A model generated the notes under the pieces. The model did no database searches, was not told where the DNA came from, and was given only the letters and a program-made list of their open reading frames with translations. The position numbers were made by a program, and so were the translations under genes. DNA of 64,000 nucleotides from NCBI GenBank assembly GCA_026415415.1, contig JAOAHE010000001.1:1-64000 (forward strand), written 5' to 3'. This document shows, in pieces, positions 1 through 64,000 of the stretch (positions are counted from its first letter, which is position 1; each line of letters starts with the position of its first letter). The stretch comes from Thermodesulfovibrionales bacterium. Its GTDB lineage: Bacteria > Nitrospirota > Thermodesulfovibrionia > Thermodesulfovibrionales > Dissulfurispiraceae.

Positions 1-209
1 GTGTAGACTAAGATATCTGCGGATTGGTCTGCACTACTTATATTGCCAACTGCCCAGAGGGTGTTAAAGCTTCCGCCTTTTTCGCACATAAAGGGAATTA
101 CTACATCGGTGCCTGGTACATCATCAGCCACACCTAAGACTGCATAAGATGTGCCCATGCCAAAAAGGAGCACACTTAGCATTGCTACTACTACTAAAAA
201 TTTCTTCAT
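1..209 (-). CDS. Secreted protein of unknown function, N-terminal part only
   Basis: The reading frame starts at an ATG at 207-209 on the minus strand, with a good AAGGAGG ribosome site just upstream, and runs off the left edge after about 69 codons. The first ~23 residues (MKKFLVVVAMLSVLLFGMG then TSYA) form a clear Sec signal peptide. The visible mature part includes VVIPFMCEKGGSFNTLWAVG. I do not recognise the family; only one cysteine is visible. It has its own promoter (389-417) and a long leader with two free-standing Shine-Dalgarno sequences, which suggests strong expression. Confidence 0.7.
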   Translation of the reverse strand, partial: MKKFLVVVAMLSVLLFGMGTSYAVLGVADDVPGTDVVIPFMCEKGGSFNTLWAVGNISSADQSADILVY

Positions 210-245
210 TTGTAAAACCTCCTTAATTACTTAAGTTCGATTTTT

Positions 246-260
246 TTAGCCAATGGCTAA
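246..260. promoter_or_regulatory. Palindrome TTAGCCAATGGCTAA in the leader of the left-edge gene
   Basis: Seven-base arms (TTAGCCA/TGGCTAA) around one central base, 37 nt upstream of the start codon at 209. The core AGCCAATGGCT recurs at 5050-5060 upstream of the YeeE/YedE gene at a similar distance from its start. It may be a binding site of a shared regulator; which one is unknown. Confidence 0.4.
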
Positions 261-317
261 TTAATCAATAATACCACTTCATTAATAATGCTTTAAAACT
301 CAAACTACTTCCGATCT

Positions 318-358
318 TCACCTCCTTTGACTTTAATTGCCTTGAAACATCACCTCCT
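318..358 (-). promoter_or_regulatory. Two perfect Shine-Dalgarno sequences in a leader, without a gene
   Basis: On the minus strand AGGAGGTGA (350-358) and AAGGAGGTGA (318-327) match the 16S rRNA 3' end, yet sit more than 100 nt before the start codon at 209. Only a very short frame follows each. The first lies about 25 nt after the predicted transcription start. The layout resembles STAB-SD sequences, where a bound 30S subunit protects mRNA. Short leader peptides are the alternative. Confidence 0.4.
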
Positions 359-388
359 CAATAAAGTAAAAGGCTATTATTACTGATA

Positions 389-417
389 ATTGTAATTAAA
401 GATAAATCCTTTGTCAA
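389..417 (-). promoter_or_regulatory. Sigma-70-type promoter of the left-edge secreted protein gene
   Basis: Minus strand: TTGACA (412-417), 17-nt spacer, TACAAT (389-394). This is a near-consensus promoter, with transcription expected to start near 382 and a leader of about 170 nt. Confidence 0.6.
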
Positions 418-694
418 GCATTTTATTTTTTTATAAAAATTTTAAAAACATAGAGGTTATTAAATATATATGCATAACGCTACTGTTGTCAAGAACTTTT
501 TCTTATTAAAAACCTCTCAAAACTCTTGAGAATTCTTAGATAGCAAAAATAATGCCTACTCAATATTAAGTCTAAATAAGCCCTTATAATAATATGGGTT
601 TGAAAAATTTACTAACATTGTGTATTTTATTCACGCATATGTGTAGAATTTACCATAAAATTAAATTGCTTTCAAATCCAAAGAGGTTACTTTT

Positions 695-1390
695 ATGAAT
701 CATGAACTCAACAATGTAAATACCTTTTTAATAATAGCTCCACATCCTGATGATGAAGCTATGGGATGCTCAGGAACGGCTTTATTATTAAAGCAAAAAG
801 GTGCAAAATCTTATATAACATTTGTAACAAATGGAGAAAAATTATATGGCGAGAGATCACAAAGTGTTTTGGACAAAAGGGTGCAAGAAGCTAAAAATGC
901 AGGTATGATACTTAACAGTTCTGAAGTCTTTTTTATGAACTTACCTGATGGAGATGTTAGAAGTAATGAATCATTACTTTTTGAGAAACTTTCAATGATA
1001 ATCTCATCAATAGCACCAGATATAATCTTTTGCCCCTCTCCCATGGACTATCATGCAGATCACATAGCTACTGCAAAAGTATCTTTAAAAGTGAAAGAAA
1101 GGTTTGAAAAAATAAAACTTGCTTTTTATGAAATATACTCAACTATTAGATTTAACTGTCTAATAGATATCAGTAGCTTTATAGAAGACAAAAAGAAGTT
1201 GATCTTAAATTATCATTTCAGTCTTTATGGAAAACCCGAAATTTATATACATGCATCCTTAGGACTAAATGCACAAAGGGCGATCTTTAGTCAAAAGAAA
1301 GGTTACTATGAGGCTTTTTATATCATTGATAAAGCTATATCTTATAAAGAATTAATAAAATGGTTTGCTTATGAAGACCTATTAATTTAA
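695..1390 (+). CDS. PIG-L/LmbE-family deacetylase
   Basis: A 231-residue protein with the zinc-binding signature of PIG-L/LmbE deacetylases, APHPDDE at residues 15-21, and the matching HADH near residues 120-123 that supplies the third ligand. Family members remove N-acetyl groups from GlcNAc-containing glycolipids or mycothiol/bacillithiol-type precursors. The length is normal for the family and there is no signal peptide, so it is cytoplasmic. It stands alone, convergent with the M50 protease gene. Substrate cannot be told from sequence; a glycan-modifying role fits the nearby glycosyltransferase but is inference. Confidence 0.85.
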   Translation: MNHELNNVNTFLIIAPHPDDEAMGCSGTALLLKQKGAKSYITFVTNGEKLYGERSQSVLDKRVQEAKNAGMILNSSEVFFMNLPDGDVRSNESLLFEKLSMIISSIAPDIIFCPSPMDYHADHIATAKVSLKVKERFEKIKLAFYEIYSTIRFNCLIDISSFIEDKKKLILNYHFSLYGKPEIYIHASLGLNAQRAIFSQKKGYYEAFYIIDKAISYKELIKWFAYEDLLI

Positions 1391-1508
1391 AATCTAATGG
1401 CTAAATGCACCTTAGTTATAGTTTGCTTTCTTGTCTTTTAAAGATGTAGAAGTGGATAAATAATCTCTTTTTTAAGTTTTAATAAAACCTAAGATAAACC
1501 TCAACTTC

Positions 1509-2363
1509 TTACAATAATAATTTAAAAGGTGATGGAACAAAAGTAATAAGAAAAATAAAAAAACATAATAGCGAGATAAATCTCCTTCTACTGTCAAGAG
1601 GGATCTCCCAAAAGATTACCGGCGGATGTTTAATCCCTATAATTAACATCAAAACAGCCCATATAGCCCAGCCTTCCCAAAAAAATAAGCCAAGAAACAT
1701 TAAAAGAAAAACCATAAAAATAGAGATACTCCTATGCCTATGCCCAAATACAGCATAGATTATATGGCCACCATCTAATTGTCCTATAGGCAAAAGATTA
1801 AGTGAGGTAATGAAGAGTCCTATCCAGCCAGCAAAAGCAATTGGATGTAAAAGTATATCGTACTCATCAGGGGTTACCCCTAAGGTCGCCCAAGAAAGAA
1901 AGGAAAACAAGATAGAATTGCCTAAGCTCAAAGCCATCTCAAGCTCTTTTACTTCTACCACCTTTGACAGATAAAGACCTATTATACTTGCCAAAACCGA
2001 GATAAAGAATCCTGCTATAGGTCCTGATGCACCTATATCTATGAGGGCTTTTCTAGTTGCTATTGGGGATTTCATCTTTATAAAAGCACCAAATGTCCCT
2101 ACCAATGAAGGGGCAGGGATGAAATAAGGCAAAGTTGCCTCAACACGGTGTTTTTTTGAGGCTAAATAATGAGAAAACTCATGAACCAACAAAATACTCA
2201 TTAGTGATGCAGAAAAGGGTAAGCCCTCAACTATTCTGTATGGCTCTTTTACTATATTTATGCCAAGCTGTAAAGCTCCAGCTACCAAAGTAGCAACAAA
2301 AGTAAGTAGAAACAAAAAAATGTGAAGAAAGGGAAATTTTTTCATTTTCTTTCTATAATACAC
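1509..2363 (-). CDS. Site-2-protease-like M50 zinc metalloprotease
   Basis: An integral membrane protein of about 284 residues with the M50 zinc motif HEFSH (residues 61-65) and the distal LPIGQLDGG (about 191-199), the family's NPDG-like element with the third zinc ligand. Hydrophobic segments cover most of the chain. There is no PDZ domain, so it resembles short EGY/YwhC-type proteases rather than RseP. The frame opens with GTG at 2363; an ATG at 2345 is an equally good start and neither has a strong ribosome site. Its start lies only 4 nt from that of the divergent glycosyltransferase. Confidence 0.85.
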   Translation of the reverse strand: MYYRKKMKKFPFLHIFLFLLTFVATLVAGALQLGINIVKEPYRIVEGLPFSASLMSILLVHEFSHYLASKKHRVEATLPYFIPAPSLVGTFGAFIKMKSPIATRKALIDIGASGPIAGFFISVLASIIGLYLSKVVEVKELEMALSLGNSILFSFLSWATLGVTPDEYDILLHPIAFAGWIGLFITSLNLLPIGQLDGGHIIYAVFGHRHRSISIFMVFLLMFLGLFFWEGWAIWAVLMLIIGIKHPPVIFWEIPLDSRRRFISLLCFFIFLITFVPSPFKLLL

Positions 2364-2367
2364 TATT

Positions 2368-3423
2368 ATGAACTTATCTGACTATAATCCTAAGAACATC
2401 TTGTTAATAGACCTTAGATATATTGGGGATGCTATTTTCCTGATACCAATAATTAAAAATTTAAGAGCAAATCTACCAAGTGCTAAGATTTCCGCCTTAG
2501 TTATAGAAGGTGGCGATAGTTTATTGTCACTTTTACCTGAACTGACTGAAGCTATCCCTTTTAAAAGACAAGAGATTAAAAGAAGTTTAAAAAACAGGAT
2601 TATTAAGTTTTTAGATTTAATAAAAAAGATAAGAGAAAGGCACTTTGACACAGTAATAATAATCCCACAGTCAGACAGACCAACGATAATAGGATATTTT
2701 TCTGGTGCTAAGGTAAGGATTGGTTATGAATCAAGATCTTGGTGGCGCAATCACCTTTTAACACATAAACTTAAATATGATTATGAGAAAAACATCCATT
2801 TAATAGAACATAATCTTCAGATTCTTAAAGATTTAGGACTTAAAATTTATGATACAAGTATTACTCTGACTGCACCTAAAAGCACCATAGAAGCAATCTC
2901 TAAAAGATTTAATATCCCTATGCAGAGGGATAAAAAATCTATTCTTATCCATCCTGGTGCACGGGGTTATTTGAGACAATGGGGTGTAGAGAACTTTGCA
3001 AAAGTTATAAACGCCCTGATAGATAAGTTTAGAGTATATCTCGTAGCAGGAAATTCTGAAAAGGATTTAATCAATAAAATAGCTTTGTCCTTAAAAAAAA
3101 GACCTTCTCTCATTTCCTCTGATTTAGCTCTGACAGAGTTTACAGCTCTATGTTCTATCAGTGATATTTTCTTAGGAAATGACTCAGCTCCAATACATAT
3201 AGCTGCTGCCACAGGCATGTTTGTAGTAGGACTATATGGTCCAACCCTATCAAAATATTGTAAGCCTTGGACAGACAAAAGCCTCCTCTTTGATATAAGC
3301 CCTTTGCCTTGTAGGCAATGTGAACAGGATAGATGCTTAGGTCCAGAAATTAAAGCTTGCATCCTTGAGATAAAACCTGAGGAGGTAATAGAGGGAATCT
3401 TTGATGTTTTTAAAAAGATTTAA
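2368..3423 (+). CDS. Glycosyltransferase family 9, ADP-heptose:LPS heptosyltransferase-like
   Basis: A 351-residue GT-B glycosyltransferase. The N-terminus ILLIDLRYIGDAIFLIPII is the family-9 acceptor-domain signature. The C-terminal half has HPGARG and GNDSAPIHIAAATGMFVVGLYGP, the nucleotide-sugar site of WaaF/WaaC-type enzymes. It probably adds heptose or a related sugar to the LPS core at the cytoplasmic face. A cluster CRQCEQDRCLGPEIKAC near the end is found in many family-9 enzymes. There is no Shine-Dalgarno sequence before the ATG, and a TATAAT at 2354-2359 lies so close that the message may be leaderless. It ends at a bidirectional terminator. Confidence 0.85.
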   Translation: MNLSDYNPKNILLIDLRYIGDAIFLIPIIKNLRANLPSAKISALVIEGGDSLLSLLPELTEAIPFKRQEIKRSLKNRIIKFLDLIKKIRERHFDTVIIIPQSDRPTIIGYFSGAKVRIGYESRSWWRNHLLTHKLKYDYEKNIHLIEHNLQILKDLGLKIYDTSITLTAPKSTIEAISKRFNIPMQRDKKSILIHPGARGYLRQWGVENFAKVINALIDKFRVYLVAGNSEKDLINKIALSLKKRPSLISSDLALTEFTALCSISDIFLGNDSAPIHIAAATGMFVVGLYGPTLSKYCKPWTDKSLLFDISPLPCRQCEQDRCLGPEIKACILEIKPEEVIEGIFDVFKKI

Positions 3424-3429
3424 TACTAA

Positions 3430-3469
3430 AATGCAAAAAGGGATAAATAAGTTTACCCCCTTTTGCATT
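3430..3469. terminator. Bidirectional hairpin terminator between convergent genes
   Basis: AATGCAAAA and TTTTGCATT arms, with a further GGG/CCC pairing, enclose about 14 nt between the ends of the glycosyltransferase (+) and the 87-residue secreted protein (-). A/T runs within the stem give U-rich ends in both directions. Confidence 0.7.
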
Positions 3470-3484
3470 GATATTTAAAGAGAA

Positions 3485-3748
3485 TTAGCAGCCTTCAGGT
3501 TTTTTCTTCTTTGGAGCTTCCTTCTTTACAACACCATCTTTAATAGTGACCTTATCACCAACCTTCACATCTTTTGCGTCTTTTACCTCAACAGTTGTCT
3601 CTTTTCCTTTGTCGTCTTTTACGGTCACTTTATTGCCCTCAACCTTAGAAACAGTGCCCTTTACCTCGGCTGCTGCAAATGCCATGGATACTAAACCCAT
3701 AGTGAAAATTATAGCAACCATTAAAGCTATAATTGACTTAATTTTCAT
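3485..3748 (-). CDS. Small secreted beta-rich protein with terminal cysteine
   Basis: An 87-residue protein with a signal peptide (cleavage likely after MAFA, near residue 25). The mature part is a short alternating-beta domain (VKGTVSKVEGNKVTVKDD, then VKVGDKVTIKDG), as in small SH3/OB-like DUF5666-type periplasmic proteins, and ends in a lysine-rich tail KKKKPEGC with cysteine last. A strong AGGAGGTGA ribosome site precedes the ATG. Small Geobacter proteins of tellurite/selenite operons look alike, but I cannot make that assignment from sequence. Function unknown, perhaps a periplasmic metal or redox partner. Confidence 0.7.
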   Translation of the reverse strand: MKIKSIIALMVAIIFTMGLVSMAFAAAEVKGTVSKVEGNKVTVKDDKGKETTVEVKDAKDVKVGDKVTIKDGVVKKEAPKKKKPEGC

Positions 3749-3922
3749 TAACTTTCACCTCCTTTCTTTGTGGCTTGAACTTTTTACTACATACGCAAAT
3801 TTCATACCCTTTACTTAAAAGGGCATATTCATTACGATCTTTTAAATGCTATTACTAATTATAACTATAGAAATATATCCTTAGTAAATCCCTTTTGAGG
3901 ATTAATTCCCCTTTTAAGGAAT

Positions 3923-5017
3923 TTAGTCTTGCATAGGCTTAATAAACATGAAATAAGCCATAGTCCAGTTACCGAGAATGATAAATATAGTAGCAAGAAT
4001 ACTTTGTAATGACAACGCTGACATACCTGTCAGTGAATGCCCAACAGTTCAACCTCCAGCAACTATAGCACCAAAACCCATTATTAATCCTCCAATAAAA
4101 ACCCTTAAAAGCTCATCTGCCTGTTTTGGTGCTGTAAGTTTAAACTCTTTTAACCCCTTCGCACTCATATAAGCACCTATGGGAACGCCTACTACATAAA
4201 GAGCACTCCATGTGAGTATTCCTATTCCAAAAAGACTAAACATAGGATCAAAAGGAGCTTGACTATTTCCAGTAAGCCCAAACATTAGAAAATCTACTGT
4301 AGGACCTGAAAAAGATAAGCCTCTTGCCTGTCCACCAAAATAATAAGATGCCCACCATGCTAATATGACTAAAAGACCAATTATAGCGCCACCAGCCGAC
4401 CAAGTCCATCCTTTCTTTGCTACTCCAGAGAATGGTTTGCCTTTGAAAACTATGGGAATTATAATAGCGATAACAACAGCAATTACTGCCCATTTAATAT
4501 ATAGAGATTGACCAAAAAAGTCCCATAGAGCTGGTGTAGTTATAGCATCATCCCCTGATCCTATAGCTACTTTATAGCTTTTTAATGCTTTAACTATTGG
4601 ATTAAGAGGACCATGTAATGAAGCTATTAAAGAAACAGCAAAACCAAAGGTGGCAACAAGAGCTGCAAACTGTCCTTCACCTTGTTTATAGAGAACTCCA
4701 CTTCCACACCCACCTGCTATTACAATACCTATACCAAAGAGATAGCCACCGACTATTGCAGAAATTGGCGAAAAAACCTGCCTTCTTAACCCATCATCCC
4801 CTAATAAACCTACATCTTCAATAAAGTTAGAGCCTATTATAGCTATACCTAAGGCTATTAGCCAAGAACGGAACATGGTTAAATCGTTTATAAAGATCAC
4901 GTCTCTAAAAGCAGTGTTCATTCAATATCTGCCACGTTGAAGAGCAAAGCCGAACATGACACCAACTAATAAGCCACTTAGAATAACCATAACACTGGCT
5001 TGGGGCACTCCCTCCAT
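3923..5017 (-). CDS. YeeE/YedE-family sulfur-compound permease with two predicted selenocysteines (TGA at 4922-4924 and 4049-4051)
   Basis: One frame of 364 residues from ATG 5017 (AAGGAGG site upstream) to TAA 3923 is interrupted only by two TGA codons. The first is residue 32 in GFALQRGRY-U-MNTAFRD, the second residue 323 in GAIVAGG-U-TVGHSLTG. Homologs have cysteine at both places. The third family cysteine, GGCGSG, is kept as Cys104. In YeeE thiosulfate importers three such cysteines relay the substrate through the membrane. Sequence continues to match the family on both sides of each TGA, so simple decay is unlikely. TGA is an ordinary stop elsewhere in the window (for example rbfA, mrpE). 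Best reading: an inner-membrane permease for thiosulfate, sulfide or selenium species using Sec. Sec incorporation itself is inferred. Confidence 0.85.
4018..4033 (-). promoter_or_regulatory. Candidate bacterial SECIS hairpin for the second TGA
   Basis: Read on the minus strand, 15 nt after the TGA at 4049-4051 begins CTGACA-GGTA-TGTCAG: a perfect 6-bp stem with a GGUA loop, the loop starting 21 nt after the codon. This fits the general bacterial SECIS rules (apical loop about 16-37 nt downstream, G among the first loop bases). It lies within the coding sequence, as bacterial SECIS elements do. The first TGA has only a weaker, less regular candidate. Confidence 0.6.
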
Positions 5018-5048
5018 TTTTTATAACCTCCTTTTTTGATATTTTAAA

Positions 5049-5061
5049 AAGCCAATGGCTT
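5049..5061. promoter_or_regulatory. Palindrome AAGCCAATGGCTT upstream of the YeeE/YedE gene
   Basis: Six-base arms around one central A, 32 nt upstream of the start at 5017, in AT-rich flanks that are themselves partly symmetric. It shares the core AGCCAATGGCT with 246-260. Likely an operator; the regulator is unknown. Confidence 0.4.
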
Positions 5062-5170
5062 GATTTTAAATTTTATGGCATTTTTTTGTATCATAAGATT
5101 GTATAAAAAGTAAAGAATGCTTGATATTTACAGATATTTAATTTGTCAATAAGATGATAAGAAATCTTTT

Positions 5171-6562
5171 TCAACATGTAGGATCTTTATTTATCTCGAT
5201 TAAGTTTTCAATTTTATATTCTTTTATCTTTGTAAGTAGAGTTTTGTAACTCACTTTAAGTAGCTGTGCTGCCTTTGTTTTATTCCCCCCTGACTGCTGG
5301 AGAGCTTCTTTTATTTTTGCTATCTCTAAGGATCTTAAAGCTGACTCTTTGATGTTATGTAAAGAATCTTGAGGAGTTTCTGTAATCTTTGACACCTTTT
5401 CATCTAAACAAATATGTTTATCCAAGATTATACTGCCATCACAAAGTATTACTGCTCTTTCAATGACATTTTTTAGCTCCCTAACATTACCTCTCCATTG
5501 ATGATCAAGAAGAATCCTTTCTGCTTCGGGGCTAATCCGAAGAAAGCCTTTGTTCATAGCATTTGCAAAAAAATTTAAAAAAAAGTTTGCAAGCGGCAAG
5601 ATATCTTCTTTTCTCTCCCTTAATGGAGGAATAGATATCGGAAATACATTAATTCTGTAAAATAAATCCTCTCTGAAGTTACCAGATCTAACTTCCTTTT
5701 GTAAATCTTTATTAGTGGCAGCAATAACTCTAACATCTACTGTAATGTTTTTTGTCCCCCCCACCCTTTGAAACTCACTTTCTTGGAGCACTCTAAGAAG
5801 TTTTGATTGCAAAGGAAGTGACATATCACCTATCTCATCAAGAAAAATTGTCCCTTTATTTGCCAACTCAAACTTTCCCTGCTTTATCTCAATAGCACCT
5901 GTGAAAGCACCTTTTTCGTGACCAAAAAGTTCATTTTCAATTAAATCCCGTGGAATAGCAGCACAGTTAATAGTAACAAAAGGGTTTTTATGTCGTGGGC
6001 TTAAACTATGAATAGTTTTTGCAATGAGTTCTTTACCAGTTCCGCTTTCACCTAAAAGCAAGATTGTAGTTTTAAGAGGTGCAACCTTTATTACTTTTTC
6101 TATTATATTGTTCCATACTGGACTAATTCCAATTACATTACTAAGAGGTGCACATAGATAGGATTCCTTATCGTCACCTTCTCTCTCTAAGTTATCTGAT
6201 GTTTTCTCTGACAAAGCTTTTCTTACCATATAAATAAGTTGGTCAATATCAAAAGGCTTAGTTATAAAATCATAGGCACCCTCCTTTACCGCCTTTACGG
6301 CGATCTCTATCGTGCCATGAGCAGTCATTATTATTATTGGTATAGCTTTTTGCCTTGATTTAACTATTTTTATAATCTCCGTACCATCTCCATCTGGTAG
6401 CTTCAAATCTGACACTATGACATCAATATCACCGTCTAATAAGCAATTTATAGCTTCTTTTAGATTTGAACAGGTGCTTACAGAAAAACCAGCTAATTCA
6501 AAAGTTTTCCTTAGCATTTGTGCGAGACTCTGTTTATCTTCAATAACTAAGATTTTTTGCAT
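5171..6562 (-). CDS. Sigma-54-dependent response regulator, NtrC/AtoC type
   Basis: A 463-residue three-domain regulator. The receiver (1-120) has acidic pocket E8-D9 and phospho-acceptor D52 in SDLKLPDGDG. The AAA+ domain has Walker A GESGTGKE and the sigma-54 contact loop GAFTGA, both intact. A Fis-type helix-turn-helix lies at the end (SGGNKTKAAQLLKVSYKTL). It would activate RpoN promoters after phosphorylation by the kinase encoded 15 nt upstream. It is the last gene of the hemG-kinase-regulator operon. Its targets are not evident in the window. Confidence 0.93.
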   Translation of the reverse strand: MQKILVIEDKQSLAQMLRKTFELAGFSVSTCSNLKEAINCLLDGDIDVIVSDLKLPDGDGTEIIKIVKSRQKAIPIIIMTAHGTIEIAVKAVKEGAYDFITKPFDIDQLIYMVRKALSEKTSDNLEREGDDKESYLCAPLSNVIGISPVWNNIIEKVIKVAPLKTTILLLGESGTGKELIAKTIHSLSPRHKNPFVTINCAAIPRDLIENELFGHEKGAFTGAIEIKQGKFELANKGTIFLDEIGDMSLPLQSKLLRVLQESEFQRVGGTKNITVDVRVIAATNKDLQKEVRSGNFREDLFYRINVFPISIPPLRERKEDILPLANFFLNFFANAMNKGFLRISPEAERILLDHQWRGNVRELKNVIERAVILCDGSIILDKHICLDEKVSKITETPQDSLHNIKESALRSLEIAKIKEALQQSGGNKTKAAQLLKVSYKTLLTKIKEYKIENLIEINKDPTC

Positions 6563-6577
6563 AATCAGTCTCTTTTC

Positions 6578-7426
6578 TTAGTTAAATGGCAAAAAAATAC
6601 TAAATACAGTGGCTTCTTCATTTTGGGCATTTAACCATATACTGCCACCATGAGCAGTTATAATTTTATGAGAGATGGTAAGACCTATCCCCATTCCATC
6701 AGGCTTTGTAGTAAAAAAAGGCTTAAACAACTTGTCTCTATTTTCTTTTGGTATAACTATTCCAGAATTTATAATATTCACTAAAAGCCCTTCTTTATTG
6801 GAAAAAGTATAACCCTTTAATTCAACCTTAGCCTCTGAACTTGCATCAATAGCATTTTGAAGAAGATTTTTTATTACTTGAGATAAAAGTATCTTATCAA
6901 CATTAGCAAAAAAAGGCTTGTTCTCAAGAATTGTCACTTTCTCCCTGAAATTAGGGTTTTCTTCTATAATGTCTTTTATAAGTCTGGTAATATCAATTTT
7001 TGATTTTTTTATCTCTTCATGTCTTGATAATTTAAAAAGTTCCTCTATAATTCGATTAATCTCGTCTGTCTCTTTCAATATCGCCTCAAGCATGGGTTTT
7101 TTTTCATCTTTTTCATCTACACTCTTAAGGATTAGCTTAGTATATCCAGCTATAACGGCTAAAGGGTTTTTTATTTGATGCGCTATGCCTGCTGAGATCT
7201 CACCGATAGTAGCAAGTTGATCTTTGATAGTTAGTTGTTCTTTTAAAGTATTTATCTCGTTCCCTATGGTTTTGAAAGCATCAGCTATAGCGTTCATTTC
7301 TTTGTTTGAGTCTTTTCTATCCCTTTTCTTTAGATATCTGAAAAAGGATATGACCAGCGCTAAAATAAGTAATAAAAGAAATACTAAAAAAAATAGGATT
7401 ATCAAAAGTTCAGGGTTTTTCTGCAT
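6578..7426 (-). CDS. Membrane-anchored sensor histidine kinase without a periplasmic domain
   Basis: A 282-residue kinase with one N-terminal membrane segment (about residues 8-29) followed by a short coiled coil, HisKA with phospho-acceptor H83 in IAHQIKNPLA, and HATPase_c with the N-box LLQNAIDASS and G-boxes ending GMGIGLTISHKII. There is no room for a periplasmic sensor and no PAS domain is evident, so the signal is probably membrane-borne or from a partner protein. It is 9 nt after hemG and 15 nt before the sigma-54 regulator; the two form a cognate pair. Confidence 0.9.
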   Translation of the reverse strand: MQKNPELLIILFFLVFLLLLILALVISFFRYLKKRDRKDSNKEMNAIADAFKTIGNEINTLKEQLTIKDQLATIGEISAGIAHQIKNPLAVIAGYTKLILKSVDEKDEKKPMLEAILKETDEINRIIEELFKLSRHEEIKKSKIDITRLIKDIIEENPNFREKVTILENKPFFANVDKILLSQVIKNLLQNAIDASSEAKVELKGYTFSNKEGLLVNIINSGIVIPKENRDKLFKPFFTTKPDGMGIGLTISHKIITAHGGSIWLNAQNEEATVFSIFLPFN

Positions 7427-7435
7427 ATAACTCTT

Positions 7436-8803
7436 TCACTGATTCTGTATGCTATATATTATCTCATCAGCTAATTTAAAACTATTTGCCACACAATCAT
7501 TGAAAGAAACGCCCCTATATGCATTGCCAGTTAGATATATACCTTTAAACTTTAAGAGGATTTGATCAATCAACCTTAATTTTTCATCATGTCCAAGCAA
7601 GTATTGAGGTATTGCTTTTTCCCACCTATATATCTTTACTAAATCAGGCTCCCCTTCCATAAATAGTATATTTTTTAACTCAGTAAAAACTGTTTTTATA
7701 AGGGCCTCATCATCCAACATAGCAATTTGAGGATTTCTCTGCCCCCCAACGAATACCCTCATGAGTGTTTTATCTTTAGGTGCCCTACCTGAAAAAATAC
7801 TTGAGTCAAACAAAGTTCCGAGAATCTTTTTGTTTTCCTTTGCTGGGATCAAAAAACCAAAAGAGTTAGTGTCTCTTTTAATTTTATTTGTTGAAATTCC
7901 TATTGCTACTACTGAAACTGGCGGGTATGGAATAGTATTTAGTATTTTCCCTATTTCATTGTCTAAGTTACTTAAACATCTTGCTGTCACATAAGCAGGT
8001 GTGGCAAAAACTACTATCTCTGAGTCATAAGAGGTGCCATCAGTAAAATGTATTTCATAGCAATTCTTTTTTTTATGAATTCCTTGGACAATTTTTTCTG
8101 TCTGAATGCTTTCTTTGAGAGCCTCTCTTAAACAACTAATTATACTATACATTCCCTCTGAAAAGGTATGTAGTATACCTGAAGGTCCAGCTGAGACCTG
8201 TTTACCACTTTTTTTTCCTTCTTTGGCTAAAGCTATAAAGCCTTTTATCAAACTACCATATTTTTTTTCAATATCATAGACCCGCCTAAAACAACTCTTA
8301 ATGCTCATTTCTGACGGATCACCTGCATAAATACCTGAAGCCATTGGATCTAATAGTTTCTCAAAAAACTCCTTCCCAACCCTCCTTATAGCAAAAGCCT
8401 CAAGAGATTCGTCATCAAAAGACCCTTTAGGAATAAAATACTCTGCTAATACCCTCAACCTTCCTCTTATGCTAAGAAAATTTGAAAATAAAAAAGCCTT
8501 TGGATTATCAGGTATTAATTTTAATTGCTCACCTAATAAGATAAATCTTTTTCTGGCATTATCATTACTTCTAAGTAAAGGCAGAGATAGGGTATTTGTT
8601 AAATCTAAGGTTTCTTTTTTATTACTGAGAAAGCCATTTACACTTGCCTCACAAAGATAGCCATTTATCCGCTCAGTTTTTATCTTTCCACCAACCTGCT
8701 CACATTTCTCAAAAATCTTTAAATCTATATCTTTTCTTTTTTGCCATATCGCAAAGGCAAGGGAAAGTCCAGAGATTCCGGCTCCTATTATTGTTATTCT
8801 CAC
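7436..8803 (-). CDS. hemG: Protoporphyrinogen/coproporphyrinogen oxidase (FAD amine-oxidase type)
   Basis: A 455-residue flavoprotein with the N-terminal dinucleotide fold IGAGISGLSLAFA, FEKCEQVGGKIKTE, and the C-terminal FAD element GIYLTGNAYRGVSFNDC typical of HemY/HemG/CgoX. It removes six electrons from a porphyrinogen during heme formation. Oxygen is the usual acceptor of this type, so in an anaerobe another acceptor must serve. It heads an operon with a sensor kinase and a sigma-54 regulator, an unusual arrangement. Whether the substrate is proto- or coproporphyrinogen cannot be told here. Confidence 0.88.
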   Translation of the reverse strand: MRITIIGAGISGLSLAFAIWQKRKDIDLKIFEKCEQVGGKIKTERINGYLCEASVNGFLSNKKETLDLTNTLSLPLLRSNDNARKRFILLGEQLKLIPDNPKAFLFSNFLSIRGRLRVLAEYFIPKGSFDDESLEAFAIRRVGKEFFEKLLDPMASGIYAGDPSEMSIKSCFRRVYDIEKKYGSLIKGFIALAKEGKKSGKQVSAGPSGILHTFSEGMYSIISCLREALKESIQTEKIVQGIHKKKNCYEIHFTDGTSYDSEIVVFATPAYVTARCLSNLDNEIGKILNTIPYPPVSVVAIGISTNKIKRDTNSFGFLIPAKENKKILGTLFDSSIFSGRAPKDKTLMRVFVGGQRNPQIAMLDDEALIKTVFTELKNILFMEGEPDLVKIYRWEKAIPQYLLGHDEKLRLIDQILLKFKGIYLTGNAYRGVSFNDCVANSFKLADEIIYSIQNQ

Positions 8804-8965
8804 AAACTATTCCTTTTTAAAAGCTGATTGAATTAGCAAAAAATTATAAACTTATTAAATTACAACTAAAATTTCCCAAAAACAAACTATATATATTATA
8901 TTTAAAGCTTCGTGTTAGAATAAAGTAATTTCACATTAAATATTAATTGTTTAGTTGAGGCTGAC

Positions 8966-9688
8966 ATGATTTTATTAGAGAAAATAACAATGGTTGAGTT
9001 TCAGAATTATCTTCTTCAGACAAAAACAATAATATTCCCTTTTGGAACAATTGAAGAACATGGAAAACATCTACCTTTATACACTGACTCCTTAATTATC
9101 CAAGAAGTCCTATATCAAGTAGCCAAGAAGAAGAAATTCTTTCTTGCTCCAATTATTCCTTATGGTGTTTGCACTACCACCAAAGAACATTTAGGCACAA
9201 TAAGTATAAGACCTGAGACTTTAAGGCAACTTTCCTATGATTTAGTCACAGAGAGTTATAAAAAAGGGCTTAGAAATATCTTTCTTATTTCTGGTCACGG
9301 TGGTGGGTTACATATGTCAGCTTTAAAAGAAACTGCTGAGCAAATCATAGATAAATTTGAAGATATAAAAATAGCTGTTTTTTCTCCTTATGATATTCTC
9401 TCCAAAGAATTGTCTTCAATTGTACAGACCACCAACGACTCCCATGCAGGAGAGTTAGAAACTTCTATAGTTCTTTTCCTTACTCCAGAACTTGTGAAAG
9501 GAAGATCAGAAGAAGAATATCCAAAAATACCCAAGCCTTTTATAGTCAAAGACAAAGTCAAGTATTGGCCGGGTGGTGTATGGGGTGACCCCACAAAAGC
9601 TTCTGAAAAAAAAGGAGAGCTTGCTATAAAATTAATATCAGACAAGATAATCTCATTAATTGATGAAATGGAAAAGACATCTTTTTAA
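8966..9688 (+). CDS. Creatininase-family metal-dependent amidohydrolase
   Basis: A 240-residue protein with the metal-ligand pattern of the creatininase family: FGTIEEHGKHLPLYTD near residues 32-47, ISGHGGG about 111-117, and HAGELETS in the C-terminal half. The family includes creatinine amidohydrolase, MftE peptidases and FAPy deformylase (ArfB), so the substrate is open. No mycofactocin partner genes are visible. It begins at ATG 8966 after a GAGG site and ends 16 nt before aspS, so the two are probably co-transcribed. Confidence 0.85.
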   Translation: MILLEKITMVEFQNYLLQTKTIIFPFGTIEEHGKHLPLYTDSLIIQEVLYQVAKKKKFFLAPIIPYGVCTTTKEHLGTISIRPETLRQLSYDLVTESYKKGLRNIFLISGHGGGLHMSALKETAEQIIDKFEDIKIAVFSPYDILSKELSSIVQTTNDSHAGELETSIVLFLTPELVKGRSEEEYPKIPKPFIVKDKVKYWPGGVWGDPTKASEKKGELAIKLISDKIISLIDEMEKTSF

Positions 9689-9704
9689 ATTTTGTGGAGG
9701 CTAT

Positions 9705-11498
9705 ATGTATAGAGATAAATGGTGTAACGAGGTCGGCGAGTTAGATATAGGATGTACCATCAGATTAGCTGGTTGGGTATTTAGAAGAAGAGATCATGGT
9801 GGACTTATTTTTGTTGACCTAAGAGACAGAAGTGGTGTAATCCAAATAGTTTTCAGTCCTGACTTCTCTCCTGAACCTCACAAAGTAGCTCATAGTCTTA
9901 GGGCTGAGTTCGTTATTTCAATAAAAGGAGAGGTTCGTAGAAGACCCCCGGGCACAGAAAACCCTAACCTTTTAACTGGAAATGTTGAAGTATATGTCAA
10001 TGAATTAAATATTCTTAATGAATCTCAACCCCTGCCCTTTGCTATTGAAGATGCTGCAGAGGCATCTGAGTCTTTGAGATTTAAATATAGGTATCTTGAC
10101 TTAAGAAGGCCGGACTTACAACACAATCTATTTCTTAGACATAAGGTCGTAAAAGTTACAAGAGATTACTTTGATGAGCGGGGTTTTTTTGAGATAGAAA
10201 CACCAATGCTTACTAAATCTACCCCTGAAGGAGCAAGAGACTTTCTGGTGCCTTCTCGGTTAAATCCAGGTACTTTCTATGCTTTACCTCAATCGCCACA
10301 GCTTTTTAAACAGATACTAATGATGTCTGGGCTTGATAGATACTTTCAGGTTGTTAAATGTTTCAGAGATGAAGACTTAAGAGCTGACAGACAACCTGAA
10401 TTTACTCAAATTGACGTTGAGATGTCTTTTGTTGATAGTCTCTCTGTTATGCAAACTATAGAAGAATTGCTTAAAAGAATATTCAAAGAGGTATTTGATA
10501 TCTCTATAAATATTCCCTTTGAAAGACTTAGCTATAATGAGTCCTTAGAGAGATTTGGCAATGACAAACCAGATACGAGATTTGGATTGGAACTGAAATC
10601 TATAAACGATATTGCAAAAGATTGCTCTTTTAAAGTCTTCTTAGATGCTTTAGAAGAAGGCGGCTCAGTTAAAGCTCTAAATGGAAAAGGATTGGCATCC
10701 CTTTCAAGAAAGGAGATTGACAATCTCACTTTGGAGGCACAATCTTATGGAGCAAAAGGACTTGCTTGGATTAAAATTAAAAATGGTTTTGAGTCCCCGA
10801 TTACTAAATTTTTCCCTTCCCAGACACTTAAAAAGATTGCAGAAAAACTTCAAGCTGAAGAAGGTGATTTATTGATGTTTGTAGCTGACAAAGAGAAGGT
10901 AGTCAACGATGTATTAAGCAAGATGAGATTAGATCTTGGTAGAAAACTAAACCTTATTAAAAATAGCTTTAATTTTTTGTGGATTACAGACTTTCCATTG
11001 CTTGAGTGGGATGAGGAAGAAGGTAGATTTAATGCTATGCACCATCCTTTTACCTCTCCTGCAGACGAAGATATTGATATCCTTTTTTCATCAGATAAAT
11101 ATGATATCTCAACGCCAACATCAAAACTATCAAAAATCAAAGCAAAAGCCTATGATATTGTCTTAAATGGACATGAAATAGGTGGTGGCAGTATTCGAAT
11201 CCATAAAAAAGATGTCCAGAAAAAAGTTTTTGAAGTCTTGGGCATCTCTGAGGAAGAAGCAAATACAAAATTTGGTTTTTTAATTGATGCTCTCCAATAT
11301 GGTGCCCCACCTCATGGAGGAATCGCTTTAGGACTTGATAGGCTCGTGATGCTTTTAGTTGGAGCAAGTACTATTAGAGATGTAATAGCATTTCCTAAAA
11401 CCCAAAAAGCTTTCTGTCTCTTAAGTGGGGCTCCTTCCTCAGTCAGTCCTAAACAGTTAAGAGAGTTGAATATAAAATTAGAAACTAAGGTTTTATAG
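9705..11498 (+). CDS. aspS: Aspartyl-tRNA synthetase
   Basis: A 597-residue class II synthetase, the normal bacterial length. It has an OB-fold anticodon domain (about 1-110, GWVFRRRDHGGLIFVDLRDR), motif 2 FRDEDLRADRQPEFTQIDVE, a bacterial GAD insert, and motif 3 GIALGLDRLVMLLVG. The start chosen is ATG 9705, preceded by GTGGAGG at the right distance; the open frame extends 15 codons further upstream into the end of the creatininase gene. I cannot say whether it also charges tRNA-Asn. Confidence 0.96.
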   Translation: MYRDKWCNEVGELDIGCTIRLAGWVFRRRDHGGLIFVDLRDRSGVIQIVFSPDFSPEPHKVAHSLRAEFVISIKGEVRRRPPGTENPNLLTGNVEVYVNELNILNESQPLPFAIEDAAEASESLRFKYRYLDLRRPDLQHNLFLRHKVVKVTRDYFDERGFFEIETPMLTKSTPEGARDFLVPSRLNPGTFYALPQSPQLFKQILMMSGLDRYFQVVKCFRDEDLRADRQPEFTQIDVEMSFVDSLSVMQTIEELLKRIFKEVFDISINIPFERLSYNESLERFGNDKPDTRFGLELKSINDIAKDCSFKVFLDALEEGGSVKALNGKGLASLSRKEIDNLTLEAQSYGAKGLAWIKIKNGFESPITKFFPSQTLKKIAEKLQAEEGDLLMFVADKEKVVNDVLSKMRLDLGRKLNLIKNSFNFLWITDFPLLEWDEEEGRFNAMHHPFTSPADEDIDILFSSDKYDISTPTSKLSKIKAKAYDIVLNGHEIGGGSIRIHKKDVQKKVFEVLGISEEEANTKFGFLIDALQYGAPPHGGIALGLDRLVMLLVGASTIRDVIAFPKTQKAFCLLSGAPSSVSPKQLRELNIKLETKVL

Positions 11499-11518
11499 GC
11501 TATTTCATAGAGGGGTAA

Positions 11519-12325
11519 ATGGCTAAAAGTTATACGTTCATAGACCTTTTTAATGTATTGCCAAAGACTAACTGTAGAAAGTGTGGAGCACCCACTTGTA
11601 TGGCTTTCTCTTTATTAGTTTTCAAAGGAGAAAAACGATTAACTGAGTGCCCTTTTTTAGCTACTAATGAGATCTCTGAGTTTGAAAATAAGATAGATAC
11701 TACCAAAACCTTTGACCAGAACCTAAGCAAGATAGTAGAGCAGTTCAAAGTTGAGATTTTATCAATGGACTTAGAGTCAACAGCAAAAAGATTAGGTGGC
11801 GAGTTTTCAGAGGGGAAACTCACAATAAAGGTTTTAGGAAAAGACTTTACAATTAATCAAGCTGGCAATATATCTACGGACTTGCATATGCACCCTTGGG
11901 TACTTTATCCCATCTTAAGTTACTTCATAAGTTGTAAAGGCGTTCCTCTTTCAGGCATTTGGATTCCTTTCAGGGAATTAAAAGAGGGAAAAAAATGGAA
12001 CCCTCTTTTTGTTCAAAGATGCATCAAACCTTTAAAAAATGTTGCAGATAGCTATACAGAAATTTTCAAAGATATGGTTCATATTTTTGGGGGTAGACAA
12101 ATAGCAGGACACTATAAAGCAGATATCTCAGTTGCCCTACTTCCTTTGCCTTTGGTACCAATTTTAATTTCCTACTGGGAGCCTGAAGAAGGATTTGAGT
12201 CGGATCTTGATTTCTTTTTTGATAAAACCGTTGAAGAAAACCTAAACATTGAAGCTCTATATGCTTTGTGTTCAGGTCTTGTCATGATGTTTGAAAAGTT
12301 AGCTCACAGACATGCCTTCAAATAA
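11519..12325 (+). CDS. DUF3786 protein with an N-terminal Fe-S cysteine motif
   Basis: A 268-residue protein whose first 45 residues carry NCRKCGAPTCMAFSLLV followed by a fourth cysteine in TECPF, the 4Fe-4S motif also seen in corrinoid Fe-S proteins. The rest matches the pattern of DUF3786 (HPWVLYPILSYFISCKGVP; AGHYKADISVALLPLPLVPI). Such proteins are frequent in anaerobes, and no reaction is established. A GAGGGGTAA site precedes ATG 11519, and the end overlaps the following transporter gene. Confidence 0.75.
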   Translation: MAKSYTFIDLFNVLPKTNCRKCGAPTCMAFSLLVFKGEKRLTECPFLATNEISEFENKIDTTKTFDQNLSKIVEQFKVEILSMDLESTAKRLGGEFSEGKLTIKVLGKDFTINQAGNISTDLHMHPWVLYPILSYFISCKGVPLSGIWIPFRELKEGKKWNPLFVQRCIKPLKNVADSYTEIFKDMVHIFGGRQIAGHYKADISVALLPLPLVPILISYWEPEEGFESDLDFFFDKTVEENLNIEALYALCSGLVMMFEKLAHRHAFK

Positions 12326-12983
12326 ACCCCCTCTTAACTTAATAATGATATCAAAGAAAGACAAAGACTTGCTTTATAGAAAAGCTTTGCTCTTAGCTTT
12401 AATTACAATCATTTATAACATAATTGAAGGCATTGTTTCTGTTTATTTAGGAGTTGAAGACAATACCATAGCTCTTGCTGGTTTTGGACTTGATTCGTTT
12501 GTAGAGACCATATCAGGCATAGGTATTTTCCATATGATTAAAAAAGCACAAAAGAGTAGAGGGAAAGAAATAGACCATTTTGAAAAAACTGCACTTAAAG
12601 TTACTGGTATAGCCTTCTATCTGTTAGCTACTGGTCTAATATTTGGCTCAGCTATCAATTTATACATGAGAAACCAACCAGAGACTACCTTATGGGGGAT
12701 TATAATATCCCTTATCTCTCTTATGGTTATGTGGCTTCTTATTCATTATAAACTTAAGGTAGGAAAAAGACTAAACTCTCAGGCTATTATAGCTGATGCT
12801 AATTGTAGTAAAGCCTGCATGATTTTATCACTTATTTTGCTTGTCTCAAGTCTTCTACATGAGTCCTTTGGGTTAGGAGATATTGACTCAATAGGCGCCT
12901 TTGCGATAGCTCTTTGGTCTTTCAAAGAAGGCAAAGAAGCTTTTCGCAAAACTTATGGTATACCATGTAAATGTGAGCAATAA
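12312..12983 (+). CDS. Cation-efflux (CDF) family transporter lacking the C-terminal domain
   Basis: A 223-residue membrane protein with five to six hydrophobic segments. FGLDSFVET and the paired AIIADANCSK are where CDF transporters place their metal-binding aspartates and histidines; here the second site reads DANCS and is not typical. The cytoplasmic C-terminal domain of classical zinc/iron exporters is absent, replaced by a short tail ending CKCEQ. It overlaps the DUF3786 gene by 14 nt; an internal ATG at 12345 would avoid this. Substrate unknown, probably a divalent metal. Confidence 0.75.
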   Translation: MPSNKPPLNLIMISKKDKDLLYRKALLLALITIIYNIIEGIVSVYLGVEDNTIALAGFGLDSFVETISGIGIFHMIKKAQKSRGKEIDHFEKTALKVTGIAFYLLATGLIFGSAINLYMRNQPETTLWGIIISLISLMVMWLLIHYKLKVGKRLNSQAIIADANCSKACMILSLILLVSSLLHESFGLGDIDSIGAFAIALWSFKEGKEAFRKTYGIPCKCEQ

Positions 12984-12993
12984 AAAATTCTTT

Positions 12994-13278
12994 TTATAGA
13001 GCTCTAATCTTGCCTATCTTGAGCTTAATAGATTTTACATTATAACGGCTTAGCCTCTCCAATATAATATCTTGCATATATTTTAGCTCATTTAACCAAG
13101 CCGGTAAGTCGACTAAGATCGTAAGTTCACCATTTTTAAGTTCAAAGGGATAAGTATGATGACTCACAGGACTACCGAATATGCTTCTCCATTTAAGCTG
13201 CACCTCTTTAAGGATAATTCGCTCCTCAATCCCCAAATCTTTACATAAGGGTAAAATTATAGAAGATATATGATCCAT
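12994..13278 (-). CDS. DUF721/DciA-like protein
   Basis: A 94-residue protein with the DUF721 pattern: WRSIFGSPVSHHTYPFELKN, then GELTILVDLPAWLNELKYM and ERLSRYNVKSIKLKIG. DciA is the widespread replicative helicase loader of bacteria lacking DnaC; this protein has only the core domain. It converges with the CDF gene and lies upstream of nothing on its strand. Assignment to replication is by family only. Confidence 0.65.
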   Translation of the reverse strand: MDHISSIILPLCKDLGIEERIILKEVQLKWRSIFGSPVSHHTYPFELKNGELTILVDLPAWLNELKYMQDIILERLSRYNVKSIKLKIGKIRAL

Positions 13279-13372
13279 TTAAAAAAATAATTTAGACTCT
13301 TTGAGTTAAAATTAGCTTTAACTAACTTTATGCCTATCTCCTCAATTCTTATCTCATTAAATAAATGTTTTA

Positions 13373-13561
13373 TTAAAGAGCTTTGACTACCTTGTTAGAC
13401 CTTAAACATCTTGTGCAAACATAAGTCCTCTTTACACCCTTATCTGTAAATATTTTCACTCTTTGTAAATTTGGCAATATTATCCTTTTAGTTTTATTGT
13501 TTGCATGACTTACATTATGTCCTATTATTTTCTTTTTGTTACAAGAATAACAGACAGCCAT
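13373..13561 (-). CDS. rpmB: 50S ribosomal protein L28
   Basis: A 62-residue basic protein matching L28: N-terminal MAVCYSCNKKKIIGHNVSH, then TKRIILPNLQRVKIF and a C-terminal YVCTRCLRSNKVVKAL. The CxxC pairs at both ends mark it as the zinc-binding (C+) form. The ATG at 13559-13561 has GGGGAA upstream. It is monocistronic and divergent from infB. Confidence 0.95.
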   Translation of the reverse strand: MAVCYSCNKKKIIGHNVSHANNKTKRIILPNLQRVKIFTDKGVKRTYVCTRCLRSNKVVKAL

Positions 13562-13731
13562 AGTTTATTCCCCTTTCATTGCATAAACAAAGTCTTTTAT
13601 GATAACATTTTAAGATTAATCTTTAAAAGATTTCTACTTTCAAACAAAAAAATAAAAAATTATAAATAATTTTTATTAATTTAGTTACTGTCTTTTTAGA
13701 GTATTGAACGGCAACATTAAATGGAGGTTAA

Positions 13732-16005
13732 ATGAGTGACAAGGAAATAAAGACAACCGAACTTGCAAAGGAGTTGGGAGTTAAGGCTACAGAAGTAGTT
13801 AAAGCTTTAGAAAAACTTCTTGGCGTTCAATATAAAAAAGGCACAACTAATCTTAAAATTAAATCTGAAGACGCTGAAAAGATAAGAGAATATTTTAGAA
13901 AAGAAGAGATTTCAGAAAATAAAACGTCTGAAGTTGTTATAGAAGAAAAAAAAGAAGAAATATCCCCACCCCTTCCTGAGCCACAAGTAGAGGAAGTTGG
14001 CGACCCCTCCAAAAACAAAATTTTGGAACCTGAAGAGATTGACGAAGAAGAAAAAATTCCTGAAAGATTTAAGAAAGAAATAGATGTTGAGAAACTTGAA
14101 AAAATCAAAGTAAAGCCTACAATGCAAAAGGCTTTTCAGACTATAAAGAAGATAGAACACAAGAAGTTTATTGAGCAAAAAGGATTTAAGAAACCTAATA
14201 AAATTCAGCAAGCAGAAAAAATACTGACACCACCCATCACAGCACCAAGAAAAAAATCAATAAAGATTACAGAAGGCTTAACCATAAAAGAATTTGCAGA
14301 GTTAATAGGGCAAAAGATACCTCTTGTTATCAAGAAATTTATGGATCTTGGTTTTATGCCTTCTATTAATCAGCCTGTTGACTTAGATGCTGCTGCTATT
14401 GTAGCTGAAAGTTTTGGCATTAAAGTAGACGTAGTCCCTGTAGAACAAATTGATATTATAGAAGAGATTGAGGATACAGATACAACTAATCTTTTACCAA
14501 AGCCTCCTGTCGTTACAATTATGGGACATGTTGACCATGGAAAAACATCTTTACTTGATGCTATCAGAAAGACAAAGGTCACAGAATCTGAAGCAGGTGG
14601 CATCACCCAACACATCGGAGCCTATAAAGTATCACTTCACGGAAAGGATATAACATTCCTTGATACACCTGGACATGAAGCTTTTACCTCTATGAGAGCA
14701 AGAGGTGCTAAAGCAACCGACATAGTTGTTTTAGTTGTAGCAGCCGATGACGGAGTAATGCCTCAAACTGTAGAGGCTATAAATCACGCAAAGGCAGCAA
14801 ATGTACCAATAGTTGTAGCCATAAATAAGATTGATAAGCCTGAAGCAAATATTTCACGAGTTAAAAACGAACTAGCAGAACATGGAATTATCCCTGAGGA
14901 GTGGGGAGGACAAAATATATTTGTAGAAGTATCAGCTAAGAAAAAGATAGGCATTGAGAATCTATTGGAGATGATATTGCTACAAGCTGAGATTATGGAA
15001 CTGAAAGCTAACCCTAATAAAAAAGCAAGAGGACCTATTATAGAGGCTAAACTTGATAAGGGAAGAGGGCCTGTTGCAACTGTATTGATACAAAGTGGAA
15101 CTTTACATATCGGTGATGCTATCGTAGCAGGGACTGCATCTGGTAAGGTTAGGGCTCTGATTGATGATAGGGGTCGCAGGATTGAAAGCGCAGGACCAGC
15201 AACTCCTGTAGAGGTAATAGGTTTTTCTGAAGTTCCTTCTGCTGGTGATATCTGTATCTCAGTAGAAGATGAAAGAAAAGCCCGTCAGATAGCCCTTGCA
15301 AGGATGCAAAAGCTTAGGAGTGTTGATATGCAGAAGAGGTCTAAGCTTACCTTGGATGAACTATACGCCAAAATTAAAGAAGGACAGATAAAGGATTTAA
15401 ATATTATAATTAAAGGCGATGTTCAAGGTTCCGTTGAAGCTATGAAGAAAGCGTTAGAAAGCATAGTTCATCCTGATGTGAAGGTCAAAGTCTTACATGC
15501 CTCCGTAGGTGGAATAAAAGAGTCAGATGTTATGCTCGCCTCAGCCTCAAATGCGATTATAATAGGCTTTAATGTACGTCCTGAGTTGAAAGCTACACAA
15601 ATAGCAGAAAAAGAAGCTGTAGATATTAGGCTTTACAATATCATATATGATGCTATTGAAGATGTTAAAAAAGCACTTGAAGGTATGCTATCCCCTACCC
15701 TTAAGGAAAAGGTCTTAGGTAGAGCAGAAGTTAGGCAGATATTTCAGACCTCTCGTTTTGGAACTATTGCTGGTTGTTATGTTTTAGAAGGGACTATCAG
15801 TAGAGCCAGTGATGGCATTAGAGTAATAAGAGATAACATAGTAATACACGAAGGAAAAATTTCCTCTCTTAAAAGATTTAAAGATGATGTAAGAGAGGTT
15901 CAAAGCGGATATGAATGTGGCTTAACAATAGAGAATTTTAATGACATAAAGATTGGCGATATTTTAGAAGATTACATTATTGAGAAAATTGCAGCTAAAT
16001 TGTAA
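13732..16005 (+). CDS. infB: Translation initiation factor IF-2
   Basis: A 757-residue factor. An IF2_N domain lies at about 1-55, then a highly charged Lys/Glu linker, a second IF2_N-like domain ([20 protein letters not shown]), and the GTPase core with [28 protein letters not shown] and NKIDKPEAN, followed by the C-terminal domains that bind fMet-tRNA. It is somewhat short because the linker is reduced. A GGAGG site precedes ATG 13732. The nusA gene that usually precedes it is not here; rbfA follows as usual. Confidence 0.96.
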
Positions 16006-16056
16006 ACTTAATCTATCCCCTATTATTGCCTCTCACATAAATTTAAAGGGTTAATT

Positions 16057-16404
16057 ATGCAACCATATAAAAGAACTCAAAGACTAAATATATTGCTTAG
16101 GGAAGAAATAGCTGATATTATAGTAAAAAAATTAAAAGACCCTCGCATAGGTTTTATAACAGTTACAGATGTAGAGTTAACACCAGACTTGAAACTTGCA
16201 AGGGTATATATAAGCGTTATGAATGAAGAAGAGGAACAACTAAATTTAGATATCTTGAATGCTTCTACAGGGCTTTTCAGAAGTGAGATATCAAAAAGAA
16301 TAAGGATAAAACATATACCCTCAATTGAATTTAGGGCTGACAAATCTGCTCAACATGGTCGTAGGATTGATGAGCTTTTGCAGCAGATTAAAGAAAAAAG
16401 ATGA
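16057..16404 (+). CDS. rbfA: Ribosome-binding factor A
   Basis: A 115-residue KH-fold protein with the RbfA signature: RLNILLREEIADIIVKKLKDP, GFITVTDVELTPDLKLARVYISV and HIPSIEFRADKSAQHGRRIDELL. It assists 16S rRNA 5'-end maturation and 30S assembly. It lies 51 nt after infB, and its TGA stop overlaps the ATG of nrnA by four bases (ATGA), giving translational coupling. Confidence 0.95.
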   Translation: MQPYKRTQRLNILLREEIADIIVKKLKDPRIGFITVTDVELTPDLKLARVYISVMNEEEEQLNLDILNASTGLFRSEISKRIRIKHIPSIEFRADKSAQHGRRIDELLQQIKEKR

Positions 16405-17366
16405 TCCCTCCAAAAACACTAATAGAATTTTTAAGAAATTCTGATAACTTTTTAATTACCACCCATATTAGTCCAGATGGTGATGGACTTGGCTCAGCTA
16501 ATGCCCTTTCAATGCTCTTAACTCTTATGGGTAAAAAAAATTTAATAATTATAAAGGACCCTCCCCCTAAACAATATCTATTCCTACCAAAGATTAGTAA
16601 TTTTCAATCTTTAGATAATCTTAGCCTTCCACACTGGAGACCTGAAAACTTAATTTTAGTTGATTGCAATTCTATCCAAAGGACAGGACTTGAGAATTTT
16701 GTTAACTCATACACTCTTAAAAAGATAGCTATAATTGATCATCATGAAACAACCAAAAAGTTTGATGATTTAGCCTGGATAGTTCCTCAAGCTCCAGCTA
16801 CTGGCATATTGATTTATTATCTCTGCAAACACTTAAAAATTAGTCTTAGTTATGAAATTGCTGTAAATCTCTATACAGCTATTTCTTTTGATACAGGCAA
16901 CTTTAGGTATGAAAATACCGACTCAGAAGTCTTCAAAGTCACAGCTGAACTCGTAGAGGCAGGCGTCAAGCCTTATTTAGTTTATTCTTCTCTCTTTGAA
17001 AAGTGGGGGGTTCATCGGTTTAAACTTTTAGTAGAAGTTCTTAAGTCATTAAAAATTAATAACGGTATCGCTATAGGAGTAATAACAAAGCAGATGTTTC
17101 AAGATACCTTAGCCAATGAGGATGATACAGAGAGTTTCGTTTCTTTCCCAAGAATCATTGATGGTGTGAAAATATCTGTAATGATAACTGAGATAGAAGA
17201 AAACTACTTTCGGGTAAGCCTTAGGGCTTCTAAAAATTTTGATGTAGCACAAGTAGCAAGAGAATTTGGCGGTGGTGGACACAAAAATGCAGCGGGCTTC
17301 CGTATAAAGAAAGACTTAGAAACTCTTAAAAAAGAGCTCACCCAAAGACTTATTGTAATGTTATAA
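16401..17366 (+). CDS. nrnA: DHH-family oligoribonuclease / pAp phosphatase
   Basis: A 321-residue protein with DHH motif I ISPDGDGLGSA, the DHHET motif near residue 117, and a C-terminal DHHA1 domain with the glycine-rich FGGGGHKNAAGF. NrnA degrades very short RNAs and dephosphorylates 3'-phosphoadenosine 5'-phosphate. pAp arises in assimilatory sulfate metabolism, though the operon with infB and rbfA points to RNA turnover. Translationally coupled to rbfA; mutL follows 25 nt later. Confidence 0.92.
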   Translation: MIPPKTLIEFLRNSDNFLITTHISPDGDGLGSANALSMLLTLMGKKNLIIIKDPPPKQYLFLPKISNFQSLDNLSLPHWRPENLILVDCNSIQRTGLENFVNSYTLKKIAIIDHHETTKKFDDLAWIVPQAPATGILIYYLCKHLKISLSYEIAVNLYTAISFDTGNFRYENTDSEVFKVTAELVEAGVKPYLVYSSLFEKWGVHRFKLLVEVLKSLKINNGIAIGVITKQMFQDTLANEDDTESFVSFPRIIDGVKISVMITEIEENYFRVSLRASKNFDVAQVAREFGGGGHKNAAGFRIKKDLETLKKELTQRLIVML

Positions 17367-17391
17367 TTAAATAAAAATTCAATAATAAGAC

Positions 17392-19089
17392 ATGCCTAAA
17401 ATAAACATCCTTAGCGAATCTCTTCAAAATAAAATAGCCGCTGGTGAAGTGATAGAAAGACCTGCCTCAGTTGTTAAAGAACTCATAGAAAACTCAATAG
17501 ATGCAGGTAGCTCTAAGATAATAATTAAAACACTCTCTGCTGGTAAGAAATTAATAAAGGTTATTGACAATGGCTGTGGAATGGATAAAGAAGATGCTTT
17601 GATAGCTTTTCAACGATTCGCAACTAGTAAAATAAGTAGTGAGGATGATCTTTTTAACCTCAAAACTTTTGGTTTCAGAGGTGAAGCGCTTTCTTCTATT
17701 TCTTCTGTATCAAAGATAAAACTTATAACAGGATCTAAGGAGCAAAGTGATTATATAGGTCAAAATAACCTTGGAACTGTGGTAGAAATACAAGGGGGAG
17801 AGATAAAAAATATATCTATTTCACCTGCCTCTGGCACTACAATAGAGGTAAGAGACCTTTTTTTTAATACACCAGCAAGAAAAAAGTTTTTAAAATCAGA
17901 CCAAACAGAAAATCATCACATTATAGATATAGTGACAAAAGAAGCAATAGCTAATTTTAATATATCTTTTGAATTAACGATGAACGAAGAAGACATCTTG
18001 ATACTTCCCAACGCTTTTAGTGAAGCTGAAAGGATATCCCAAATATTTGGCAAAAATTTTTTAGACGATCTCTTAGAGATATCTGGTGAGTGTGATCTTG
18101 CCAAAATAAAGGCTTTCATATCTAAGAACTCTAATTTCAGAACAAACAGATCTCATCAATACATTTTTGTAAACAAAAGGTATGTTAAAGATCAACTAAT
18201 TAGCTACGCTGTTTACCAAAGTTATGAGGGTTCTTTAACTAAGGACAAACATCCTATTTTTTTTATCTTTCTTGAAATTGACCCTAAGGAAGTGGACTTC
18301 AATGTCCATCCTACAAAAAGAGAGGTAAGGTTTAGAAATAAAAATTTTATCTATGATTTTGTAATGTCAACTATAAAACAGGGTCTAATTTCTACTTCTT
18401 CTTTAAGGGTATCCGATGAACCAATAAGTACACCTACACAGGTTTTTAAAGAAGACACCATGCCTTATGGAATTTCAAGTTCTATTTCAGAATCTATACC
18501 TTTTACCTATATCTCCATCCCTAAAACAATACATATAGGGGATACTTTCTTAGCTATGCCGACTGAAAAAGGGCTTACTATTATTGACTATCATGCAGTA
18601 CATGAAAGAGTGATTTATGATAAATTGCTTAAATCAGATATTCGTTCCGTAAGCCTTCTTTTTTCCCAACATGTGCTTTTAGACCCAGCTAAATATAAAG
18701 CTATTACTGAAAATCTTCAGCTAATAAATAAATTTGGTTTTGAGATTGAAGATTTTGGTAACTGCAGCATATTAGTAAGAGCTGTTCCCGATTTCGTTGA
18801 TAACTATAATTTAGACATTCTTATTAATGAGCTCGCATCTTCAATTATAAACTCAAGAGAGTTTAAAGAAGTAGTTGATCTTGAAAGTTTAGACTCTATT
18901 AGAAAAAAAATAGCATCAACTGTAGCATGTCACAACTCAATAAGAGGCAAAGAGATTCCTGATAACCTTAAAGTTGCAGAGCTAATGAATTCACTTGCTA
19001 AGACAGATAATCCTGATAGATGCCCACACGGTAGACCGACAAAGATAGAGCTAAGTATTGATGAGCTAAGGAAGTTTTTTAAAAAATAG
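17392..19089 (+). CDS. mutL: DNA mismatch repair protein MutL
   Basis: A 565-residue MutL. The N-terminal GHKL ATPase has ENSIDAGSSKI, DNGCGMDKED and GFRGEALSSIS. The C-terminal dimerisation domain carries DYHAVHERVIYD, matching the endonuclease motif DQHAxxER apart from Q to Y, with ACHNSIRG and CPHGRPT downstream, so nicking activity is likely. No mutS is in the window. The ribosome site is weak. Confidence 0.95.
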   Translation: MPKINILSESLQNKIAAGEVIERPASVVKELIENSIDAGSSKIIIKTLSAGKKLIKVIDNGCGMDKEDALIAFQRFATSKISSEDDLFNLKTFGFRGEALSSISSVSKIKLITGSKEQSDYIGQNNLGTVVEIQGGEIKNISISPASGTTIEVRDLFFNTPARKKFLKSDQTENHHIIDIVTKEAIANFNISFELTMNEEDILILPNAFSEAERISQIFGKNFLDDLLEISGECDLAKIKAFISKNSNFRTNRSHQYIFVNKRYVKDQLISYAVYQSYEGSLTKDKHPIFFIFLEIDPKEVDFNVHPTKREVRFRNKNFIYDFVMSTIKQGLISTSSLRVSDEPISTPTQVFKEDTMPYGISSSISESIPFTYISIPKTIHIGDTFLAMPTEKGLTIIDYHAVHERVIYDKLLKSDIRSVSLLFSQHVLLDPAKYKAITENLQLINKFGFEIEDFGNCSILVRAVPDFVDNYNLDILINELASSIINSREFKEVVDLESLDSIRKKIASTVACHNSIRGKEIPDNLKVAELMNSLAKTDNPDRCPHGRPTKIELSIDELRKFFKK

Positions 19090-19166
19090 TTATAACTAAA
19101 TAAAAATTTTGATTTTCCTAATTTTCATTGTATAATTTAAATTAAAGTTTATTTTAGAGGTGATAT

Positions 19167-20261
19167 ATGGAACTTATTGAGATCTTATCTCAAGCGGTTC
19201 ATCTAAAGGCTTCAGATATTCATTTAGTTGTTGATAAACCACCTATGGTCAGAGTTAATGGATTTATCAGACCTCTACCAAATTATCCAGTACTTACCGC
19301 TGAAGATACAAAGATGTTAATTTATAGTATGTTGTATCAAGATCAAATAGCAAGGTTTGAGGAACGCCTTGAGCTTGATATGTCTTATTTTATACCAGGG
19401 CTAAGCAGATTTAGGGTAAATGTATTATCACAGAAAAATGGTATAGAGGCTGCCTTAAGACTTATCCCAAGCAAAATACCCTCCCCAGCTGAAATAAAGC
19501 TTTCTGATGCAATTTTATCCTTCACAAAATTGCCCCGTGGACTTGTGTTAGTTACAGGACCTACTGGGACAGGGAAAACTACCACTTTAGCATCAATGCT
19601 AAATGTTATAAACAACGAAAGATATGAACATATCCTTACTATAGAAGAACCTATAGAGTATGTGTATGATCATAAGAAATGTATTGTTAGACAGCGAGAA
19701 GTTGGTTTACATACTCATTCCTTTGCAGAAGCTTTAAAACATGCATTAAGGCAAGATCCTGATGTGATCTTAGTTGGCGAGATGAGAGACCTTGAGACCA
19801 TATCACTTGCTTTAACCGCTGCAGAGACAGGACATCTCGTTTTCTCTACTTTACATACACAAGATGCTCCCCAGACAGTTGACAGAATAATAGATGTTTT
19901 CCCCCCTCATCAACAACACCAAGTAAGAGCTCAATTGGCTGCCACTCTTAAAGGCGTAATTAGCCAGCAACTACTGCCTCGTGCAGATGGAAGAGGCAGG
20001 ATAGCTGCAAGAGAAGTTATGATAGTTACACCAGCTATCTCAAACCTTATAAGAGAAGGTAAAACACATCAGATTTACGGTTCAATAGAAACAGGTCTAA
20101 AGTATGGGATGCATACACTAGAGACTGCTTTAGCAGAATTAGTAAGAGATAAGCTAATCAGAATTGAAGATGCCTTTGCAAAGGCTAACAATCCAGATTT
20201 ATTAAGGTTAAAATTATCAGCGATGGGTATCAAATCAACCCAAGTAACTGCAACTGTGTAA
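19167..20261 (+). CDS. pilT: Type IV pilus retraction ATPase PilT
   Basis: A 364-residue hexameric ATPase. It has an N-terminal PAS-like domain (KASDIHLVVDKPPMVRVNG), Walker A GPTGTGKTTTLA, an Asp box, Walker B RQDPDVILVGEMRDLETI, and the His box GHLVFSTLHTQDAPQTVDRI. It drives pilus retraction at the cytoplasmic face. The second PilT paralog follows 9 nt later. Two pilin genes lie about 28 kb away. Confidence 0.94.
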   Translation: MELIEILSQAVHLKASDIHLVVDKPPMVRVNGFIRPLPNYPVLTAEDTKMLIYSMLYQDQIARFEERLELDMSYFIPGLSRFRVNVLSQKNGIEAALRLIPSKIPSPAEIKLSDAILSFTKLPRGLVLVTGPTGTGKTTTLASMLNVINNERYEHILTIEEPIEYVYDHKKCIVRQREVGLHTHSFAEALKHALRQDPDVILVGEMRDLETISLALTAAETGHLVFSTLHTQDAPQTVDRIIDVFPPHQQHQVRAQLAATLKGVISQQLLPRADGRGRIAAREVMIVTPAISNLIREGKTHQIYGSIETGLKYGMHTLETALAELVRDKLIRIEDAFAKANNPDLLRLKLSAMGIKSTQVTATV

Positions 20262-20270
20262 GGGGTAAAT

Positions 20271-21398
20271 ATGAAGATAGATTTTTTATTACAACAATTA
20301 GTTGATAAAAAAGGTTCAGACTTACATCTTAAGGTAGGCAGACCTCCTCTTATGAGGATAAATGGTGAGTTATTACCCTCAGAGCACCCAGTTATAAGCA
20401 AAAAAGATATTGAAGAACTTTTACTACCACTGCTTAACGAGTTACAGTTAAATAGATTAGAAAAGGAGAGAGATATTGACTTCTCTTACCTAATTAATGG
20501 TGTTGGCAGATTTAGAGGTAACATATTCTTTCAAATGGGAACTTTGGGAGGGGTTTTCAGATATATCCCATTTCAGATTAAAACCATAGATGATCTTGGC
20601 TTACCATTAGTTTTAAAAGACATAGCTTCTCAGAACCAAGGGCTTGTGCTTGTTACAGGACCTACAGGGTGTGGCAAATCAACCACACTTGCTGCCATAA
20701 TTCAATATATTAATGAAAGATTCAACAGGCATATTATCACTATAGAGGATCCTATAGAATTTGTCCACAGCGATATAAAATGCACTATTAACCAGAGAGA
20801 AATAGGCAATGATGCAAGAACCTTTACAGAGGCAGTTAAAAAAGCTATGAGACAGGACCCAGATGTGATATTAATTGGTGAGATGAGAGACAATGAGACC
20901 ATAAACATGGCTTTAAGAGCCTCTGAAACAGGTCATCTCGTCTTTAGCACTCTTCATACTACTTATGCAAAACAATCTATAAATAGGATAATAGATGCCT
21001 TTCCTTTAGAAGATCAACAATACATAAGAATAAGGACAGCTATGACCCTTCGTGCCGTAATTGCTCAAAAGTTAGTTGTAAAAGCAGATGGATCAGGCAG
21101 GATTGCTGTAATGGAGATCATGCTCAACACACCCACTATTAAGAAACTTATCGCTGAAGATAAACTTGATCACATAGACCAGGTTATCGCAGAGTCAAAG
21201 AAACTTTTTAAGATGCAAACCCTTAATCAACATCTCTTTGACTATGTTAAACAAGGTATTATAACAAAAGAAGAAGCTCTTGCAAATAGTAATAATCCCA
21301 ATGACTTAAAGATAATGTTCAATACCTTACTTGCTGAATTCCCCAAAGAAAAAGAAATACCACCAAAACCTCCCTGGTTTGAAAAGACTAAATTTTAA
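20271..21398 (+). CDS. PilT-like twitching ATPase (PilU-type paralog)
   Basis: A 375-residue paralog of the preceding PilT, with KGSDLHLKVGRPPLMRING, Walker A GPTGCGKSTTLA, RQDPDVILIGEMRDNETI and GHLVFSTLHTTYAKQSINR. In many pilus systems a second retraction ATPase (PilU) follows pilT and works with it; this gene fits that place. The C-terminus ends in a proline-rich tail KEIPPKPPWFEKTKF. Whether it acts alone or with PilT cannot be read from sequence. Confidence 0.9.
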   Translation: MKIDFLLQQLVDKKGSDLHLKVGRPPLMRINGELLPSEHPVISKKDIEELLLPLLNELQLNRLEKERDIDFSYLINGVGRFRGNIFFQMGTLGGVFRYIPFQIKTIDDLGLPLVLKDIASQNQGLVLVTGPTGCGKSTTLAAIIQYINERFNRHIITIEDPIEFVHSDIKCTINQREIGNDARTFTEAVKKAMRQDPDVILIGEMRDNETINMALRASETGHLVFSTLHTTYAKQSINRIIDAFPLEDQQYIRIRTAMTLRAVIAQKLVVKADGSGRIAVMEIMLNTPTIKKLIAEDKLDHIDQVIAESKKLFKMQTLNQHLFDYVKQGIITKEEALANSNNPNDLKIMFNTLLAEFPKEKEIPPKPPWFEKTKF

Positions 21399-21404
21399 TA
21401 TGTT

Positions 21405-21890
21405 ATGGAAAGAAGTTGTAAATTTATTGCCGATGTAATGCTCGGCAGGCTTGCTAAATGGCTTAGGATTTTGGGGTTTGATACATTATATTTTAAGTTA
21501 ATTGATGACCATGAACTAATCAGAATATCAAAAAGAGAGCAAAGGATAATACTAACCAGAGATGTAGAGTTATCCCGATCTAAAATGGTTTATGGAGTTT
21601 TTCTCATACGCTCAAATAATTATTATGAACAGATCAAGGAAGTCTTAAGTTATTTAAAAGGTATTAACCAAGAAATACTTCACTTATCAGGCAGATGTGC
21701 AGTTTGCAATGGAGAACTTTTCTCAGTTGACAGAACCCTTATATTAAATGATGCGCCAGAGTATATAGTTTTTAATATCAATCAATTTTTTAAGTGCTCA
21801 AGTTGTAATAAAGTATTTTGGCATGGCTCTCAAAGAGAAAAAATAAATCTTTTAATAGATAAAGTTTACAAAGAACTTAACTTACTTTAA
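21405..21890 (+). CDS. Mut7-C RNase-domain protein with zinc ribbon
   Basis: A 161-residue protein. The N-terminal half is a PIN-like Mut7-C domain (FIADVMLGRLAKWLRILGFDT, ILTRDVELSR). The C-terminal half is a zinc ribbon with RCAVCNG and KCSSCNKVFW, giving four cysteines. Family members are predicted nucleases, rarely characterised. Only 6 nt separate it from the PilT paralog, but no functional tie to pili is known. Confidence 0.85.
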   Translation: MERSCKFIADVMLGRLAKWLRILGFDTLYFKLIDDHELIRISKREQRIILTRDVELSRSKMVYGVFLIRSNNYYEQIKEVLSYLKGINQEILHLSGRCAVCNGELFSVDRTLILNDAPEYIVFNINQFFKCSSCNKVFWHGSQREKINLLIDKVYKELNLL

Positions 21891-22227
21891 ACTACTAATG
21901 AAGAGTCATCAAGGTATTCTCAAAGTTAATTTCAATTGATTACTTATGTTTTAAAAAAACTTAAATAACTTTTGAAAAGCATAAATCTAAATAATTAAAA
22001 GTTTACAGATCAAGGTTATAGTAAAATTTAAAACTGCAAGCTGAGGTTTTAAGTTCTCAAAAGATACACTCAATTTAACTATCGCTAAAAGAAGACTTTC
22101 ATGATAAGCAAATTAGATTACAACTATCCTTTTGTGAATTAGGCATTTGATAATTTCCCTTATCAGTAGATTTACAATTAGTCTACATCTTGACTAAATT
22201 CACTTTAAAAAGTTTTAATAAATCTTC
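21891..22227 (+). promoter_or_regulatory. Non-coding region with a promoter abutting the BamD start
   Basis: No gene is seen in these 337 nt. Near the right end TTGACT (22190-22195), an 18-nt gap and TTTAAT (22214-22219) form a plausible promoter whose transcription start would fall at or next to the ATG at 22228. No Shine-Dalgarno sequence precedes that ATG, so a leaderless message is possible. Confidence 0.4.
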
Positions 22228-22971
22228 ATGAAGTTAAAATTTTGTATATCTCTTTTTGTTTTTTTAATTTTAATCTTAAGTGGCTGTGGCAAAAAAGCTG
22301 TCACAAGAGATGAAGTCTTTGACGCTGAAAAATTTCTTTCTCAGGCAGATAAACTCATTCAAGATAAACAGTTTGAAGAGGCAAGAAAGATATTAACTGA
22401 AGTCAAAAATCGTGACGCCACTAAAAAACATATCCCTATCGCTCACTTAAAGATAGCTGACTCGTATATAAAAGAAGAAGACATACCCTCGGCTATTGAA
22501 GAGTATAGAAAATTCATAGAGCTTTATCCTGACAATCGTTATGCATCCTATGCTCAGTATCAGATAGCTATGGCTTATTTCAACGAGATTGAATCACCTG
22601 ATAGAGGTTCAGGCTCTGCCCAAAAAGCTCTAAAAGAGTTTTTGTTACTTAAAGAAAAATATCCAAGAAACCCATTTAGAGATATAGTTGAGCTAAGAAT
22701 TCAAAAGTGCAAAAATGTAATTGCCGAGGGAGAGTTTCTTGTTGGAGAGTTTTACTTCAAAAAAGGTTCTTATAAAGCCGCTATCAACAGATTGCAAGGG
22801 CTTATAGAGCAGTTTCCTCAATACATTAAAAATGACGAGGCTTTATTTCTAATTGCAAAGGCTTACCAAGAACTAAAGATGACAGATAAAGCTAAGGAAT
22901 TTTTTAGCTTACTTATTCAAAAATATCCTACCAGCAGGTTTGTATCTGAGGCAAAAAAAAGGTTTAACTAA
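22228..22971 (+). CDS. bamD: Outer-membrane assembly lipoprotein BamD
   Basis: A 247-residue lipoprotein with signal peptide and lipobox LSGC (Cys20). The rest is TPR repeats with the YfiO pattern: AIEEYRKFIELYPDNRYASYAQYQIAMAYF split over two repeats, and FSLLIQKYPTSRFVSEAKK at the end. BamD is the essential lipoprotein of the BAM complex that folds beta-barrel outer-membrane proteins. It leads a run of envelope genes (lpxB, waaA, PBP1A). Confidence 0.9.
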   Translation: MKLKFCISLFVFLILILSGCGKKAVTRDEVFDAEKFLSQADKLIQDKQFEEARKILTEVKNRDATKKHIPIAHLKIADSYIKEEDIPSAIEEYRKFIELYPDNRYASYAQYQIAMAYFNEIESPDRGSGSAQKALKEFLLLKEKYPRNPFRDIVELRIQKCKNVIAEGEFLVGEFYFKKGSYKAAINRLQGLIEQFPQYIKNDEALFLIAKAYQELKMTDKAKEFFSLLIQKYPTSRFVSEAKKRFN

Positions 22972-22974
22972 GTC

Positions 22975-23610
22975 GTGAATACCTTTTTTTATCCTGCTTT
23001 TTTAAATATCAAAGACAAAAATTGTGTGATAATAGGTGGTGGAAGGGTTGCTGAAAGAAAAGCTTTAAACTTACTTAATTGTGGGGCAAAAGTGACTATT
23101 ATTAGTCCTGAACTTACCAAGAGATTAAAAAAAGAGATACAAAAAGGAAATATTATTCACATTGATAGAGAATATAAAGAAAATGATTTAGAAGGAGCAT
23201 TTTTAGTGGTAGCGGCTACATCCAATAAAGAAATCAATAAAAAAGTGGCTATCTCGGCCCCTTTTTTAGTAAATGTAGTGGATCAGCCAGATTTAGCAAA
23301 TTTTATAGTTCCTTCCATAGTAAGAAGGGGAGCATTGACAATAGCCATTTCTACATCAGGCATTAGCCCCGCAATTTCTAAGGCTATTAAAAATGAGTTA
23401 AATATCCTATATAGCAAAGATTTTATCAAATATCTTTATTTCCTTAGCAAGTTTCGCAAAGAGATAAAAAATAAGCTCAAAGACTCTAAAAAAAGAAGGC
23501 AAATGCTCAGATATGTGGCGTGTAACTATATTTTTACAATATTAAGAAAAAAAGGATATACTGAGGCTAAAAAAGCTGTATTAAGAAAACTCAAAGAGTT
23601 TAGCTTATAA
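22975..23610 (+). CDS. Precorrin-2 dehydrogenase / sirohydrochlorin ferrochelatase (siroheme synthase N-domain)
   Basis: A 211-residue Met8p/CysG-N-type protein with the NAD-binding VIIGGGRVAERKALNLL, the region NVVDQPDLANFIVPSIVRRG, and the family's STSGISPAISKAIK. It oxidises precorrin-2 and may insert iron to make siroheme, the cofactor of sulfite reductase and the entry to the alternative heme route of sulfate reducers. The start is GTG 22975. It sits 3 nt after bamD and 4 nt before the oxidoreductase, an odd place for a tetrapyrrole enzyme. Confidence 0.88.
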   Translation: MNTFFYPAFLNIKDKNCVIIGGGRVAERKALNLLNCGAKVTIISPELTKRLKKEIQKGNIIHIDREYKENDLEGAFLVVAATSNKEINKKVAISAPFLVNVVDQPDLANFIVPSIVRRGALTIAISTSGISPAISKAIKNELNILYSKDFIKYLYFLSKFRKEIKNKLKDSKKRRQMLRYVACNYIFTILRKKGYTEAKKAVLRKLKEFSL

Positions 23611-23614
23611 AGTC

Positions 23615-24559
23615 ATGATTAAAGTAGGAATTATAGGAGTCGGTTACTTAGGTCAACATCATGTACGAGTTTTTTCTGAGATAAAAGATGCCAAGTTAAT
23701 AGCAGTAGCTGATATAAATGAAGAAAAAGCGATAGAAATTGCCAATAGATTTCAATGCACACATCATAAAGACTTCAGAGAGTTATTAAAGAAGGTAGAC
23801 GCTGTTAGTATAGTTACTCCTACCAATACTCATTTCCCAATCGCCTTAGATTGTATAAAGGCAGGTAAGGATATCTTCATAGAGAAACCTATTACTGATT
23901 CAATAAAAGATGCAGAGATATTGATAGAAGAAGCAGATAAGAAAGGCTTAATCATTCAAGTAGGACACATAGAAAGGTTTAACCCAGCCGTAAAGAAATT
24001 ATATTCCTTAGTTGAAAGCCCTGTTTTCTTTGAGGCTGAGCGTCTATCTCCCTTTATGGGTAGAGGAATTGATGTAGACATTGTCACAGATCTTATGATA
24101 CATGACATTGATATAATTTTATCTATTATACAACACCACAGAGGCAGTAAAGGCTTTGTGACTAAGGACATTAAAGCTGTAGGTGCTCAGATTCTTACAG
24201 ATAAAATTGATGTTGCAAAAGCTTGGGTTGACTTTGGTAACAACGTCCATGCTCTAATGACTGCAGCCAGGATTTCCTCTGGGAAATCCAGAAAACTTAA
24301 GATTTATCAGAAGAATTCTTATATAATACTTGACTACCAGCATATGGTTATTACAAGGTTTTACAAAGATGATGATAAAATTCACAAAGAAATCATAGAA
24401 GTTGAAAAAAAAGAACCTCTCAAAGAAGAGTTAGAGGACTTTGTTAAATGCCTAATCCACAGAAGAAAGCCTCGTGTAACAGCTATTGACGGGTTAAATG
24501 CTTTGAAAATAGCCAACAAAATAATTAGAAAGGTGCATTACAATGAAGCCTATGATTGA
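23615..24559 (+). CDS. gnnA: Gfo/Idh/MocA oxidoreductase, probable UDP-GlcNAc 3-dehydrogenase GnnA
   Basis: A 314-residue dehydrogenase with Rossmann motif VGIIGVGYLGQHHVRVF, EKPITDSIKDAE and the active-site region VGHIERFNPAV / DLMIHDIDII. It overlaps a DegT-type aminotransferase gene and lies just before lpxB. In Acidithiobacillus and Leptospira the pair gnnA-gnnB in this setting makes UDP-2,3-diamino-GlcNAc for an amide-linked lipid A. The family is clear from sequence; the GnnA role is inferred from context. Confidence 0.72.
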   Translation: MIKVGIIGVGYLGQHHVRVFSEIKDAKLIAVADINEEKAIEIANRFQCTHHKDFRELLKKVDAVSIVTPTNTHFPIALDCIKAGKDIFIEKPITDSIKDAEILIEEADKKGLIIQVGHIERFNPAVKKLYSLVESPVFFEAERLSPFMGRGIDVDIVTDLMIHDIDIILSIIQHHRGSKGFVTKDIKAVGAQILTDKIDVAKAWVDFGNNVHALMTAARISSGKSRKLKIYQKNSYIILDYQHMVITRFYKDDDKIHKEIIEVEKKEPLKEELEDFVKCLIHRRKPRVTAIDGLNALKIANKIIRKVHYNEAYD

Positions 24560-25640
24560 TCTTAATAAACAATTCCTTGAGCTAAAAGACGAAATTTTTT
24601 CCGAGCTAAAAGAGATTTTTCAAAGCTCCCAATTTATTCTTGGTAAAAAAGTTAAAGCTTTTGAAGAGATGATTAGTGCCTATCACAATGTAAACAGTGC
24701 TGTTGGTGTAGCTTCAGGAACAGATGCCCTATTTTTATCTTTGCTATCAATTGGATTAAAAAAAGGTGATGAAGTTATAACTACACCTTTTACTTTTTTT
24801 GCTACTGTGGAGGCTATTGTATATACTGGTGCTAAGCCCGTATTTGTAGATATTGAGCCTGAGACCTTTAACATAGATGTAGCTCAGATTGAGTCAAGAA
24901 TTACTGAAAGGACTCAAGCTATCTTACCAGTGCATATTTTCGGTCATCCTGCTGATATGGTATCAATACTTAACATAGCAAAAAAATACGATCTTAAAGT
25001 AGTTGAGGACTGTGCTCAAGCCTTTGGAGCAAAAATAGGCAACAAAAAAGTTGGCAGTTTTGGCGATACCGGCTGTTTCAGCTTCTATCCGAGTAAAAAC
25101 TTAGGTGCCTATGGAGATGGAGGCATGATTATAACTAATGATATTTCCATAGCTGAAAGGATTAGATTACTAAGAAATCATGGCTCTAAATCTTCTTATA
25201 TTCACAAAACCATAGGGTACAATAGCAGACTTGATGAAATACAGGCGGGTATATTGAGCGTTAAATTCAAAAGGATAGAAGAATACAACAGAAAAAGGCA
25301 AGAAAAAGCAAGTCTTTACACAAGTTTGCTAAACGGCTATGTAAAATGCCCTGTGGTTAAAGATAATATGACTCATGTCTATCACCAATATACCATAGTA
25401 AGTGAAAAACGAGACCTTATCCAAGAACATTTAAAACGAATAGGAATACCATCAGTAATATACTATCCTCTTCCTTTACACCTGCAGGAGGCTCTAAGCT
25501 ATTTAGGGTATAATAAAGGAGATTTTCCCATAGCCGAAAAAATCTCCTCTGAGGTTCTTTCTTTACCAATTTATCCTGAACTTAATGAAGAAGATATAGT
25601 CATAACCGCAGAAGCAATTAAAGAATGCTTGAGAAAGTAA
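24543..25640 (+). CDS. gnnB: DegT/DnrJ/EryC1 aminotransferase, probable GnnB
   Basis: A 365-residue PLP sugar aminotransferase with VASGTDALFLSLL, TTPFTFFATVEAI, VEDCAQAFGA and the catalytic lysine in GCFSFYPSKNLGAYGDGG. It would transaminate the 3-keto sugar nucleotide made by the preceding oxidoreductase, whose end it overlaps by 17 nt; lpxB overlaps its own end. This tight coupling to lipid A genes supports GnnB over an O-antigen enzyme, but the substrate is not proven. Confidence 0.75.
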   Translation: MKPMIDLNKQFLELKDEIFSELKEIFQSSQFILGKKVKAFEEMISAYHNVNSAVGVASGTDALFLSLLSIGLKKGDEVITTPFTFFATVEAIVYTGAKPVFVDIEPETFNIDVAQIESRITERTQAILPVHIFGHPADMVSILNIAKKYDLKVVEDCAQAFGAKIGNKKVGSFGDTGCFSFYPSKNLGAYGDGGMIITNDISIAERIRLLRNHGSKSSYIHKTIGYNSRLDEIQAGILSVKFKRIEEYNRKRQEKASLYTSLLNGYVKCPVVKDNMTHVYHQYTIVSEKRDLIQEHLKRIGIPSVIYYPLPLHLQEALSYLGYNKGDFPIAEKISSEVLSLPIYPELNEEDIVITAEAIKECLRK

Positions 25641-26821
25641 TGATAATCTCAGGTGAGAGTTCAGGAGAACTATACGGTGCGCTTTTAGCCTCTCACCTTA
25701 AGGAACTCAATCCCAATATAAAGATAGTGGGTGTTGGCGGGGCAAAAATGCAAGCCTCATCAGTAGAGCTTATTTCACCTATAAGCAGTGCCTTTGGGCT
25801 TACAGAACTTTTAAGTGCTTATAGACAGATTAGAATAACTTTCAAAAAGGTAGTTCATTGTCTTGAGGTTTTTCAACCTGACATTCTTATCCTAATAGAT
25901 TATCCTGATTTTAACCTCAAAGTAGCCAAAAAGGCCAAAAAGCTAAATATCAAAGTCCTCTACTATGTTAGTCCTCAGATATGGGCTTGGAGACCATCAA
26001 GGATTAAAACTATCAAAAGACTTGTAGATAAAATGGTTGTAGTCTTACCATTTGAGGAAGAATTATACAGAAAGGCTCAAATTCCATGTGAGTTTGTTGG
26101 TCATCCAGTCTTAGATGAGATAGAGCTTAAATATAAGAAGTTAGGATTTACCCAACAGGACATCTCATCGGGTAGACTGAAGCAAAATCTACGTCTCAAT
26201 TATCAAAAAGACCCTTCCAAGATCATGGTAACCTTAATGCCCGGCAGTAGAGAGCATGAGTTAAGAAATCTCTTGCCTATCTTTGAAGAGGTAATCTTTG
26301 AGTTATCAAAAACTGATAATTACTTTTTTATAATTCCAATAGCTCCAAACTTATCTCAAAAACAAGTTCTTTTATTTGATAGAATTAAAAGAAGATTTTC
26401 TGATCAATGTATTTTTACTGATGATTCTTTAGAAAGCCTCATGGCTTCTGATGTTGCTATCATAGCCTCAGGGACAGCCACACTTCAGGCAGCATTATTA
26501 GGAGTTCCTATGGTTGTAATATACAAGTTATCTCCACTAAGTTATTTTTTAGCTCGCTTGCTGGTAAAAATTAAACATTTTTCCTTAGTAAATGTTTTAC
26601 TTGATTATTCAATAAAGGATAGCAAAGATATTAGAGTCAAAGAATTATTACAAAATGAGGTCAATAAAAACGAAATAATAAAAGAAATATTAGCCATAAT
26701 AGAAAACAGTGAGTATAGAAACTCAATATTGAATTCTTTGTTTAAAATCAAAAGTCTTTTTATTAATAAAAATGCTTCCAGAAGAGTCTCTGAGATTGCA
26801 CAGCAATTGTGCAAGAAATAA
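25625..26821 (+). CDS. lpxB: Lipid-A-disaccharide synthase
   Basis: A 398-residue family-19 glycosyltransferase: ISGESSGELYGALLASHL, YYVSPQIWAWRPSRIK, EFVGHPVLDEI, TLMPGSREHELRN and ASGTATLQAALLGVPMVVIY. It joins lipid X to UDP-diacyl-hexosamine to form the lipid A disaccharide. The frame starts at ATG 25625 inside gnnB; ATG 25640, overlapping the gnnB stop, is an alternative that shortens it by five residues. Near the expected length. Confidence 0.94.
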   Translation: MLEKVMIISGESSGELYGALLASHLKELNPNIKIVGVGGAKMQASSVELISPISSAFGLTELLSAYRQIRITFKKVVHCLEVFQPDILILIDYPDFNLKVAKKAKKLNIKVLYYVSPQIWAWRPSRIKTIKRLVDKMVVVLPFEEELYRKAQIPCEFVGHPVLDEIELKYKKLGFTQQDISSGRLKQNLRLNYQKDPSKIMVTLMPGSREHELRNLLPIFEEVIFELSKTDNYFFIIPIAPNLSQKQVLLFDRIKRRFSDQCIFTDDSLESLMASDVAIIASGTATLQAALLGVPMVVIYKLSPLSYFLARLLVKIKHFSLVNVLLDYSIKDSKDIRVKELLQNEVNKNEIIKEILAIIENSEYRNSILNSLFKIKSLFINKNASRRVSEIAQQLCKK

Positions 26822-26859
26822 TAATATATTATTGATATAAAATCATTAGAGGATGTTTA

Positions 26860-28110
26860 ATGCTACATCTTATTTATACCTTTATCTATTGCTTACTACT
26901 TTTTTTTCTTCTGCCTAAAGAATACTTCAGAAGACCTGCAGATATTAGAAGGAAATGGTTTAGAGAAAAGATAGGACTCTTTGATAAAAATCCTTCTTTA
27001 AAGAAGACCATATGGATACATGCCGTATCAGTTGGAGAAGTCATATCTATAACAACCTTTCTAAGAAAGCTCTACTCAACCTCTCCTGATTTAAATTTAA
27101 TTGTCTCAACAGTAACTGATACAGGTCAAAAGATAGCCAAAGAGCGACTTTCAGATATAGCAAAGATAATTTATTTTCCATTAGATATTCCTTACTGTAT
27201 CAAAAGGGCTATAGACAATTTAAACCCATCTACCTTTATGATTATAGAGACAGAACTCTGGCCTAATATGCTCAAAGAACTAAAGAAAAAATCTATACCA
27301 ATCCTTTTGGTAAACGGTAGAATCTCTCAAAAATCTTTCAGTGGTTATAAAAAAATCAAATACTTCATAAAAGATGTCCTCAAAAATATAGATTTCTACC
27401 TAATGCAGAATGCCCTTTATGCTGAAAGAATTATTCAACTTGGTGCACCTCAACAAAGAGTGTATATTACTGGGAGTTTCAAATTTGATGTTCAACCGTC
27501 CACTTCACCCTCATGGACAAAACTATTAAAAGGTAGAATTTTAGTCGCAGGCAGTACTCACTATCCAGAAGAAGAGATAATATTAGATTCTTTTCTTAAT
27601 TTATTGACTGAGTTTGACAATCTAATTTTAATTTTAGCCCCTCGGCACCCCGAAAGATTCGAAGAAGTTGAGGAATTAGTAAAGAGTAAAAACCTCAACT
27701 ATATAAAACGAACTGACATTGAAACCTTTGATCAAACTCTAAAAGGTCCCTTAGTTATCCTTTTAAATGTGATTGGTGAGCTTGCTTCAATTTATGCAAT
27801 TTGTGATATAGCTATTATAGGTGGTAGTTTTATCAAACATGGAGGACAAAACCCTCTTGAACCAGCTTACTGGGGAAAGGTAATAATTTGTGGACCAAGT
27901 ATGGAAAATTTCCCGTTCATTGAAGAATTTATTAAAGAAAAAGCGATTATAATGAGCTCTAAGAAAGATTTATATGATGATATTTTTAGATTACTGAAAA
28001 AAGAAGAAGATTTAGAAAAAATTGGTAAAAAGGCAAGAGATCTATACTATAAAAACTCTGGAGCAACAGACAGAGTCTTAAAAATATTAAAAGATATTAA
28101 TGTGCTATAA
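26860..28110 (+). CDS. waaA: 3-deoxy-D-manno-octulosonic acid transferase
   Basis: A 416-residue GT30 enzyme with an N-terminal membrane anchor, WIHAVSVGEVIS, STVTDTGQKIA, ETELWPNMLKELKK, NGRISQKS, and GGSFIKHGGQNPLEPAYWGK near the C-terminus. It adds Kdo to lipid A at the inner face of the cytoplasmic membrane. It follows lpxB by 38 nt with a GAGG site. kdsC, needed for Kdo supply, lies about 6 kb away on the other strand. Confidence 0.94.
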   Translation: MLHLIYTFIYCLLLFFLLPKEYFRRPADIRRKWFREKIGLFDKNPSLKKTIWIHAVSVGEVISITTFLRKLYSTSPDLNLIVSTVTDTGQKIAKERLSDIAKIIYFPLDIPYCIKRAIDNLNPSTFMIIETELWPNMLKELKKKSIPILLVNGRISQKSFSGYKKIKYFIKDVLKNIDFYLMQNALYAERIIQLGAPQQRVYITGSFKFDVQPSTSPSWTKLLKGRILVAGSTHYPEEEIILDSFLNLLTEFDNLILILAPRHPERFEEVEELVKSKNLNYIKRTDIETFDQTLKGPLVILLNVIGELASIYAICDIAIIGGSFIKHGGQNPLEPAYWGKVIICGPSMENFPFIEEFIKEKAIIMSSKKDLYDDIFRLLKKEEDLEKIGKKARDLYYKNSGATDRVLKILKDINVL

Positions 28111-28187
28111 TTTTTGCTATAATTTTTTCTCTAACCTTTTTATCTTATTGTAGAATTATTTAATGAAAACAAACACTATTTTTCCAA

Positions 28188-29969
28188 ATGCCGTTGCCTA
28201 AGAAGATTAAATACCTCTTTTTAGTGTTTTTTCTTTTTTTATGTATAGGAGCGGCAGGTGCTTTTTACTATTTTATATTAGCAGAGCTACCCGACATAGC
28301 TTCTCTTAAAAGCTACAAACCCCTTGAATCAACTATAATTTATTCTTCAGACGGAAGAGTGCTCGGGGAGTTATTTGTAGAAAGAAGGATCTTTATACCA
28401 GAAGACAGTATCCCACCTCTTGTAAAACTTGCTTTTGTAGCAATAGAGGATCAAAGGTTTTACTCCCATCCGGGTATAGATGTCATAGGCATTCTTAGAG
28501 CCCTTTATAAAGATATATTAGCTGGTGATATAGTGGAAGGAGGTAGCACTATAACTCAGCAATTAGCGAAGATGCTTTTTTTGACTCCTGAGAAAAGTAT
28601 ACTTAGAAAGATAAAAGAGGCTATTATATCAGCTCAAATAGAGAAAAAATATACTAAAGATGAGATATTAGGCATTTATATAAATCAAGTTTATTTTGGT
28701 GCCCGTGCTTATGGTATAGAAGCGGCAGCTCAAGCCTATTTTGGAAAGTCTACTTTTGAGTTAAATCTTGCTGAAATAGCTTTACTTGCTGGCATGCCAA
28801 AGGCTCCTTCAAGCTTCTCCCCCTTTAAAAATCCTAAAAAAGCCTTTTTAAGAAGACAAATAGTCCTAAACAAAATGTATGAAAACGGTTTTATTACAAA
28901 AGAACAGATGCAATCTGCAAACGCCGAGCCACTGCCACAGAAAATTAACCCTCGTAGATATAACGCACCTTATTTTGTTGAGTTCCTTAGATCTCAACTT
29001 GAAAGTAAATATAATGAAGATTTATATACTTCTGGCTTAAAGGTTTTTTCAACTATAGATTTCTATATGCAAAATATCGCTGAAGAGGCAATAAAAAATG
29101 GCATAAGCAATGTAGAGAAAAGAACTGGGGCTGGTGTTCAAGCTGCCTTAATTGCCATGGATTTAAGAACAGGTCATATAAAAGCTTTAGTAGGTGGCAA
29201 AGACTTTTGGGGGTCCCAGTTCAATAGAGCCATATCAGCTCTAAGACAGCCCGGCTCAGCTTTTAAACCTTTTGTTTATGCGGTAGCGCTACAAAATGGC
29301 ATGGAAGTGGAAGACAAAATCTTAGATAGTCCTATATCATTTAAAGCCTCAGGCAAACAAAAGATATGGTCACCAAAGAACTATGATAACAAGTATCATG
29401 GCTATGTGCCCCTACGGACAGCCCTTGCTCTTTCTTTAAATACAGCAACTGTAAGACTTGCAAACAGTGTAGGTATAGATAATATTATTGAGTTTATTCA
29501 AAGATGTGGGATAGAGCGGAATTTAGATCCCTACTTGCCTTTAGCGTTAGGGGCGTCAGAGGTGACTCTTTTAGAGTTAACATCTGCTTACTCAGTTTTT
29601 TCAACAGGTAGAAAAGTGCTGCCAATATTTTACGAAAAAATTGTAAGCAGAGAAGGCATAACCTTAGAGGAAGTTCTACCTTCTTCTGAAGAAGTGATAT
29701 CACCTGATATCACCGAAAAAATGAAGATGCTTCTTAGAAGCGTAGTAGAAGAGGGAACTGCTCAGAGAGCAAAAGATTTAGACAGAAAGGTATACGGGAA
29801 AACAGGAACTACTAATAATTTTTCTGATGCATGGTTTATAGGTTTTGATGACAGATTAGTAGTAGGTGTCTGGGTTGGCAGAGATAATCATACCCCAATT
29901 GGACAAAAAGAGACAGGTGCTTCAGCTGCACTGCCTATTTGGATAGAATTTATGAAAAATATTCCTTAA
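28188..29969 (+). CDS. mrcA: Class A penicillin-binding protein 1A
   Basis: A 593-residue bifunctional peptidoglycan synthase. It has one membrane segment (about 9-31), a GT51 transglycosylase (AIEDQRFYSHPGID, EGGSTITQQLAKMLFL), and a transpeptidase with serine motif RQPGSAFKPF, SLN (LALSLNTAT), and KTGTT near residue 545. It is shorter than E. coli PBP1A because the OB insert is missing. No clear ribosome site precedes ATG 28188; a 13-codon frame from ATG 28163 overlaps it. Confidence 0.93.
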   Translation: MPLPKKIKYLFLVFFLFLCIGAAGAFYYFILAELPDIASLKSYKPLESTIIYSSDGRVLGELFVERRIFIPEDSIPPLVKLAFVAIEDQRFYSHPGIDVIGILRALYKDILAGDIVEGGSTITQQLAKMLFLTPEKSILRKIKEAIISAQIEKKYTKDEILGIYINQVYFGARAYGIEAAAQAYFGKSTFELNLAEIALLAGMPKAPSSFSPFKNPKKAFLRRQIVLNKMYENGFITKEQMQSANAEPLPQKINPRRYNAPYFVEFLRSQLESKYNEDLYTSGLKVFSTIDFYMQNIAEEAIKNGISNVEKRTGAGVQAALIAMDLRTGHIKALVGGKDFWGSQFNRAISALRQPGSAFKPFVYAVALQNGMEVEDKILDSPISFKASGKQKIWSPKNYDNKYHGYVPLRTALALSLNTATVRLANSVGIDNIIEFIQRCGIERNLDPYLPLALGASEVTLLELTSAYSVFSTGRKVLPIFYEKIVSREGITLEEVLPSSEEVISPDITEKMKMLLRSVVEEGTAQRAKDLDRKVYGKTGTTNNFSDAWFIGFDDRLVVGVWVGRDNHTPIGQKETGASAALPIWIEFMKNIP

Positions 29970-30098
29970 CTTAAAACTCTAAAGTAGAACCCTCTCTTGA
30001 ACGCCTTTTTATCTTACCTATTCCACATAGCTAAAAATTAACCTCTCTTCAGATATTCCCTTATTAGTAAAGGATAAATTAAAAAGTCTTAAAGGAAA

Positions 30099-32072
30099 TT
30101 AAGAGTAAGAAAAGTCTTTATAAAGTTTCTTAATGAAATCTTGTAGCTCCTCTACATCATGAATAGGTGATAAACAAGTATTCCGATAACAAGGTATTAT
30201 GTATCCTTTATTGTCTTCATAATTTAAGGATATATAAGGCACTTTAAGATTAAATATTTCTTTTACTAAGGGGCTTTTAGGTTCAGCGAATATATTAAGT
30301 TTTAGCGAGTAAAAATACATTTGCAAAGCATTAAAATAACTTCCTGCATGTGGACCTATCTCTTGAGCTCTTAAGTAAAAAGTCTTTAATGACTTTAAGG
30401 CTAACTCTTCGTAATAAGGGTCCTTGTTTATTAAGCTTAATTTTAGAAGTAGCATAATTGCTATAGAGTTTGCAGAAGGATGAGGTGTGTCTTCAATTAG
30501 TTTTAATTTAACCCCGAGAAGTTCTTCTTCAGTATCAAAGAAACCATAACTCTCCTTATCCCATAACCTTTCAATACAAAGATTCATAAGTTTAGTAGCC
30601 ATATTTTTATATTGATCTTCTCCAGTAATCTCATAAGCAGTTAGGAAAGCCTCAATTAAGTATATATAATCATCAAGCATAGCTTTAACATTTTCTGAGT
30701 GGTAAAGATTGCCTTCTACAAAGTTTTGATTAGTTATTAAATGAAGACTCTTTAAAGCAAAATCTCTTAAAAATGTCTGAGTTAAAAGTTGATAAGACAA
30801 TAAAAAAGAGGTTATAACCATACCATTTATGGAAGTATATAATGATTTATCTACAAAAGGAGCTTGTCTTTGGTTTCTAATAAAAAGCAACTTCTCTTTG
30901 CAAGTATTTAGTATTTTTTGTATCTCTTCTTTATCCCTTTTGTTCTCCTTAGCTATTTCTTCTATATTGCCAGCCTCAAAAATAACGATCTTAGATCTAT
31001 CATGATGCATAAAACCTTTTGGATTAAAATAAAATTTTTGAAAAAATCTCAACTCTTCTTCAGTCAATAGATTTTTTATTTCCCTTTCTGTCCATGTAAA
31101 ATACCCTCCCTCATCATCAGGCGTTACATCTGCATCTTGACTTGCATAAAATCCACCGTCAGCAGAAGATAAGGTATTAATAAAAAATCTTACTATACCT
31201 TCAGCTACTTTTTTAAAGAACGGTTCATCAAAAATCCAGTATGCTTTACAATAATTTCTTAAAAGCCAAGCGTTATCATCAGCCATTTTCTCAAAGTGAG
31301 GGATTATCCACTCTTCATCAGTAGAGTATCTATGAAAACCTCCTGCTAAATGGTCGTGAAAGCCACCCTTTGCCATCTTATAAAGGGTAATCTTTAAAAA
31401 ATCTTCAAGAAAATGCTCTTTTGTAAGACAGTATCTATTGATTAAAAAATCTACTACCCCAGGCATTGGAAATTTAGGAGCTGAGCTGAAGCCACCATTT
31501 TTTTTATCAAAGAATAAAGAAATACTATTTATAGCTTTATTTATATAACCTTCATCTATATCAGCAGAAAGGTTAGAAGATGATGAGATCGCTTTTATAA
31601 GCTCTTTAGTGTAATCATCAATTTTATCTCTATTATTTTTATAAAATTCAGCAACTGTAATAAGAACTTTTTTAAACCCTGGTTTTCCAAACCTATCGTC
31701 AGGTGGGAAATAAGTACCCCCAAAAAAAGGTTTCCTATCATCTGTTAAGAACATAGATAGGGGCCAACCTCCTCCTACCCCCATAACTGATAGAGCTGTC
31801 TGATACCTTTTGTCTATATCAGGCCTTTCATCCCTATCCAGTTTAATGCATATGAATTTTTCATTTAAAAGCTTTACTATTTCATCATTGTAAAAAGATT
31901 CCTTTTCCATAACATGACACCAATGACACCATACAGCTCCAGAGCTTAAAAAGACTGGTTTTTTCTGTTCCTTAGCTGCTTCAAATGCCTCTTCAGACCA
32001 TGGATACCAGTTTATCTTTTGTTTTGAGGCGTGCTGAAGATAAGCAGATCTTTCTTTAGAGAGTCTATTCAT
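30099..32072 (-). CDS. Thioredoxin-domain (DUF255/YyaL) protein
   Basis: A 657-residue cytoplasmic protein. The N-terminal thioredoxin-like domain has WCHWCHVMEKESF (a CxxC site) after PVFLSSGAV; the remainder is an (alpha/alpha)6 barrel resembling N-acylglucosamine 2-epimerase, with HDHLAGGFHRYSTD and HFEKMADDNAWLLR. This is the conserved YyaL/SSP411 family, present from bacteria to man but without an agreed activity. The length is normal and it stands alone. Confidence 0.9.
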   Translation of the reverse strand: MNRLSKERSAYLQHASKQKINWYPWSEEAFEAAKEQKKPVFLSSGAVWCHWCHVMEKESFYNDEIVKLLNEKFICIKLDRDERPDIDKRYQTALSVMGVGGGWPLSMFLTDDRKPFFGGTYFPPDDRFGKPGFKKVLITVAEFYKNNRDKIDDYTKELIKAISSSSNLSADIDEGYINKAINSISLFFDKKNGGFSSAPKFPMPGVVDFLINRYCLTKEHFLEDFLKITLYKMAKGGFHDHLAGGFHRYSTDEEWIIPHFEKMADDNAWLLRNYCKAYWIFDEPFFKKVAEGIVRFFINTLSSADGGFYASQDADVTPDDEGGYFTWTEREIKNLLTEEELRFFQKFYFNPKGFMHHDRSKIVIFEAGNIEEIAKENKRDKEEIQKILNTCKEKLLFIRNQRQAPFVDKSLYTSINGMVITSFLLSYQLLTQTFLRDFALKSLHLITNQNFVEGNLYHSENVKAMLDDYIYLIEAFLTAYEITGEDQYKNMATKLMNLCIERLWDKESYGFFDTEEELLGVKLKLIEDTPHPSANSIAIMLLLKLSLINKDPYYEELALKSLKTFYLRAQEIGPHAGSYFNALQMYFYSLKLNIFAEPKSPLVKEIFNLKVPYISLNYEDNKGYIIPCYRNTCLSPIHDVEELQDFIKKLYKDFSYS

Positions 32073-32273
32073 TTTAAAACCTCTAATTTTTTTAATAAAT
32101 TATTAACTAATTATACTGTAAATAATATTAAATTAGTAAAAAATTAAACCAGAATCGTATCATCTAAGCATTCTACAATTAATTATTATTACCGCTACTA
32201 ATAATGCTCAATCTATACTAAAGTTAAGGAGGGCACATCGTCTTTTTTAATATTTGAAGTATCAAGCTTTATG

Positions 32274-33023
32274 TTAGTGGCAATTCAGCATTCTTAGTAA
32301 TGGATCTTCTATCCCTGCCTCTTCAAATCCTCTGGCTCTAAAAAAACAACTGTCGCATCTTTTACAAGGTTCAAAATCCTTTTCTTCACCACAATGAGAT
32401 CCTCTTTTTAATTGAGGATCATAACAACTCCAAGTTAAGGAGTAGTCTAATCCTAATGCAACTCCTTTGAGTATAGTCTCTGATTTTGTAGAATAAAGAA
32501 GAGGTGCATTTATTTTAAATTGCAAAATCCCTTCAGTTGATACTTTTGTAGCTAAGTTTGCCATCTGTTCAAAGGCTCTTAAATACTGAGGCCTACAATC
32601 AGGATAACCACTATAATCTAAAATGTTAGCTCCGATAAAGATATCTGATGCCATAAGAGTCTCTGCCCATGCAAGGGCAAAAGATAAAAATATAGTATTA
32701 CGAGCTGGAACATATGTAGGAGGTATTGATGGCTGAACATTTTTTAAAACATCTTGCACAAAAATTCTATCCTTTGGAACCTCTTCATATGTTGAAGTAA
32801 GTGCAGACTTTCCTATCATGCTCATATCAAATTTGACAATAAGATGCTCTTTAACTTGTGCAGAATCTGCAACCATTTTTGCAGATAACAACTCTCTTTT
32901 ATGTTTTTGTGAATAATCAAAACTCAAAGCATAAAGTTCAAAACCTTGAGATTTAGCTATATATAAAGTTGTGCTTGAATCTATCCCACCACTTAAAAGT
33001 ACTACAGCCTTAGGCACTTGCAT
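32274..33023 (-). CDS. queC: 7-cyano-7-deazaguanine synthase
   Basis: A 249-residue ATP-pyrophosphatase with the PP-loop VVLLSGGIDSSTTLYIA, PARNTIFLSFALAWAE, SGYPDCRPQYLRAFE, and the zinc cluster C..CKRCDSC close to the C-terminus. It makes preQ0 for queuosine tRNA modification. It follows plsY at about 36 nt on the same strand. Other que genes and a preQ1 riboswitch were not seen here. Confidence 0.95.
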   Translation of the reverse strand: MQVPKAVVLLSGGIDSSTTLYIAKSQGFELYALSFDYSQKHKRELLSAKMVADSAQVKEHLIVKFDMSMIGKSALTSTYEEVPKDRIFVQDVLKNVQPSIPPTYVPARNTIFLSFALAWAETLMASDIFIGANILDYSGYPDCRPQYLRAFEQMANLATKVSTEGILQFKINAPLLYSTKSETILKGVALGLDYSLTWSCYDPQLKRGSHCGEEKDFEPCKRCDSCFFRARGFEEAGIEDPLLRMLNCH

Positions 33024-33059
33024 TTACTCTAAATCCCATAATTGAAATGTAGTATAAAA

Positions 33060-33701
33060 TTATTTTTTGAATACTTTATTTTCTGTTCCTGCAACCAATC
33101 GCTTTATGTTTGATATATGTCTTATTATAATTAAAATAGCGATTGCAAAAGCTATTAGAATTTTTTCGTTTGATCTATCTACTATAAAAATAACTAACGG
33201 CAAAACCCCAAAAGAGACCAAAGAACTTAAAGAAGAATAGCCACTTCTTGCTAAAGTAAAAAGCCATATAGTTATAGTTATAAGTGCTGCTTGAGGAGAA
33301 AGAGCAAAAAGAACACCCAAACTGGTAGCTACTCCTTTACCACCTTTGAATTTTAGAAATAAAGAGTAGTTATGTCCTAAAATAGCTATTATTCCAACAA
33401 TACCCTCTAAGAACTGGCGAGGTTGGGTAAGATAAGGAATTAGAAAAGTATTTAAGATCTGATAATCTGTACTTGTCATAAGAACCCGAGCTAAATAAAC
33501 AGCAAAAATGCCTTTTCCCATATCACCTAAAAGAGTCAAAATTGCTGCTTCTTTACCCATTGCCCTTAGAACATTTGTAGCTCCAATATTGCCGCTGCCG
33601 ACTTTTCTAAGGTCAACACCTTTAATCTTAGCAATTATTACACCTGTCGGGATAGAACCTATTAGAAAGGAGAGGACAAATATAATGAATAAATTGTCCA
33701 T
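33060..33701 (-). CDS. plsY: Acyl-phosphate:glycerol-3-phosphate acyltransferase
   Basis: A 213-residue membrane enzyme with the PlsY signatures GSIPTGVIIAK, DLRKVGSGNIGATNVLRAMG, and GHNYSLFLKFKGGKGVATSLG. It makes lysophosphatidic acid from acyl phosphate. ATG 33701, with GGAG upstream, is preferred over the frame opening nine codons earlier, since it lies 1 nt after the pgsA stop and matches the usual N-terminus. Confidence 0.94.
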   Translation of the reverse strand: MDNLFIIFVLSFLIGSIPTGVIIAKIKGVDLRKVGSGNIGATNVLRAMGKEAAILTLLGDMGKGIFAVYLARVLMTSTDYQILNTFLIPYLTQPRQFLEGIVGIIAILGHNYSLFLKFKGGKGVATSLGVLFALSPQAALITITIWLFTLARSGYSSLSSLVSFGVLPLVIFIVDRSNEKILIAFAIAILIIIRHISNIKRLVAGTENKVFKK

Positions 33702-33702
33702 C

Positions 33703-34266
33703 TTAAGAACTCCTTTCTGTAGAAGCATTATGATACGAGTGTTTTAGAAAAGAATGAGTATACTTAATCCCTGAAATAATAGTAAAAATAACAGCTAAAT
33801 ATATTAAGACGAGACCAATATCGTAGAAATAGATTGAACCTAACCCACCGGGAAGTAAAAGAAAAATAATAGAAAGCATTTGGGTAACAGCTTTCATCTT
33901 ACCTCCTACCTCTGAAGGCATAATTATATTTTTTGAAAGAGCAAAAATCCTCAGTCCTGTCACAAGAAACTCTCGTACTATAATTAATATTGCGATCCAT
34001 GCTGAGATCTTTACCATGTCTACAAGAAGAATAAGAGCTGATATCACTAAAAATTTATCAGCAATCGGGTCTAATATTATTCCAAACTTAGTTATTTGAC
34101 CTGATTTTCTTGCTATATAACCATCCAAAAAGTCAGTTATTGAAGCAAGTATAAATATACTAACCCCTAAAAGAGGATTTTCAGGGGTAATAATAATAAA
34201 AAAAGGTATAGATATAACCCTTAAAAAAGTCAGAAAGGTTGGTAAATTAAGATTAATCGTAGTCAT
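33703..34266 (-). CDS. pgsA: CDP-diacylglycerol-glycerol-3-phosphate 3-phosphatidyltransferase
   Basis: A 187-residue membrane protein with the CDP-alcohol phosphotransferase motif D-x2-DG-x2-AR-x8-G-x3-D-x3-D, read here as DFLDGYIARKSGQITKFG followed by ILDPIADKFL. It forms phosphatidylglycerol phosphate. It overlaps kdsC by 14 nt and is followed at once by plsY, giving a kdsC-pgsA-plsY operon that joins Kdo and phospholipid synthesis. Confidence 0.93.
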   Translation of the reverse strand: MTTINLNLPTFLTFLRVISIPFFIIITPENPLLGVSIFILASITDFLDGYIARKSGQITKFGIILDPIADKFLVISALILLVDMVKISAWIAILIIVREFLVTGLRIFALSKNIIMPSEVGGKMKAVTQMLSIIFLLLPGGLGSIYFYDIGLVLIYLAVIFTIISGIKYTHSFLKHSYHNASTERSS

Positions 34267-34780
34267 TAACTAAGCCTTCCCATTTACCCTTTGCTTTGAT
34301 GATAAGCTCACACACTTCTCGTACAGCTCCTTTGCCACCTCTTTTTTTAGTAATGTAAATAGCTGAAGCTTTAGTATCAATTTCTGCATCAGCTACAGCG
34401 ACAGGCAAGGCTACTTTTTTCATAATAGGTATATCTACAATATCATCACCAACATAAGCTATCTCTGAATCTTTAATATTTAATTTTTCCACTAAATGCT
34501 CATATGCTACGGTCTTTGAATGGCATCTTTGATACACTTCTTTGATCCCAAGCTCTTCGGCTCTTCTTTCTACAACCTTAGAGTATCTCCCAGTTATAAT
34601 AGCCACTTGCACCCCAATATGGGTTAACATCTTAATTCCATGCCCATCTCTAACATAGAAGCTCTTAATTTCATTGCCTTGGTCATCTAATATTATACTG
34701 CCATCAGTAAGGACCCCATCAACATCAAGGATTAGCAGTTTAATACTTTTCGCTATATCTTTAAGTTTTTCAATATCCAT
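34253..34780 (-). CDS. kdsC: 3-deoxy-D-manno-octulosonate 8-phosphate phosphatase KdsC
   Basis: A C0-type HAD phosphatase of about 175 residues with LLILDVDGVLTDG (catalytic aspartates), YVRDGHGIKML, IITGRYSKVVERRAEELGI and YVGDDIVDIPIMKKV. It yields Kdo for lipid A. ATG 34780 is chosen; a TTG at 34792 would add four residues. It is the first gene of the operon with pgsA and plsY. Confidence 0.9.
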   Translation of the reverse strand: MDIEKLKDIAKSIKLLILDVDGVLTDGSIILDDQGNEIKSFYVRDGHGIKMLTHIGVQVAIITGRYSKVVERRAEELGIKEVYQRCHSKTVAYEHLVEKLNIKDSEIAYVGDDIVDIPIMKKVALPVAVADAEIDTKASAIYITKKRGGKGAVREVCELIIKAKGKWEGLVNDYD

Positions 34781-34856
34781 TATAGTTTCCAATTATAAGA
34801 TTAAAATAACAAATAAGTATAACAATCAAAATTCACAAAATACAATCTAAAAAGTA

Positions 34857-34885
34857 TTGACATCAAAATTTTAAAATGATATATT
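34857..34885 (+). promoter_or_regulatory. Consensus promoter of the GntR gene
   Basis: TTGACA (34857-34862), exactly 17 nt, TATATT (34880-34885). Transcription should begin near 34892, about 70 nt before the GTG start and just upstream of the inverted repeat. Confidence 0.7.
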
Positions 34886-34904
34886 ATTAGCAAAATATTA
34901 TGAC

Positions 34905-34942
34905 ATTATAACATTATCTTAAATTTATAATAATGTTATAAT
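34905..34942. promoter_or_regulatory. 13-bp inverted repeat, probable GntR autoregulatory operator
   Basis: ATTATAACATTAT (34905-34917) and ATAATGTTATAAT (34930-34942) are perfect reverse complements separated by 12 nt. They lie between the predicted transcription start and the GntR gene, the place expected for autorepression. Confidence 0.6.
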
Positions 34943-34960
34943 AAATAAAAGGGTATATAA

Positions 34961-35701
34961 GTGGGAAAACTAATAGACAGAGATAACCCCGTAAAATTAT
35001 ATTTACAACTTGCAGATATTCTCAAGAAAAGGATTGAGTTAGGTGAATGGGAGATTGGGAGCCAGATTCCAACTGAAGAGGAGCTATGTAAAATTTATGA
35101 TGTTAGCAGGGCAACGGTGAGATTAGCCATTTCTGAATTAACCAAAGAGGGATATATTACAAAACAGCAGGGGAAGGGAACTTTTGTCCTAAAGAAAGTA
35201 GTAGCTGACAAACTTACTATGCTTGTAAGCTTTGATGAACTAATGATAGAGCCTTCAGAGGGGATTAAAACTACAGTTCATGCTCAAACTATCATGATGC
35301 CTACCGATGATCTGGTTGATAAGCTTGATGTTTCAAGCGATAAACACATTATTTATATCAAAAGAACAAGAGAATTCAAAGATATGGTGCTGTTGATTCA
35401 AGAATCATTTATACCGTTGCATTTTTGCCCCTATTTGCTAAGAGAAGACTTACAAAATATGTCATTATTTGAGTTCTTTGAAAAGAGAGCCTCAATACAC
35501 ATTACAGCAGTGAAAAACAATTTTGAGCCAACTCTTCTGAACGCAGAGGAAGCAAAACTTTTTGAGTATCCCATAAAAACACCCGCTATTATGCTTACGC
35601 AACAGTTATACTCAGGATTAAACAACATAATGTTTAGTCGTTCAGTTAGAAGGCCAGGAAGGGGGGGGTTCTTCATAGAGTTTGAAAAGAAAAGTTTTTA
35701 A
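34961..35701 (+). CDS. GntR/HutC-family transcriptional regulator with UTRA domain
   Basis: A 246-residue regulator. It has an N-terminal winged helix (YLQLADILKKRIELGEWEIG, then YDVSRATVRLAISELTKEGY and QQGKGTFV) and a C-terminal UTRA ligand domain (IYIKRTREFKD, LIQESFIP, FSRSVRRPGRGGFFIEF). The start is GTG 34961. It has its own consensus promoter and a probable operator. The CBS protein and DASS transporter downstream are likely targets; the ligand is unknown. Confidence 0.9.
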   Translation: MGKLIDRDNPVKLYLQLADILKKRIELGEWEIGSQIPTEEELCKIYDVSRATVRLAISELTKEGYITKQQGKGTFVLKKVVADKLTMLVSFDELMIEPSEGIKTTVHAQTIMMPTDDLVDKLDVSSDKHIIYIKRTREFKDMVLLIQESFIPLHFCPYLLREDLQNMSLFEFFEKRASIHITAVKNNFEPTLLNAEEAKLFEYPIKTPAIMLTQQLYSGLNNIMFSRSVRRPGRGGFFIEFEKKSF

Positions 35702-35753
35702 AAACTTAGTAAAAATTATTACTGAAGAGCCTTGCCGATGAAAATAAATAAAG

Positions 35754-35764
35754 AAAGGAGGTGA
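35754..35764 (+). promoter_or_regulatory. Free-standing perfect Shine-Dalgarno sequence
   Basis: AAAGGAGGTGA lies about 140 nt before the CBS gene. The only frame it could serve, GTG AAA AAA GCA TAA, is four codons. The real ribosome site of the CBS gene is a separate GGAGGTG at about 35894. Compare 318-358, 54749-54758 and 62150-62160. Confidence 0.35.
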
Positions 35765-35904
35765 AAAAAGCATAAGAAACATTATATCCATTTTTGACAG
35801 ACTTAAAAGGACAAAAAACAGCTTTGAAAAAAATACTAACAAGAAGATTTAAAAATTCAGGCTAAAGTTAGTCAACAGAAGAATTCTCAGAAAGGAGGTG
35901 TTAT

Positions 35905-36447
35905 ATGAAAAGAAATAGCACTGTAAAAGACATAATGATTGATATCTTTGATTTTCCCCATATCCCATACTGGTTTACTATTAGGCAAGCAATGGAGATA
36001 TTAAGAAGGGTATCTTCTGGTAAAGAAAAAGCGGTAGTTTCTGATACTATTTTAATCTTTGATGAGAAGTATAACTATATGGGGATGATAAGGCACAGGG
36101 ATATCGTCTTCGGTTTAGAACCTGTACTACTTAAGAAAACTGTATGGACAGGACCTATGACCGAAGTCAGTCGGGATGTCACACCCCTCAGTGAAGAGAT
36201 GGTTGCCCGTATGGCAGAGAGCTTGTTTAAGGAAGACGCAAAAAAAGAAGCTGAAAAACAAGTGAGGGAGATCATGATTGTCTCAAAGGTTTCTGTTTCA
36301 CCTGATGACTCCCCAGCAAAAGCTGCATACTTAATGGCACAACATAACCTACCTTTTATTCCAGTGTTGGAGAACAAGCAAAAGCTTGTTGGGATGATTA
36401 GTATGAATGCAGTCTTTAATTGGGTTTCGGCAGTAGTTTTAGAGTAA
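35905..36447 (+). CDS. CBS-domain protein
   Basis: A 180-residue cytoplasmic protein made of two CBS motifs (TVKDIMIDI...YMGMIRHRDIVFG and REIMIVSKVSVSPDDSPAKA...LVGMISMNAVFNW) with a charged linker. CBS pairs bind adenosine nucleotides and gate transporters or enzymes. It is 39 nt before the DASS transporter, so it may sense AMP/ATP and adjust anion uptake; that role is inference. Strong AGGAGGTG site before the ATG. Confidence 0.82.
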   Translation: MKRNSTVKDIMIDIFDFPHIPYWFTIRQAMEILRRVSSGKEKAVVSDTILIFDEKYNYMGMIRHRDIVFGLEPVLLKKTVWTGPMTEVSRDVTPLSEEMVARMAESLFKEDAKKEAEKQVREIMIVSKVSVSPDDSPAKAAYLMAQHNLPFIPVLENKQKLVGMISMNAVFNWVSAVVLE

Positions 36448-36486
36448 TTAATTTATTAATAAAATGAATTTTAGTTGGAGGTTTCT

Positions 36487-38025
36487 ATGAGCGCTAAAGA
36501 AAAGGATTCAAAGCATCCTGAAGGTCTTCCGCCACCCCCTGCGGAGATAACCATTCATGAACTTGAAGAAGGGGAAAAACCGCCTAAGTCAACAAAATTT
36601 GTCGCTACATGGGTTCTTATTGCAGTAGCCGCAGGTATCGCTGTCTATCTGCTACCAACCCCTGAAGGATTGTCAGATAGAGGTCATAAATTTCTTGCAT
36701 TGCTTGTTACAATCGTCATACTCTGGACATCTGAGGCAATATCCATAGGAATTACCGCGATAGCCGTTGGTGCAGGGCTCATCCTTTTTGGCATTCAACC
36801 ACTTGCAAAGGCATGGCAATCCTATGCCCATCCTGCAGTTGTATTTGTATTCACCATAATTATGTTAGGAGTTATCATAAGTCAAACTACTTTGCCAAAT
36901 AGAATTCTTGGATGGGTCTTAAGGGTAGGTGGTAGAAAACCTTTAAAACTTAGTTTTACCCTTTGTATGGCATCAACTTTTCTATCTGCCTGGACACACG
37001 ATGCTGCTATAACAATTATCTTGATGTTTTCAATTCTTCCTATGTTCTTAAAAATGGGATTAACACCTGCAAAGAGTAATAATCTAACAAAACACTTTTT
37101 ACTAATGATCCCTCTTGGAGCAGCTTGTGGTGGTGGGGGAACTTTCATAGGAAGCGGACGCTCACCTGCCGCAGCTGAGATGTTCTTTGCGGCTACAGGA
37201 TATCAGATCGGATTTACAGAATATGCTATCTATCAAATGCTTCCTTCAATGATATATGGGTTAGGCACATGGATCGCAGTTACTCTTGTATTTCCTCCCA
37301 AGATAAAGGAATTACCAGAAGCCATTGTAGCTGAAAAATTACCTCCTCTTACGAGCAAAGAAAAAGGATTAAGCATTGCCATAGTTATAGCTCTTATCTT
37401 ATGGATTCTAAGTGACTTAACGAAAGTTCATGTATCCGTTGTAGGTGCAGGTTTTATAATTGCAGTTATGCTTTTTGGGCTGGTTAGCTGGAAGAAATGT
37501 CTTGCTGAATTTCCTTGGAACCCGATGATGGTATTTGGAGCAGGTTTTGCACTTGGTATAGCAATGCTTGATACAGGTGCAGGTAAGTGGATTGCTGAGC
37601 AGATTTTCCCGATTTTTGAAGGCGCACCTTGGCCAGTTGTTTCTTTCGGCGTTGGCTGGATATCCTCAATTATTACTAGTTTTATGGCAAATGCTGCAGC
37701 AACAGCTCTTATTGTTCCTGTTGTAGTTCCTATGGCAGACATGGCTGGGATACCAACATTCCCAATAGCAATGACCGTTCCTTTAGCAACTACCTTTGTT
37801 CTTTTGGTTATTGGTTGTCCTCCTACCCTTATTGCCTATGGACTTGGTTACTTTACTCAGGTTGAAGCATTCAAAGTATTCTTCGTTAGGACTATAATCT
37901 GCCTCCTGATGGCAAGTTTAGTGCAAGCTGTTTGGTGGCCTATTGCAGGCATGCCCGGAAACCTTGATATGATGCAGACACCAGCAAAACTTACTACCTT
38001 AGGAGTGGAGTTAATCTCAAAATAA
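36487..38025 (+). CDS. DASS/SLC13-family anion transporter, candidate sulfate importer
   Basis: A 512-residue sodium/anion symporter-type protein with 11 or more membrane segments and a charged, proline-rich N-terminus. The two substrate hairpins read WTHDAAITIIL and FMANAAATALIVPV, where dicarboxylate carriers have SNT motifs, so the substrate may not be a dicarboxylate. Sulfate reducers use DASS proteins for sulfate, and no SulP or CysZ gene is in the window. ATG 36487 with GGAGG upstream is preferred to TTG 36475. Downstream of a GntR regulator and a CBS protein. Confidence 0.8.
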   Translation: MSAKEKDSKHPEGLPPPPAEITIHELEEGEKPPKSTKFVATWVLIAVAAGIAVYLLPTPEGLSDRGHKFLALLVTIVILWTSEAISIGITAIAVGAGLILFGIQPLAKAWQSYAHPAVVFVFTIIMLGVIISQTTLPNRILGWVLRVGGRKPLKLSFTLCMASTFLSAWTHDAAITIILMFSILPMFLKMGLTPAKSNNLTKHFLLMIPLGAACGGGGTFIGSGRSPAAAEMFFAATGYQIGFTEYAIYQMLPSMIYGLGTWIAVTLVFPPKIKELPEAIVAEKLPPLTSKEKGLSIAIVIALILWILSDLTKVHVSVVGAGFIIAVMLFGLVSWKKCLAEFPWNPMMVFGAGFALGIAMLDTGAGKWIAEQIFPIFEGAPWPVVSFGVGWISSIITSFMANAAATALIVPVVVPMADMAGIPTFPIAMTVPLATTFVLLVIGCPPTLIAYGLGYFTQVEAFKVFFVRTIICLLMASLVQAVWWPIAGMPGNLDMMQTPAKLTTLGVELISK

Positions 38026-38034
38026 CAAATGATC

Positions 38035-38059
38035 AGGAGAGAGCTTTAGGCTCTCTCCT
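38035..38059 (+). terminator. Hairpin after the DASS transporter gene
   Basis: AGGAGAGAGC and GCTCTCTCCT form a perfect 10-bp stem around TTTAG, 10 nt after the stop. The following U-run is weak (TTAAGAATTTACTTT), so termination may be partial. Confidence 0.6.
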
Positions 38060-38255
38060 TAAGAATTTACTTTAAAATTTTGATAGCTCATTTTAAGAGA
38101 TGAGCAGTTTCAAAACACAACACTTAACTCTGTAAAGCGGCTATTATTATTTAACTTTAAATCAAAAGTTCATACTTTATTTAGGATTCAGAACCTTAGG
38201 ACTTCATTTGCAACTATTGGATACTTTATTTTAGCAATTTAGATAAGGAGGGAAA

Positions 38256-39074
38256 ATGTTTAAGAGGTTGATTATACTCATTGTAATCGGTTGTTTTATA
38301 TTATCAATGGCTGACACAGCTACATGCAAAGAGACAATCACTGGTGTTGGGGTAGCAGCAGTCAAAGATGTAGTTGAAAAATTAGGAAGGGCATTTGCAA
38401 AAAAGAACCCTTCCATACAAGTTAAAACAAAGGAAGATAAGGTTGATGCCGCTATTAAAGCAGTAGGGACCTCAAAAGATGGGTCATTATTTGGAATGAT
38501 TAACCGTCCCTTAAATGACAAAGAAAAAAGCGCCTATCCTGATATACAAACTTTTCTTTTTGCAAAAGATGGTGTAGCTATAATAGTGCATCCTGCAAAC
38601 CCAGTAAAGTCTATAACACCAGCTCAATTGAAGGATATCATCAAAGGTAAGATTACAAATTGGTCTCAGCTTGGAGGCAAAAAAGAAGTAATAAGCATGA
38701 TTATGAGAGAGAAAGCATCCAATCAAAGGGTAGCCTTTGAAAAAGTTATAATGGGTGGTGAAAAAGTTCCAATTGGAAGGGTCAGAGAGATTAGCAGTAT
38801 GGGAGATGTAAAAACTGAAGTTGCTCTTGACAAATCAGCAATAGGGTATATCCTAATCAGTGCTCTTGATAAGAAAGTTAAGCCTTTAGAGTTAGACGGC
38901 GTTGCTCCAACTATTGCTAATGTTAAAGCTGGTACTTATCCAATAACAATACCCTATTACTTAATTACTAAAGGAGAACCAAAAGGAGCTATAAAAACCT
39001 TCATGGATTTCATTATTACAACTGAAGGTCAAGCCCTTGTTGAGAAGGAAAAAATAGGTTTTGTAACAAAATAG
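38256..39074 (+). CDS. Orphan PstS-like periplasmic oxyanion-binding protein
   Basis: A 272-residue secreted protein with an N-terminal signal peptide (about 24 residues) and a PBP-like fold of the PstS type: SITPAQLKDIIKGKITNWSQLGG, KASNQRVAFEKVIMG, and FITTEGQALVEKEKIGFV. No pstCAB genes follow. It lies between an anion transporter and the Mrp operon with its own AAGGAGG site. It may capture phosphate, sulfate or another oxyanion; the N-terminal phosphate-loop serines are not typical. Confidence 0.8.
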   Translation: MFKRLIILIVIGCFILSMADTATCKETITGVGVAAVKDVVEKLGRAFAKKNPSIQVKTKEDKVDAAIKAVGTSKDGSLFGMINRPLNDKEKSAYPDIQTFLFAKDGVAIIVHPANPVKSITPAQLKDIIKGKITNWSQLGGKKEVISMIMREKASNQRVAFEKVIMGGEKVPIGRVREISSMGDVKTEVALDKSAIGYILISALDKKVKPLELDGVAPTIANVKAGTYPITIPYYLITKGEPKGAIKTFMDFIITTEGQALVEKEKIGFVTK

Positions 39075-39343
39075 AAAAACATAATTGATCAAAAGATTTA
39101 TCTTAACTAATAACTAAATTCAGTTATAGCAAAGGAACCATTTAACAAAGTAGGCTAAAAAATAATAATGAAAGATACTAAGCATTCTTTCAAAAACAGG
39201 AAATTTAAAAATAACACCGAAATAGATTTTTTGAATGTTACAAAAATCCTTTTAATATCAAAGTCTAAAAATAGTTCATAAGACAACTTAACCATGCTAA
39301 TTTAGAAATAGAAAGATTTACTTTAAAACAACAAGGAGATACT

Positions 39344-39826
39344 ATGAGGTATGTAATAGTATTCATCATATTATTCATCAACTGGGTTATTTGGTCAGGA
39401 CTACTTGATCTCTTTCATCTATCACTTGGGGTAATTTCATGCTTGATAGTTACCTTTATGTCACATGATCTTCTTTTCAAAAGAAAAACATTTAAGTGGT
39501 CAGATATCTCTGAGGCTTTCAGATTCTTTGCATATATACCTTGGCTACTTTATCAGATTATTCTTTCTAATATCCATGTTGCAAAGATAGTGCTTAAGCC
39601 TGAGATGCCTATTGATCCAGATATTGTTCCCTATCAGCACAAACTTAAAAAAGATATATCAATAACAACATTTGCTAACTCAATCATCCTAACCCCTGGC
39701 ACCATTACTGCTCTTATTGTTGATGATAAATTCTATGTGCACTGTCTTGATAAAAAAGTAGCAGAAGACCTCCTAACAGGGGAGATGGAGCAAAGGGTAG
39801 CTAAAGTATTTGGGGAGGATAAATGA
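39344..39826 (+). CDS. mrpE: Mrp-type cation/proton antiporter subunit E
   Basis: A 160-residue MrpE/MnhE protein: two N-terminal membrane segments (ILFINWVIWSGLLDL), then YIPWLLYQIILSNIHVAKIVL and the conserved NSIILTPGTITALI. First gene of the complex, with AAGGAG before the ATG. MrpE belongs to the small-subunit part of the antiporter. Its TGA overlaps the ATG of mrpF. Confidence 0.93.
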   Translation: MRYVIVFIILFINWVIWSGLLDLFHLSLGVISCLIVTFMSHDLLFKRKTFKWSDISEAFRFFAYIPWLLYQIILSNIHVAKIVLKPEMPIDPDIVPYQHKLKKDISITTFANSIILTPGTITALIVDDKFYVHCLDKKVAEDLLTGEMEQRVAKVFGEDK

Positions 39827-40143
39827 TAAATTTCTTTTTATGGATAGGAATTGCTCTTGGTTGTTTAGTTTTTGTCTGTCTTTATCGTGCATCAGTGGGT
39901 CCTACTGTAATGGATAGAATAGTAGCTATTAGCGTAATAGGTACAAAAACTACTGTCATTCTTTTGCTGATGGGATTCATTTATAGCAGAATTGATATGT
40001 TCATAGATATCTCTATGGGATATGCGATCTTAAACTTTATTGGCACCCTTGCTATATCAAAATTTTTCTACTCCAGAAAGAGTATTATCCCTGGCTCTAA
40101 ATATTTTGCTGAAAGGGGGCAAAAAAATAAATGTCTATCTTAG
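39823..40143 (+). CDS. mrpF: Mrp antiporter subunit F
   Basis: A 106-residue protein with three membrane segments and the MrpF core RASVGPTVMDRIVAISVIGTK and IDISMGYAILNFIGTLAISK. It overlaps mrpE by 4 nt and mrpG by 13 nt, so the three are translationally coupled. Confidence 0.92.
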   Translation: MINFFLWIGIALGCLVFVCLYRASVGPTVMDRIVAISVIGTKTTVILLLMGFIYSRIDMFIDISMGYAILNFIGTLAISKFFYSRKSIIPGSKYFAERGQKNKCLS

Positions 40144-40469
40144 AAATCATCTCAATAATTCTAATTCTTGGTGGTCTTTTTTTCTTCTTTACAGCAACAG
40201 TAGGTCTTATAAGAATGCCTGATTACTACTGCAGGATGCAAGCTACGGGGAAAGGTGATACTCTTGGAGCTGTCCTCTGTCTCAGTGGGCTTGCCCTTTA
40301 TAATCTTGACTCTGGGCTCTCCTTTGCTAATATCATTGTGAGCATAAAAATAATGTTCATAGCTATATTTATTTTTATAGCTAACCCAACTGCTACACAC
40401 GCAATATCAAAAGCAGGCATAGACTGTGAAGTTAAACCATGGACAAAAAAGAAGGAGGTGCAATCATGA
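40131..40469 (+). CDS. mrpG: Mrp antiporter subunit G
   Basis: A 112-residue subunit with TATVGLIRMPDYYCRMQATGKGDTLG, shown here only by its parts GLIRMPDYYCRMQATGKG and FIANPTATHAISKAG, which are the MrpG/MnhG signatures. Three membrane segments. Its end overlaps the next start (40466). Confidence 0.93.
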   Translation: MSILEIISIILILGGLFFFFTATVGLIRMPDYYCRMQATGKGDTLGAVLCLSGLALYNLDSGLSFANIIVSIKIMFIAIFIFIANPTATHAISKAGIDCEVKPWTKKKEVQS

Positions 40470-40711
40470 TATGGCAGTTAGACATCCTAATCCTCATCTT
40501 AGTTGTAATTTGTGCAATTGCCTCTATTACCGTTAAAGACCTTTTAAGTTCAGCTTTGTTATTAGGTGCTTATAGTTTTCTTATGTGTCTACTGTGGACA
40601 GAAATGGGAGCAGTGGATGTAGCATTTACCGAAGCGGCTGTAGGGGCAGGTATAAGCACAGCCTTCTTTATTGGCGCTATCTATTATACTACAAGGAGGA
40701 CAAAGGATTGA
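40466..40711 (+). CDS. DUF4040/MrpA-C-like small subunit
   Basis: An 81-residue three-helix protein (SITVKDLLSSALLLGAYSFL, EMGAVDVAFTEAAVGAGIST) equal to the membrane piece near the C-terminus of long MrpA proteins and to MbhD of archaeal hydrogenases. ATG 40466 with GGAGGTG upstream is the start; the frame opens nine codons earlier inside mrpG. It shows MrpA here is split, as in Mbh-type complexes. Confidence 0.85.
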   Translation: MIWQLDILILILVVICAIASITVKDLLSSALLLGAYSFLMCLLWTEMGAVDVAFTEAAVGAGISTAFFIGAIYYTTRRTKD

Positions 40712-40986
40712 GAATCATAGCTATTTTTGCTGTCGTTATTACAGGATTTCTTCTTATCTATGCAACCCTTGATATGCCTAATTGGGGCGACCCAAACTCC
40801 CCCGCAAGCAGGCATGTATCACCAAGATACATAGAAGGCACAATGCCTGAGACGGCAACTCCAAACATGGTTACATCTGTCCTTGCTGATTACAGAGGGT
40901 ATGATACTCTTGGTGAGACCACAGTTATTTTTACCGCTGGTATTGTATGTTTAATGCTCCTCAGGAGGGTAACAAATGGTCAATAG
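40708..40986 (+). CDS. MbhE-like small subunit of the Mrp complex
   Basis: A 92-residue protein: one N-terminal helix, a soluble segment YIEGTMPETATPNMVTSVLA then DYRGYDTLGETTVIF, and a last helix. It matches MbhE/MrpA-C-terminal subunits. TTG 40708 overlaps the preceding TGA (TTGA) and has AAGGAGGA 8 nt upstream, better than any ATG in the frame. It is followed by mrpB with an 11-nt overlap. Confidence 0.82.
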   Translation: MRIIAIFAVVITGFLLIYATLDMPNWGDPNSPASRHVSPRYIEGTMPETATPNMVTSVLADYRGYDTLGETTVIFTAGIVCLMLLRRVTNGQ

Positions 40987-41431
40987 ATATGAAAATGTAC
41001 TAATAGAAACTGTCACAAGACTTCTTATCCCAGCTATGCAACTGTTTGGTCTTTATGTAATAGCTCATGGACATGGAAGTCCAGGTGGTGGGTTCCAAGG
41101 TGGTTGTATATTAGCTGCAAGTTTTATACTGATGGTTATCTCTTATGATATAAAAGAGTTAAAAAGTCGCATGAGCGAAAATTTAAATACAATTCTCTGT
41201 GCTATTGGGGTCTTCATATATGGTGGAACAGGCTTGCTATGCGTGATTTTAGGTGGAAATTTTTTAGACTATAGTGTTCTTCACAAGATTCTTCCTGTTG
41301 ATCCTATAAAGGCAAGGTACATGGGAATGCTTATGGTTGAGATAGGTGTTGGCATAGCTGTTATGTCAGTTATGATCTCAATTTTCTTAAATATAGCCTC
41401 AAGGGGAGAACACGAAGGAGCGTTGAACTGA
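40976..41431 (+). CDS. mrpB: Mrp antiporter subunit B
   Basis: A 151-residue subunit with the MnhB signature YVIAHGHGSPGGGFQGGCIL, four membrane segments, and VEIGVGIAVMSVMISIF at the end. Its TGA stop overlaps the ATG of mrpC by one base. Confidence 0.93.
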   Translation: MVNRYENVLIETVTRLLIPAMQLFGLYVIAHGHGSPGGGFQGGCILAASFILMVISYDIKELKSRMSENLNTILCAIGVFIYGGTGLLCVILGGNFLDYSVLHKILPVDPIKARYMGMLMVEIGVGIAVMSVMISIFLNIASRGEHEGALN

Positions 41432-41817
41432 TGGATACAATGGATTTTATAATTGGCAAATATAATTACTGGGTTTATATAGTTCTAATGATGATAGGTT
41501 TTTATGCAATGATAGCTAAGAATAATTTTGTAAAAAAGCTTGTAGGAATGAATATCTTTCAGACAGCGATAATCCTTTATTATATCTCAATTGCATCCAA
41601 AAAAGGTGGGGCAACCATACCTATTATTAAAGAAGGTCTTGATAAAGCACATCAATATTTAAATCCACTTCCTCATGTTCTTATGCTTACGGCTATTGTT
41701 GTTATGGTGAGTACCTTCGGAGTTGCTGTAGCTATTCTTATTATGCTTTACAGAAGATATGGCACCCTTGAAGAAGATGAAATAATGGCGATTATAAAAA
41801 TGGAGAAGCAAAAATGA
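41431..41817 (+). CDS. mrpC: Mrp antiporter subunit C (NuoK-like)
   Basis: A 128-residue NuoK/MrpC homolog with three membrane helices: FYAMIAKNNFVKKLVGMNIF and PHVLMLTAIVVMVSTFGVAV. It overlaps mrpB by one base and mrpD by four. In the complex it lies between the large antiporter-like subunits. Confidence 0.93.
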   Translation: MDTMDFIIGKYNYWVYIVLMMIGFYAMIAKNNFVKKLVGMNIFQTAIILYYISIASKKGGATIPIIKEGLDKAHQYLNPLPHVLMLTAIVVMVSTFGVAVAILIMLYRRYGTLEEDEIMAIIKMEKQK

Positions 41818-43298
41818 AAGAACAAGCACCAATTTTAATAGTTGCAATCCCATTGCTTATGGCTTTCTTAAACATTCCTTTTGGATTGTTTAAAAGAACC
41901 CTCAGTTATCCAATTACGGTAATTACAACTTTTTTATGTGTCTATTTTTCCTATCTTATCGCTGATACCGTGGTAAATAATGGTAACATCAGTTATCGCC
42001 TTGGAGGGTGGGAGCCCCCCTGGGGTATTGAGTATGCTATTGATCACTTAAACGCTTATATGCTCATTATCGTCTCTATAGTTAGCTTTATAGTGGCGAT
42101 ATATTCAAAAAATAGTATTGAAAAAGAAATAGCTAAGGAAAAGACTGTTTACTTCTACACTATTTATTTACTTCTTGTTACAGGGCTTCTTGGTATAGTT
42201 GTCACAGGTGACTTGTTTAATCTATTTGTTTTCCTTGAAATAGCATCACTTGCAGGCTACGCTCTCGTAGCTATTGGAGAAGACAGAGCACCTCTTGCAA
42301 CATTTAATTACATAGTTATGGGAACCATTGGTGCTTGCTTTTATCTACTTGGAGTTGGCTATCTTTATATAGTTACTGGTTCCTTAAATATCACAGATCT
42401 TACTAAACTCCTACCACCTCTTTACCACTCAAAAGTAGTACTTGTAGCCTTCGCATTTTTCGTAGTTGGTGTAGCTATAAAAATAGCCCTTTTCCCCCTA
42501 CATACTTGGCTTCCAGATGCCTATACCCATGCACCATCAACAGTAAGTGCCTTTGTCGCAGCTACCATGACAAAGGTAGGTGCCTATGCGATGATTAGAG
42601 TGATGTTCACAGTATTTGAACCAAGCTTTACCTTAGAAGCCCTTCCCACAACGGAGATATTAGGATGGGTAGCTTCAGCCGCAATGATGTTTGGTTGCAT
42701 AATGGCTTTAGCCCAAGATGACCTCAAAAGAATGCTTGCCTATATTCTCGTTGCTGAGGTTGGTTATATAGTAATGGGAGTTAGCGTTGGGAATAAAGAA
42801 GGTTTTATCGGATCTGTACTTCATATTTTGAATGATTCATTCATGATGGTAAGTCTTTTTTTAGTTGCAGGTGCGATTATGTATAAGGAAGGGCACAGAA
42901 ACATAAAAAAGTTTGCTAACCTTCATAAAAAAATGCCTGTTACTATGGGCTGTTTTGTTATAGCTGCTATATCTATGGTGGGTGTACCTCCAACAGCAGG
43001 TTTTTTTAGCAAGTGGTATCTAATCCTTGGAGCTATTAATGCCCAAAAGTGGTTCTTCGTTGCATTTTTACTTCTAAGCAGCTTGATGGTCGCTGTGGCT
43101 TTTTTCAAGATCATACAGAATACCTTTTTCCATCCTTCAGAATCTCATCATAAGCATGAGGAGCCAATAAGAGATGAGGTGCCTTCAGGGATGTTACTAC
43201 CCATCTTTGTAATGAGTGTCTCTCTTTTATTAATAGGATTCTTAAGCGGTCAAATTATAGATTTATTAATTCAACATGCAGTACCAAAGGGTTTTTAA
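41814..43298 (+). CDS. mrpD: Mrp antiporter subunit D (NuoN/M-like), first large subunit
   Basis: A 494-residue, about 14-helix proton-translocating subunit: LEIASLAGYALVAIGEDRA, the lysine helix IKIALFPLHTWLPDAYTHAP, TVSAFVAATMTKVGAYAMIR, and QDDLKRMLAYILVAEVGYI. The conserved glutamate in LEIASL and the lysines are kept, so ion transport is expected. A histidine-rich loop (SESHHKHEE) lies near the C-terminus. Confidence 0.93.
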   Translation: MKEQAPILIVAIPLLMAFLNIPFGLFKRTLSYPITVITTFLCVYFSYLIADTVVNNGNISYRLGGWEPPWGIEYAIDHLNAYMLIIVSIVSFIVAIYSKNSIEKEIAKEKTVYFYTIYLLLVTGLLGIVVTGDLFNLFVFLEIASLAGYALVAIGEDRAPLATFNYIVMGTIGACFYLLGVGYLYIVTGSLNITDLTKLLPPLYHSKVVLVAFAFFVVGVAIKIALFPLHTWLPDAYTHAPSTVSAFVAATMTKVGAYAMIRVMFTVFEPSFTLEALPTTEILGWVASAAMMFGCIMALAQDDLKRMLAYILVAEVGYIVMGVSVGNKEGFIGSVLHILNDSFMMVSLFLVAGAIMYKEGHRNIKKFANLHKKMPVTMGCFVIAAISMVGVPPTAGFFSKWYLILGAINAQKWFFVAFLLLSSLMVAVAFFKIIQNTFFHPSESHHKHEEPIRDEVPSGMLLPIFVMSVSLLLIGFLSGQIIDLLIQHAVPKGF

Positions 43299-43307
43299 GG
43301 AGATACA

Positions 43308-44831
43308 ATGGAAACTATAACTTCAATAACACCATTAATCATTATCTCAACATCCTTAGTTGCCACTTTTTTAATATTCTTTACTGATGAGTTGTCAAAA
43401 AATCTAAGAGAAGCATGGACTATCATTGCGTCAGTTATTAAATTTTCTTTTGTAATGTCCATGCTACCTCATATCCTTGATGGTAAACTCATAGAGTATA
43501 CCCTTGTTACTATAGCACCTGGGCTAAAAATCCAGTTTAAAGTTGATGCCCTTGGGATCTTCTTTGCCATATTAGCCTCATTCCTATGGATAGTAACTTC
43601 ATTTTATTCAATTGGCTACATGCGTTCTTTAAATGAACATGCTCAGACACGATATTTCTGCTGTTTTGCAATAGCCCTTTCAGCTACAATGGGTGTTGCT
43701 ATGTCAGGCAACATGTTTACCACCTTTGTCTTTTATGAAATCATTACATTATGTACCTATCCTCTCGTTGCACATAAGGAAACACCTGAAGCTCTTCAAG
43801 GTGCTCGAAGATATATTACCTACCTTCTTGGCACCTCTATTGCCTTTCAGCTAACCGCTATCTTTCTAACTTACAAAGCCGCAGGCACCCTTGATTTTTC
43901 TAATCAAGGGCTTCTAAATGGTGCAAGAGAGGCAGGCATTAGTGATTTATTTTTAACTATTACTTTCATTCTATATATGGCTGGTATTACAAAGGCCGCA
44001 ATGATGCCACTGCACTCCTGGCTACCAGCGGCGATGGTAGCACCAACCCCTGTAAGCGCCTTATTGCATGCAGTGGCTGTTGTTAAGACGGGCGTCTTCG
44101 TTGTAGTAAAAGTAGTTCTGCATGTTTTTGGTGTTGATTTGTTGTCTTCCTTAGGTCTTGGAACAGCATTGGCATACTTTGCCTCTTTTACCATCATAGT
44201 AGCTTCTATCATAGCTTTAAAACAAGACAATCTCAAAAGGCGACTTGCATACTCTACTGTAAGCCAGCTTTCTTATGTAATTCTTGGTGTTGCACTGCTA
44301 ACACCTTCTGCTATTGCCGGTAGCATAATGCATATAGTTCTTCATGCCTTCGGTAAAATTACCCTCTTTTTTACAGCAGGTGCAATTTATGTAGCAACAC
44401 ACAAAACAGAGATTAGCCAGTTAGATGGGATCGGCAAGAAAATGCCTTTCACAATGGCAGCATTCACACTTGGCTCTCTATCTATGATAGGGATACCGCC
44501 TCTTGGAGGCTTTTTAAGCAAGTGGTATATCGGCATAGGGGCATTAGAAGCTCATCAGTTGCCAATAATAGGGGTACTGGTTGGAAGTACAATTTTAAAC
44601 GCCTGTTATTTCATGCCAATTGTCTACTCTGCATTCTTTAAAGAGGAGAGGCATGATGAACATCATGGACATAGTCATGGACATTCACATAGCAAAAAGG
44701 GGCTTGAAGAGGCACCTACAATAATGGTCATCCCTCTTGTCCTTACAGCAATTGGTGCAGTGGCTTTATTCATTGCTCCTTCTATTTTTCTTGAGCTTGC
44801 TGAAATGGTGGTGGAGAGTGTAAAAGGATAA
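43308..44831 (+). CDS. Second large antiporter-like subunit (MrpA/NuoL-like, short)
   Basis: A 507-residue homolog of NuoL/MrpD proteins: FYEIITLCTYPLVAHKETPE, TKAAMMPLHSWLPAAMVAPT, PVSALLHAVAVVKTGVFVV, and KQDNLKRRLAYSTVSQLSYV. It lacks the C-terminal extension of MrpA, which is encoded by the two small genes at 40466-40986. A cytoplasmic loop near residue 450 has a histidine-rich run (DEHHGHSHGHSHSKK), a possible metal site. 9 nt after mrpD. Confidence 0.9.
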   Translation: METITSITPLIIISTSLVATFLIFFTDELSKNLREAWTIIASVIKFSFVMSMLPHILDGKLIEYTLVTIAPGLKIQFKVDALGIFFAILASFLWIVTSFYSIGYMRSLNEHAQTRYFCCFAIALSATMGVAMSGNMFTTFVFYEIITLCTYPLVAHKETPEALQGARRYITYLLGTSIAFQLTAIFLTYKAAGTLDFSNQGLLNGAREAGISDLFLTITFILYMAGITKAAMMPLHSWLPAAMVAPTPVSALLHAVAVVKTGVFVVVKVVLHVFGVDLLSSLGLGTALAYFASFTIIVASIIALKQDNLKRRLAYSTVSQLSYVILGVALLTPSAIAGSIMHIVLHAFGKITLFFTAGAIYVATHKTEISQLDGIGKKMPFTMAAFTLGSLSMIGIPPLGGFLSKWYIGIGALEAHQLPIIGVLVGSTILNACYFMPIVYSAFFKEERHDEHHGHSHGHSHSKKGLEEAPTIMVIPLVLTAIGAVALFIAPSIFLELAEMVVESVKG

Positions 44832-44906
44832 TTTTCAAAGAAAAGATCAATTTATAAGGAATTTTTAGTTCATTTAAGTTCAGTTTAAGGAGGTTTATCT
44901 CAAAAC

Positions 44907-45032
44907 ATGAAAGATCATCAAGAAGAATTAATGGAATTAAAACATGAAGCAGACCCTTTTTATAAAAAAATCTTTTTTATTATATTCGCCATTTGTGCGG
45001 TATATCTTGCTTTTATATTCTTAAAAAGCTAA
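44907..45032 (+). CDS. 41-residue single-helix membrane protein of the Mrp operon
   Basis: Too short for usual gene finders. ATG 44907 follows AAGGAGG by 13 nt; the protein begins MKDHQEELMELKHEADPFYK and continues with one hydrophobic helix (IFFIIFAICAVYLAFIFL), then KS and TAA. It lies in the gap between the second large subunit and the 80-residue gene, on the same strand. Probably a small structural subunit; no family recognised. Confidence 0.65.
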   Translation: MKDHQEELMELKHEADPFYKKIFFIIFAICAVYLAFIFLKS

Positions 45033-45047
45033 AAAGAGAGGGTTCAA

Positions 45048-45290
45048 ATGGAAAAAAAGGATTTCTTTGATGACCCCAGAAAAGTTGAAAAGTTATTTTG
45101 GGTTTTCTATGTTCTTATTGCTATCTCGCTTATAGCAGAATTTTTTATTCACAAACACATATTTTTTAAATGGGAGGAATATCCCTTCTTCTATGGAGTT
45201 TTTGGTTTTCTTGCCTTTACAGTGCTTATACTTATAGCTAAATATATCCTAAGACCAATCATAAAAAGAAGGGAGGACTACTATGATTAA
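45048..45290 (+). CDS. 80-residue two-helix membrane protein of the Mrp operon
   Basis: Two membrane helices (about 15-32 and 45-65) separated by a short polar loop HKHIFFKWEEYPFFYG, with a basic tail KRREDYYD. GAGAGGG precedes ATG 45048, and its end overlaps the start of the 600-residue subunit by 8 nt, so the two are made together. Similar small proteins accompany such antiporter-like subunits in other anaerobes, with no assigned role. Confidence 0.75.
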   Translation: MEKKDFFDDPRKVEKLFWVFYVLIAISLIAEFFIHKHIFFKWEEYPFFYGVFGFLAFTVLILIAKYILRPIIKRREDYYD

Positions 45291-47085
45291 TGTATATCCT
45301 CCAGCTCTAATATTTATCTTTGGAGCACTGCTAATTCCACTTTTTAGAGGAAGACTGCAAAGCATCTATTTACTTTTAATACCAGTTATTGGGTTTATTA
45401 ACTTAATAAACCTGCCTGAAGGACAGCATTGGGTATTAAGTTTTCTTAACTATGAATTAATTTTATGTAAAGTTGATAAACTCAGTGTATTTTTTGGTTA
45501 TATCTATCATCTTGTAACTCTTATTGCTCTTTTATTTTCCATACATGTCAAGAAGAGCTCTGAACATGTTGCAGCAGTTACCTATGGTGGTGCTGCCTTA
45601 GGAGTTGTTTTTGCAGGTGATTTAATTACTCTATTCATCTTTTGGGAAATTATGGCTTTAAGCGCCACTTTTCTCGTCTGGGCAAATCAGTCCAAAGAAT
45701 CTTATGGTGCTGGCTTAAGATATCTAATCGTTCATTTAGTTGGTGGTTTATGTCTTCTAATAGGGATGTTTATGCATGTTTATAAAACAGGTTCTCTTGA
45801 GTTCGGGTATATCGGTCTTAATAGCCCAGGCTCTTGGCTTATTTTAATAGGATTTGGTATAAATTGTGCCTTCCCTGGACTACATTCATGGCTACCAGAC
45901 GCTTATCCGCAGACTACTGCCACAGGCGGAGTATTTATGTGGACATTTACAACAAAAACTGCTGTTTATGTACTTGCAAGAGCTTTCCCTGGTACAGAGA
46001 TCTTAATCTGGATTGGTGCGATAATGACAGTTTTCCCCATATTCTTCGCAGTTGTGGAAAATAATCTTAGAAAGGTCCTATCCTACAGTCTTATTAACCA
46101 GCTTGGATATATGGTCACAGGTATAGGAATAGGAACTCAGTTGTCACTAAACGGTACAGTTTCTCATGTCTTCTGTCATATCTTATATAAAGCACTTCTT
46201 GTGATGTCAATGGGTGCTGTGATTTATCGGACAGGAAAAATAAACTGCACTGATCTCGGTGGTCTCTATAAAAGCATGCCTTTGACAGCCATCTTCTGTA
46301 TCATAGGTGCCCTTTCAATCTCTGCATTTCCTCTTTTCAGCGGCTTTGTGAGCAAATCAATGGTAGTTGAATCAGCAGCCATGGGAGGTATGTCTATAAT
46401 TTGGCTAATGTTACTTTTTGCATCAGTTGGTGTTCTTGAACATGCCGGAATAAAAGTCCCTTATCATGCCTTTTTTGCTCATGACTCTGGCATCCGTACA
46501 AAAGAGGCGCCTCTACATATGCTAATAGCTATGGGTATTACAGCTTTTTTATGTATCTTTATCGGTGTTATGCCTGGTCCACTATACAGTCTTTTACCAT
46601 ACTCTGTTGATTTTGAGCCTTATACAGCCTCCCATATAGTAACTACAACTCAACTACTATTATTTGGTATTTTGGCTTATATATTATTAGTCAGAGCTGG
46701 TATATTCCCTGCAGAAATGAGAGCCACCAATCTTGAGCTTGACTGGTTTTATCGGAAAGGTGCCAGTGCCTTTATGTGGGTGTTAAAAAATCCTTTAAGC
46801 ATAATCGGAGCTATGTGGAATGCCATAGTATTTTCTGCCATACCTGCATTTCTGGTATGGATTACTAAAAACCCCAAAGCTGTAGCAAGAATCACATTTG
46901 ACTCTATCTTGATGATCCTTAGTCCTGATGATAAAAAAGCAAGGCTTCAAGAAAGAATTAAAAAAGAGCTTGAGGTTTACCCAGGTGATATAATAAGACC
47001 AAAGCCTATCGGCTTTACCGTTCTTGGAGCAACATTAATTCTTTTCGCTTATATGCTTATCTATTACTTGACAGAGATGAGGTAA
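45283..47085 (+). CDS. Third large antiporter-like subunit (MrpD/NuoL-like, 600 residues)
   Basis: A 600-residue membrane protein: FIFWEIMALSATFLVWANQS, the loop INCAFPGLHSWLPDAYPQTT, ENNLRKVLSYSLINQLGYMV, and SAFPLFSGFVSKSMVVESAA. It has an added C-terminal helix and a soluble stretch (SPDDKKARLQERIKKELEVY). It is distinct from the two other large subunits, so the complex has three potential ion channels. It ends the operon before a strong hairpin. Confidence 0.9.
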   Translation: MINVYPPALIFIFGALLIPLFRGRLQSIYLLLIPVIGFINLINLPEGQHWVLSFLNYELILCKVDKLSVFFGYIYHLVTLIALLFSIHVKKSSEHVAAVTYGGAALGVVFAGDLITLFIFWEIMALSATFLVWANQSKESYGAGLRYLIVHLVGGLCLLIGMFMHVYKTGSLEFGYIGLNSPGSWLILIGFGINCAFPGLHSWLPDAYPQTTATGGVFMWTFTTKTAVYVLARAFPGTEILIWIGAIMTVFPIFFAVVENNLRKVLSYSLINQLGYMVTGIGIGTQLSLNGTVSHVFCHILYKALLVMSMGAVIYRTGKINCTDLGGLYKSMPLTAIFCIIGALSISAFPLFSGFVSKSMVVESAAMGGMSIIWLMLLFASVGVLEHAGIKVPYHAFFAHDSGIRTKEAPLHMLIAMGITAFLCIFIGVMPGPLYSLLPYSVDFEPYTASHIVTTTQLLLFGILAYILLVRAGIFPAEMRATNLELDWFYRKGASAFMWVLKNPLSIIGAMWNAIVFSAIPAFLVWITKNPKAVARITFDSILMILSPDDKKARLQERIKKELEVYPGDIIRPKPIGFTVLGATLILFAYMLIYYLTEMR

Positions 47086-47106
47086 AACAACAGTAATGAA
47101 GATATT

Positions 47107-47174
47107 GGAGGGGGTAGTAGCAACCTTTGTTAGCAATAAATACAGTTTAGCCAAGGCTTAATACTACTCTCTCC
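47107..47174 (+). terminator. Structured terminator-like hairpin after the Mrp operon
   Basis: GGAGGGGGTAGTA (47107-47119) pairs with TACTACTCTCTCC (47162-47174) over 13 bp with two G-U pairs; a second small hairpin (AGCC-AA-GGCT) lies in the loop. The stop is about 20 nt upstream. U-run weak. Confidence 0.5.
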
Positions 47175-47376
47175 CTCTTATAACATCATCCTATCCTTAC
47201 AGGTAGGATTATATACAATTATATAACCAGTAGTTATTACATGCCAACACCTGATCTTCACTCATGATTAAGTCTTCAACAAATTCAAACCTTTTCAACA
47301 AATCCTTCCTCAATGCAGAGCTTACATTTGAGAAAAATATATCTCTTGCAAAATTTAAGATTGCATTCTTACATCT

Positions 47377-47440
47377 CGCAGGCTAAAGCCTGCGCCTACC
47401 TTCACTTCCGCTCTTCCTTACTTCCTAACTTCCGAACTAA
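47377..47440. repeat. 64-bp repeat unit, copy A, with REP-like palindrome
   Basis: Begins with the palindrome CGCAGGCTAAAGCCTGCG, then CCTACC and a C/T-rich tail ending CTTCCGAACTAA. It matches 48663-48726 in about 58 of 64 positions. The two copies flank the pilin pair. Confidence 0.7.
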
Positions 47441-47441
47441 A

Positions 47442-47463
47442 AGGGGGTGATTTCTCACCCCCT
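47442..47463 (-). terminator. Terminator of the first pilin gene
   Basis: AGGGGGTGA-TTTC-TCACCCCCT is a perfect 9-bp stem with a 4-nt loop; on the minus strand it is followed by TTT. It begins 36 nt after the pilin stop. Confidence 0.8.
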
Positions 47464-47499
47464 GGTAAATTAGATAGTATTGGGCTTATTCAAATTATG

Positions 47500-47868
47500 T
47501 TACGAGTTACAAGTAACCTGAGATGTGTTAGCATCAAATGTGCATGTTCCTGCATATGCTCCAGCGCAAGTTGCTCCAGCTGAAACAACACCAGCGGCAG
47601 TAACATTATTTGCAGTAAATGAAGTTCCTGTACTACCTGTGCAACCACAATCGGTAACAGCAGCGCCAGGATTCAGTGCATATCGAGCGGAGCATAAGCT
47701 TACGCAGTTTCTTACATCAGACTGGCATCTTGCTTTACCAGCGGTAGCCCTATATGTTGAATACTGAGGTATAGCAATAGATGCGAGGATAGCGATAATG
47801 GCTATTATAATGAGGAGTTCTACTAATGTAAAACCTTTAACTGAATAAAGATTTGGCAATTTTTTCAT
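47500..47868 (-). CDS. Type IV pilin, cysteine-rich (first copy)
   Basis: A 122-residue prepilin. A leader MKKLPNLYSVKG is cut before FTLVELLIIIAIIAILASIA, the standard N-methylated helix with Glu5. The mature globular part has eight cysteines (RC, NC, LC, DCGC, and three near the end), unusually many, and few aromatic residues. Many disulfides would suit a hot habitat. It is in tandem with a second pilin upstream and has its own terminator. Confidence 0.88.
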   Translation of the reverse strand: MKKLPNLYSVKGFTLVELLIIIAIIAILASIAIPQYSTYRATAGKARCQSDVRNCVSLCSARYALNPGAAVTDCGCTGSTGTSFTANNVTAAGVVSAGATCAGAYAGTCTFDANTSQVTCNS

Positions 47869-48004
47869 GTTACTATTATATCATATTTTTTTAACTGCGA
47901 TATAAGTTTTTCATAATTTCACTTCATACCTAATACCTACTAAAATATCCATTATAATTCATAATTCAAAAATTATATAGCCCCCATTATTCATAAAAAT
48001 AAAA

Positions 48005-48024
48005 GAGGGGAGCTCTCTCCCCTC
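48005..48024 (-). terminator. Terminator of the second pilin gene
   Basis: GAGGGGAG-CTCT-CTCCCCTC, a perfect 8-bp stem, followed on the minus strand by TTTTATTTTT. It lies about 15 nt after the stop at 48039 and separates the two pilin genes. Confidence 0.85.
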
Positions 48025-48038
48025 CACTGTTTTTAGTT

Positions 48039-48401
48039 CTATGAGCAAGTAACTGAGCCACCCTCGGTAGCAGTACATGTTTTTGAAGTTATACCCGCTG
48101 GGTCAGAACATGTACAGCTATAACCAGTTGTTTGAGTTCCACTTGCTGTGCATCCGGCAGGCATAGTAGGCGCTGTTGCATTTGGGTTTTGGAGTAAATC
48201 AGTCAAGTGTGCTATGTGTAGATTTAAACAGTTTTTAGCATTTGATTGAATTTTACCTAACGCTGCGTTTTCACGATACTTTGAATATTGTGGAATAGCT
48301 ATAGCTGCAAGAATGGCAATGATTGCCACAACGATTAATAACTCGATGAGGGTAAAACCTCTCTGATCCCTTACCTGCATTTGATGGATTCTCTTCATCA
48401 T
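48039..48401 (-). CDS. Type IV pilin, cysteine-rich (second copy)
   Basis: A 120-residue prepilin with a 15-residue leader ending RDQRG and mature N-terminus [20 protein letters not shown], Glu5 kept. The C-terminal domain has six cysteines (NCLN, GCTA, YSCTCSD, TCTA, VTCS). GGAG lies upstream of the double ATG at 48401. The N-terminal helix is nearly identical to the first pilin, while the globular domains differ, suggesting duplication and divergence rather than recent copying. Confidence 0.9.
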
Positions 48402-48446
48402 AATTTTAAATCTCCTTTTGAAGGCTATGCCTTCTTTTTTTTTTTT

Positions 48447-48459
48447 CCGCCAAAGGCGG
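48447..48459. repeat. Short palindrome CCGCCAAAGGCGG in a T-rich tract
   Basis: A 5-bp stem with AAA loop between T-runs (48433-48446 and 48462-48468), just upstream of the second pilin. May be a degenerate REP-like element or a terminator on either strand. Confidence 0.4.
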
Positions 48460-48504
48460 TATTTTTTTGATGTCCTGTGTCTTAAATCTTGAATTTTAAA
48501 TTTC

Positions 48505-48637
48505 GAAGGCTGAAGCCTGCAGCTACCTGGTAGTTTATTAATTTAGTTTGCGCTATATTTCGCAGGTTGAACCCTGCGGCCACCAGTTCCATTTGTTTAT
48601 TTTGTTTCTTTTTGGTAGCCGCAACCTTTAGGTTGCC
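48505..48637. repeat. Three diverged REP-like palindromes
   Basis: GAAGGCTGAAGCCTGCAGCTACC (shown by parts: GGCTGAAGCC core) at 48505-48527; CGCAGGTTGAACCCTGCG at 48561-48578 with its GCCACC tail to 48584; and an inverse copy GGTAGCCGCAACC...GGTTGCC at 48614-48637. All share the stem plus GGCTACC-type tail with the units at 47377 and 48663. Confidence 0.65.
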
Positions 48638-48662
48638 TTCTGTTTCGCATTGCGTTCTCTTT

Positions 48663-48726
48663 CGCAGGCTGAAGCCTGCGGCTACCTTCGCTCCCGCTTT
48701 TCCTTACTTCCAAACTTCCGAACTAA
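48663..48726. repeat. 64-bp repeat unit, copy B, with REP-like palindrome
   Basis: CGCAGGCTGAAGCCTGCG then GCTACC and the C/T-rich tail ending CTTCCGAACTAA. Near-identical to 47377-47440 in the same orientation. Confidence 0.7.
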
Positions 48727-48953
48727 TTCTACGGCTACCTTCCCTAATTTCTAAATCCCAAATCCTAATTCCTGCCTTATGCCCACCTCCTCACTTATTA
48801 ATTCCTTGTTGTTATTTTTAGAAAAGTTAATTCTCATTGAGATGTTCAAATCTCATTTATTAATTAGCATCTTTTATGCCAACTTATTTTTAAACATAAA
48901 GCATCTTAAAATTAACATTAAAGCAAGATACGGTAGAGGATTAAGTATCAAAA

Positions 48954-48992
48954 ACTGACGATTTTTGTCAGTTGAGGTGACAGAATTTGTCA
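48954..48992. promoter_or_regulatory. Cluster of TGACA/TGTCA dyads
   Basis: ACTGAC-N7-GTCAGT (48954-48972) is followed by TGACA-GAATT-TGTCA (48978-48992); the inner half-sites also form TGTCA-N7-TGACA. Repeated half-sites at even spacing suggest a regulator binding region, possibly for the pilin at 48401 or the lipoprotein gene at 49266. Confidence 0.35.
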
Positions 48993-49265
48993 TATGATAT
49001 CGGCATTCGGTCAAAGACATAGTTTTAAATGCTAACTTTCTTTTTAACACTTTAATCTAATCTTTTAAGGCAAGCAACTTAATTTAAATTAGTAGCTAAG
49101 TTATATTTAAACCCAACTTCAACGCCTTTCTTTGGTGTATTTTGCACGCCTCATCTTTTAGCTTAAGCCTTTTAAAGATAAAAAATATTTACTCCTTTAT
49201 CTTTAAAATTATGTTATGATTGTATTATTAATAAAAAACTTTTTTTTCAAAGGAGGTTTTTGAGG

Positions 49266-50006
49266 ATGTATAGGAATTATCTATCGGTAATCTTTTTATT
49301 CTTAATTTGTGCTTTTTTAGTAGGATGCGCTGGGGAAACGAAACAACTTTATATGATGGATTCTACAGGAGCAAAAAGAGAAATTGTTTTCCCCAATGGA
49401 ACCATATTAGGTGGTGCATCCAAAGAACAAGCAACTGCTTTAGCCCAAATCTTTGTTGATTCTCATAACATGGCTATGCAAGAGTTTGATGAACTAAAAA
49501 AGATGAGTAAAAAGTCCTTAGCTAACCAAGAAGCAATAATGGCATCTCAGCAGAAAAATCTTGAAACCGCACAAAAAGCTCTCCAAATGATTGAGCAATT
49601 ATCAAAAAATCAAGGCACTGGTGAGATAACAATTTTCTTCCCAGTAGGATCAAGTGAGTTGAAAAAAGGCTCCCATGAATTTGAAAGACTTGTAAACTTT
49701 ACTGACTACTTAGCACGTGAGAGTAAGGGTAGAAAGGTTTTGCTTATCTCCATAGGTAGTGCTTCAGCATTTGGTGATAAAAAAGTCAATGAAAAACTAA
49801 GCAAAAGACGCTCAGAAGTGGTAATAGATGTGATAGATAAGTATCTTGTAAATATACCCCATCAATTTTTCAAAGTATACGGCACAGGCGATATATATAG
49901 CCCAAAAAATGTTACAATGAAAGAGCACCAGAGATATCAGCATACAAGAGTTATAGCTTTTTATGAAACAGACCAGATACCACCGCTTCCTGAGGAGACT
50001 AAATAA
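49266..50006 (+). CDS. OmpA-like outer-membrane lipoprotein
   Basis: A 246-residue lipoprotein: signal peptide and lipobox LVGC (Cys about 21), a helical coiled-coil middle (about 60-120, heptad-like with MASQQKNLETAQKALQMIEQ), and a C-terminal OmpA-like domain (EITIFFPVGSSELKKGSHEF; NEKLSKRRSEVVIDVI) that binds peptidoglycan. ATG 49266 is chosen over TTG 49260. Likely tethers the outer membrane to the wall; specific role unknown. It ends at a bidirectional terminator. Confidence 0.82.
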   Translation: MYRNYLSVIFLFLICAFLVGCAGETKQLYMMDSTGAKREIVFPNGTILGGASKEQATALAQIFVDSHNMAMQEFDELKKMSKKSLANQEAIMASQQKNLETAQKALQMIEQLSKNQGTGEITIFFPVGSSELKKGSHEFERLVNFTDYLARESKGRKVLLISIGSASAFGDKKVNEKLSKRRSEVVIDVIDKYLVNIPHQFFKVYGTGDIYSPKNVTMKEHQRYQHTRVIAFYETDQIPPLPEETK

Positions 50007-50025
50007 ATCATTTTAATTGCATAGT

Positions 50026-50061
50026 AGGGCAATGGACTCAATATTTTGAGAAAATTGCCCT
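50026..50061. terminator. Bidirectional terminator between the lipoprotein gene and prfA
   Basis: AGGGCAAT (50026-50033) pairs with ATTGCCCT (50054-50061); an inner CTCAA/TTGAG pair extends the stem. TTTT follows on the plus strand. Confidence 0.75.
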
Positions 50062-50062
50062 T

Positions 50063-51139
50063 TTAAACTTCTTTTAATCTCATCGCTTGATAATGGGCTA
50101 TTAAAGGGTCTATTATCTCATCTAATTCTCCTTCTAAAACCTGTTCAAGTTTATGTAGTGTAAGCCCGATTCTATGATCTGTTACCCTATTTTGTGGATA
50201 ATTGTATGTTCTTATGCGTTCGCTTCTGTCTCCAGTGCCTACCTGAGATTTTCTATCAAGAGCTCTCTCCCTTTCCTTTTTTTCTCTCTCAATCTCTAAA
50301 ACCCTTGATCTTAAGACTTTCATAGCCTTTTCTCTATTTTTAATCTGTGATCTTTCATCTTGACATTGAACAACTATACCGGTAGGGATATGAGTTATCC
50401 TTACAGCTGAATATGTTGTATTAACACTCTGTCCTCCAGCACCAGATGAACAAAAAGTGTCAATTCTTAAATCTTTCTCTTCTATCTTTATATCAATCTC
50501 ATCTGCTTCTGGTAACACCGCTACTGTGGCTGCAGAAGTATGAATCCTGCCAGAAGCTTCAGTAATAGGAACTCTTTGTACCCTATGCACGCCACTTTCA
50601 TACTTGAGTCTGCTGTAAGCTTTTGCACCAGTTATATTTGCTATTATCTCCTTGAAACCACCAAGTCCTGTGGGGTGGGAGTCTATAACCTCAATTTTCC
50701 ACTTTTTTGACTCAGCATACTTACTGTACATCCTAAAGAGTGCTGCAGCAAACAATGCAGCCTCCTCCCCACCTGTACCAGCCCTAATCTCAAGAATGAC
50801 ATTTTTATCATCTCGCGGATCCTTAGGTAAAAGCATAAGTTTTAATTCATTCTCTATGATAGGCTTATTTTTTTTAAGTGTAGCAAGTTCTTCTTCTGCC
50901 AATTCCTTGAGATCTCCATTTGAGTCTTTAATTAATTCCTCTGCTTCCTCAATCTCGGTAAGCAGCTTTTTATAGTCTTGGATTCTATTGTAGATAGGTT
51001 CTAAATCGGCTTGTTCTTTTGAGTATCTATTAAACTCAGAGGCGTTTGCAAGCACCTCTGGTTTAGCAAGAGCAGAGGTAATCTCTTCATACTTACTTTC
51101 TATTATTAATAATTTATCAAGCATTTCTTGTAGCCTCAC
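50063..51139 (-). CDS. prfA: Peptide chain release factor 1
   Basis: A 358-residue class I release factor with GGQ motif ([19 protein letters not shown]) and codon-recognition region ([20 protein letters not shown]). RF1 reads UAA and UAG; UGA needs RF2, not in this window. The 22-nt overlap with the upstream DUF1385 gene indicates coupling. Relevant here because UGA in the YeeE gene would compete with RF2, not with this factor. Confidence 0.96.
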
Positions 51140-52013
51140 TGTCTTGTTTTTCTAAACTAAGTACTTCCTGTAATGCAGCAATAGCTACTTCAATCTGTAA
51201 TTCATCAGGTTCTCTCACTGTCAATCGCTGCAAAAGCAAGCCAGGATATGAAATAAAACGCAAAATTCCCTCATTTGCCAGTTTTGCAGAGAATCGCAAT
51301 ATCTCATAAGATATGCCTGCTATGACTGGTATTAAAATAATCCTTGAAAGAAATTTTTCTAAAAATGTCCACTCTTGTGGAATAAGAACAAAAATAAAGA
51401 TGCTGGTCATCATAACAATCAAAAGAAAGCTGGTTCCGCACCTTGGATGATAAGGTTTATGCTTTTTAGCATTTTGAATGTTTACTTCTTCACCTGCCTC
51501 ATAAGCATAGATGACTTTATGCTCTGCACCATGATACTGGTAAATCCTCCTCATCTCACCCCATAATCCTATTGCAACAACATATAGCAAAAAAACTGTT
51601 ACTCTCAATGTGCCATCAATAAGATTAAAAACAATATTATTATTTGCTACTGCTGAGTATGCATCACCCAGTAAGGTTGTAATATAAAGAGGAACAAACT
51701 TAAATAACCCTATCGCTACGAAGAATGCTATAGCAATTGATAAAGCAATGCTCCAAAGACTTAAGGGTTTTTCATCTTTCCCTTCATAGGCCACCGAACC
51801 TGAATACTCTATCGCTTTAATGCCGATGACAAGAGCACTAAAAAGGGCAAAAACCCCTCTAATGAATGGTAGCTTAAAAAAAACGCTTGGCTTCTTAGTC
51901 TTAGTAGTCTTAAGACTAATCTCACCTTTTGAGTTTCTGACTGCGACAGTCCACCCAAAAGGGGACTTCATCATTACACCTTCAATTACTGCTTGACCAC
52001 CAATGTTTTTCAT
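51117..52013 (-). CDS. DUF1385 (YqhQ-like) membrane protein
   Basis: A 298-residue protein with the DUF1385 signature [22 protein letters not shown] at the start (shown by its part [16 protein letters not shown]), the [16 protein letters not shown] motif, [13 protein letters not shown], and four to five membrane helices. It is always near prfA/rpmE in many bacteria, as here; function unknown. Confidence 0.85.
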
Positions 52014-52111
52014 TTTAGTTCTGTTACTGTAAAAAAATTATAAATAAACAATAAAAAAGGATTAGAAAACAAATTAAAGCAATCTAATCCTCTTTCAGAT
52101 CTTAAGAGAAG

Positions 52112-52312
52112 TTATTTTTTTGCGTATTTTTTCTTAAATCTTTCAACCCTACCTTCTGTATCTATTATCTTCTGCTTACCAGTAAAGTAAGGATGGCACT
52201 TAGAACATATGTCTACTCTTATACTCTTACGAGTGGAACCAGTCTCAAAAGTCTCGCCGCATGCACAAGTGACTGTTACCTTGTGGTATTCAGGATGAAT
52301 TTTTTCTTTCAA
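52112..52312 (-). CDS. rpmE: 50S ribosomal protein L31
   Basis: A 66-residue protein, [31 protein letters not shown] and [11 protein letters not shown], matching zinc-type L31 (C+ form, cysteines at 16, 18, 37 and 40). It lies upstream of the DUF1385 gene and prfA on the same strand. Confidence 0.96.
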
Positions 52313-52485
52313 CTCTCAGACCTCCAAAAAAGCATTTATTAATTTTAAAAAAAAACCTTATCTTTTAGCAAGAATCTTTCTTAATACTTAACGCTAAGAA
52401 AAAAAAGGACACTATATAAAAATCTTAAAAAGTTTTAAATACAATCTATACACCTTATAATGACCCCCCTCAAGATGAAGGTTTG

Positions 52486-52519
52486 TAAGAGGCTTAATTA
52501 TTCTACTGTAAGCCTCTTA
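52486..52519. terminator. 11-bp perfect hairpin beyond the hppA terminator
   Basis: TAAGAGGCTTA (52486-52496) and TAAGCCTCTTA (52509-52519) enclose 12 nt. No U-run follows, so it may be a back-up terminator, a processing site, or part of the control of rpmE. Confidence 0.45.
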
Positions 52520-52551
52520 AGCAAATTATTTTTGCAAGTTTCAATAACATT

Positions 52552-52595
52552 AAAAAGCTGGCAGGGGTTAATATACACCTTCTGCCAGCTTTTTT
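52552..52595 (-). terminator. Strong terminator of hppA
   Basis: AAAAAGCTGGCAG (52552-52564) and CTGCCAGCTTTTTT (52582-52595) form a stem with A/T runs on both sides. It lies 5 nt after the hppA stop. Confidence 0.88.
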
Positions 52596-52600
52596 TAGTA

Positions 52601-54646
52601 CTACTTCAGTAATGGAACTATCAGAAGTGCAACAATATTGACAACCTTAATCATCGGGTTAATAGCAGGTCCAGCCGTGTCTTTGTATGGGTCACCTACT
52701 GTATCACCTGTGACCGCTGCCTTATGGGCATCAGATTTTTTGCCACCAAAGGCACCATCTTCTATGTACTTCTTAGCATTATCCCAAGCTCCACCACCAC
52801 TTGTCATTGATATAGCAAGGAATAAACCTGTGATAATACTACCAATGAGCATTCCACCAAGTGCTTCTTTACCAAGAATAAAACCAACTAACAACGGAGC
52901 TACTACTGTTATGAGCGATGGGACCATCATCTGTCTAATAGCACCTTTTGTAACTATATCAACACAAGTTCCATACTCGGGTTTTGCTTTATATTCCATA
53001 ATACCAGGGATTTCTCTGAACTGTCTTCTAACCTCTTCAACAACTCCACCAGCTGCGTACCCAACAGCTTCCATGAGGAGAGCTGCAAAGTAGTAAGGCA
53101 GCAGACCACCTATAAACAAGCCAACGAGAACCATAGGATTTGAAAGGTCAAAGGCTAATTGCCCAGGGAATGACCTTGAATACTCAGCAAACAAAACAAG
53201 AGCAGCCAATCCTGCTGAACCTATTGCATAACCTTTTGTAACTGCTTTTGTTGTGTTTCCGACAGCATCAAGTGGGTCAGTGATGTTTCTTACTTCTGGA
53301 GGAAGTTCAGCCATTTCAGCGATACCACCGGCATTGTCAGTAATAGGACCATAGGAGTCTATAGCAACAACAATTCCTGTCATAGATAGCATCGCAACAG
53401 CTGAAAGAGCAATAGCAAAAAGACCATTTGCAGGATCTCCACTAAAACCTCCACCTAATGCGTATGCCCAGAGAATAGCACCTGATATACAAAGAACTGG
53501 TAGTCCAGTTGATTTCATACTTACTGCTAAACCAGCGATAATGTTTGTAGCATGTCCTGTCTGGCTTGATGCAGCGATATGCTTAACTGGATGAAAGCTT
53601 TTAGAGGTAAAGTATTCAGTAATCATAACTATGAGAGCTGTAAGCAATAAACCAATCAGAGCTGTTGTGAAGACTGCACCTGCTGAAAACTTCTGCTCAA
53701 CTCCCGGTAACCCCAAGAACCATTGAGATGCAAAGAAAAATGCGATCGCAGCTAATATTCCTGAAACAGCCAATGCTTTGTAAAGAGCTCCCATTATATA
53801 CTGTTTTGCTCCAAGTTTTACAAAGAAAGTACCAATAACCGATGCTATTATTGAGATACCACCTATTAGTAATGGGAATTCTACCCAAAGACTCTGTGCA
53901 CCAAAAACAGTCTTAGCAAGAAGCATTGCAGCAACAACCGTGACTGTATAAGTCTCATAAAGGTCAGCAGCCATACCAGCACAGTCACCTACGTTATCGC
54001 CAACATTGTCTGCAATAACTGCTGGGTTTCTTGGGTCATCTTCAGGTATTCCTGCCTCAACCTTACCAACAAGGTCAGCTCCGACGTCTGCAGCTTTTGT
54101 ATAGATACCACCTGCAATACGAGCAAAAACACTCATCAATGAACAACCAAAACCTAATCCAACTAAGGCATGGAAGGCATCATCAATGTTACCTGCAGCG
54201 GTCTTAACTACTGCATAATAAATAACAATACCAAGCAGACCAAGCCCGACTACCATCATTCCCGTGACAGCTCCACCTTTAAAAGATAAGGTAAGAGCTG
54301 CTTGCAAACCCTTTCTTGCAGCCTGAGCTGTTCTTACGTTTGCTCTAACACAAACCATCATGCCTAAGTAACCAGCAGCTGCTGAACCAACTGTTCCAAT
54401 CAAGAAGCCTATAGCTGTCCAGATGCCTAAGAAAATAGCCAGCAAAGCAAATAAAATCACCGCAACTATTGCAACTGTCTTATACTCACGAGCAAGAAAT
54501 GCTTCTGCACCTTCTCTAACTGCATCTGAAATTGCCCGCATTCTTTCCGTTCCAGCATCTTGCTTCATGACCCATGAAGCCGTGGTAAGTGCATACAAAA
54601 CTCCTATCGCCCCAGCGATAAGAGCGAAGAGTAAGATAATACTCAT
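52601..54646 (-). CDS. hppA: Membrane-bound proton-pumping pyrophosphatase
   Basis: A 681-residue, about 16-helix enzyme. The substrate motifs are [20 protein letters not shown] and [20 protein letters not shown]. The region [10 protein letters not shown], with Lys and Thr where potassium-dependent enzymes have Ala and Gly/Ala, marks it as the potassium-independent, proton-pumping class. It lies just downstream of qmoC in the sulfate module and would convert the PPi released by ATP sulfurylase into proton motive force. GGAGGAG precedes ATG 54646. Confidence 0.95.
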
Positions 54647-54748
54647 TTGACTGTCTCCTCCTTCTTTTTTTGATTTTAATTAGGCAGACTTACAAATAAT
54701 CCAAAATCCCATCAAGTACTATACTTTAAGTTTTGGATAACTAACTCC

Positions 54749-54758
54749 CACCTCCTTT
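54749..54758 (-). promoter_or_regulatory. Free-standing Shine-Dalgarno sequence in the hppA leader
   Basis: AAAGGAGGTG on the minus strand, about 100 nt before the hppA start, with no gene following. The real hppA site is a second GGAGGAG near 54655-54661. Same pattern as 318-358 and 62150-62160. Confidence 0.35.
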
Positions 54759-54908
54759 GAGGAAAGATATAAAAATAAATTTTACTGGTAAAAAAAGATA
54801 TCATCAGATATGACTCTTATCTAACACTTCCCATAGCCTTAGATATATGCATATCGTCACTATACCTTTTTTATTGTAAATAAAATGTTTTTTTATCAAT
54901 CATATAAT

Positions 54909-56042
54909 TTAGATTGACTTATCACGCCCCACATGTTTAGCAAAAACCAAAGCAGTTGTTCTATATACCATATGTGCCATTTTTGAGAAAGGTGCGTAGG
55001 CGAATAAGGCAAATATAAAAACAAGATGAGCAAAATACATAGGATAAGCAATAAAAGCAATATCAAGGAGTCTGAATATCTGAGCGAACATTCCAGTAGC
55101 ACCAACACCGTAGACTATGACTATAAAAAGCCAGTCAAAATAGCTTCCTATACCAGCTTTATCTTTATTTTTTATCCTGTTAGAGACTATCATGGTAATT
55201 CCAACTAACAGGGCTATGCCACTGATATTGCCAATTATCTTTATAATATTAGTTTGAGGATATGGGGATTCCCATTTTAGAAGATAAAGGTAGAAAACAG
55301 CAATTGAGGTGGTAATAGCTAACCCTATAAAAGAATAAAAAACAAGCAAATGAGCTATCTTTCTATCAGCTGTGACGTTGCACTTACTAAATTTTTTATG
55401 ACTTAATATCTCAATTATTGTATCTGTAATTGATTTGTTAATATCAGCATCGGTAGGCTTGCCATAGTTTTTAGCCATATCAGCCCAATAACTTTTTATA
55501 CTTGCTACAAAGGATAACACAACTAAAGCTGCTAAAGGAATAAAGAGAAAGTCAATATAAGGTATAGGAGGCATAAACTTTGAGAAAGATATAATACCTC
55601 CCTCTCCTCTTGGAATACCTGTTGTGAAGTGCCCCTGTATCATCATGAAAACTAAAAATATAACAATCGGAATTGCAAATAGGAGAATAGCACTTTTTGG
55701 TTCATTAACCATGCTTGCTAAGAAAGAAGGCTTAGAGTAATTTTTTATTGCCATCTTTCTTATTGCACCAAGCACTTCTCCTGGTTTAGCACCTCTGGGA
55801 CAATAGGCGGTGCAGTCACTGCACTGATGGCAAAGCCATATATCAGGATTACTTATTAACTTATCTCTCATACCCCACTGAGCATAAAGCATCTCTTTTC
55901 GAGGGAAAGGAGAGTTATCAGGGGTCATGCCACAGACAACAGTACAAGTTGAACATTGATAGCACTTTTTCAAGGATTCCCCGCCTGAGGATATTACTTC
56001 TTTAACAAAATTTAAGTCTGGTTTAACAATCTCTTCTGACAT
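54909..56042 (-). CDS. qmoC: Quinone-interacting membrane-bound oxidoreductase subunit C
   Basis: A 377-residue fusion. The N-terminal HdrC-like part has two 4Fe-4S motifs (KCYQCSTCTVVC and LCHQCSDCTAYCPRG); the C-terminal HdrE/NarI-like part has six membrane helices, carries b-type heme, and handles quinol. ATG 56042 is chosen (MSEEIVKPDLNF), with AGGAGGAGG upstream; the frame also opens at GTG 56051. It links the menaquinone pool to QmoAB and thus to APS reductase. Confidence 0.93.
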   Translation of the reverse strand: MSEEIVKPDLNFVKEVISSGGESLKKCYQCSTCTVVCGMTPDNSPFPRKEMLYAQWGMRDKLISNPDIWLCHQCSDCTAYCPRGAKPGEVLGAIRKMAIKNYSKPSFLASMVNEPKSAILLFAIPIVIFLVFMMIQGHFTTGIPRGEGGIISFSKFMPPIPYIDFLFIPLAALVVLSFVASIKSYWADMAKNYGKPTDADINKSITDTIIEILSHKKFSKCNVTADRKIAHLLVFYSFIGLAITTSIAVFYLYLLKWESPYPQTNIIKIIGNISGIALLVGITMIVSNRIKNKDKAGIGSYFDWLFIVIVYGVGATGMFAQIFRLLDIAFIAYPMYFAHLVFIFALFAYAPFSKMAHMVYRTTALVFAKHVGRDKSI

Positions 56043-56067
56043 TAAAAACACCTCCTCCTAAAAGCCT

Positions 56068-58209
56068 TTATCCTCTGTATGGATTAGGTCCAATCTCTTT
56101 TACTCTTTCAACGAAATCTTCTATTAAAGAAGGCAGTTTTTCATATTCATCAATCGCTAACTGCATCATCTGAACTCTATCTGCCTCAAGCATGAGCCTA
56201 TCTAATGTCTCCTGCACTTTACCAAGTCTGTAATTTGCTAACTCACTACCTTTTGCGAAGTGGCATTGATAGTTATCACCATACTTACAGCCTAAAAGTA
56301 ACATCCCATCAATTCCCCTTGAAAAAGCATCAGCTACCCAGACAAGATTTGTTGAACCAAGACACCTTACTTGAATGAATCGTACAGCTGAATTTAATTT
56401 AACTTTTGTATTTGCAATAGTATCTATAGCAGGATAAGCATCATTTTCACAGGCAAGAACTATAATTCTTGGTTCTTCTTCATCAGATGGGACAGAAACA
56501 TTCTTCATCATCGTCCCGATCATATCAACATTAAAGTCTTTAAAAGATACTATTCTTTCAGGACATGCCCCCATACAGGTTCCACACCTTCTGCATCGGC
56601 CAACTTTATAAAAAGGTGTACCTTTTTCATCTTCATCAATTGCACCAAAAGGACATTCCTCTGTGCATCTTTTGCAAGCTGTGCACTTAGTCATCATGGG
56701 ATCAGGATAAGTTAAATCCCATGCTCTCGGATGGACTGCCATTCCTTTTGCTATATGTTCAACACATTGAATAGCCTTTAACGCTGCACCCCTTGCATCC
56801 TCTTGAGCTTCAGTGCTATTCATTGGTTGTCTTACAGCTCCAGCTGCATAGATACCTGTTCGCCTTGTTTCATACTGGAAACATATAAAATTAGAATCAG
56901 CAAAACCATTATAAAGATCAAGGTCAGGTAGCCCAGGTCCTTGACGATAAGTAAGATTTAAAACAGGATCTATCGCTGTCTCAGGCACTATTCCTGTAGC
57001 TAAAACTATTAGATCAGCTTCTACTTTAGCCTTCTTTCCAAAAAGGGAGTCTTCCATTTCAATAAACAAATTTCCATTACCAGCATCAGTAACACTTATA
57101 ACATCACCTTTCGTAAGCATTATACCTGCATCATTTTGAGCCTCTTTGTAATAGTATTCAAGAGTTCCAGGTGTCCTTAAGTCCTTATACAAAATCATTG
57201 CTACGGCATTTGGGTTTTGCCTGACATATTTAGCTTGTTTTAAAGAGGTAGCACAACACATAGCAGAGCAATACTGTAAATGATTAGGGTCCCTTTGCCC
57301 TGCACATTGAATGAAAGCCACCTTAGTAGCTTCTCTTCCATCTGATGGTCTAACTATGCTACCTTTTTTTGCAATTTCCTCAAACTCAATATTTGTAACC
57401 ACATCTTGAAACTTTCCGTAACCCAGATGTTGAAGTTTAGAAGCATCATAGGGTCTCCAACCTGCTGCAAGAACAATTGCACCGATCTTGACTGTTTCTG
57501 TATTACCATTGCTTGTAATAGTTACATCAAAGGCTCCCGGCATACCTTCAGTCTTTTCCACTTTTGCTGATTTATAAACTTTTATATGAGGATTACTTTC
57601 AACCTCTTTTATGATTTTATCTACCTCTGTATCAACAATTAAAGGTTCTTGATATTTATTGGAAACAGGAATTTTCTTATATAGTTTGTTTAGAAAACCA
57701 CCAAGTCTATCTTCTTTTTCAACAAGAAATACATTATATCCTGCATTAGCAATCTCAATAGCAGCGGTCATCCCGGTAATACCACCACCAATAACAAGAA
57801 TGTCTTTTGTTGTCTCAAATAAAAATGGTTCAGGCATAAAAGCTTTTTGAGCTTTTATAACACCCATACGGATGTAATCATCTGCTGCAAGTTGAGCCTC
57901 TTCACTATTTGGCTCATTGATCCATACAGCAAGCTCTCTAAGAGGTACTCTTTCTACTAAACAACCAGGAAATTTAAACTCTTCATATTTCACCCTCGGA
58001 GAGCATGCCGCTATAATGATTGTATTTATCCCCTCGTTAGTTATATCAGCTTTGATTAAATCTACGCCTTCTTTGGCGCAGAGAGCAAAATGTGATTTAA
58101 CAATTGGTATTTTTAAAGCATTCTTACTCTTCGTGGCTACCTTCTCTACATTTATTGACTCACCAATTGAACAGCCTGTGCATATATAAAGACCATACTT
58201 TTTATCCAT
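56068..58209 (-). CDS. qmoB: Quinone-interacting membrane-bound oxidoreductase subunit B
   Basis: A 713-residue HdrA/MvhD-like flavoprotein. It has a Rossmann FAD site (VIGGGITGMTAAIEIANAG), two 4Fe-4S sites (CTACKRCTEECPFG and CRRCGTCMGACPE), and an MvhD-type C-terminus (GCKYGDNYQC). Start ATG 58209 (MDKKYGLYICTGC) overlaps the qmoA stop by 8 nt and has GGGGAGG upstream; a frame opening 21 nt earlier is less likely. Cytoplasmic subunit. Confidence 0.94.
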   Translation of the reverse strand: MDKKYGLYICTGCSIGESINVEKVATKSKNALKIPIVKSHFALCAKEGVDLIKADITNEGINTIIIAACSPRVKYEEFKFPGCLVERVPLRELAVWINEPNSEEAQLAADDYIRMGVIKAQKAFMPEPFLFETTKDILVIGGGITGMTAAIEIANAGYNVFLVEKEDRLGGFLNKLYKKIPVSNKYQEPLIVDTEVDKIIKEVESNPHIKVYKSAKVEKTEGMPGAFDVTITSNGNTETVKIGAIVLAAGWRPYDASKLQHLGYGKFQDVVTNIEFEEIAKKGSIVRPSDGREATKVAFIQCAGQRDPNHLQYCSAMCCATSLKQAKYVRQNPNAVAMILYKDLRTPGTLEYYYKEAQNDAGIMLTKGDVISVTDAGNGNLFIEMEDSLFGKKAKVEADLIVLATGIVPETAIDPVLNLTYRQGPGLPDLDLYNGFADSNFICFQYETRRTGIYAAGAVRQPMNSTEAQEDARGAALKAIQCVEHIAKGMAVHPRAWDLTYPDPMMTKCTACKRCTEECPFGAIDEDEKGTPFYKVGRCRRCGTCMGACPERIVSFKDFNVDMIGTMMKNVSVPSDEEEPRIIVLACENDAYPAIDTIANTKVKLNSAVRFIQVRCLGSTNLVWVADAFSRGIDGMLLLGCKYGDNYQCHFAKGSELANYRLGKVQETLDRLMLEADRVQMMQLAIDEYEKLPSLIEDFVERVKEIGPNPYRG

Positions 58210-59485
58210 GCGAGACTTCCTCCCCTTCATGAATCTTTAAAGACAGTGCCTTCATTGCGGCACCTGTGGCATCTTGAACAGACTTAGCAACATCTAAAGG
58301 ATACTTACTACAGCCTGCAGCAAATATACCATTACTTGATATACTAAATCCTTCCTCTGTATATTCTACTTTAGGAACTTTCATAGTTGCACCAGAAGGT
58401 TCCATCCCTGTCGCTAAAACAACTAAGGATGCTTTAGTTTGAATTTTTTCACCCGTAAGCATATCTTCAGCTTCAACTATTACATCATCTGATGATGTGT
58501 CTTGTGTTACCTTTGCTACCTTCCCTTTTATAAATATCACATTAGGGTCTTCTTTAACCTTCCAGTAAAACTGTTCATACTTCCCTGGTGTTCTTATATC
58601 AATATAAAAAATATAAATTTTTGCATCCTTATTCTGTTCTCTTATATATTGAGCTTGTTTCAAAGATGCCATACAACAAATATAAGAACAGAATGCTAAA
58701 TGATTCTCATCTCTGCTTCCAGCACACTGCACAAAGATAACTGAATCCACCGGTTTTCCGTCTGAGGGTCGTATAATTTTACCATTTGTTGGTCCATTGG
58801 GTGAGGCAAGCCTCTCCATCATCATATTAGTGATTACATTTTTTATCTGTCCAAACCCAAGATTGTCTATTTTATTGGCATCATAAGGGTTCCACCCCGT
58901 AGCTAAAATTATTGATGTTACTTTCTTTGTAATTGTGACAGGTTTCATGTTAAAGTCTATTGCATTATATTTACACGCTTCCATACATGCTTTTTTGCAG
59001 TTATTATCACAATGAGCTGCATCTACTACATACTTAAGAGGAAATGCTTGATTAAAAGGTAAATAAGCTGCCTTTATCAGATCCATACCAAAATTAAATT
59101 CATTTGGTATTGTCTTTGGACATGCCTCCGTACAAGCGTTGCAGGCTGTACAGTTGTCATTAACATACCGGGGGTTTAGTTTAATAGTCACTGTGTAATC
59201 GCCTGGGCTACCAGAAATATCTTCTACCTCAGCCATTGTGTAAAAAGTAATAAGAGGATTTTCTCTAATCCTCCTAAAATTTATCTCTAATCCACAGTTT
59301 GGTGGACAAAGTTTTGGAAAATACTTATTTAGCTGAGCAACTCTTCCACCTAAATAGGGATTTTTCTCAACAATTATTACCTCTATACCTTTTTCGGCAG
59401 CATCAACAGCAGAAGTTAAACCGCTAAATCCACCACCAATTACTAATAGGCGAGGTGTGGTGCTTTCACTACTATGTGCTGACAT
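58202..59485 (-). CDS. qmoA: Quinone-interacting membrane-bound oxidoreductase subunit A
   Basis: A 427-residue HdrA-like flavoprotein with VIGGGFSGLTSAVDAAEKG, LCPPNCGLEINFRRI, and a 4Fe-4S motif CTACNACTEACPK plus a second cysteine set NNCKKACMEACKY. It is the subunit thought to contact APS reductase AprAB, whose genes lie directly upstream. AAAGGAGG precedes ATG 59485. It is the first gene of qmoABC. Confidence 0.95.
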   Translation of the reverse strand: MSAHSSESTTPRLLVIGGGFSGLTSAVDAAEKGIEVIIVEKNPYLGGRVAQLNKYFPKLCPPNCGLEINFRRIRENPLITFYTMAEVEDISGSPGDYTVTIKLNPRYVNDNCTACNACTEACPKTIPNEFNFGMDLIKAAYLPFNQAFPLKYVVDAAHCDNNCKKACMEACKYNAIDFNMKPVTITKKVTSIILATGWNPYDANKIDNLGFGQIKNVITNMMMERLASPNGPTNGKIIRPSDGKPVDSVIFVQCAGSRDENHLAFCSYICCMASLKQAQYIREQNKDAKIYIFYIDIRTPGKYEQFYWKVKEDPNVIFIKGKVAKVTQDTSSDDVIVEAEDMLTGEKIQTKASLVVLATGMEPSGATMKVPKVEYTEEGFSISSNGIFAAGCSKYPLDVAKSVQDATGAAMKALSLKIHEGEEVSHG

Positions 59486-59522
59486 TCTTACCTCCTTTGG
59501 AACTGTTTAAAAAAAAAGATAT

Positions 59523-59583
59523 GTAGTATTCTTTAAAGTCTGAAGTGAAAAAAATGCTCACTTCAGACTTTAAAAAATACTAC
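59523..59583. repeat. Long inverted repeat between aprA and qmoA
   Basis: GTAGTATT-(2)-TTAAAGTCTGAAGTGA pairs with TCACTTCAGACTTTAA-(2)-AATACTAC around a 9-nt loop: about 24 base pairs, interrupted once. It directly follows the aprA terminator and precedes qmoA by about 40 nt. It could be a second terminator, an attenuator, or an RNA-stabilising stem. Confidence 0.75.
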
Positions 59584-59590
59584 TATAAAA

Positions 59591-59618
59591 AAAGGAGGGG
59601 TATTTTTACCCCTCCTTT
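59591..59618 (-). terminator. Terminator of aprBA
   Basis: AAAGGAGGGGTA-TTTT-TACCCCTCCTTT, a perfect 12-bp stem with a 4-nt loop, followed on the minus strand by a run of T. It starts 10 nt after the aprA stop. Confidence 0.88.
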
Positions 59619-59628
59619 TACAGGCTAA

Positions 59629-61632
59629 TTATGGGAATATCTGTACATATGGTACTTTCTTGATTTCCCAGGTATTGGTTTCAATATCATAACGGGAGTT
59701 GACAAAGCATTTCCAGTTGGCATCATCAATAGCAAGGAAGTCTCCTCTATAGTAGTAACCAGGATACCTTGTCTCTTCTCTGAAGAGGATGTGGCGTGCA
59801 TGTGCCTCAACTGAGAGGATTCTGTGGTATTGCTCCCAGCATCTGAGAAGCTCATGGAGATTAGCAGCTGCCATCTTGTTGGTGTCTTCCTTAAGCATCT
59901 CAAGCTGTTTAAGACCTTCTTCAAGCATTGTCCTTGAAGTCATATACCAAGTAGCTACACCACCAAAGTACTCATCGGCAATCTTTTGGAGTCTTGCCTG
60001 GAGCATTTTGGGTCTGATATAGTTAGGATTGACAAATGGATCGGTAGATAAAGTCTTATACTTTTCATATACCTCAAAAGGTAGATAGAGCTCAGCAACC
60101 ATTTCATCGACTGTTACTTTTGGTGTTGGCTTGAAATCCATATTGTCTAATATGTAAGCTATAGCTGCTTTAGCTGCAATCCTTCCTTCTGCATGTGAGC
60201 CTGAAGAGAATTTATGTCCAGATGCACCAACGACGTCACCAGCCATAAACAGACCGTTTACTGTTGACATTCTATTGTAGCCCCAGAACCACTCAGGAGG
60301 AGTACCAGGGATATCGCCAGGTCCGCTTACCCAGAAACCTGCGCAACCAGCGTGGGAGCCAAGGAGATAAGGCTCTGTTGGCATAATCTCTGAAGGCTCT
60401 TTATCAGGCTCAACATTTTTAGATGCCCATAAACCAGCTTGACCGATAGCCATATCAAGGAAGTCTTCCCATGCTTCTGCCTCAAGATGGGCGATTTTCT
60501 TCTTTGCAGCTTTCTCACCAAACTTCTCTATAAAGGTATCGGACATTTTCTTCATTGCAAGATGGGTATTCATAAGAATTGGTCCTTTACCTTTCTTCAT
60601 GTCAAGCATCATCATATGGTTTCTGATTGCGGTCCCCATCTTTTCTGCATAAGGGCTGTACAGCTTCTTTGTTTCTTCAAAGTTTTCACCTGTGCAGTAA
60701 TCTTCTCCTAAAGCATTGGTTGCCGTAGCTTTGAAGAACAAGAACCAAGCACCGACAGGTCCATAACCATCTTTGAATCTTGCTGGTACGAACCTATTTT
60801 CCATCATCGTCATCTCTGCGCCAACGCTCATACCAAGATAGAATCCTGAGCCTGCATTCCATACAGGATACCATGCTCTACCTTGACCTTCTGCTACTGA
60901 TCTTGGTCTGAAGCAGTTAACTGCACCACCAGCAGCATTTACCATCGCTTTAGCTTTAAAGATGTAAACTTTATTCTCTCTTACACTAAAGCCTGCTGCT
61001 GCTGCGACTGTATTAGGTTTATTTGCATCTTTAAAGAGTTTTACAATAAACACTCTCTCAAAAAGGTTTTGAGGAACACCGGTAGCTTTTCTATTGTATT
61101 CAAGAGCTGATTTTGCAGCTTCTGCTACTACGACTTTGTAAGATTCACCATTGATCATTATCTGCCATTTTCCAGACCTTACAGGAGTTCCACCATCTTT
61201 TAAGAGAGGCTTCCCTTCATCTCTTGCCTGGAAGCCATCAAGGGAGAATCCATCATCACCTCTTTTCCAAATCGGGAGACCCCACTCCTCAAAAAGGTGT
61301 ACTGAGTCATCAACGTGTCTTCCTTGGTCAAATACGAGGTCTTCTCTGATGATGCCCATCAGGTCGCCTCTGACATACCTGACATAGTCTTCTACTTTAT
61401 TTTCGCCTATGTAGGTATTGATTGCTGAAAGTCCCATAGCAACAGCACCGCTTCTGTCAACGGCTGCTTTATCAACCATGGTAACTCTCAATCCCTTAGG
61501 GGTTGCCCAACGACATGCTTCAACTGCCGCACCACAACAAGCCATTCCACCACCGATGAGCAGAAGATCTGTCTCGATCTCAACAACTTCTGGTCTCTGA
61601 CAATATGAAAAAGTGCAGGTTTCTTTTTCCAT
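59629..61632 (-). CDS. aprA: Adenylylsulfate reductase, alpha subunit
   Basis: A 667-residue FAD enzyme of the fumarate-reductase superfamily, with LLIGGGMACCGAAVEACRWA, DKAAVDRSGAVAMGLSAINT, and GHKFSSGSHAEGRIAAKAAI. With AprB it reduces APS to sulfite and AMP in the cytoplasm, the second step of dissimilatory sulfate reduction. Length as in other sulfate reducers. The start has AAGGAGGG, 12 nt after aprB. Confidence 0.97.
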   Translation of the reverse strand: MEKETCTFSYCQRPEVVEIETDLLLIGGGMACCGAAVEACRWATPKGLRVTMVDKAAVDRSGAVAMGLSAINTYIGENKVEDYVRYVRGDLMGIIREDLVFDQGRHVDDSVHLFEEWGLPIWKRGDDGFSLDGFQARDEGKPLLKDGGTPVRSGKWQIMINGESYKVVVAEAAKSALEYNRKATGVPQNLFERVFIVKLFKDANKPNTVAAAAGFSVRENKVYIFKAKAMVNAAGGAVNCFRPRSVAEGQGRAWYPVWNAGSGFYLGMSVGAEMTMMENRFVPARFKDGYGPVGAWFLFFKATATNALGEDYCTGENFEETKKLYSPYAEKMGTAIRNHMMMLDMKKGKGPILMNTHLAMKKMSDTFIEKFGEKAAKKKIAHLEAEAWEDFLDMAIGQAGLWASKNVEPDKEPSEIMPTEPYLLGSHAGCAGFWVSGPGDIPGTPPEWFWGYNRMSTVNGLFMAGDVVGASGHKFSSGSHAEGRIAAKAAIAYILDNMDFKPTPKVTVDEMVAELYLPFEVYEKYKTLSTDPFVNPNYIRPKMLQARLQKIADEYFGGVATWYMTSRTMLEEGLKQLEMLKEDTNKMAAANLHELLRCWEQYHRILSVEAHARHILFREETRYPGYYYRGDFLAIDDANWKCFVNSRYDIETNTWEIKKVPYVQIFP

Positions 61633-61644
61633 AATTTTCCCTCC

Positions 61645-62064
61645 TTACTCTTTTCTGGCGGGATTATTAAAGAATCCCGGTTCTTTTAACTTTGAAAAAT
61701 CAGGTTCGGGTTTGCCTGCATAAACATCAACAGAACCCTCTGCTGTTAACCTTATTGGGAACTTAAATCTTTTTATAGAACCATTTCTGAATTTAATGGT
61801 CCACATAATTGAGTCTGTTCCTCTTAAAGGAATAACATTAGCACCCATTGGTGCAAAATCTTGATATGCTCTGACCTCTATAGCCTGTTGAGGGCAAATC
61901 TTTACGCAGTTATAGCACTCCCAGCACTGCTCTGGCTCTTGGTTATAAGCTTTCATCAGATCTCTATTCAATACCATTAAGTCATTGGGGCATATATATT
62001 GGCATGCAGTTTTATCCTGAGCTTTGCAGCCATCACATTTCTCGGTTATAACATAGCTTGGCAT
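61645..62064 (-). CDS. aprB: Adenylylsulfate reductase, beta subunit
   Basis: A 139-residue iron-sulfur protein with CDGCKAQDKTACQYICP and CWECYNCVKICPQQAIEV, eight cysteines for two 4Fe-4S clusters, then a beta-rich tail that wraps AprA. AAAAGGAGG precedes ATG 62064. It passes electrons from QmoABC to the AprA flavin. Its leader has an 11-bp stem and a separate perfect SD sequence. Confidence 0.96.
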   Translation of the reverse strand: MPSYVITEKCDGCKAQDKTACQYICPNDLMVLNRDLMKAYNQEPEQCWECYNCVKICPQQAIEVRAYQDFAPMGANVIPLRGTDSIMWTIKFRNGSIKRFKFPIRLTAEGSVDVYAGKPEPDFSKLKEPGFFNNPARKE

Positions 62065-62149
62065 AATTAAACCTCCTTTTCTGTTAATATGTGTAAATAA
62101 TTAAAAATAGTGTATTAAATGTTATTTCTGAACCTACTATCCTCTTTGC

Positions 62150-62207
62150 TCACCTCCTTTTGTTTTATTTACAGTAGCGGTAGTTAACTAATGAAATACC
62201 GCTACTG
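62150..62207 (-). promoter_or_regulatory. 5' stem-loop plus free-standing SD sequence in the sat-aprB gap
   Basis: CAGTAGCGGTA (62172-62182) and TACCGCTACTG (62197-62207) form a perfect 11-bp stem with a 14-nt loop. On the minus strand AAAGGAGGTGA (62150-62160) follows 11 nt later, and the true aprB ribosome site is about 80 nt further on. The stem lacks a U-run, so it may be a processing or stability element for aprBA mRNA rather than a terminator of sat. Confidence 0.55.
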
Positions 62208-62228
62208 CTTTATCAAAAAACTAATTTT

Positions 62229-63449
62229 TTACTTGCTTTCTCCTTCTGCATACTTATGCAGCTTAACTTCCACTTTTTCGGTCAAGCCTTGATAGTACTC
62301 TTGCAAGATCTTTAAAACTTCTGGTCTGCTAAACTGAGGTGATACAGGTTGACCTTCGGAGAGCATCTTTCTAAGTTTTGTTCCACTCAAAAGAACCCTA
62401 TCATCTTTGCCATGAGGACATGTCTTCATTGAAGCCATACCATCGCACTTGTAGCAATAAAAGGTCCAATCTATCTTTAATGGTTTTGTCTCTAATGCAT
62501 CCTTGGGGATTTCATCAAAAATCTTCTGAGCATCAAAAGGTCCATAATACTCACCTACGCCTGCATGATCCCTACCAACTATTAAATGGCTACAGCCGTA
62601 ATTCTGTCTAAATAACGCATGCAAGAGTGCCTCACGAGGACCTGCGTATCTCATATCAAGAGGATATCCAGCTTGGATACAAGTATCTTTAACAAAGTAG
62701 TGCTCAACTAAGGTATTGATTGCTCTTACCCTGACTTCTGCAGGGATATCACCTGGTTTCAATTTTCCTAAAAGTTGGTGAATTAAGACGCCATCACAAA
62801 TCTCAATAGCGATCTTTGCAAGATACTCGTGAGATCTATGCATTGGATTTCTTAATTGTAAAGCGGCTACTGTACTCCAGCCTTTCTCCTCAAAAAGCTT
62901 ACGAGTCTCATGAGGTCTCATGTAAATGCCAGCATACTCTACAGGGAAGGAGCCTTCACTTAAAACTTTGACTGTTCCTGCTAAGTTGACAGCCTCTTGG
63001 TTCATTACCATAGCTACGCCAGGATGCTCCATATCTGTGGTTCTGAAAATATGCTTACACTCAAACTCTTTATCAATTTTATATTTTTCTGTGACTTTCA
63101 TTGTAGCCATTATCTCGCCAGATTCCTCATCTACCAGAGCAATTTCTTCACCTATCTTAATGCTGTCTGCTTGCCCTTCAGTTGTAGAGACTGTAATAGG
63201 AATAGGCCAAAAAGTGCCATCAGCTAACTTGTAGTCGGTGCAAACGCTTTTCCAATCATCATATCCCATGAAACCTTCAAGGGGGGTAAAACCACCAATG
63301 CCTAACATTATGAGGTCACCGGTTTCTCTGGACGTGATTCTAACTTGAGTTAGTGTCTTTGCTTTTGCCTTTTCTGCTTCAAGTTCAGCGCCTGAAAGAA
63401 GAAGAGGTTTCAATTTTTTCTCTTTGCCATGTGGGTTTACTAATGCCAT
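62229..63449 (-). CDS. sat: Sulfate adenylyltransferase (ATP sulfurylase)
   Basis: A 406-residue homo-oligomeric ATP sulfurylase with [15 protein letters not shown] and [16 protein letters not shown], the two ATP-binding signatures, and a zinc-type [16 protein letters not shown] near the end. It turns sulfate and ATP into APS and PPi. TAGGAGG precedes ATG 63449. It is the entry enzyme of the pathway and lies between adk and aprBA. Confidence 0.97.
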
Positions 63450-63573
63450 ATAACTTCCTCCTAATTTAATCTTTTTTTGAACGCCAATGAAAACATCTTA
63501 TTAGATTTATTCTACTTTTTATTAATTTTGCCCTTCTGCATCAATAGTAAATACTAAAAGTACTAAAAGATTG

Positions 63574-64000
63574 TTACTTTAGACCTAAAGCTGCACATAT
63601 GTTTGCAAAAATTTCATCAATGCTTCCTGTGCCATCAACAGACTTAAGAATACCCTTTTTCTTATAGTAATCAAAAAGTGGAGCGGTTTGAGCGTTATAA
63701 ACATCAAGCCTCTTTCTTATAGTCTCTTCTTTATCGTCATCTCTCTGAAATAGCTCTCCACCACATTTGTCACAAACGCCTTCCTTTTTAGGGGCATTAA
63801 AATAAATATTGAACATCTGGCCACAAGCTTTACATGTCCTTCTGCCTGTTAGCCTTTTCATAAGATCATCAAAAGGAACATCTACACTCACAGCCGCATC
63901 AAGTTGCATATTTAAAGATTCAAGCATCTTATCAAGGGCCTCAGCTTGTGCTGTGTTTCTTGGGAAACCGTCAAGTATATAACCTTTTTTACAATCATCT
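63574..64000 (-). CDS. adk: Adenylate kinase, C-terminal part
   Basis: About 142 residues are visible; the start lies beyond the right edge. It has LDGFPRNTAQAEAL (NMP-binding region), and the LID domain RRTCKACGQMFNIYF ... GVCDKCGGELFQRDDD with four cysteines, the zinc-bearing form. Upstream of sat, it would convert the AMP from APS reduction and ATP into two ADP. The ATG-starting fragment of 117 codons is internal, not the start. Confidence 0.95.
   Translation of the reverse strand, partial: DDCKKGYILDGFPRNTAQAEALDKMLESLNMQLDAAVSVDVPFDDLMKRLTGRRTCKACGQMFNIYFNAPKKEGVCDKCGGELFQRDDDKEETIRKRLDVYNAQTAPLFDYYKKKGILKSVDGTGSIDEIFANICAALGLK

Follow-up and report, generated by a model that had tools for sequence, protein, structure and literature searches.

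The gene yeeE on the minus strand of the window, the 64,000-nucleotide stretch of Thermodesulfovibrionales DNA analysed here, very probably encodes a full-length double selenoprotein of the YeeE/TsuA type, to judge from comparative sequence evidence. Selenocysteine (Sec) is a rare amino acid that is more reactive than cysteine. When TGA is translated as a residue, the frame from the ATG at 5017 to the TAA at 3923 gives 364 amino acids, and its only in-frame TGAs are codon 32 (4924–4922) and codon 323 (4051–4049), exactly as an earlier note on this DNA had described. An AGGAGG Shine-Dalgarno sequence lies upstream of the ATG. The gene and its three relay positions, matched to those of Spirochaeta thermophila YeeE (PMC11073785), are:

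3923–5017, minus strand: yeeE (Sulf_transp, PF04143), 364 amino acids with predicted Sec32 and Sec323, from the read-through frame, the profile match and the orthologs
4922–4924, minus strand: TGA codon 32, in place of the third relay cysteine at the cytoplasmic exit, equivalent to Cys22 of S. thermophila YeeE in the 6leo alignment
4706–4708, minus strand: Cys104 (TGT), the unchanged middle relay cysteine, equivalent to Cys91 in the 6leo alignment and the orthologs
4049–4051, minus strand: TGA codon 323, at the first (entry) relay cysteine, equivalent to Cys293 in the 6leo alignment

The PF04143 profile covers the read-through product almost from end to end (239 bits against a gathering score of 27), and protein similarity indeed continues across both TGAs, as the earlier note had claimed. 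In the alignment with PDB 6leo, residue 32 falls on the Cys of QRGRIC, residue 104 on GGC(A)SG and residue 323 on GGCNIGH; together with the orthologs, this bears out the proposal that the TGAs occupy Cys positions of homologs while Cys104 is retained. A predicted structure, for which the alignment input was 33 family members, has a mean pLDDT of 82.6 and compares with 6leo at TM 0.81/0.89; 6leo and 8k1r both score ~0.8 when normalised to the query. Hence both the fold and the three relay positions of TsuA/YeeE proteins are present, with Sec predicted at two of the three. The best NCBIfam models are likewise those of TsuA, at scores under their curated whole-protein cut-offs (NF052577, 243.6 against 400; NF041049, 163.1 against 645), which leaves the product outside these TsuA equivalogs.

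A search of 60 genomes of relatives showed that the yeeE genes of 16 genomes, counting this one, contain TGA at precisely these two codons. The other 15 orthologs are 66–88% identical to the yeeE of the window, and the 16 genomes all belong to one order (Thermodesulfovibrionales, Nitrospirota), in which they span 10 genera and 2 families, although G014 and G027 are near-identical in yeeE, so that the 16 amount to about 15 independent sequences. A class-wide search of 230 genomes recovered the same 16 genomes plus G124, a member of the clade with one TGA, and a sample of the phylum yielded no additional yeeE with two TGAs. None of the 16 genes contains TAA or TAG in frame, and in 15 of them Cys104 is the sole other cysteine of the protein. 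At both sites the close relatives have either Cys or TGA and no other residue. The stretches flanking each TGA are under strong purifying selection: for the pairs that could be computed, several others having saturated dS values, dN/dS was 0.00–0.14 in all three parts into which the TGAs divide the gene.

In the phylogenetic tree, the two-TGA genes and G124 form one clade (support 100/99), whose sister is an all-Cys clade (100/99) found in several of the same genomes. The gene of G124 (L099, G124:C113) combines TGC at site 1 with TGA at site 2 and retains the SECIS core AGAGACGTGATC. Site 1 of G124 is likely, and most simply, a Sec-to-Cys reversion with a relict SECIS, since retention of the core is what such a reversion would leave behind. 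Separately, a 3.4-kb contig of the Bacteroidetes MAG CROMO_A_64 (L126) encodes the N-terminal 215 residues of a YeeE that is 87% identical to that of the window and has TGA at site 1; it is most likely Nitrospirota DNA that was binned into the wrong genome.

The two regions of highest synonymous conservation in the gene lie just 3' of the two TGAs. Within the double-TGA clade, synonymous identity was 0.78 behind TGA32, where 0.39 was expected, and 0.49 behind TGA323, where 0.27 was expected. In contrast, the sister Cys clade was flat at the same places (observed/expected 0.45/0.43 at site 1 and 0.33/0.31 at site 2). The core AGAGACGTGATCTTT behind TGA32 is invariant in all 16 genes, and the core CTGACAGGTRTGTC behind TGA323 has few exceptions. 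From the synonymous peaks, the consensus folds and compensatory changes, two candidate elements were delimited:

4885–4911, minus strand: predicted SECIS 1, a hairpin whose apical loop CGUGA starts 20 nt after UGA32
4017–4034, minus strand: predicted SECIS 2, a CUGACA-GGUA-UGUCAG hairpin whose loop starts 21 nt after UGA323

In this genome, 9 of the 10 consensus pairs of the first candidate and 6 of the 7 of the second can form. RNAalifold predicted a hairpin behind both sites in the Sec genes and nothing similarly strong at either site in the Cys paralogs. Compensatory changes and the covariation score exceeded those of all 500 shuffled and all slid versions of the alignment. The relatedness of the sequences weakens this shuffle test, so that the difference from the Cys clade supports the hairpins more strongly. 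Both have a G within the first two loop bases; this G and the loop distance reportedly fit the bacterial SECIS model of Zhang and Gladyshev from 2005. The gene thus combines two features looked for in bacterial selenoproteins, namely a UGA aligned with the Cys of homologs in several genomes and a SECIS-like hairpin 3' of each UGA. Searches with Rfam families near yeeE gave weak matches only, far under the gathering scores.

The selenocysteine machinery that the earlier note had named as a check is encoded in this genome. Profile searches found selA (626.8 bits), selB (389.2 bits) and selD (377 bits), all over their cut-offs; selD is itself a putative selenoprotein, with an in-frame TGA in SAGUASK. 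SelB was detected in all 17 genomes of the clade, and a full canonical tRNA-Sec(UCA) in 18 of 22 genomes. In this assembly the Rfam model detected no complete canonical selC, its best tRNA-Sec match being a Sec-shaped tRNA-Cys. With the canonical selC of relatives as query, the first 25 bases (24 identical) were found at the end of contig C71, the anticodon lying beyond the contig end. This fragment (G000:C71:10107-10149, L142 1501-1543) is followed by TGTCTCTTATACACATCT, which we take to be the end of a Nextera transposon adapter. The start of selC with an adapter tail at the contig end explains the apparent absence of tRNA-Sec from the assembly, and selC is most likely present in the genome and was cut by the assembly. 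All four genes expected of a selenoprotein-producing bacterium (selA, selB, selC and selD) were accordingly traced, selC as its 25-nt start, with the UCA anticodon visible in relatives only. Canonical selC was also not found in the assemblies of the relatives G001, G020 and G027.

The Sec-shaped tRNA-Cys lies next to a second, all-Cys yeeE of the same genome. This paralog (L001 1656-2744) starts 23 nt after the tRNA (L001 1501-1632), and the two together span G000:C58:9938-11181. The tRNA has an 8/5 acceptor/T-stem, a 6-bp D-stem, U73, a GCA anticodon and a very long variable arm. The same arrangement of tRNA and all-Cys yeeE occurs in G006, G019, G027 and G041 (loci L077, L088, L089 and L090). 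ARAGORN reported no tRNA at L001 and L077, the two loci scanned. A tRNA-Sec-like body with U73 and GCA is characteristic of selC* tRNA-Cys; the 8/4 acceptor/T-stem with a bulged A51a described for that class (PMC7609411) was not seen, the fold here being 8/5 without a bulge. The idea that SelB guides this tRNA to the codons for Cys in the paralog is not supported, as there is no SECIS-like conservation behind those codons. Ahead of the tRNA, G006 has a gene that scores 318 bits with the LysR_Se model against a cut-off of 250, and G019, G027 and G041 have LysR-type genes of similar appearance. A YedF gene follows downstream in G019 (203.8 bits, cut-off 110), with similar-looking genes in G006 and G027. 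The window genome lacks a LysR gene ahead of the tRNA; its all-Cys yeeE is followed by a double-cubane reductase with its activase.

Two in-frame stops might suggest that yeeE is decaying or mis-sequenced and that the TGAs are nonsense mutations, the more so because ordinary gene calling yields just a fragment of 290 amino acids (4049–4921, residues 33–322), owing to an ATG directly after TGA32. We give this reading practically no credence. Orthologs with TGA at precisely these positions in 15 other genomes refute it and exclude a sequencing error at the TGAs, and together with the low dN/dS on either side they uphold the argument of the earlier note that two chance decay events are improbable; the lack of any TAA or TAG in frame and the conserved hairpins speak against it as well. 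The UGAs could also be read as Cys, by the Sec-like tRNA-Cys or by a tRNA-Sec loaded with Cys under selenium shortage. A tRNA of tRNA-Sec shape with Cys identity does occur in the genome, and selC* tRNAs with a UCA anticodon are known from other bacteria (PMC7609411). However, the Sec-shaped tRNA-Cys of this genome has a GCA anticodon, which reads UGU and UGC rather than UGA, while its relatives have a normal tRNA-Sec(UCA) and the genome itself has selA and selD, which makes decoding as Cys very improbable. Genome-wide recoding of UGA was likewise rejected: six other open reading frames of at least 150 amino acids in the window end in TGA, in line with the local recoding for which the earlier note had argued, and TGA is the true terminal stop in 3 of the 16 double-TGA orthologs. 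Under the selenoprotein reading that we prefer, SelB and Sec-tRNA(Sec) would insert selenocysteine at both UGA32 and UGA323, with a separate SECIS hairpin ~20 nt downstream directing the insertion at each.

A role of the double-Sec YeeE in sulfur relay is probable by analogy with characterized transporters. In the YeeE-YeeD structure, Cys293, Cys91 and Cys22 are the first, second and third relay cysteines from the outside to the inside, spaced 8.6 and 6.7 Å apart, with Cys17 of YeeD 10.8 Å further (PMC11073785). By homology, a substrate such as thiosulfate or another sulfane-sulfur species would meet Sec323 at the outer side, pass to Cys104 and then to Sec32 at the cytoplasmic side, from where it may be handed to a carrier of the TusA, YeeD or DsrE type. 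This order would place selenium both at the substrate-entry site and at the site of hand-over to the carrier. Selenium at entry and exit may provide stronger nucleophiles and better leaving groups at the ends of the relay, while the sulfur of Cys104 in the middle may keep the transfer reversible.

The surroundings of yeeE include a small gene downstream and a conserved hairpin in the leader:

3485–3748, minus strand: ExtJ-like small exported protein of 87 amino acids that ends in -EGC, directly downstream of yeeE (NF040942, 56.6 bits, cut-off 52.5)
5049–5061, minus strand: leader mini-hairpin AAGCC-ATT-GGCTT, 5' of the Shine-Dalgarno sequence, from comparison of ortholog leaders

The small exported protein also follows yeeE at 10 of the 13 named loci; most copies end in -EGC, and 7 of the 8 copies tested pass the NCBIfam ExtJ cut-off. 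The core of the mini-hairpin, AAGCC-NTT-GGCTT, is present in 14 of the 16 double-TGA genes as opposed to none of 20 all-Cys genes, and its stem is kept in relatives despite base changes; Rfam contains no matching family. Genes resembling dsrE and dsrF, in some cases with dsrH, lie directly upstream of the double-Sec yeeE at 6 of the 13 named loci. This resembles the YTD or yeeE-tusA-dsrEFH type II cluster, which has been tied to sulfane-sulfur import in a study that does not mention selenocysteine (PMC13293266). In contrast to that cluster, these genes are unlinked to yeeE in the window genome, where neither a DsrE nor a TusA gene was observed beside it.

The name ExtJ derives from a selenite/tellurite reduction operon, and the related family YedE has been linked to selenium metabolism (PMC5322559), both of which could indicate that the cargo is a selenium or tellurium species instead of sulfur, in which case YeeE would transport selenium and also contain it in its relay. 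We consider this unlikely. The models for YedE/FdhT (NF033796, 90.1 bits against 350) and seleno_YedE (TIGR04112, 38.1 bits against 200) cover about one third of the protein and leave it outside the YedE selenium transporters, whereas the best matches are TsuA models; sulfane sulfur is suggested by the DsrE/DsrF genes that adjoin yeeE in relatives (PMC13293266), and the function of ExtJ is itself unknown (PMC5877670).

The supposition of the earlier note that YeeE selenoproteins might already be on record holds for forms with one Sec: YeeE/YedE (PF04143) appears as a selenoprotein family in two reviews, the more recent of them from May 2026 (PMC13188914, PMC9312934). Of the full-length form with two, we found no description in the literature searched, some key papers and supplements lying outside that search. 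The main texts of PMC2398784, PMC12013277 and PMC5029168 do not mention YeeE. The entry in the latest review has the motif GUxSG and one Sec (WP_012471001.1). It shares with our protein the Pfam family and the replacement of a conserved Cys by Sec, but differs in having one Sec instead of two. By its motif alone, it fits a half-length protein with GARLADGUPSGHG rather than the full-length form with GGUTVGH and QRGRYU. Such a half-length protein is a second candidate YeeE selenoprotein of this genome (L079 585-1100, G000:C68), where it adjoins a second half-length YeeE gene; the Sec-containing half also occurs in G007, G010, G020 and G051.

Elsewhere in the class, several lineages have a full-length YeeE in which the first relay cysteine alone is replaced by Sec. 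In other families of the order, the Sec of these single-Sec proteins lies in GGUN[IVF]GH and is followed by a hairpin, while their third relay cysteine is Cys. A further arrangement with a single Sec occurs in two more distant YeeE-like proteins of ~320 amino acids (L086 428-1390, L087 405-1448 (-)), where TGA replaces the Cys of QRGRF(C), giving QRGRFU, and Asp replaces the Cys at the other site. Compared with YeeE/TsuA of Spirochaeta thermophila and E. coli (PDB 6LEO, 8K1R; PMC11073785), the double-Sec protein has the same full-length fold, relay positions and motifs, but Sec is predicted in place of the first and third relay cysteines and there is no fused YeeD. What is new is thus the full-length YeeE with two Sec, the family with one Sec being already known.

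It is plausible that the double-Sec YeeE and its all-Cys sister form a selenium-responsive isoform pair, because of the LysR_Se-like and YedF surroundings in relatives and the precedent of HrsM, an archaeal LysR_Se ortholog with which Cys isoforms are repressed when selenium is present (PMC5322559). A more elaborate scheme, to which we attach a rather low likelihood, is a pair switched by selenium, in which a Se-S-Se relay would carry sulfane sulfur when selenium is available, LysR_Se would free the Cys form when it is not, and the tRNA-Cys would have a part in the switch, whether by sensing, by providing a processing signal or by serving as a dedicated Cys donor. The link between the Cys isoform and the Sec-like tRNA-Cys may offer a setting for a class of tRNA whose job is unknown. 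Ordinary annotation, which calls residues 33–322 only, leaves the double-Sec yeeE invisible. The all-Cys genes, those with Sec at the first site, those with Sec at both and the reversion with a relict SECIS form a natural series in which the gain and loss of Sec can be studied. With selenium predicted at two of the three relay positions of a transporter of solved structure, single-atom swaps can probe what selenium does in a sulfur relay.
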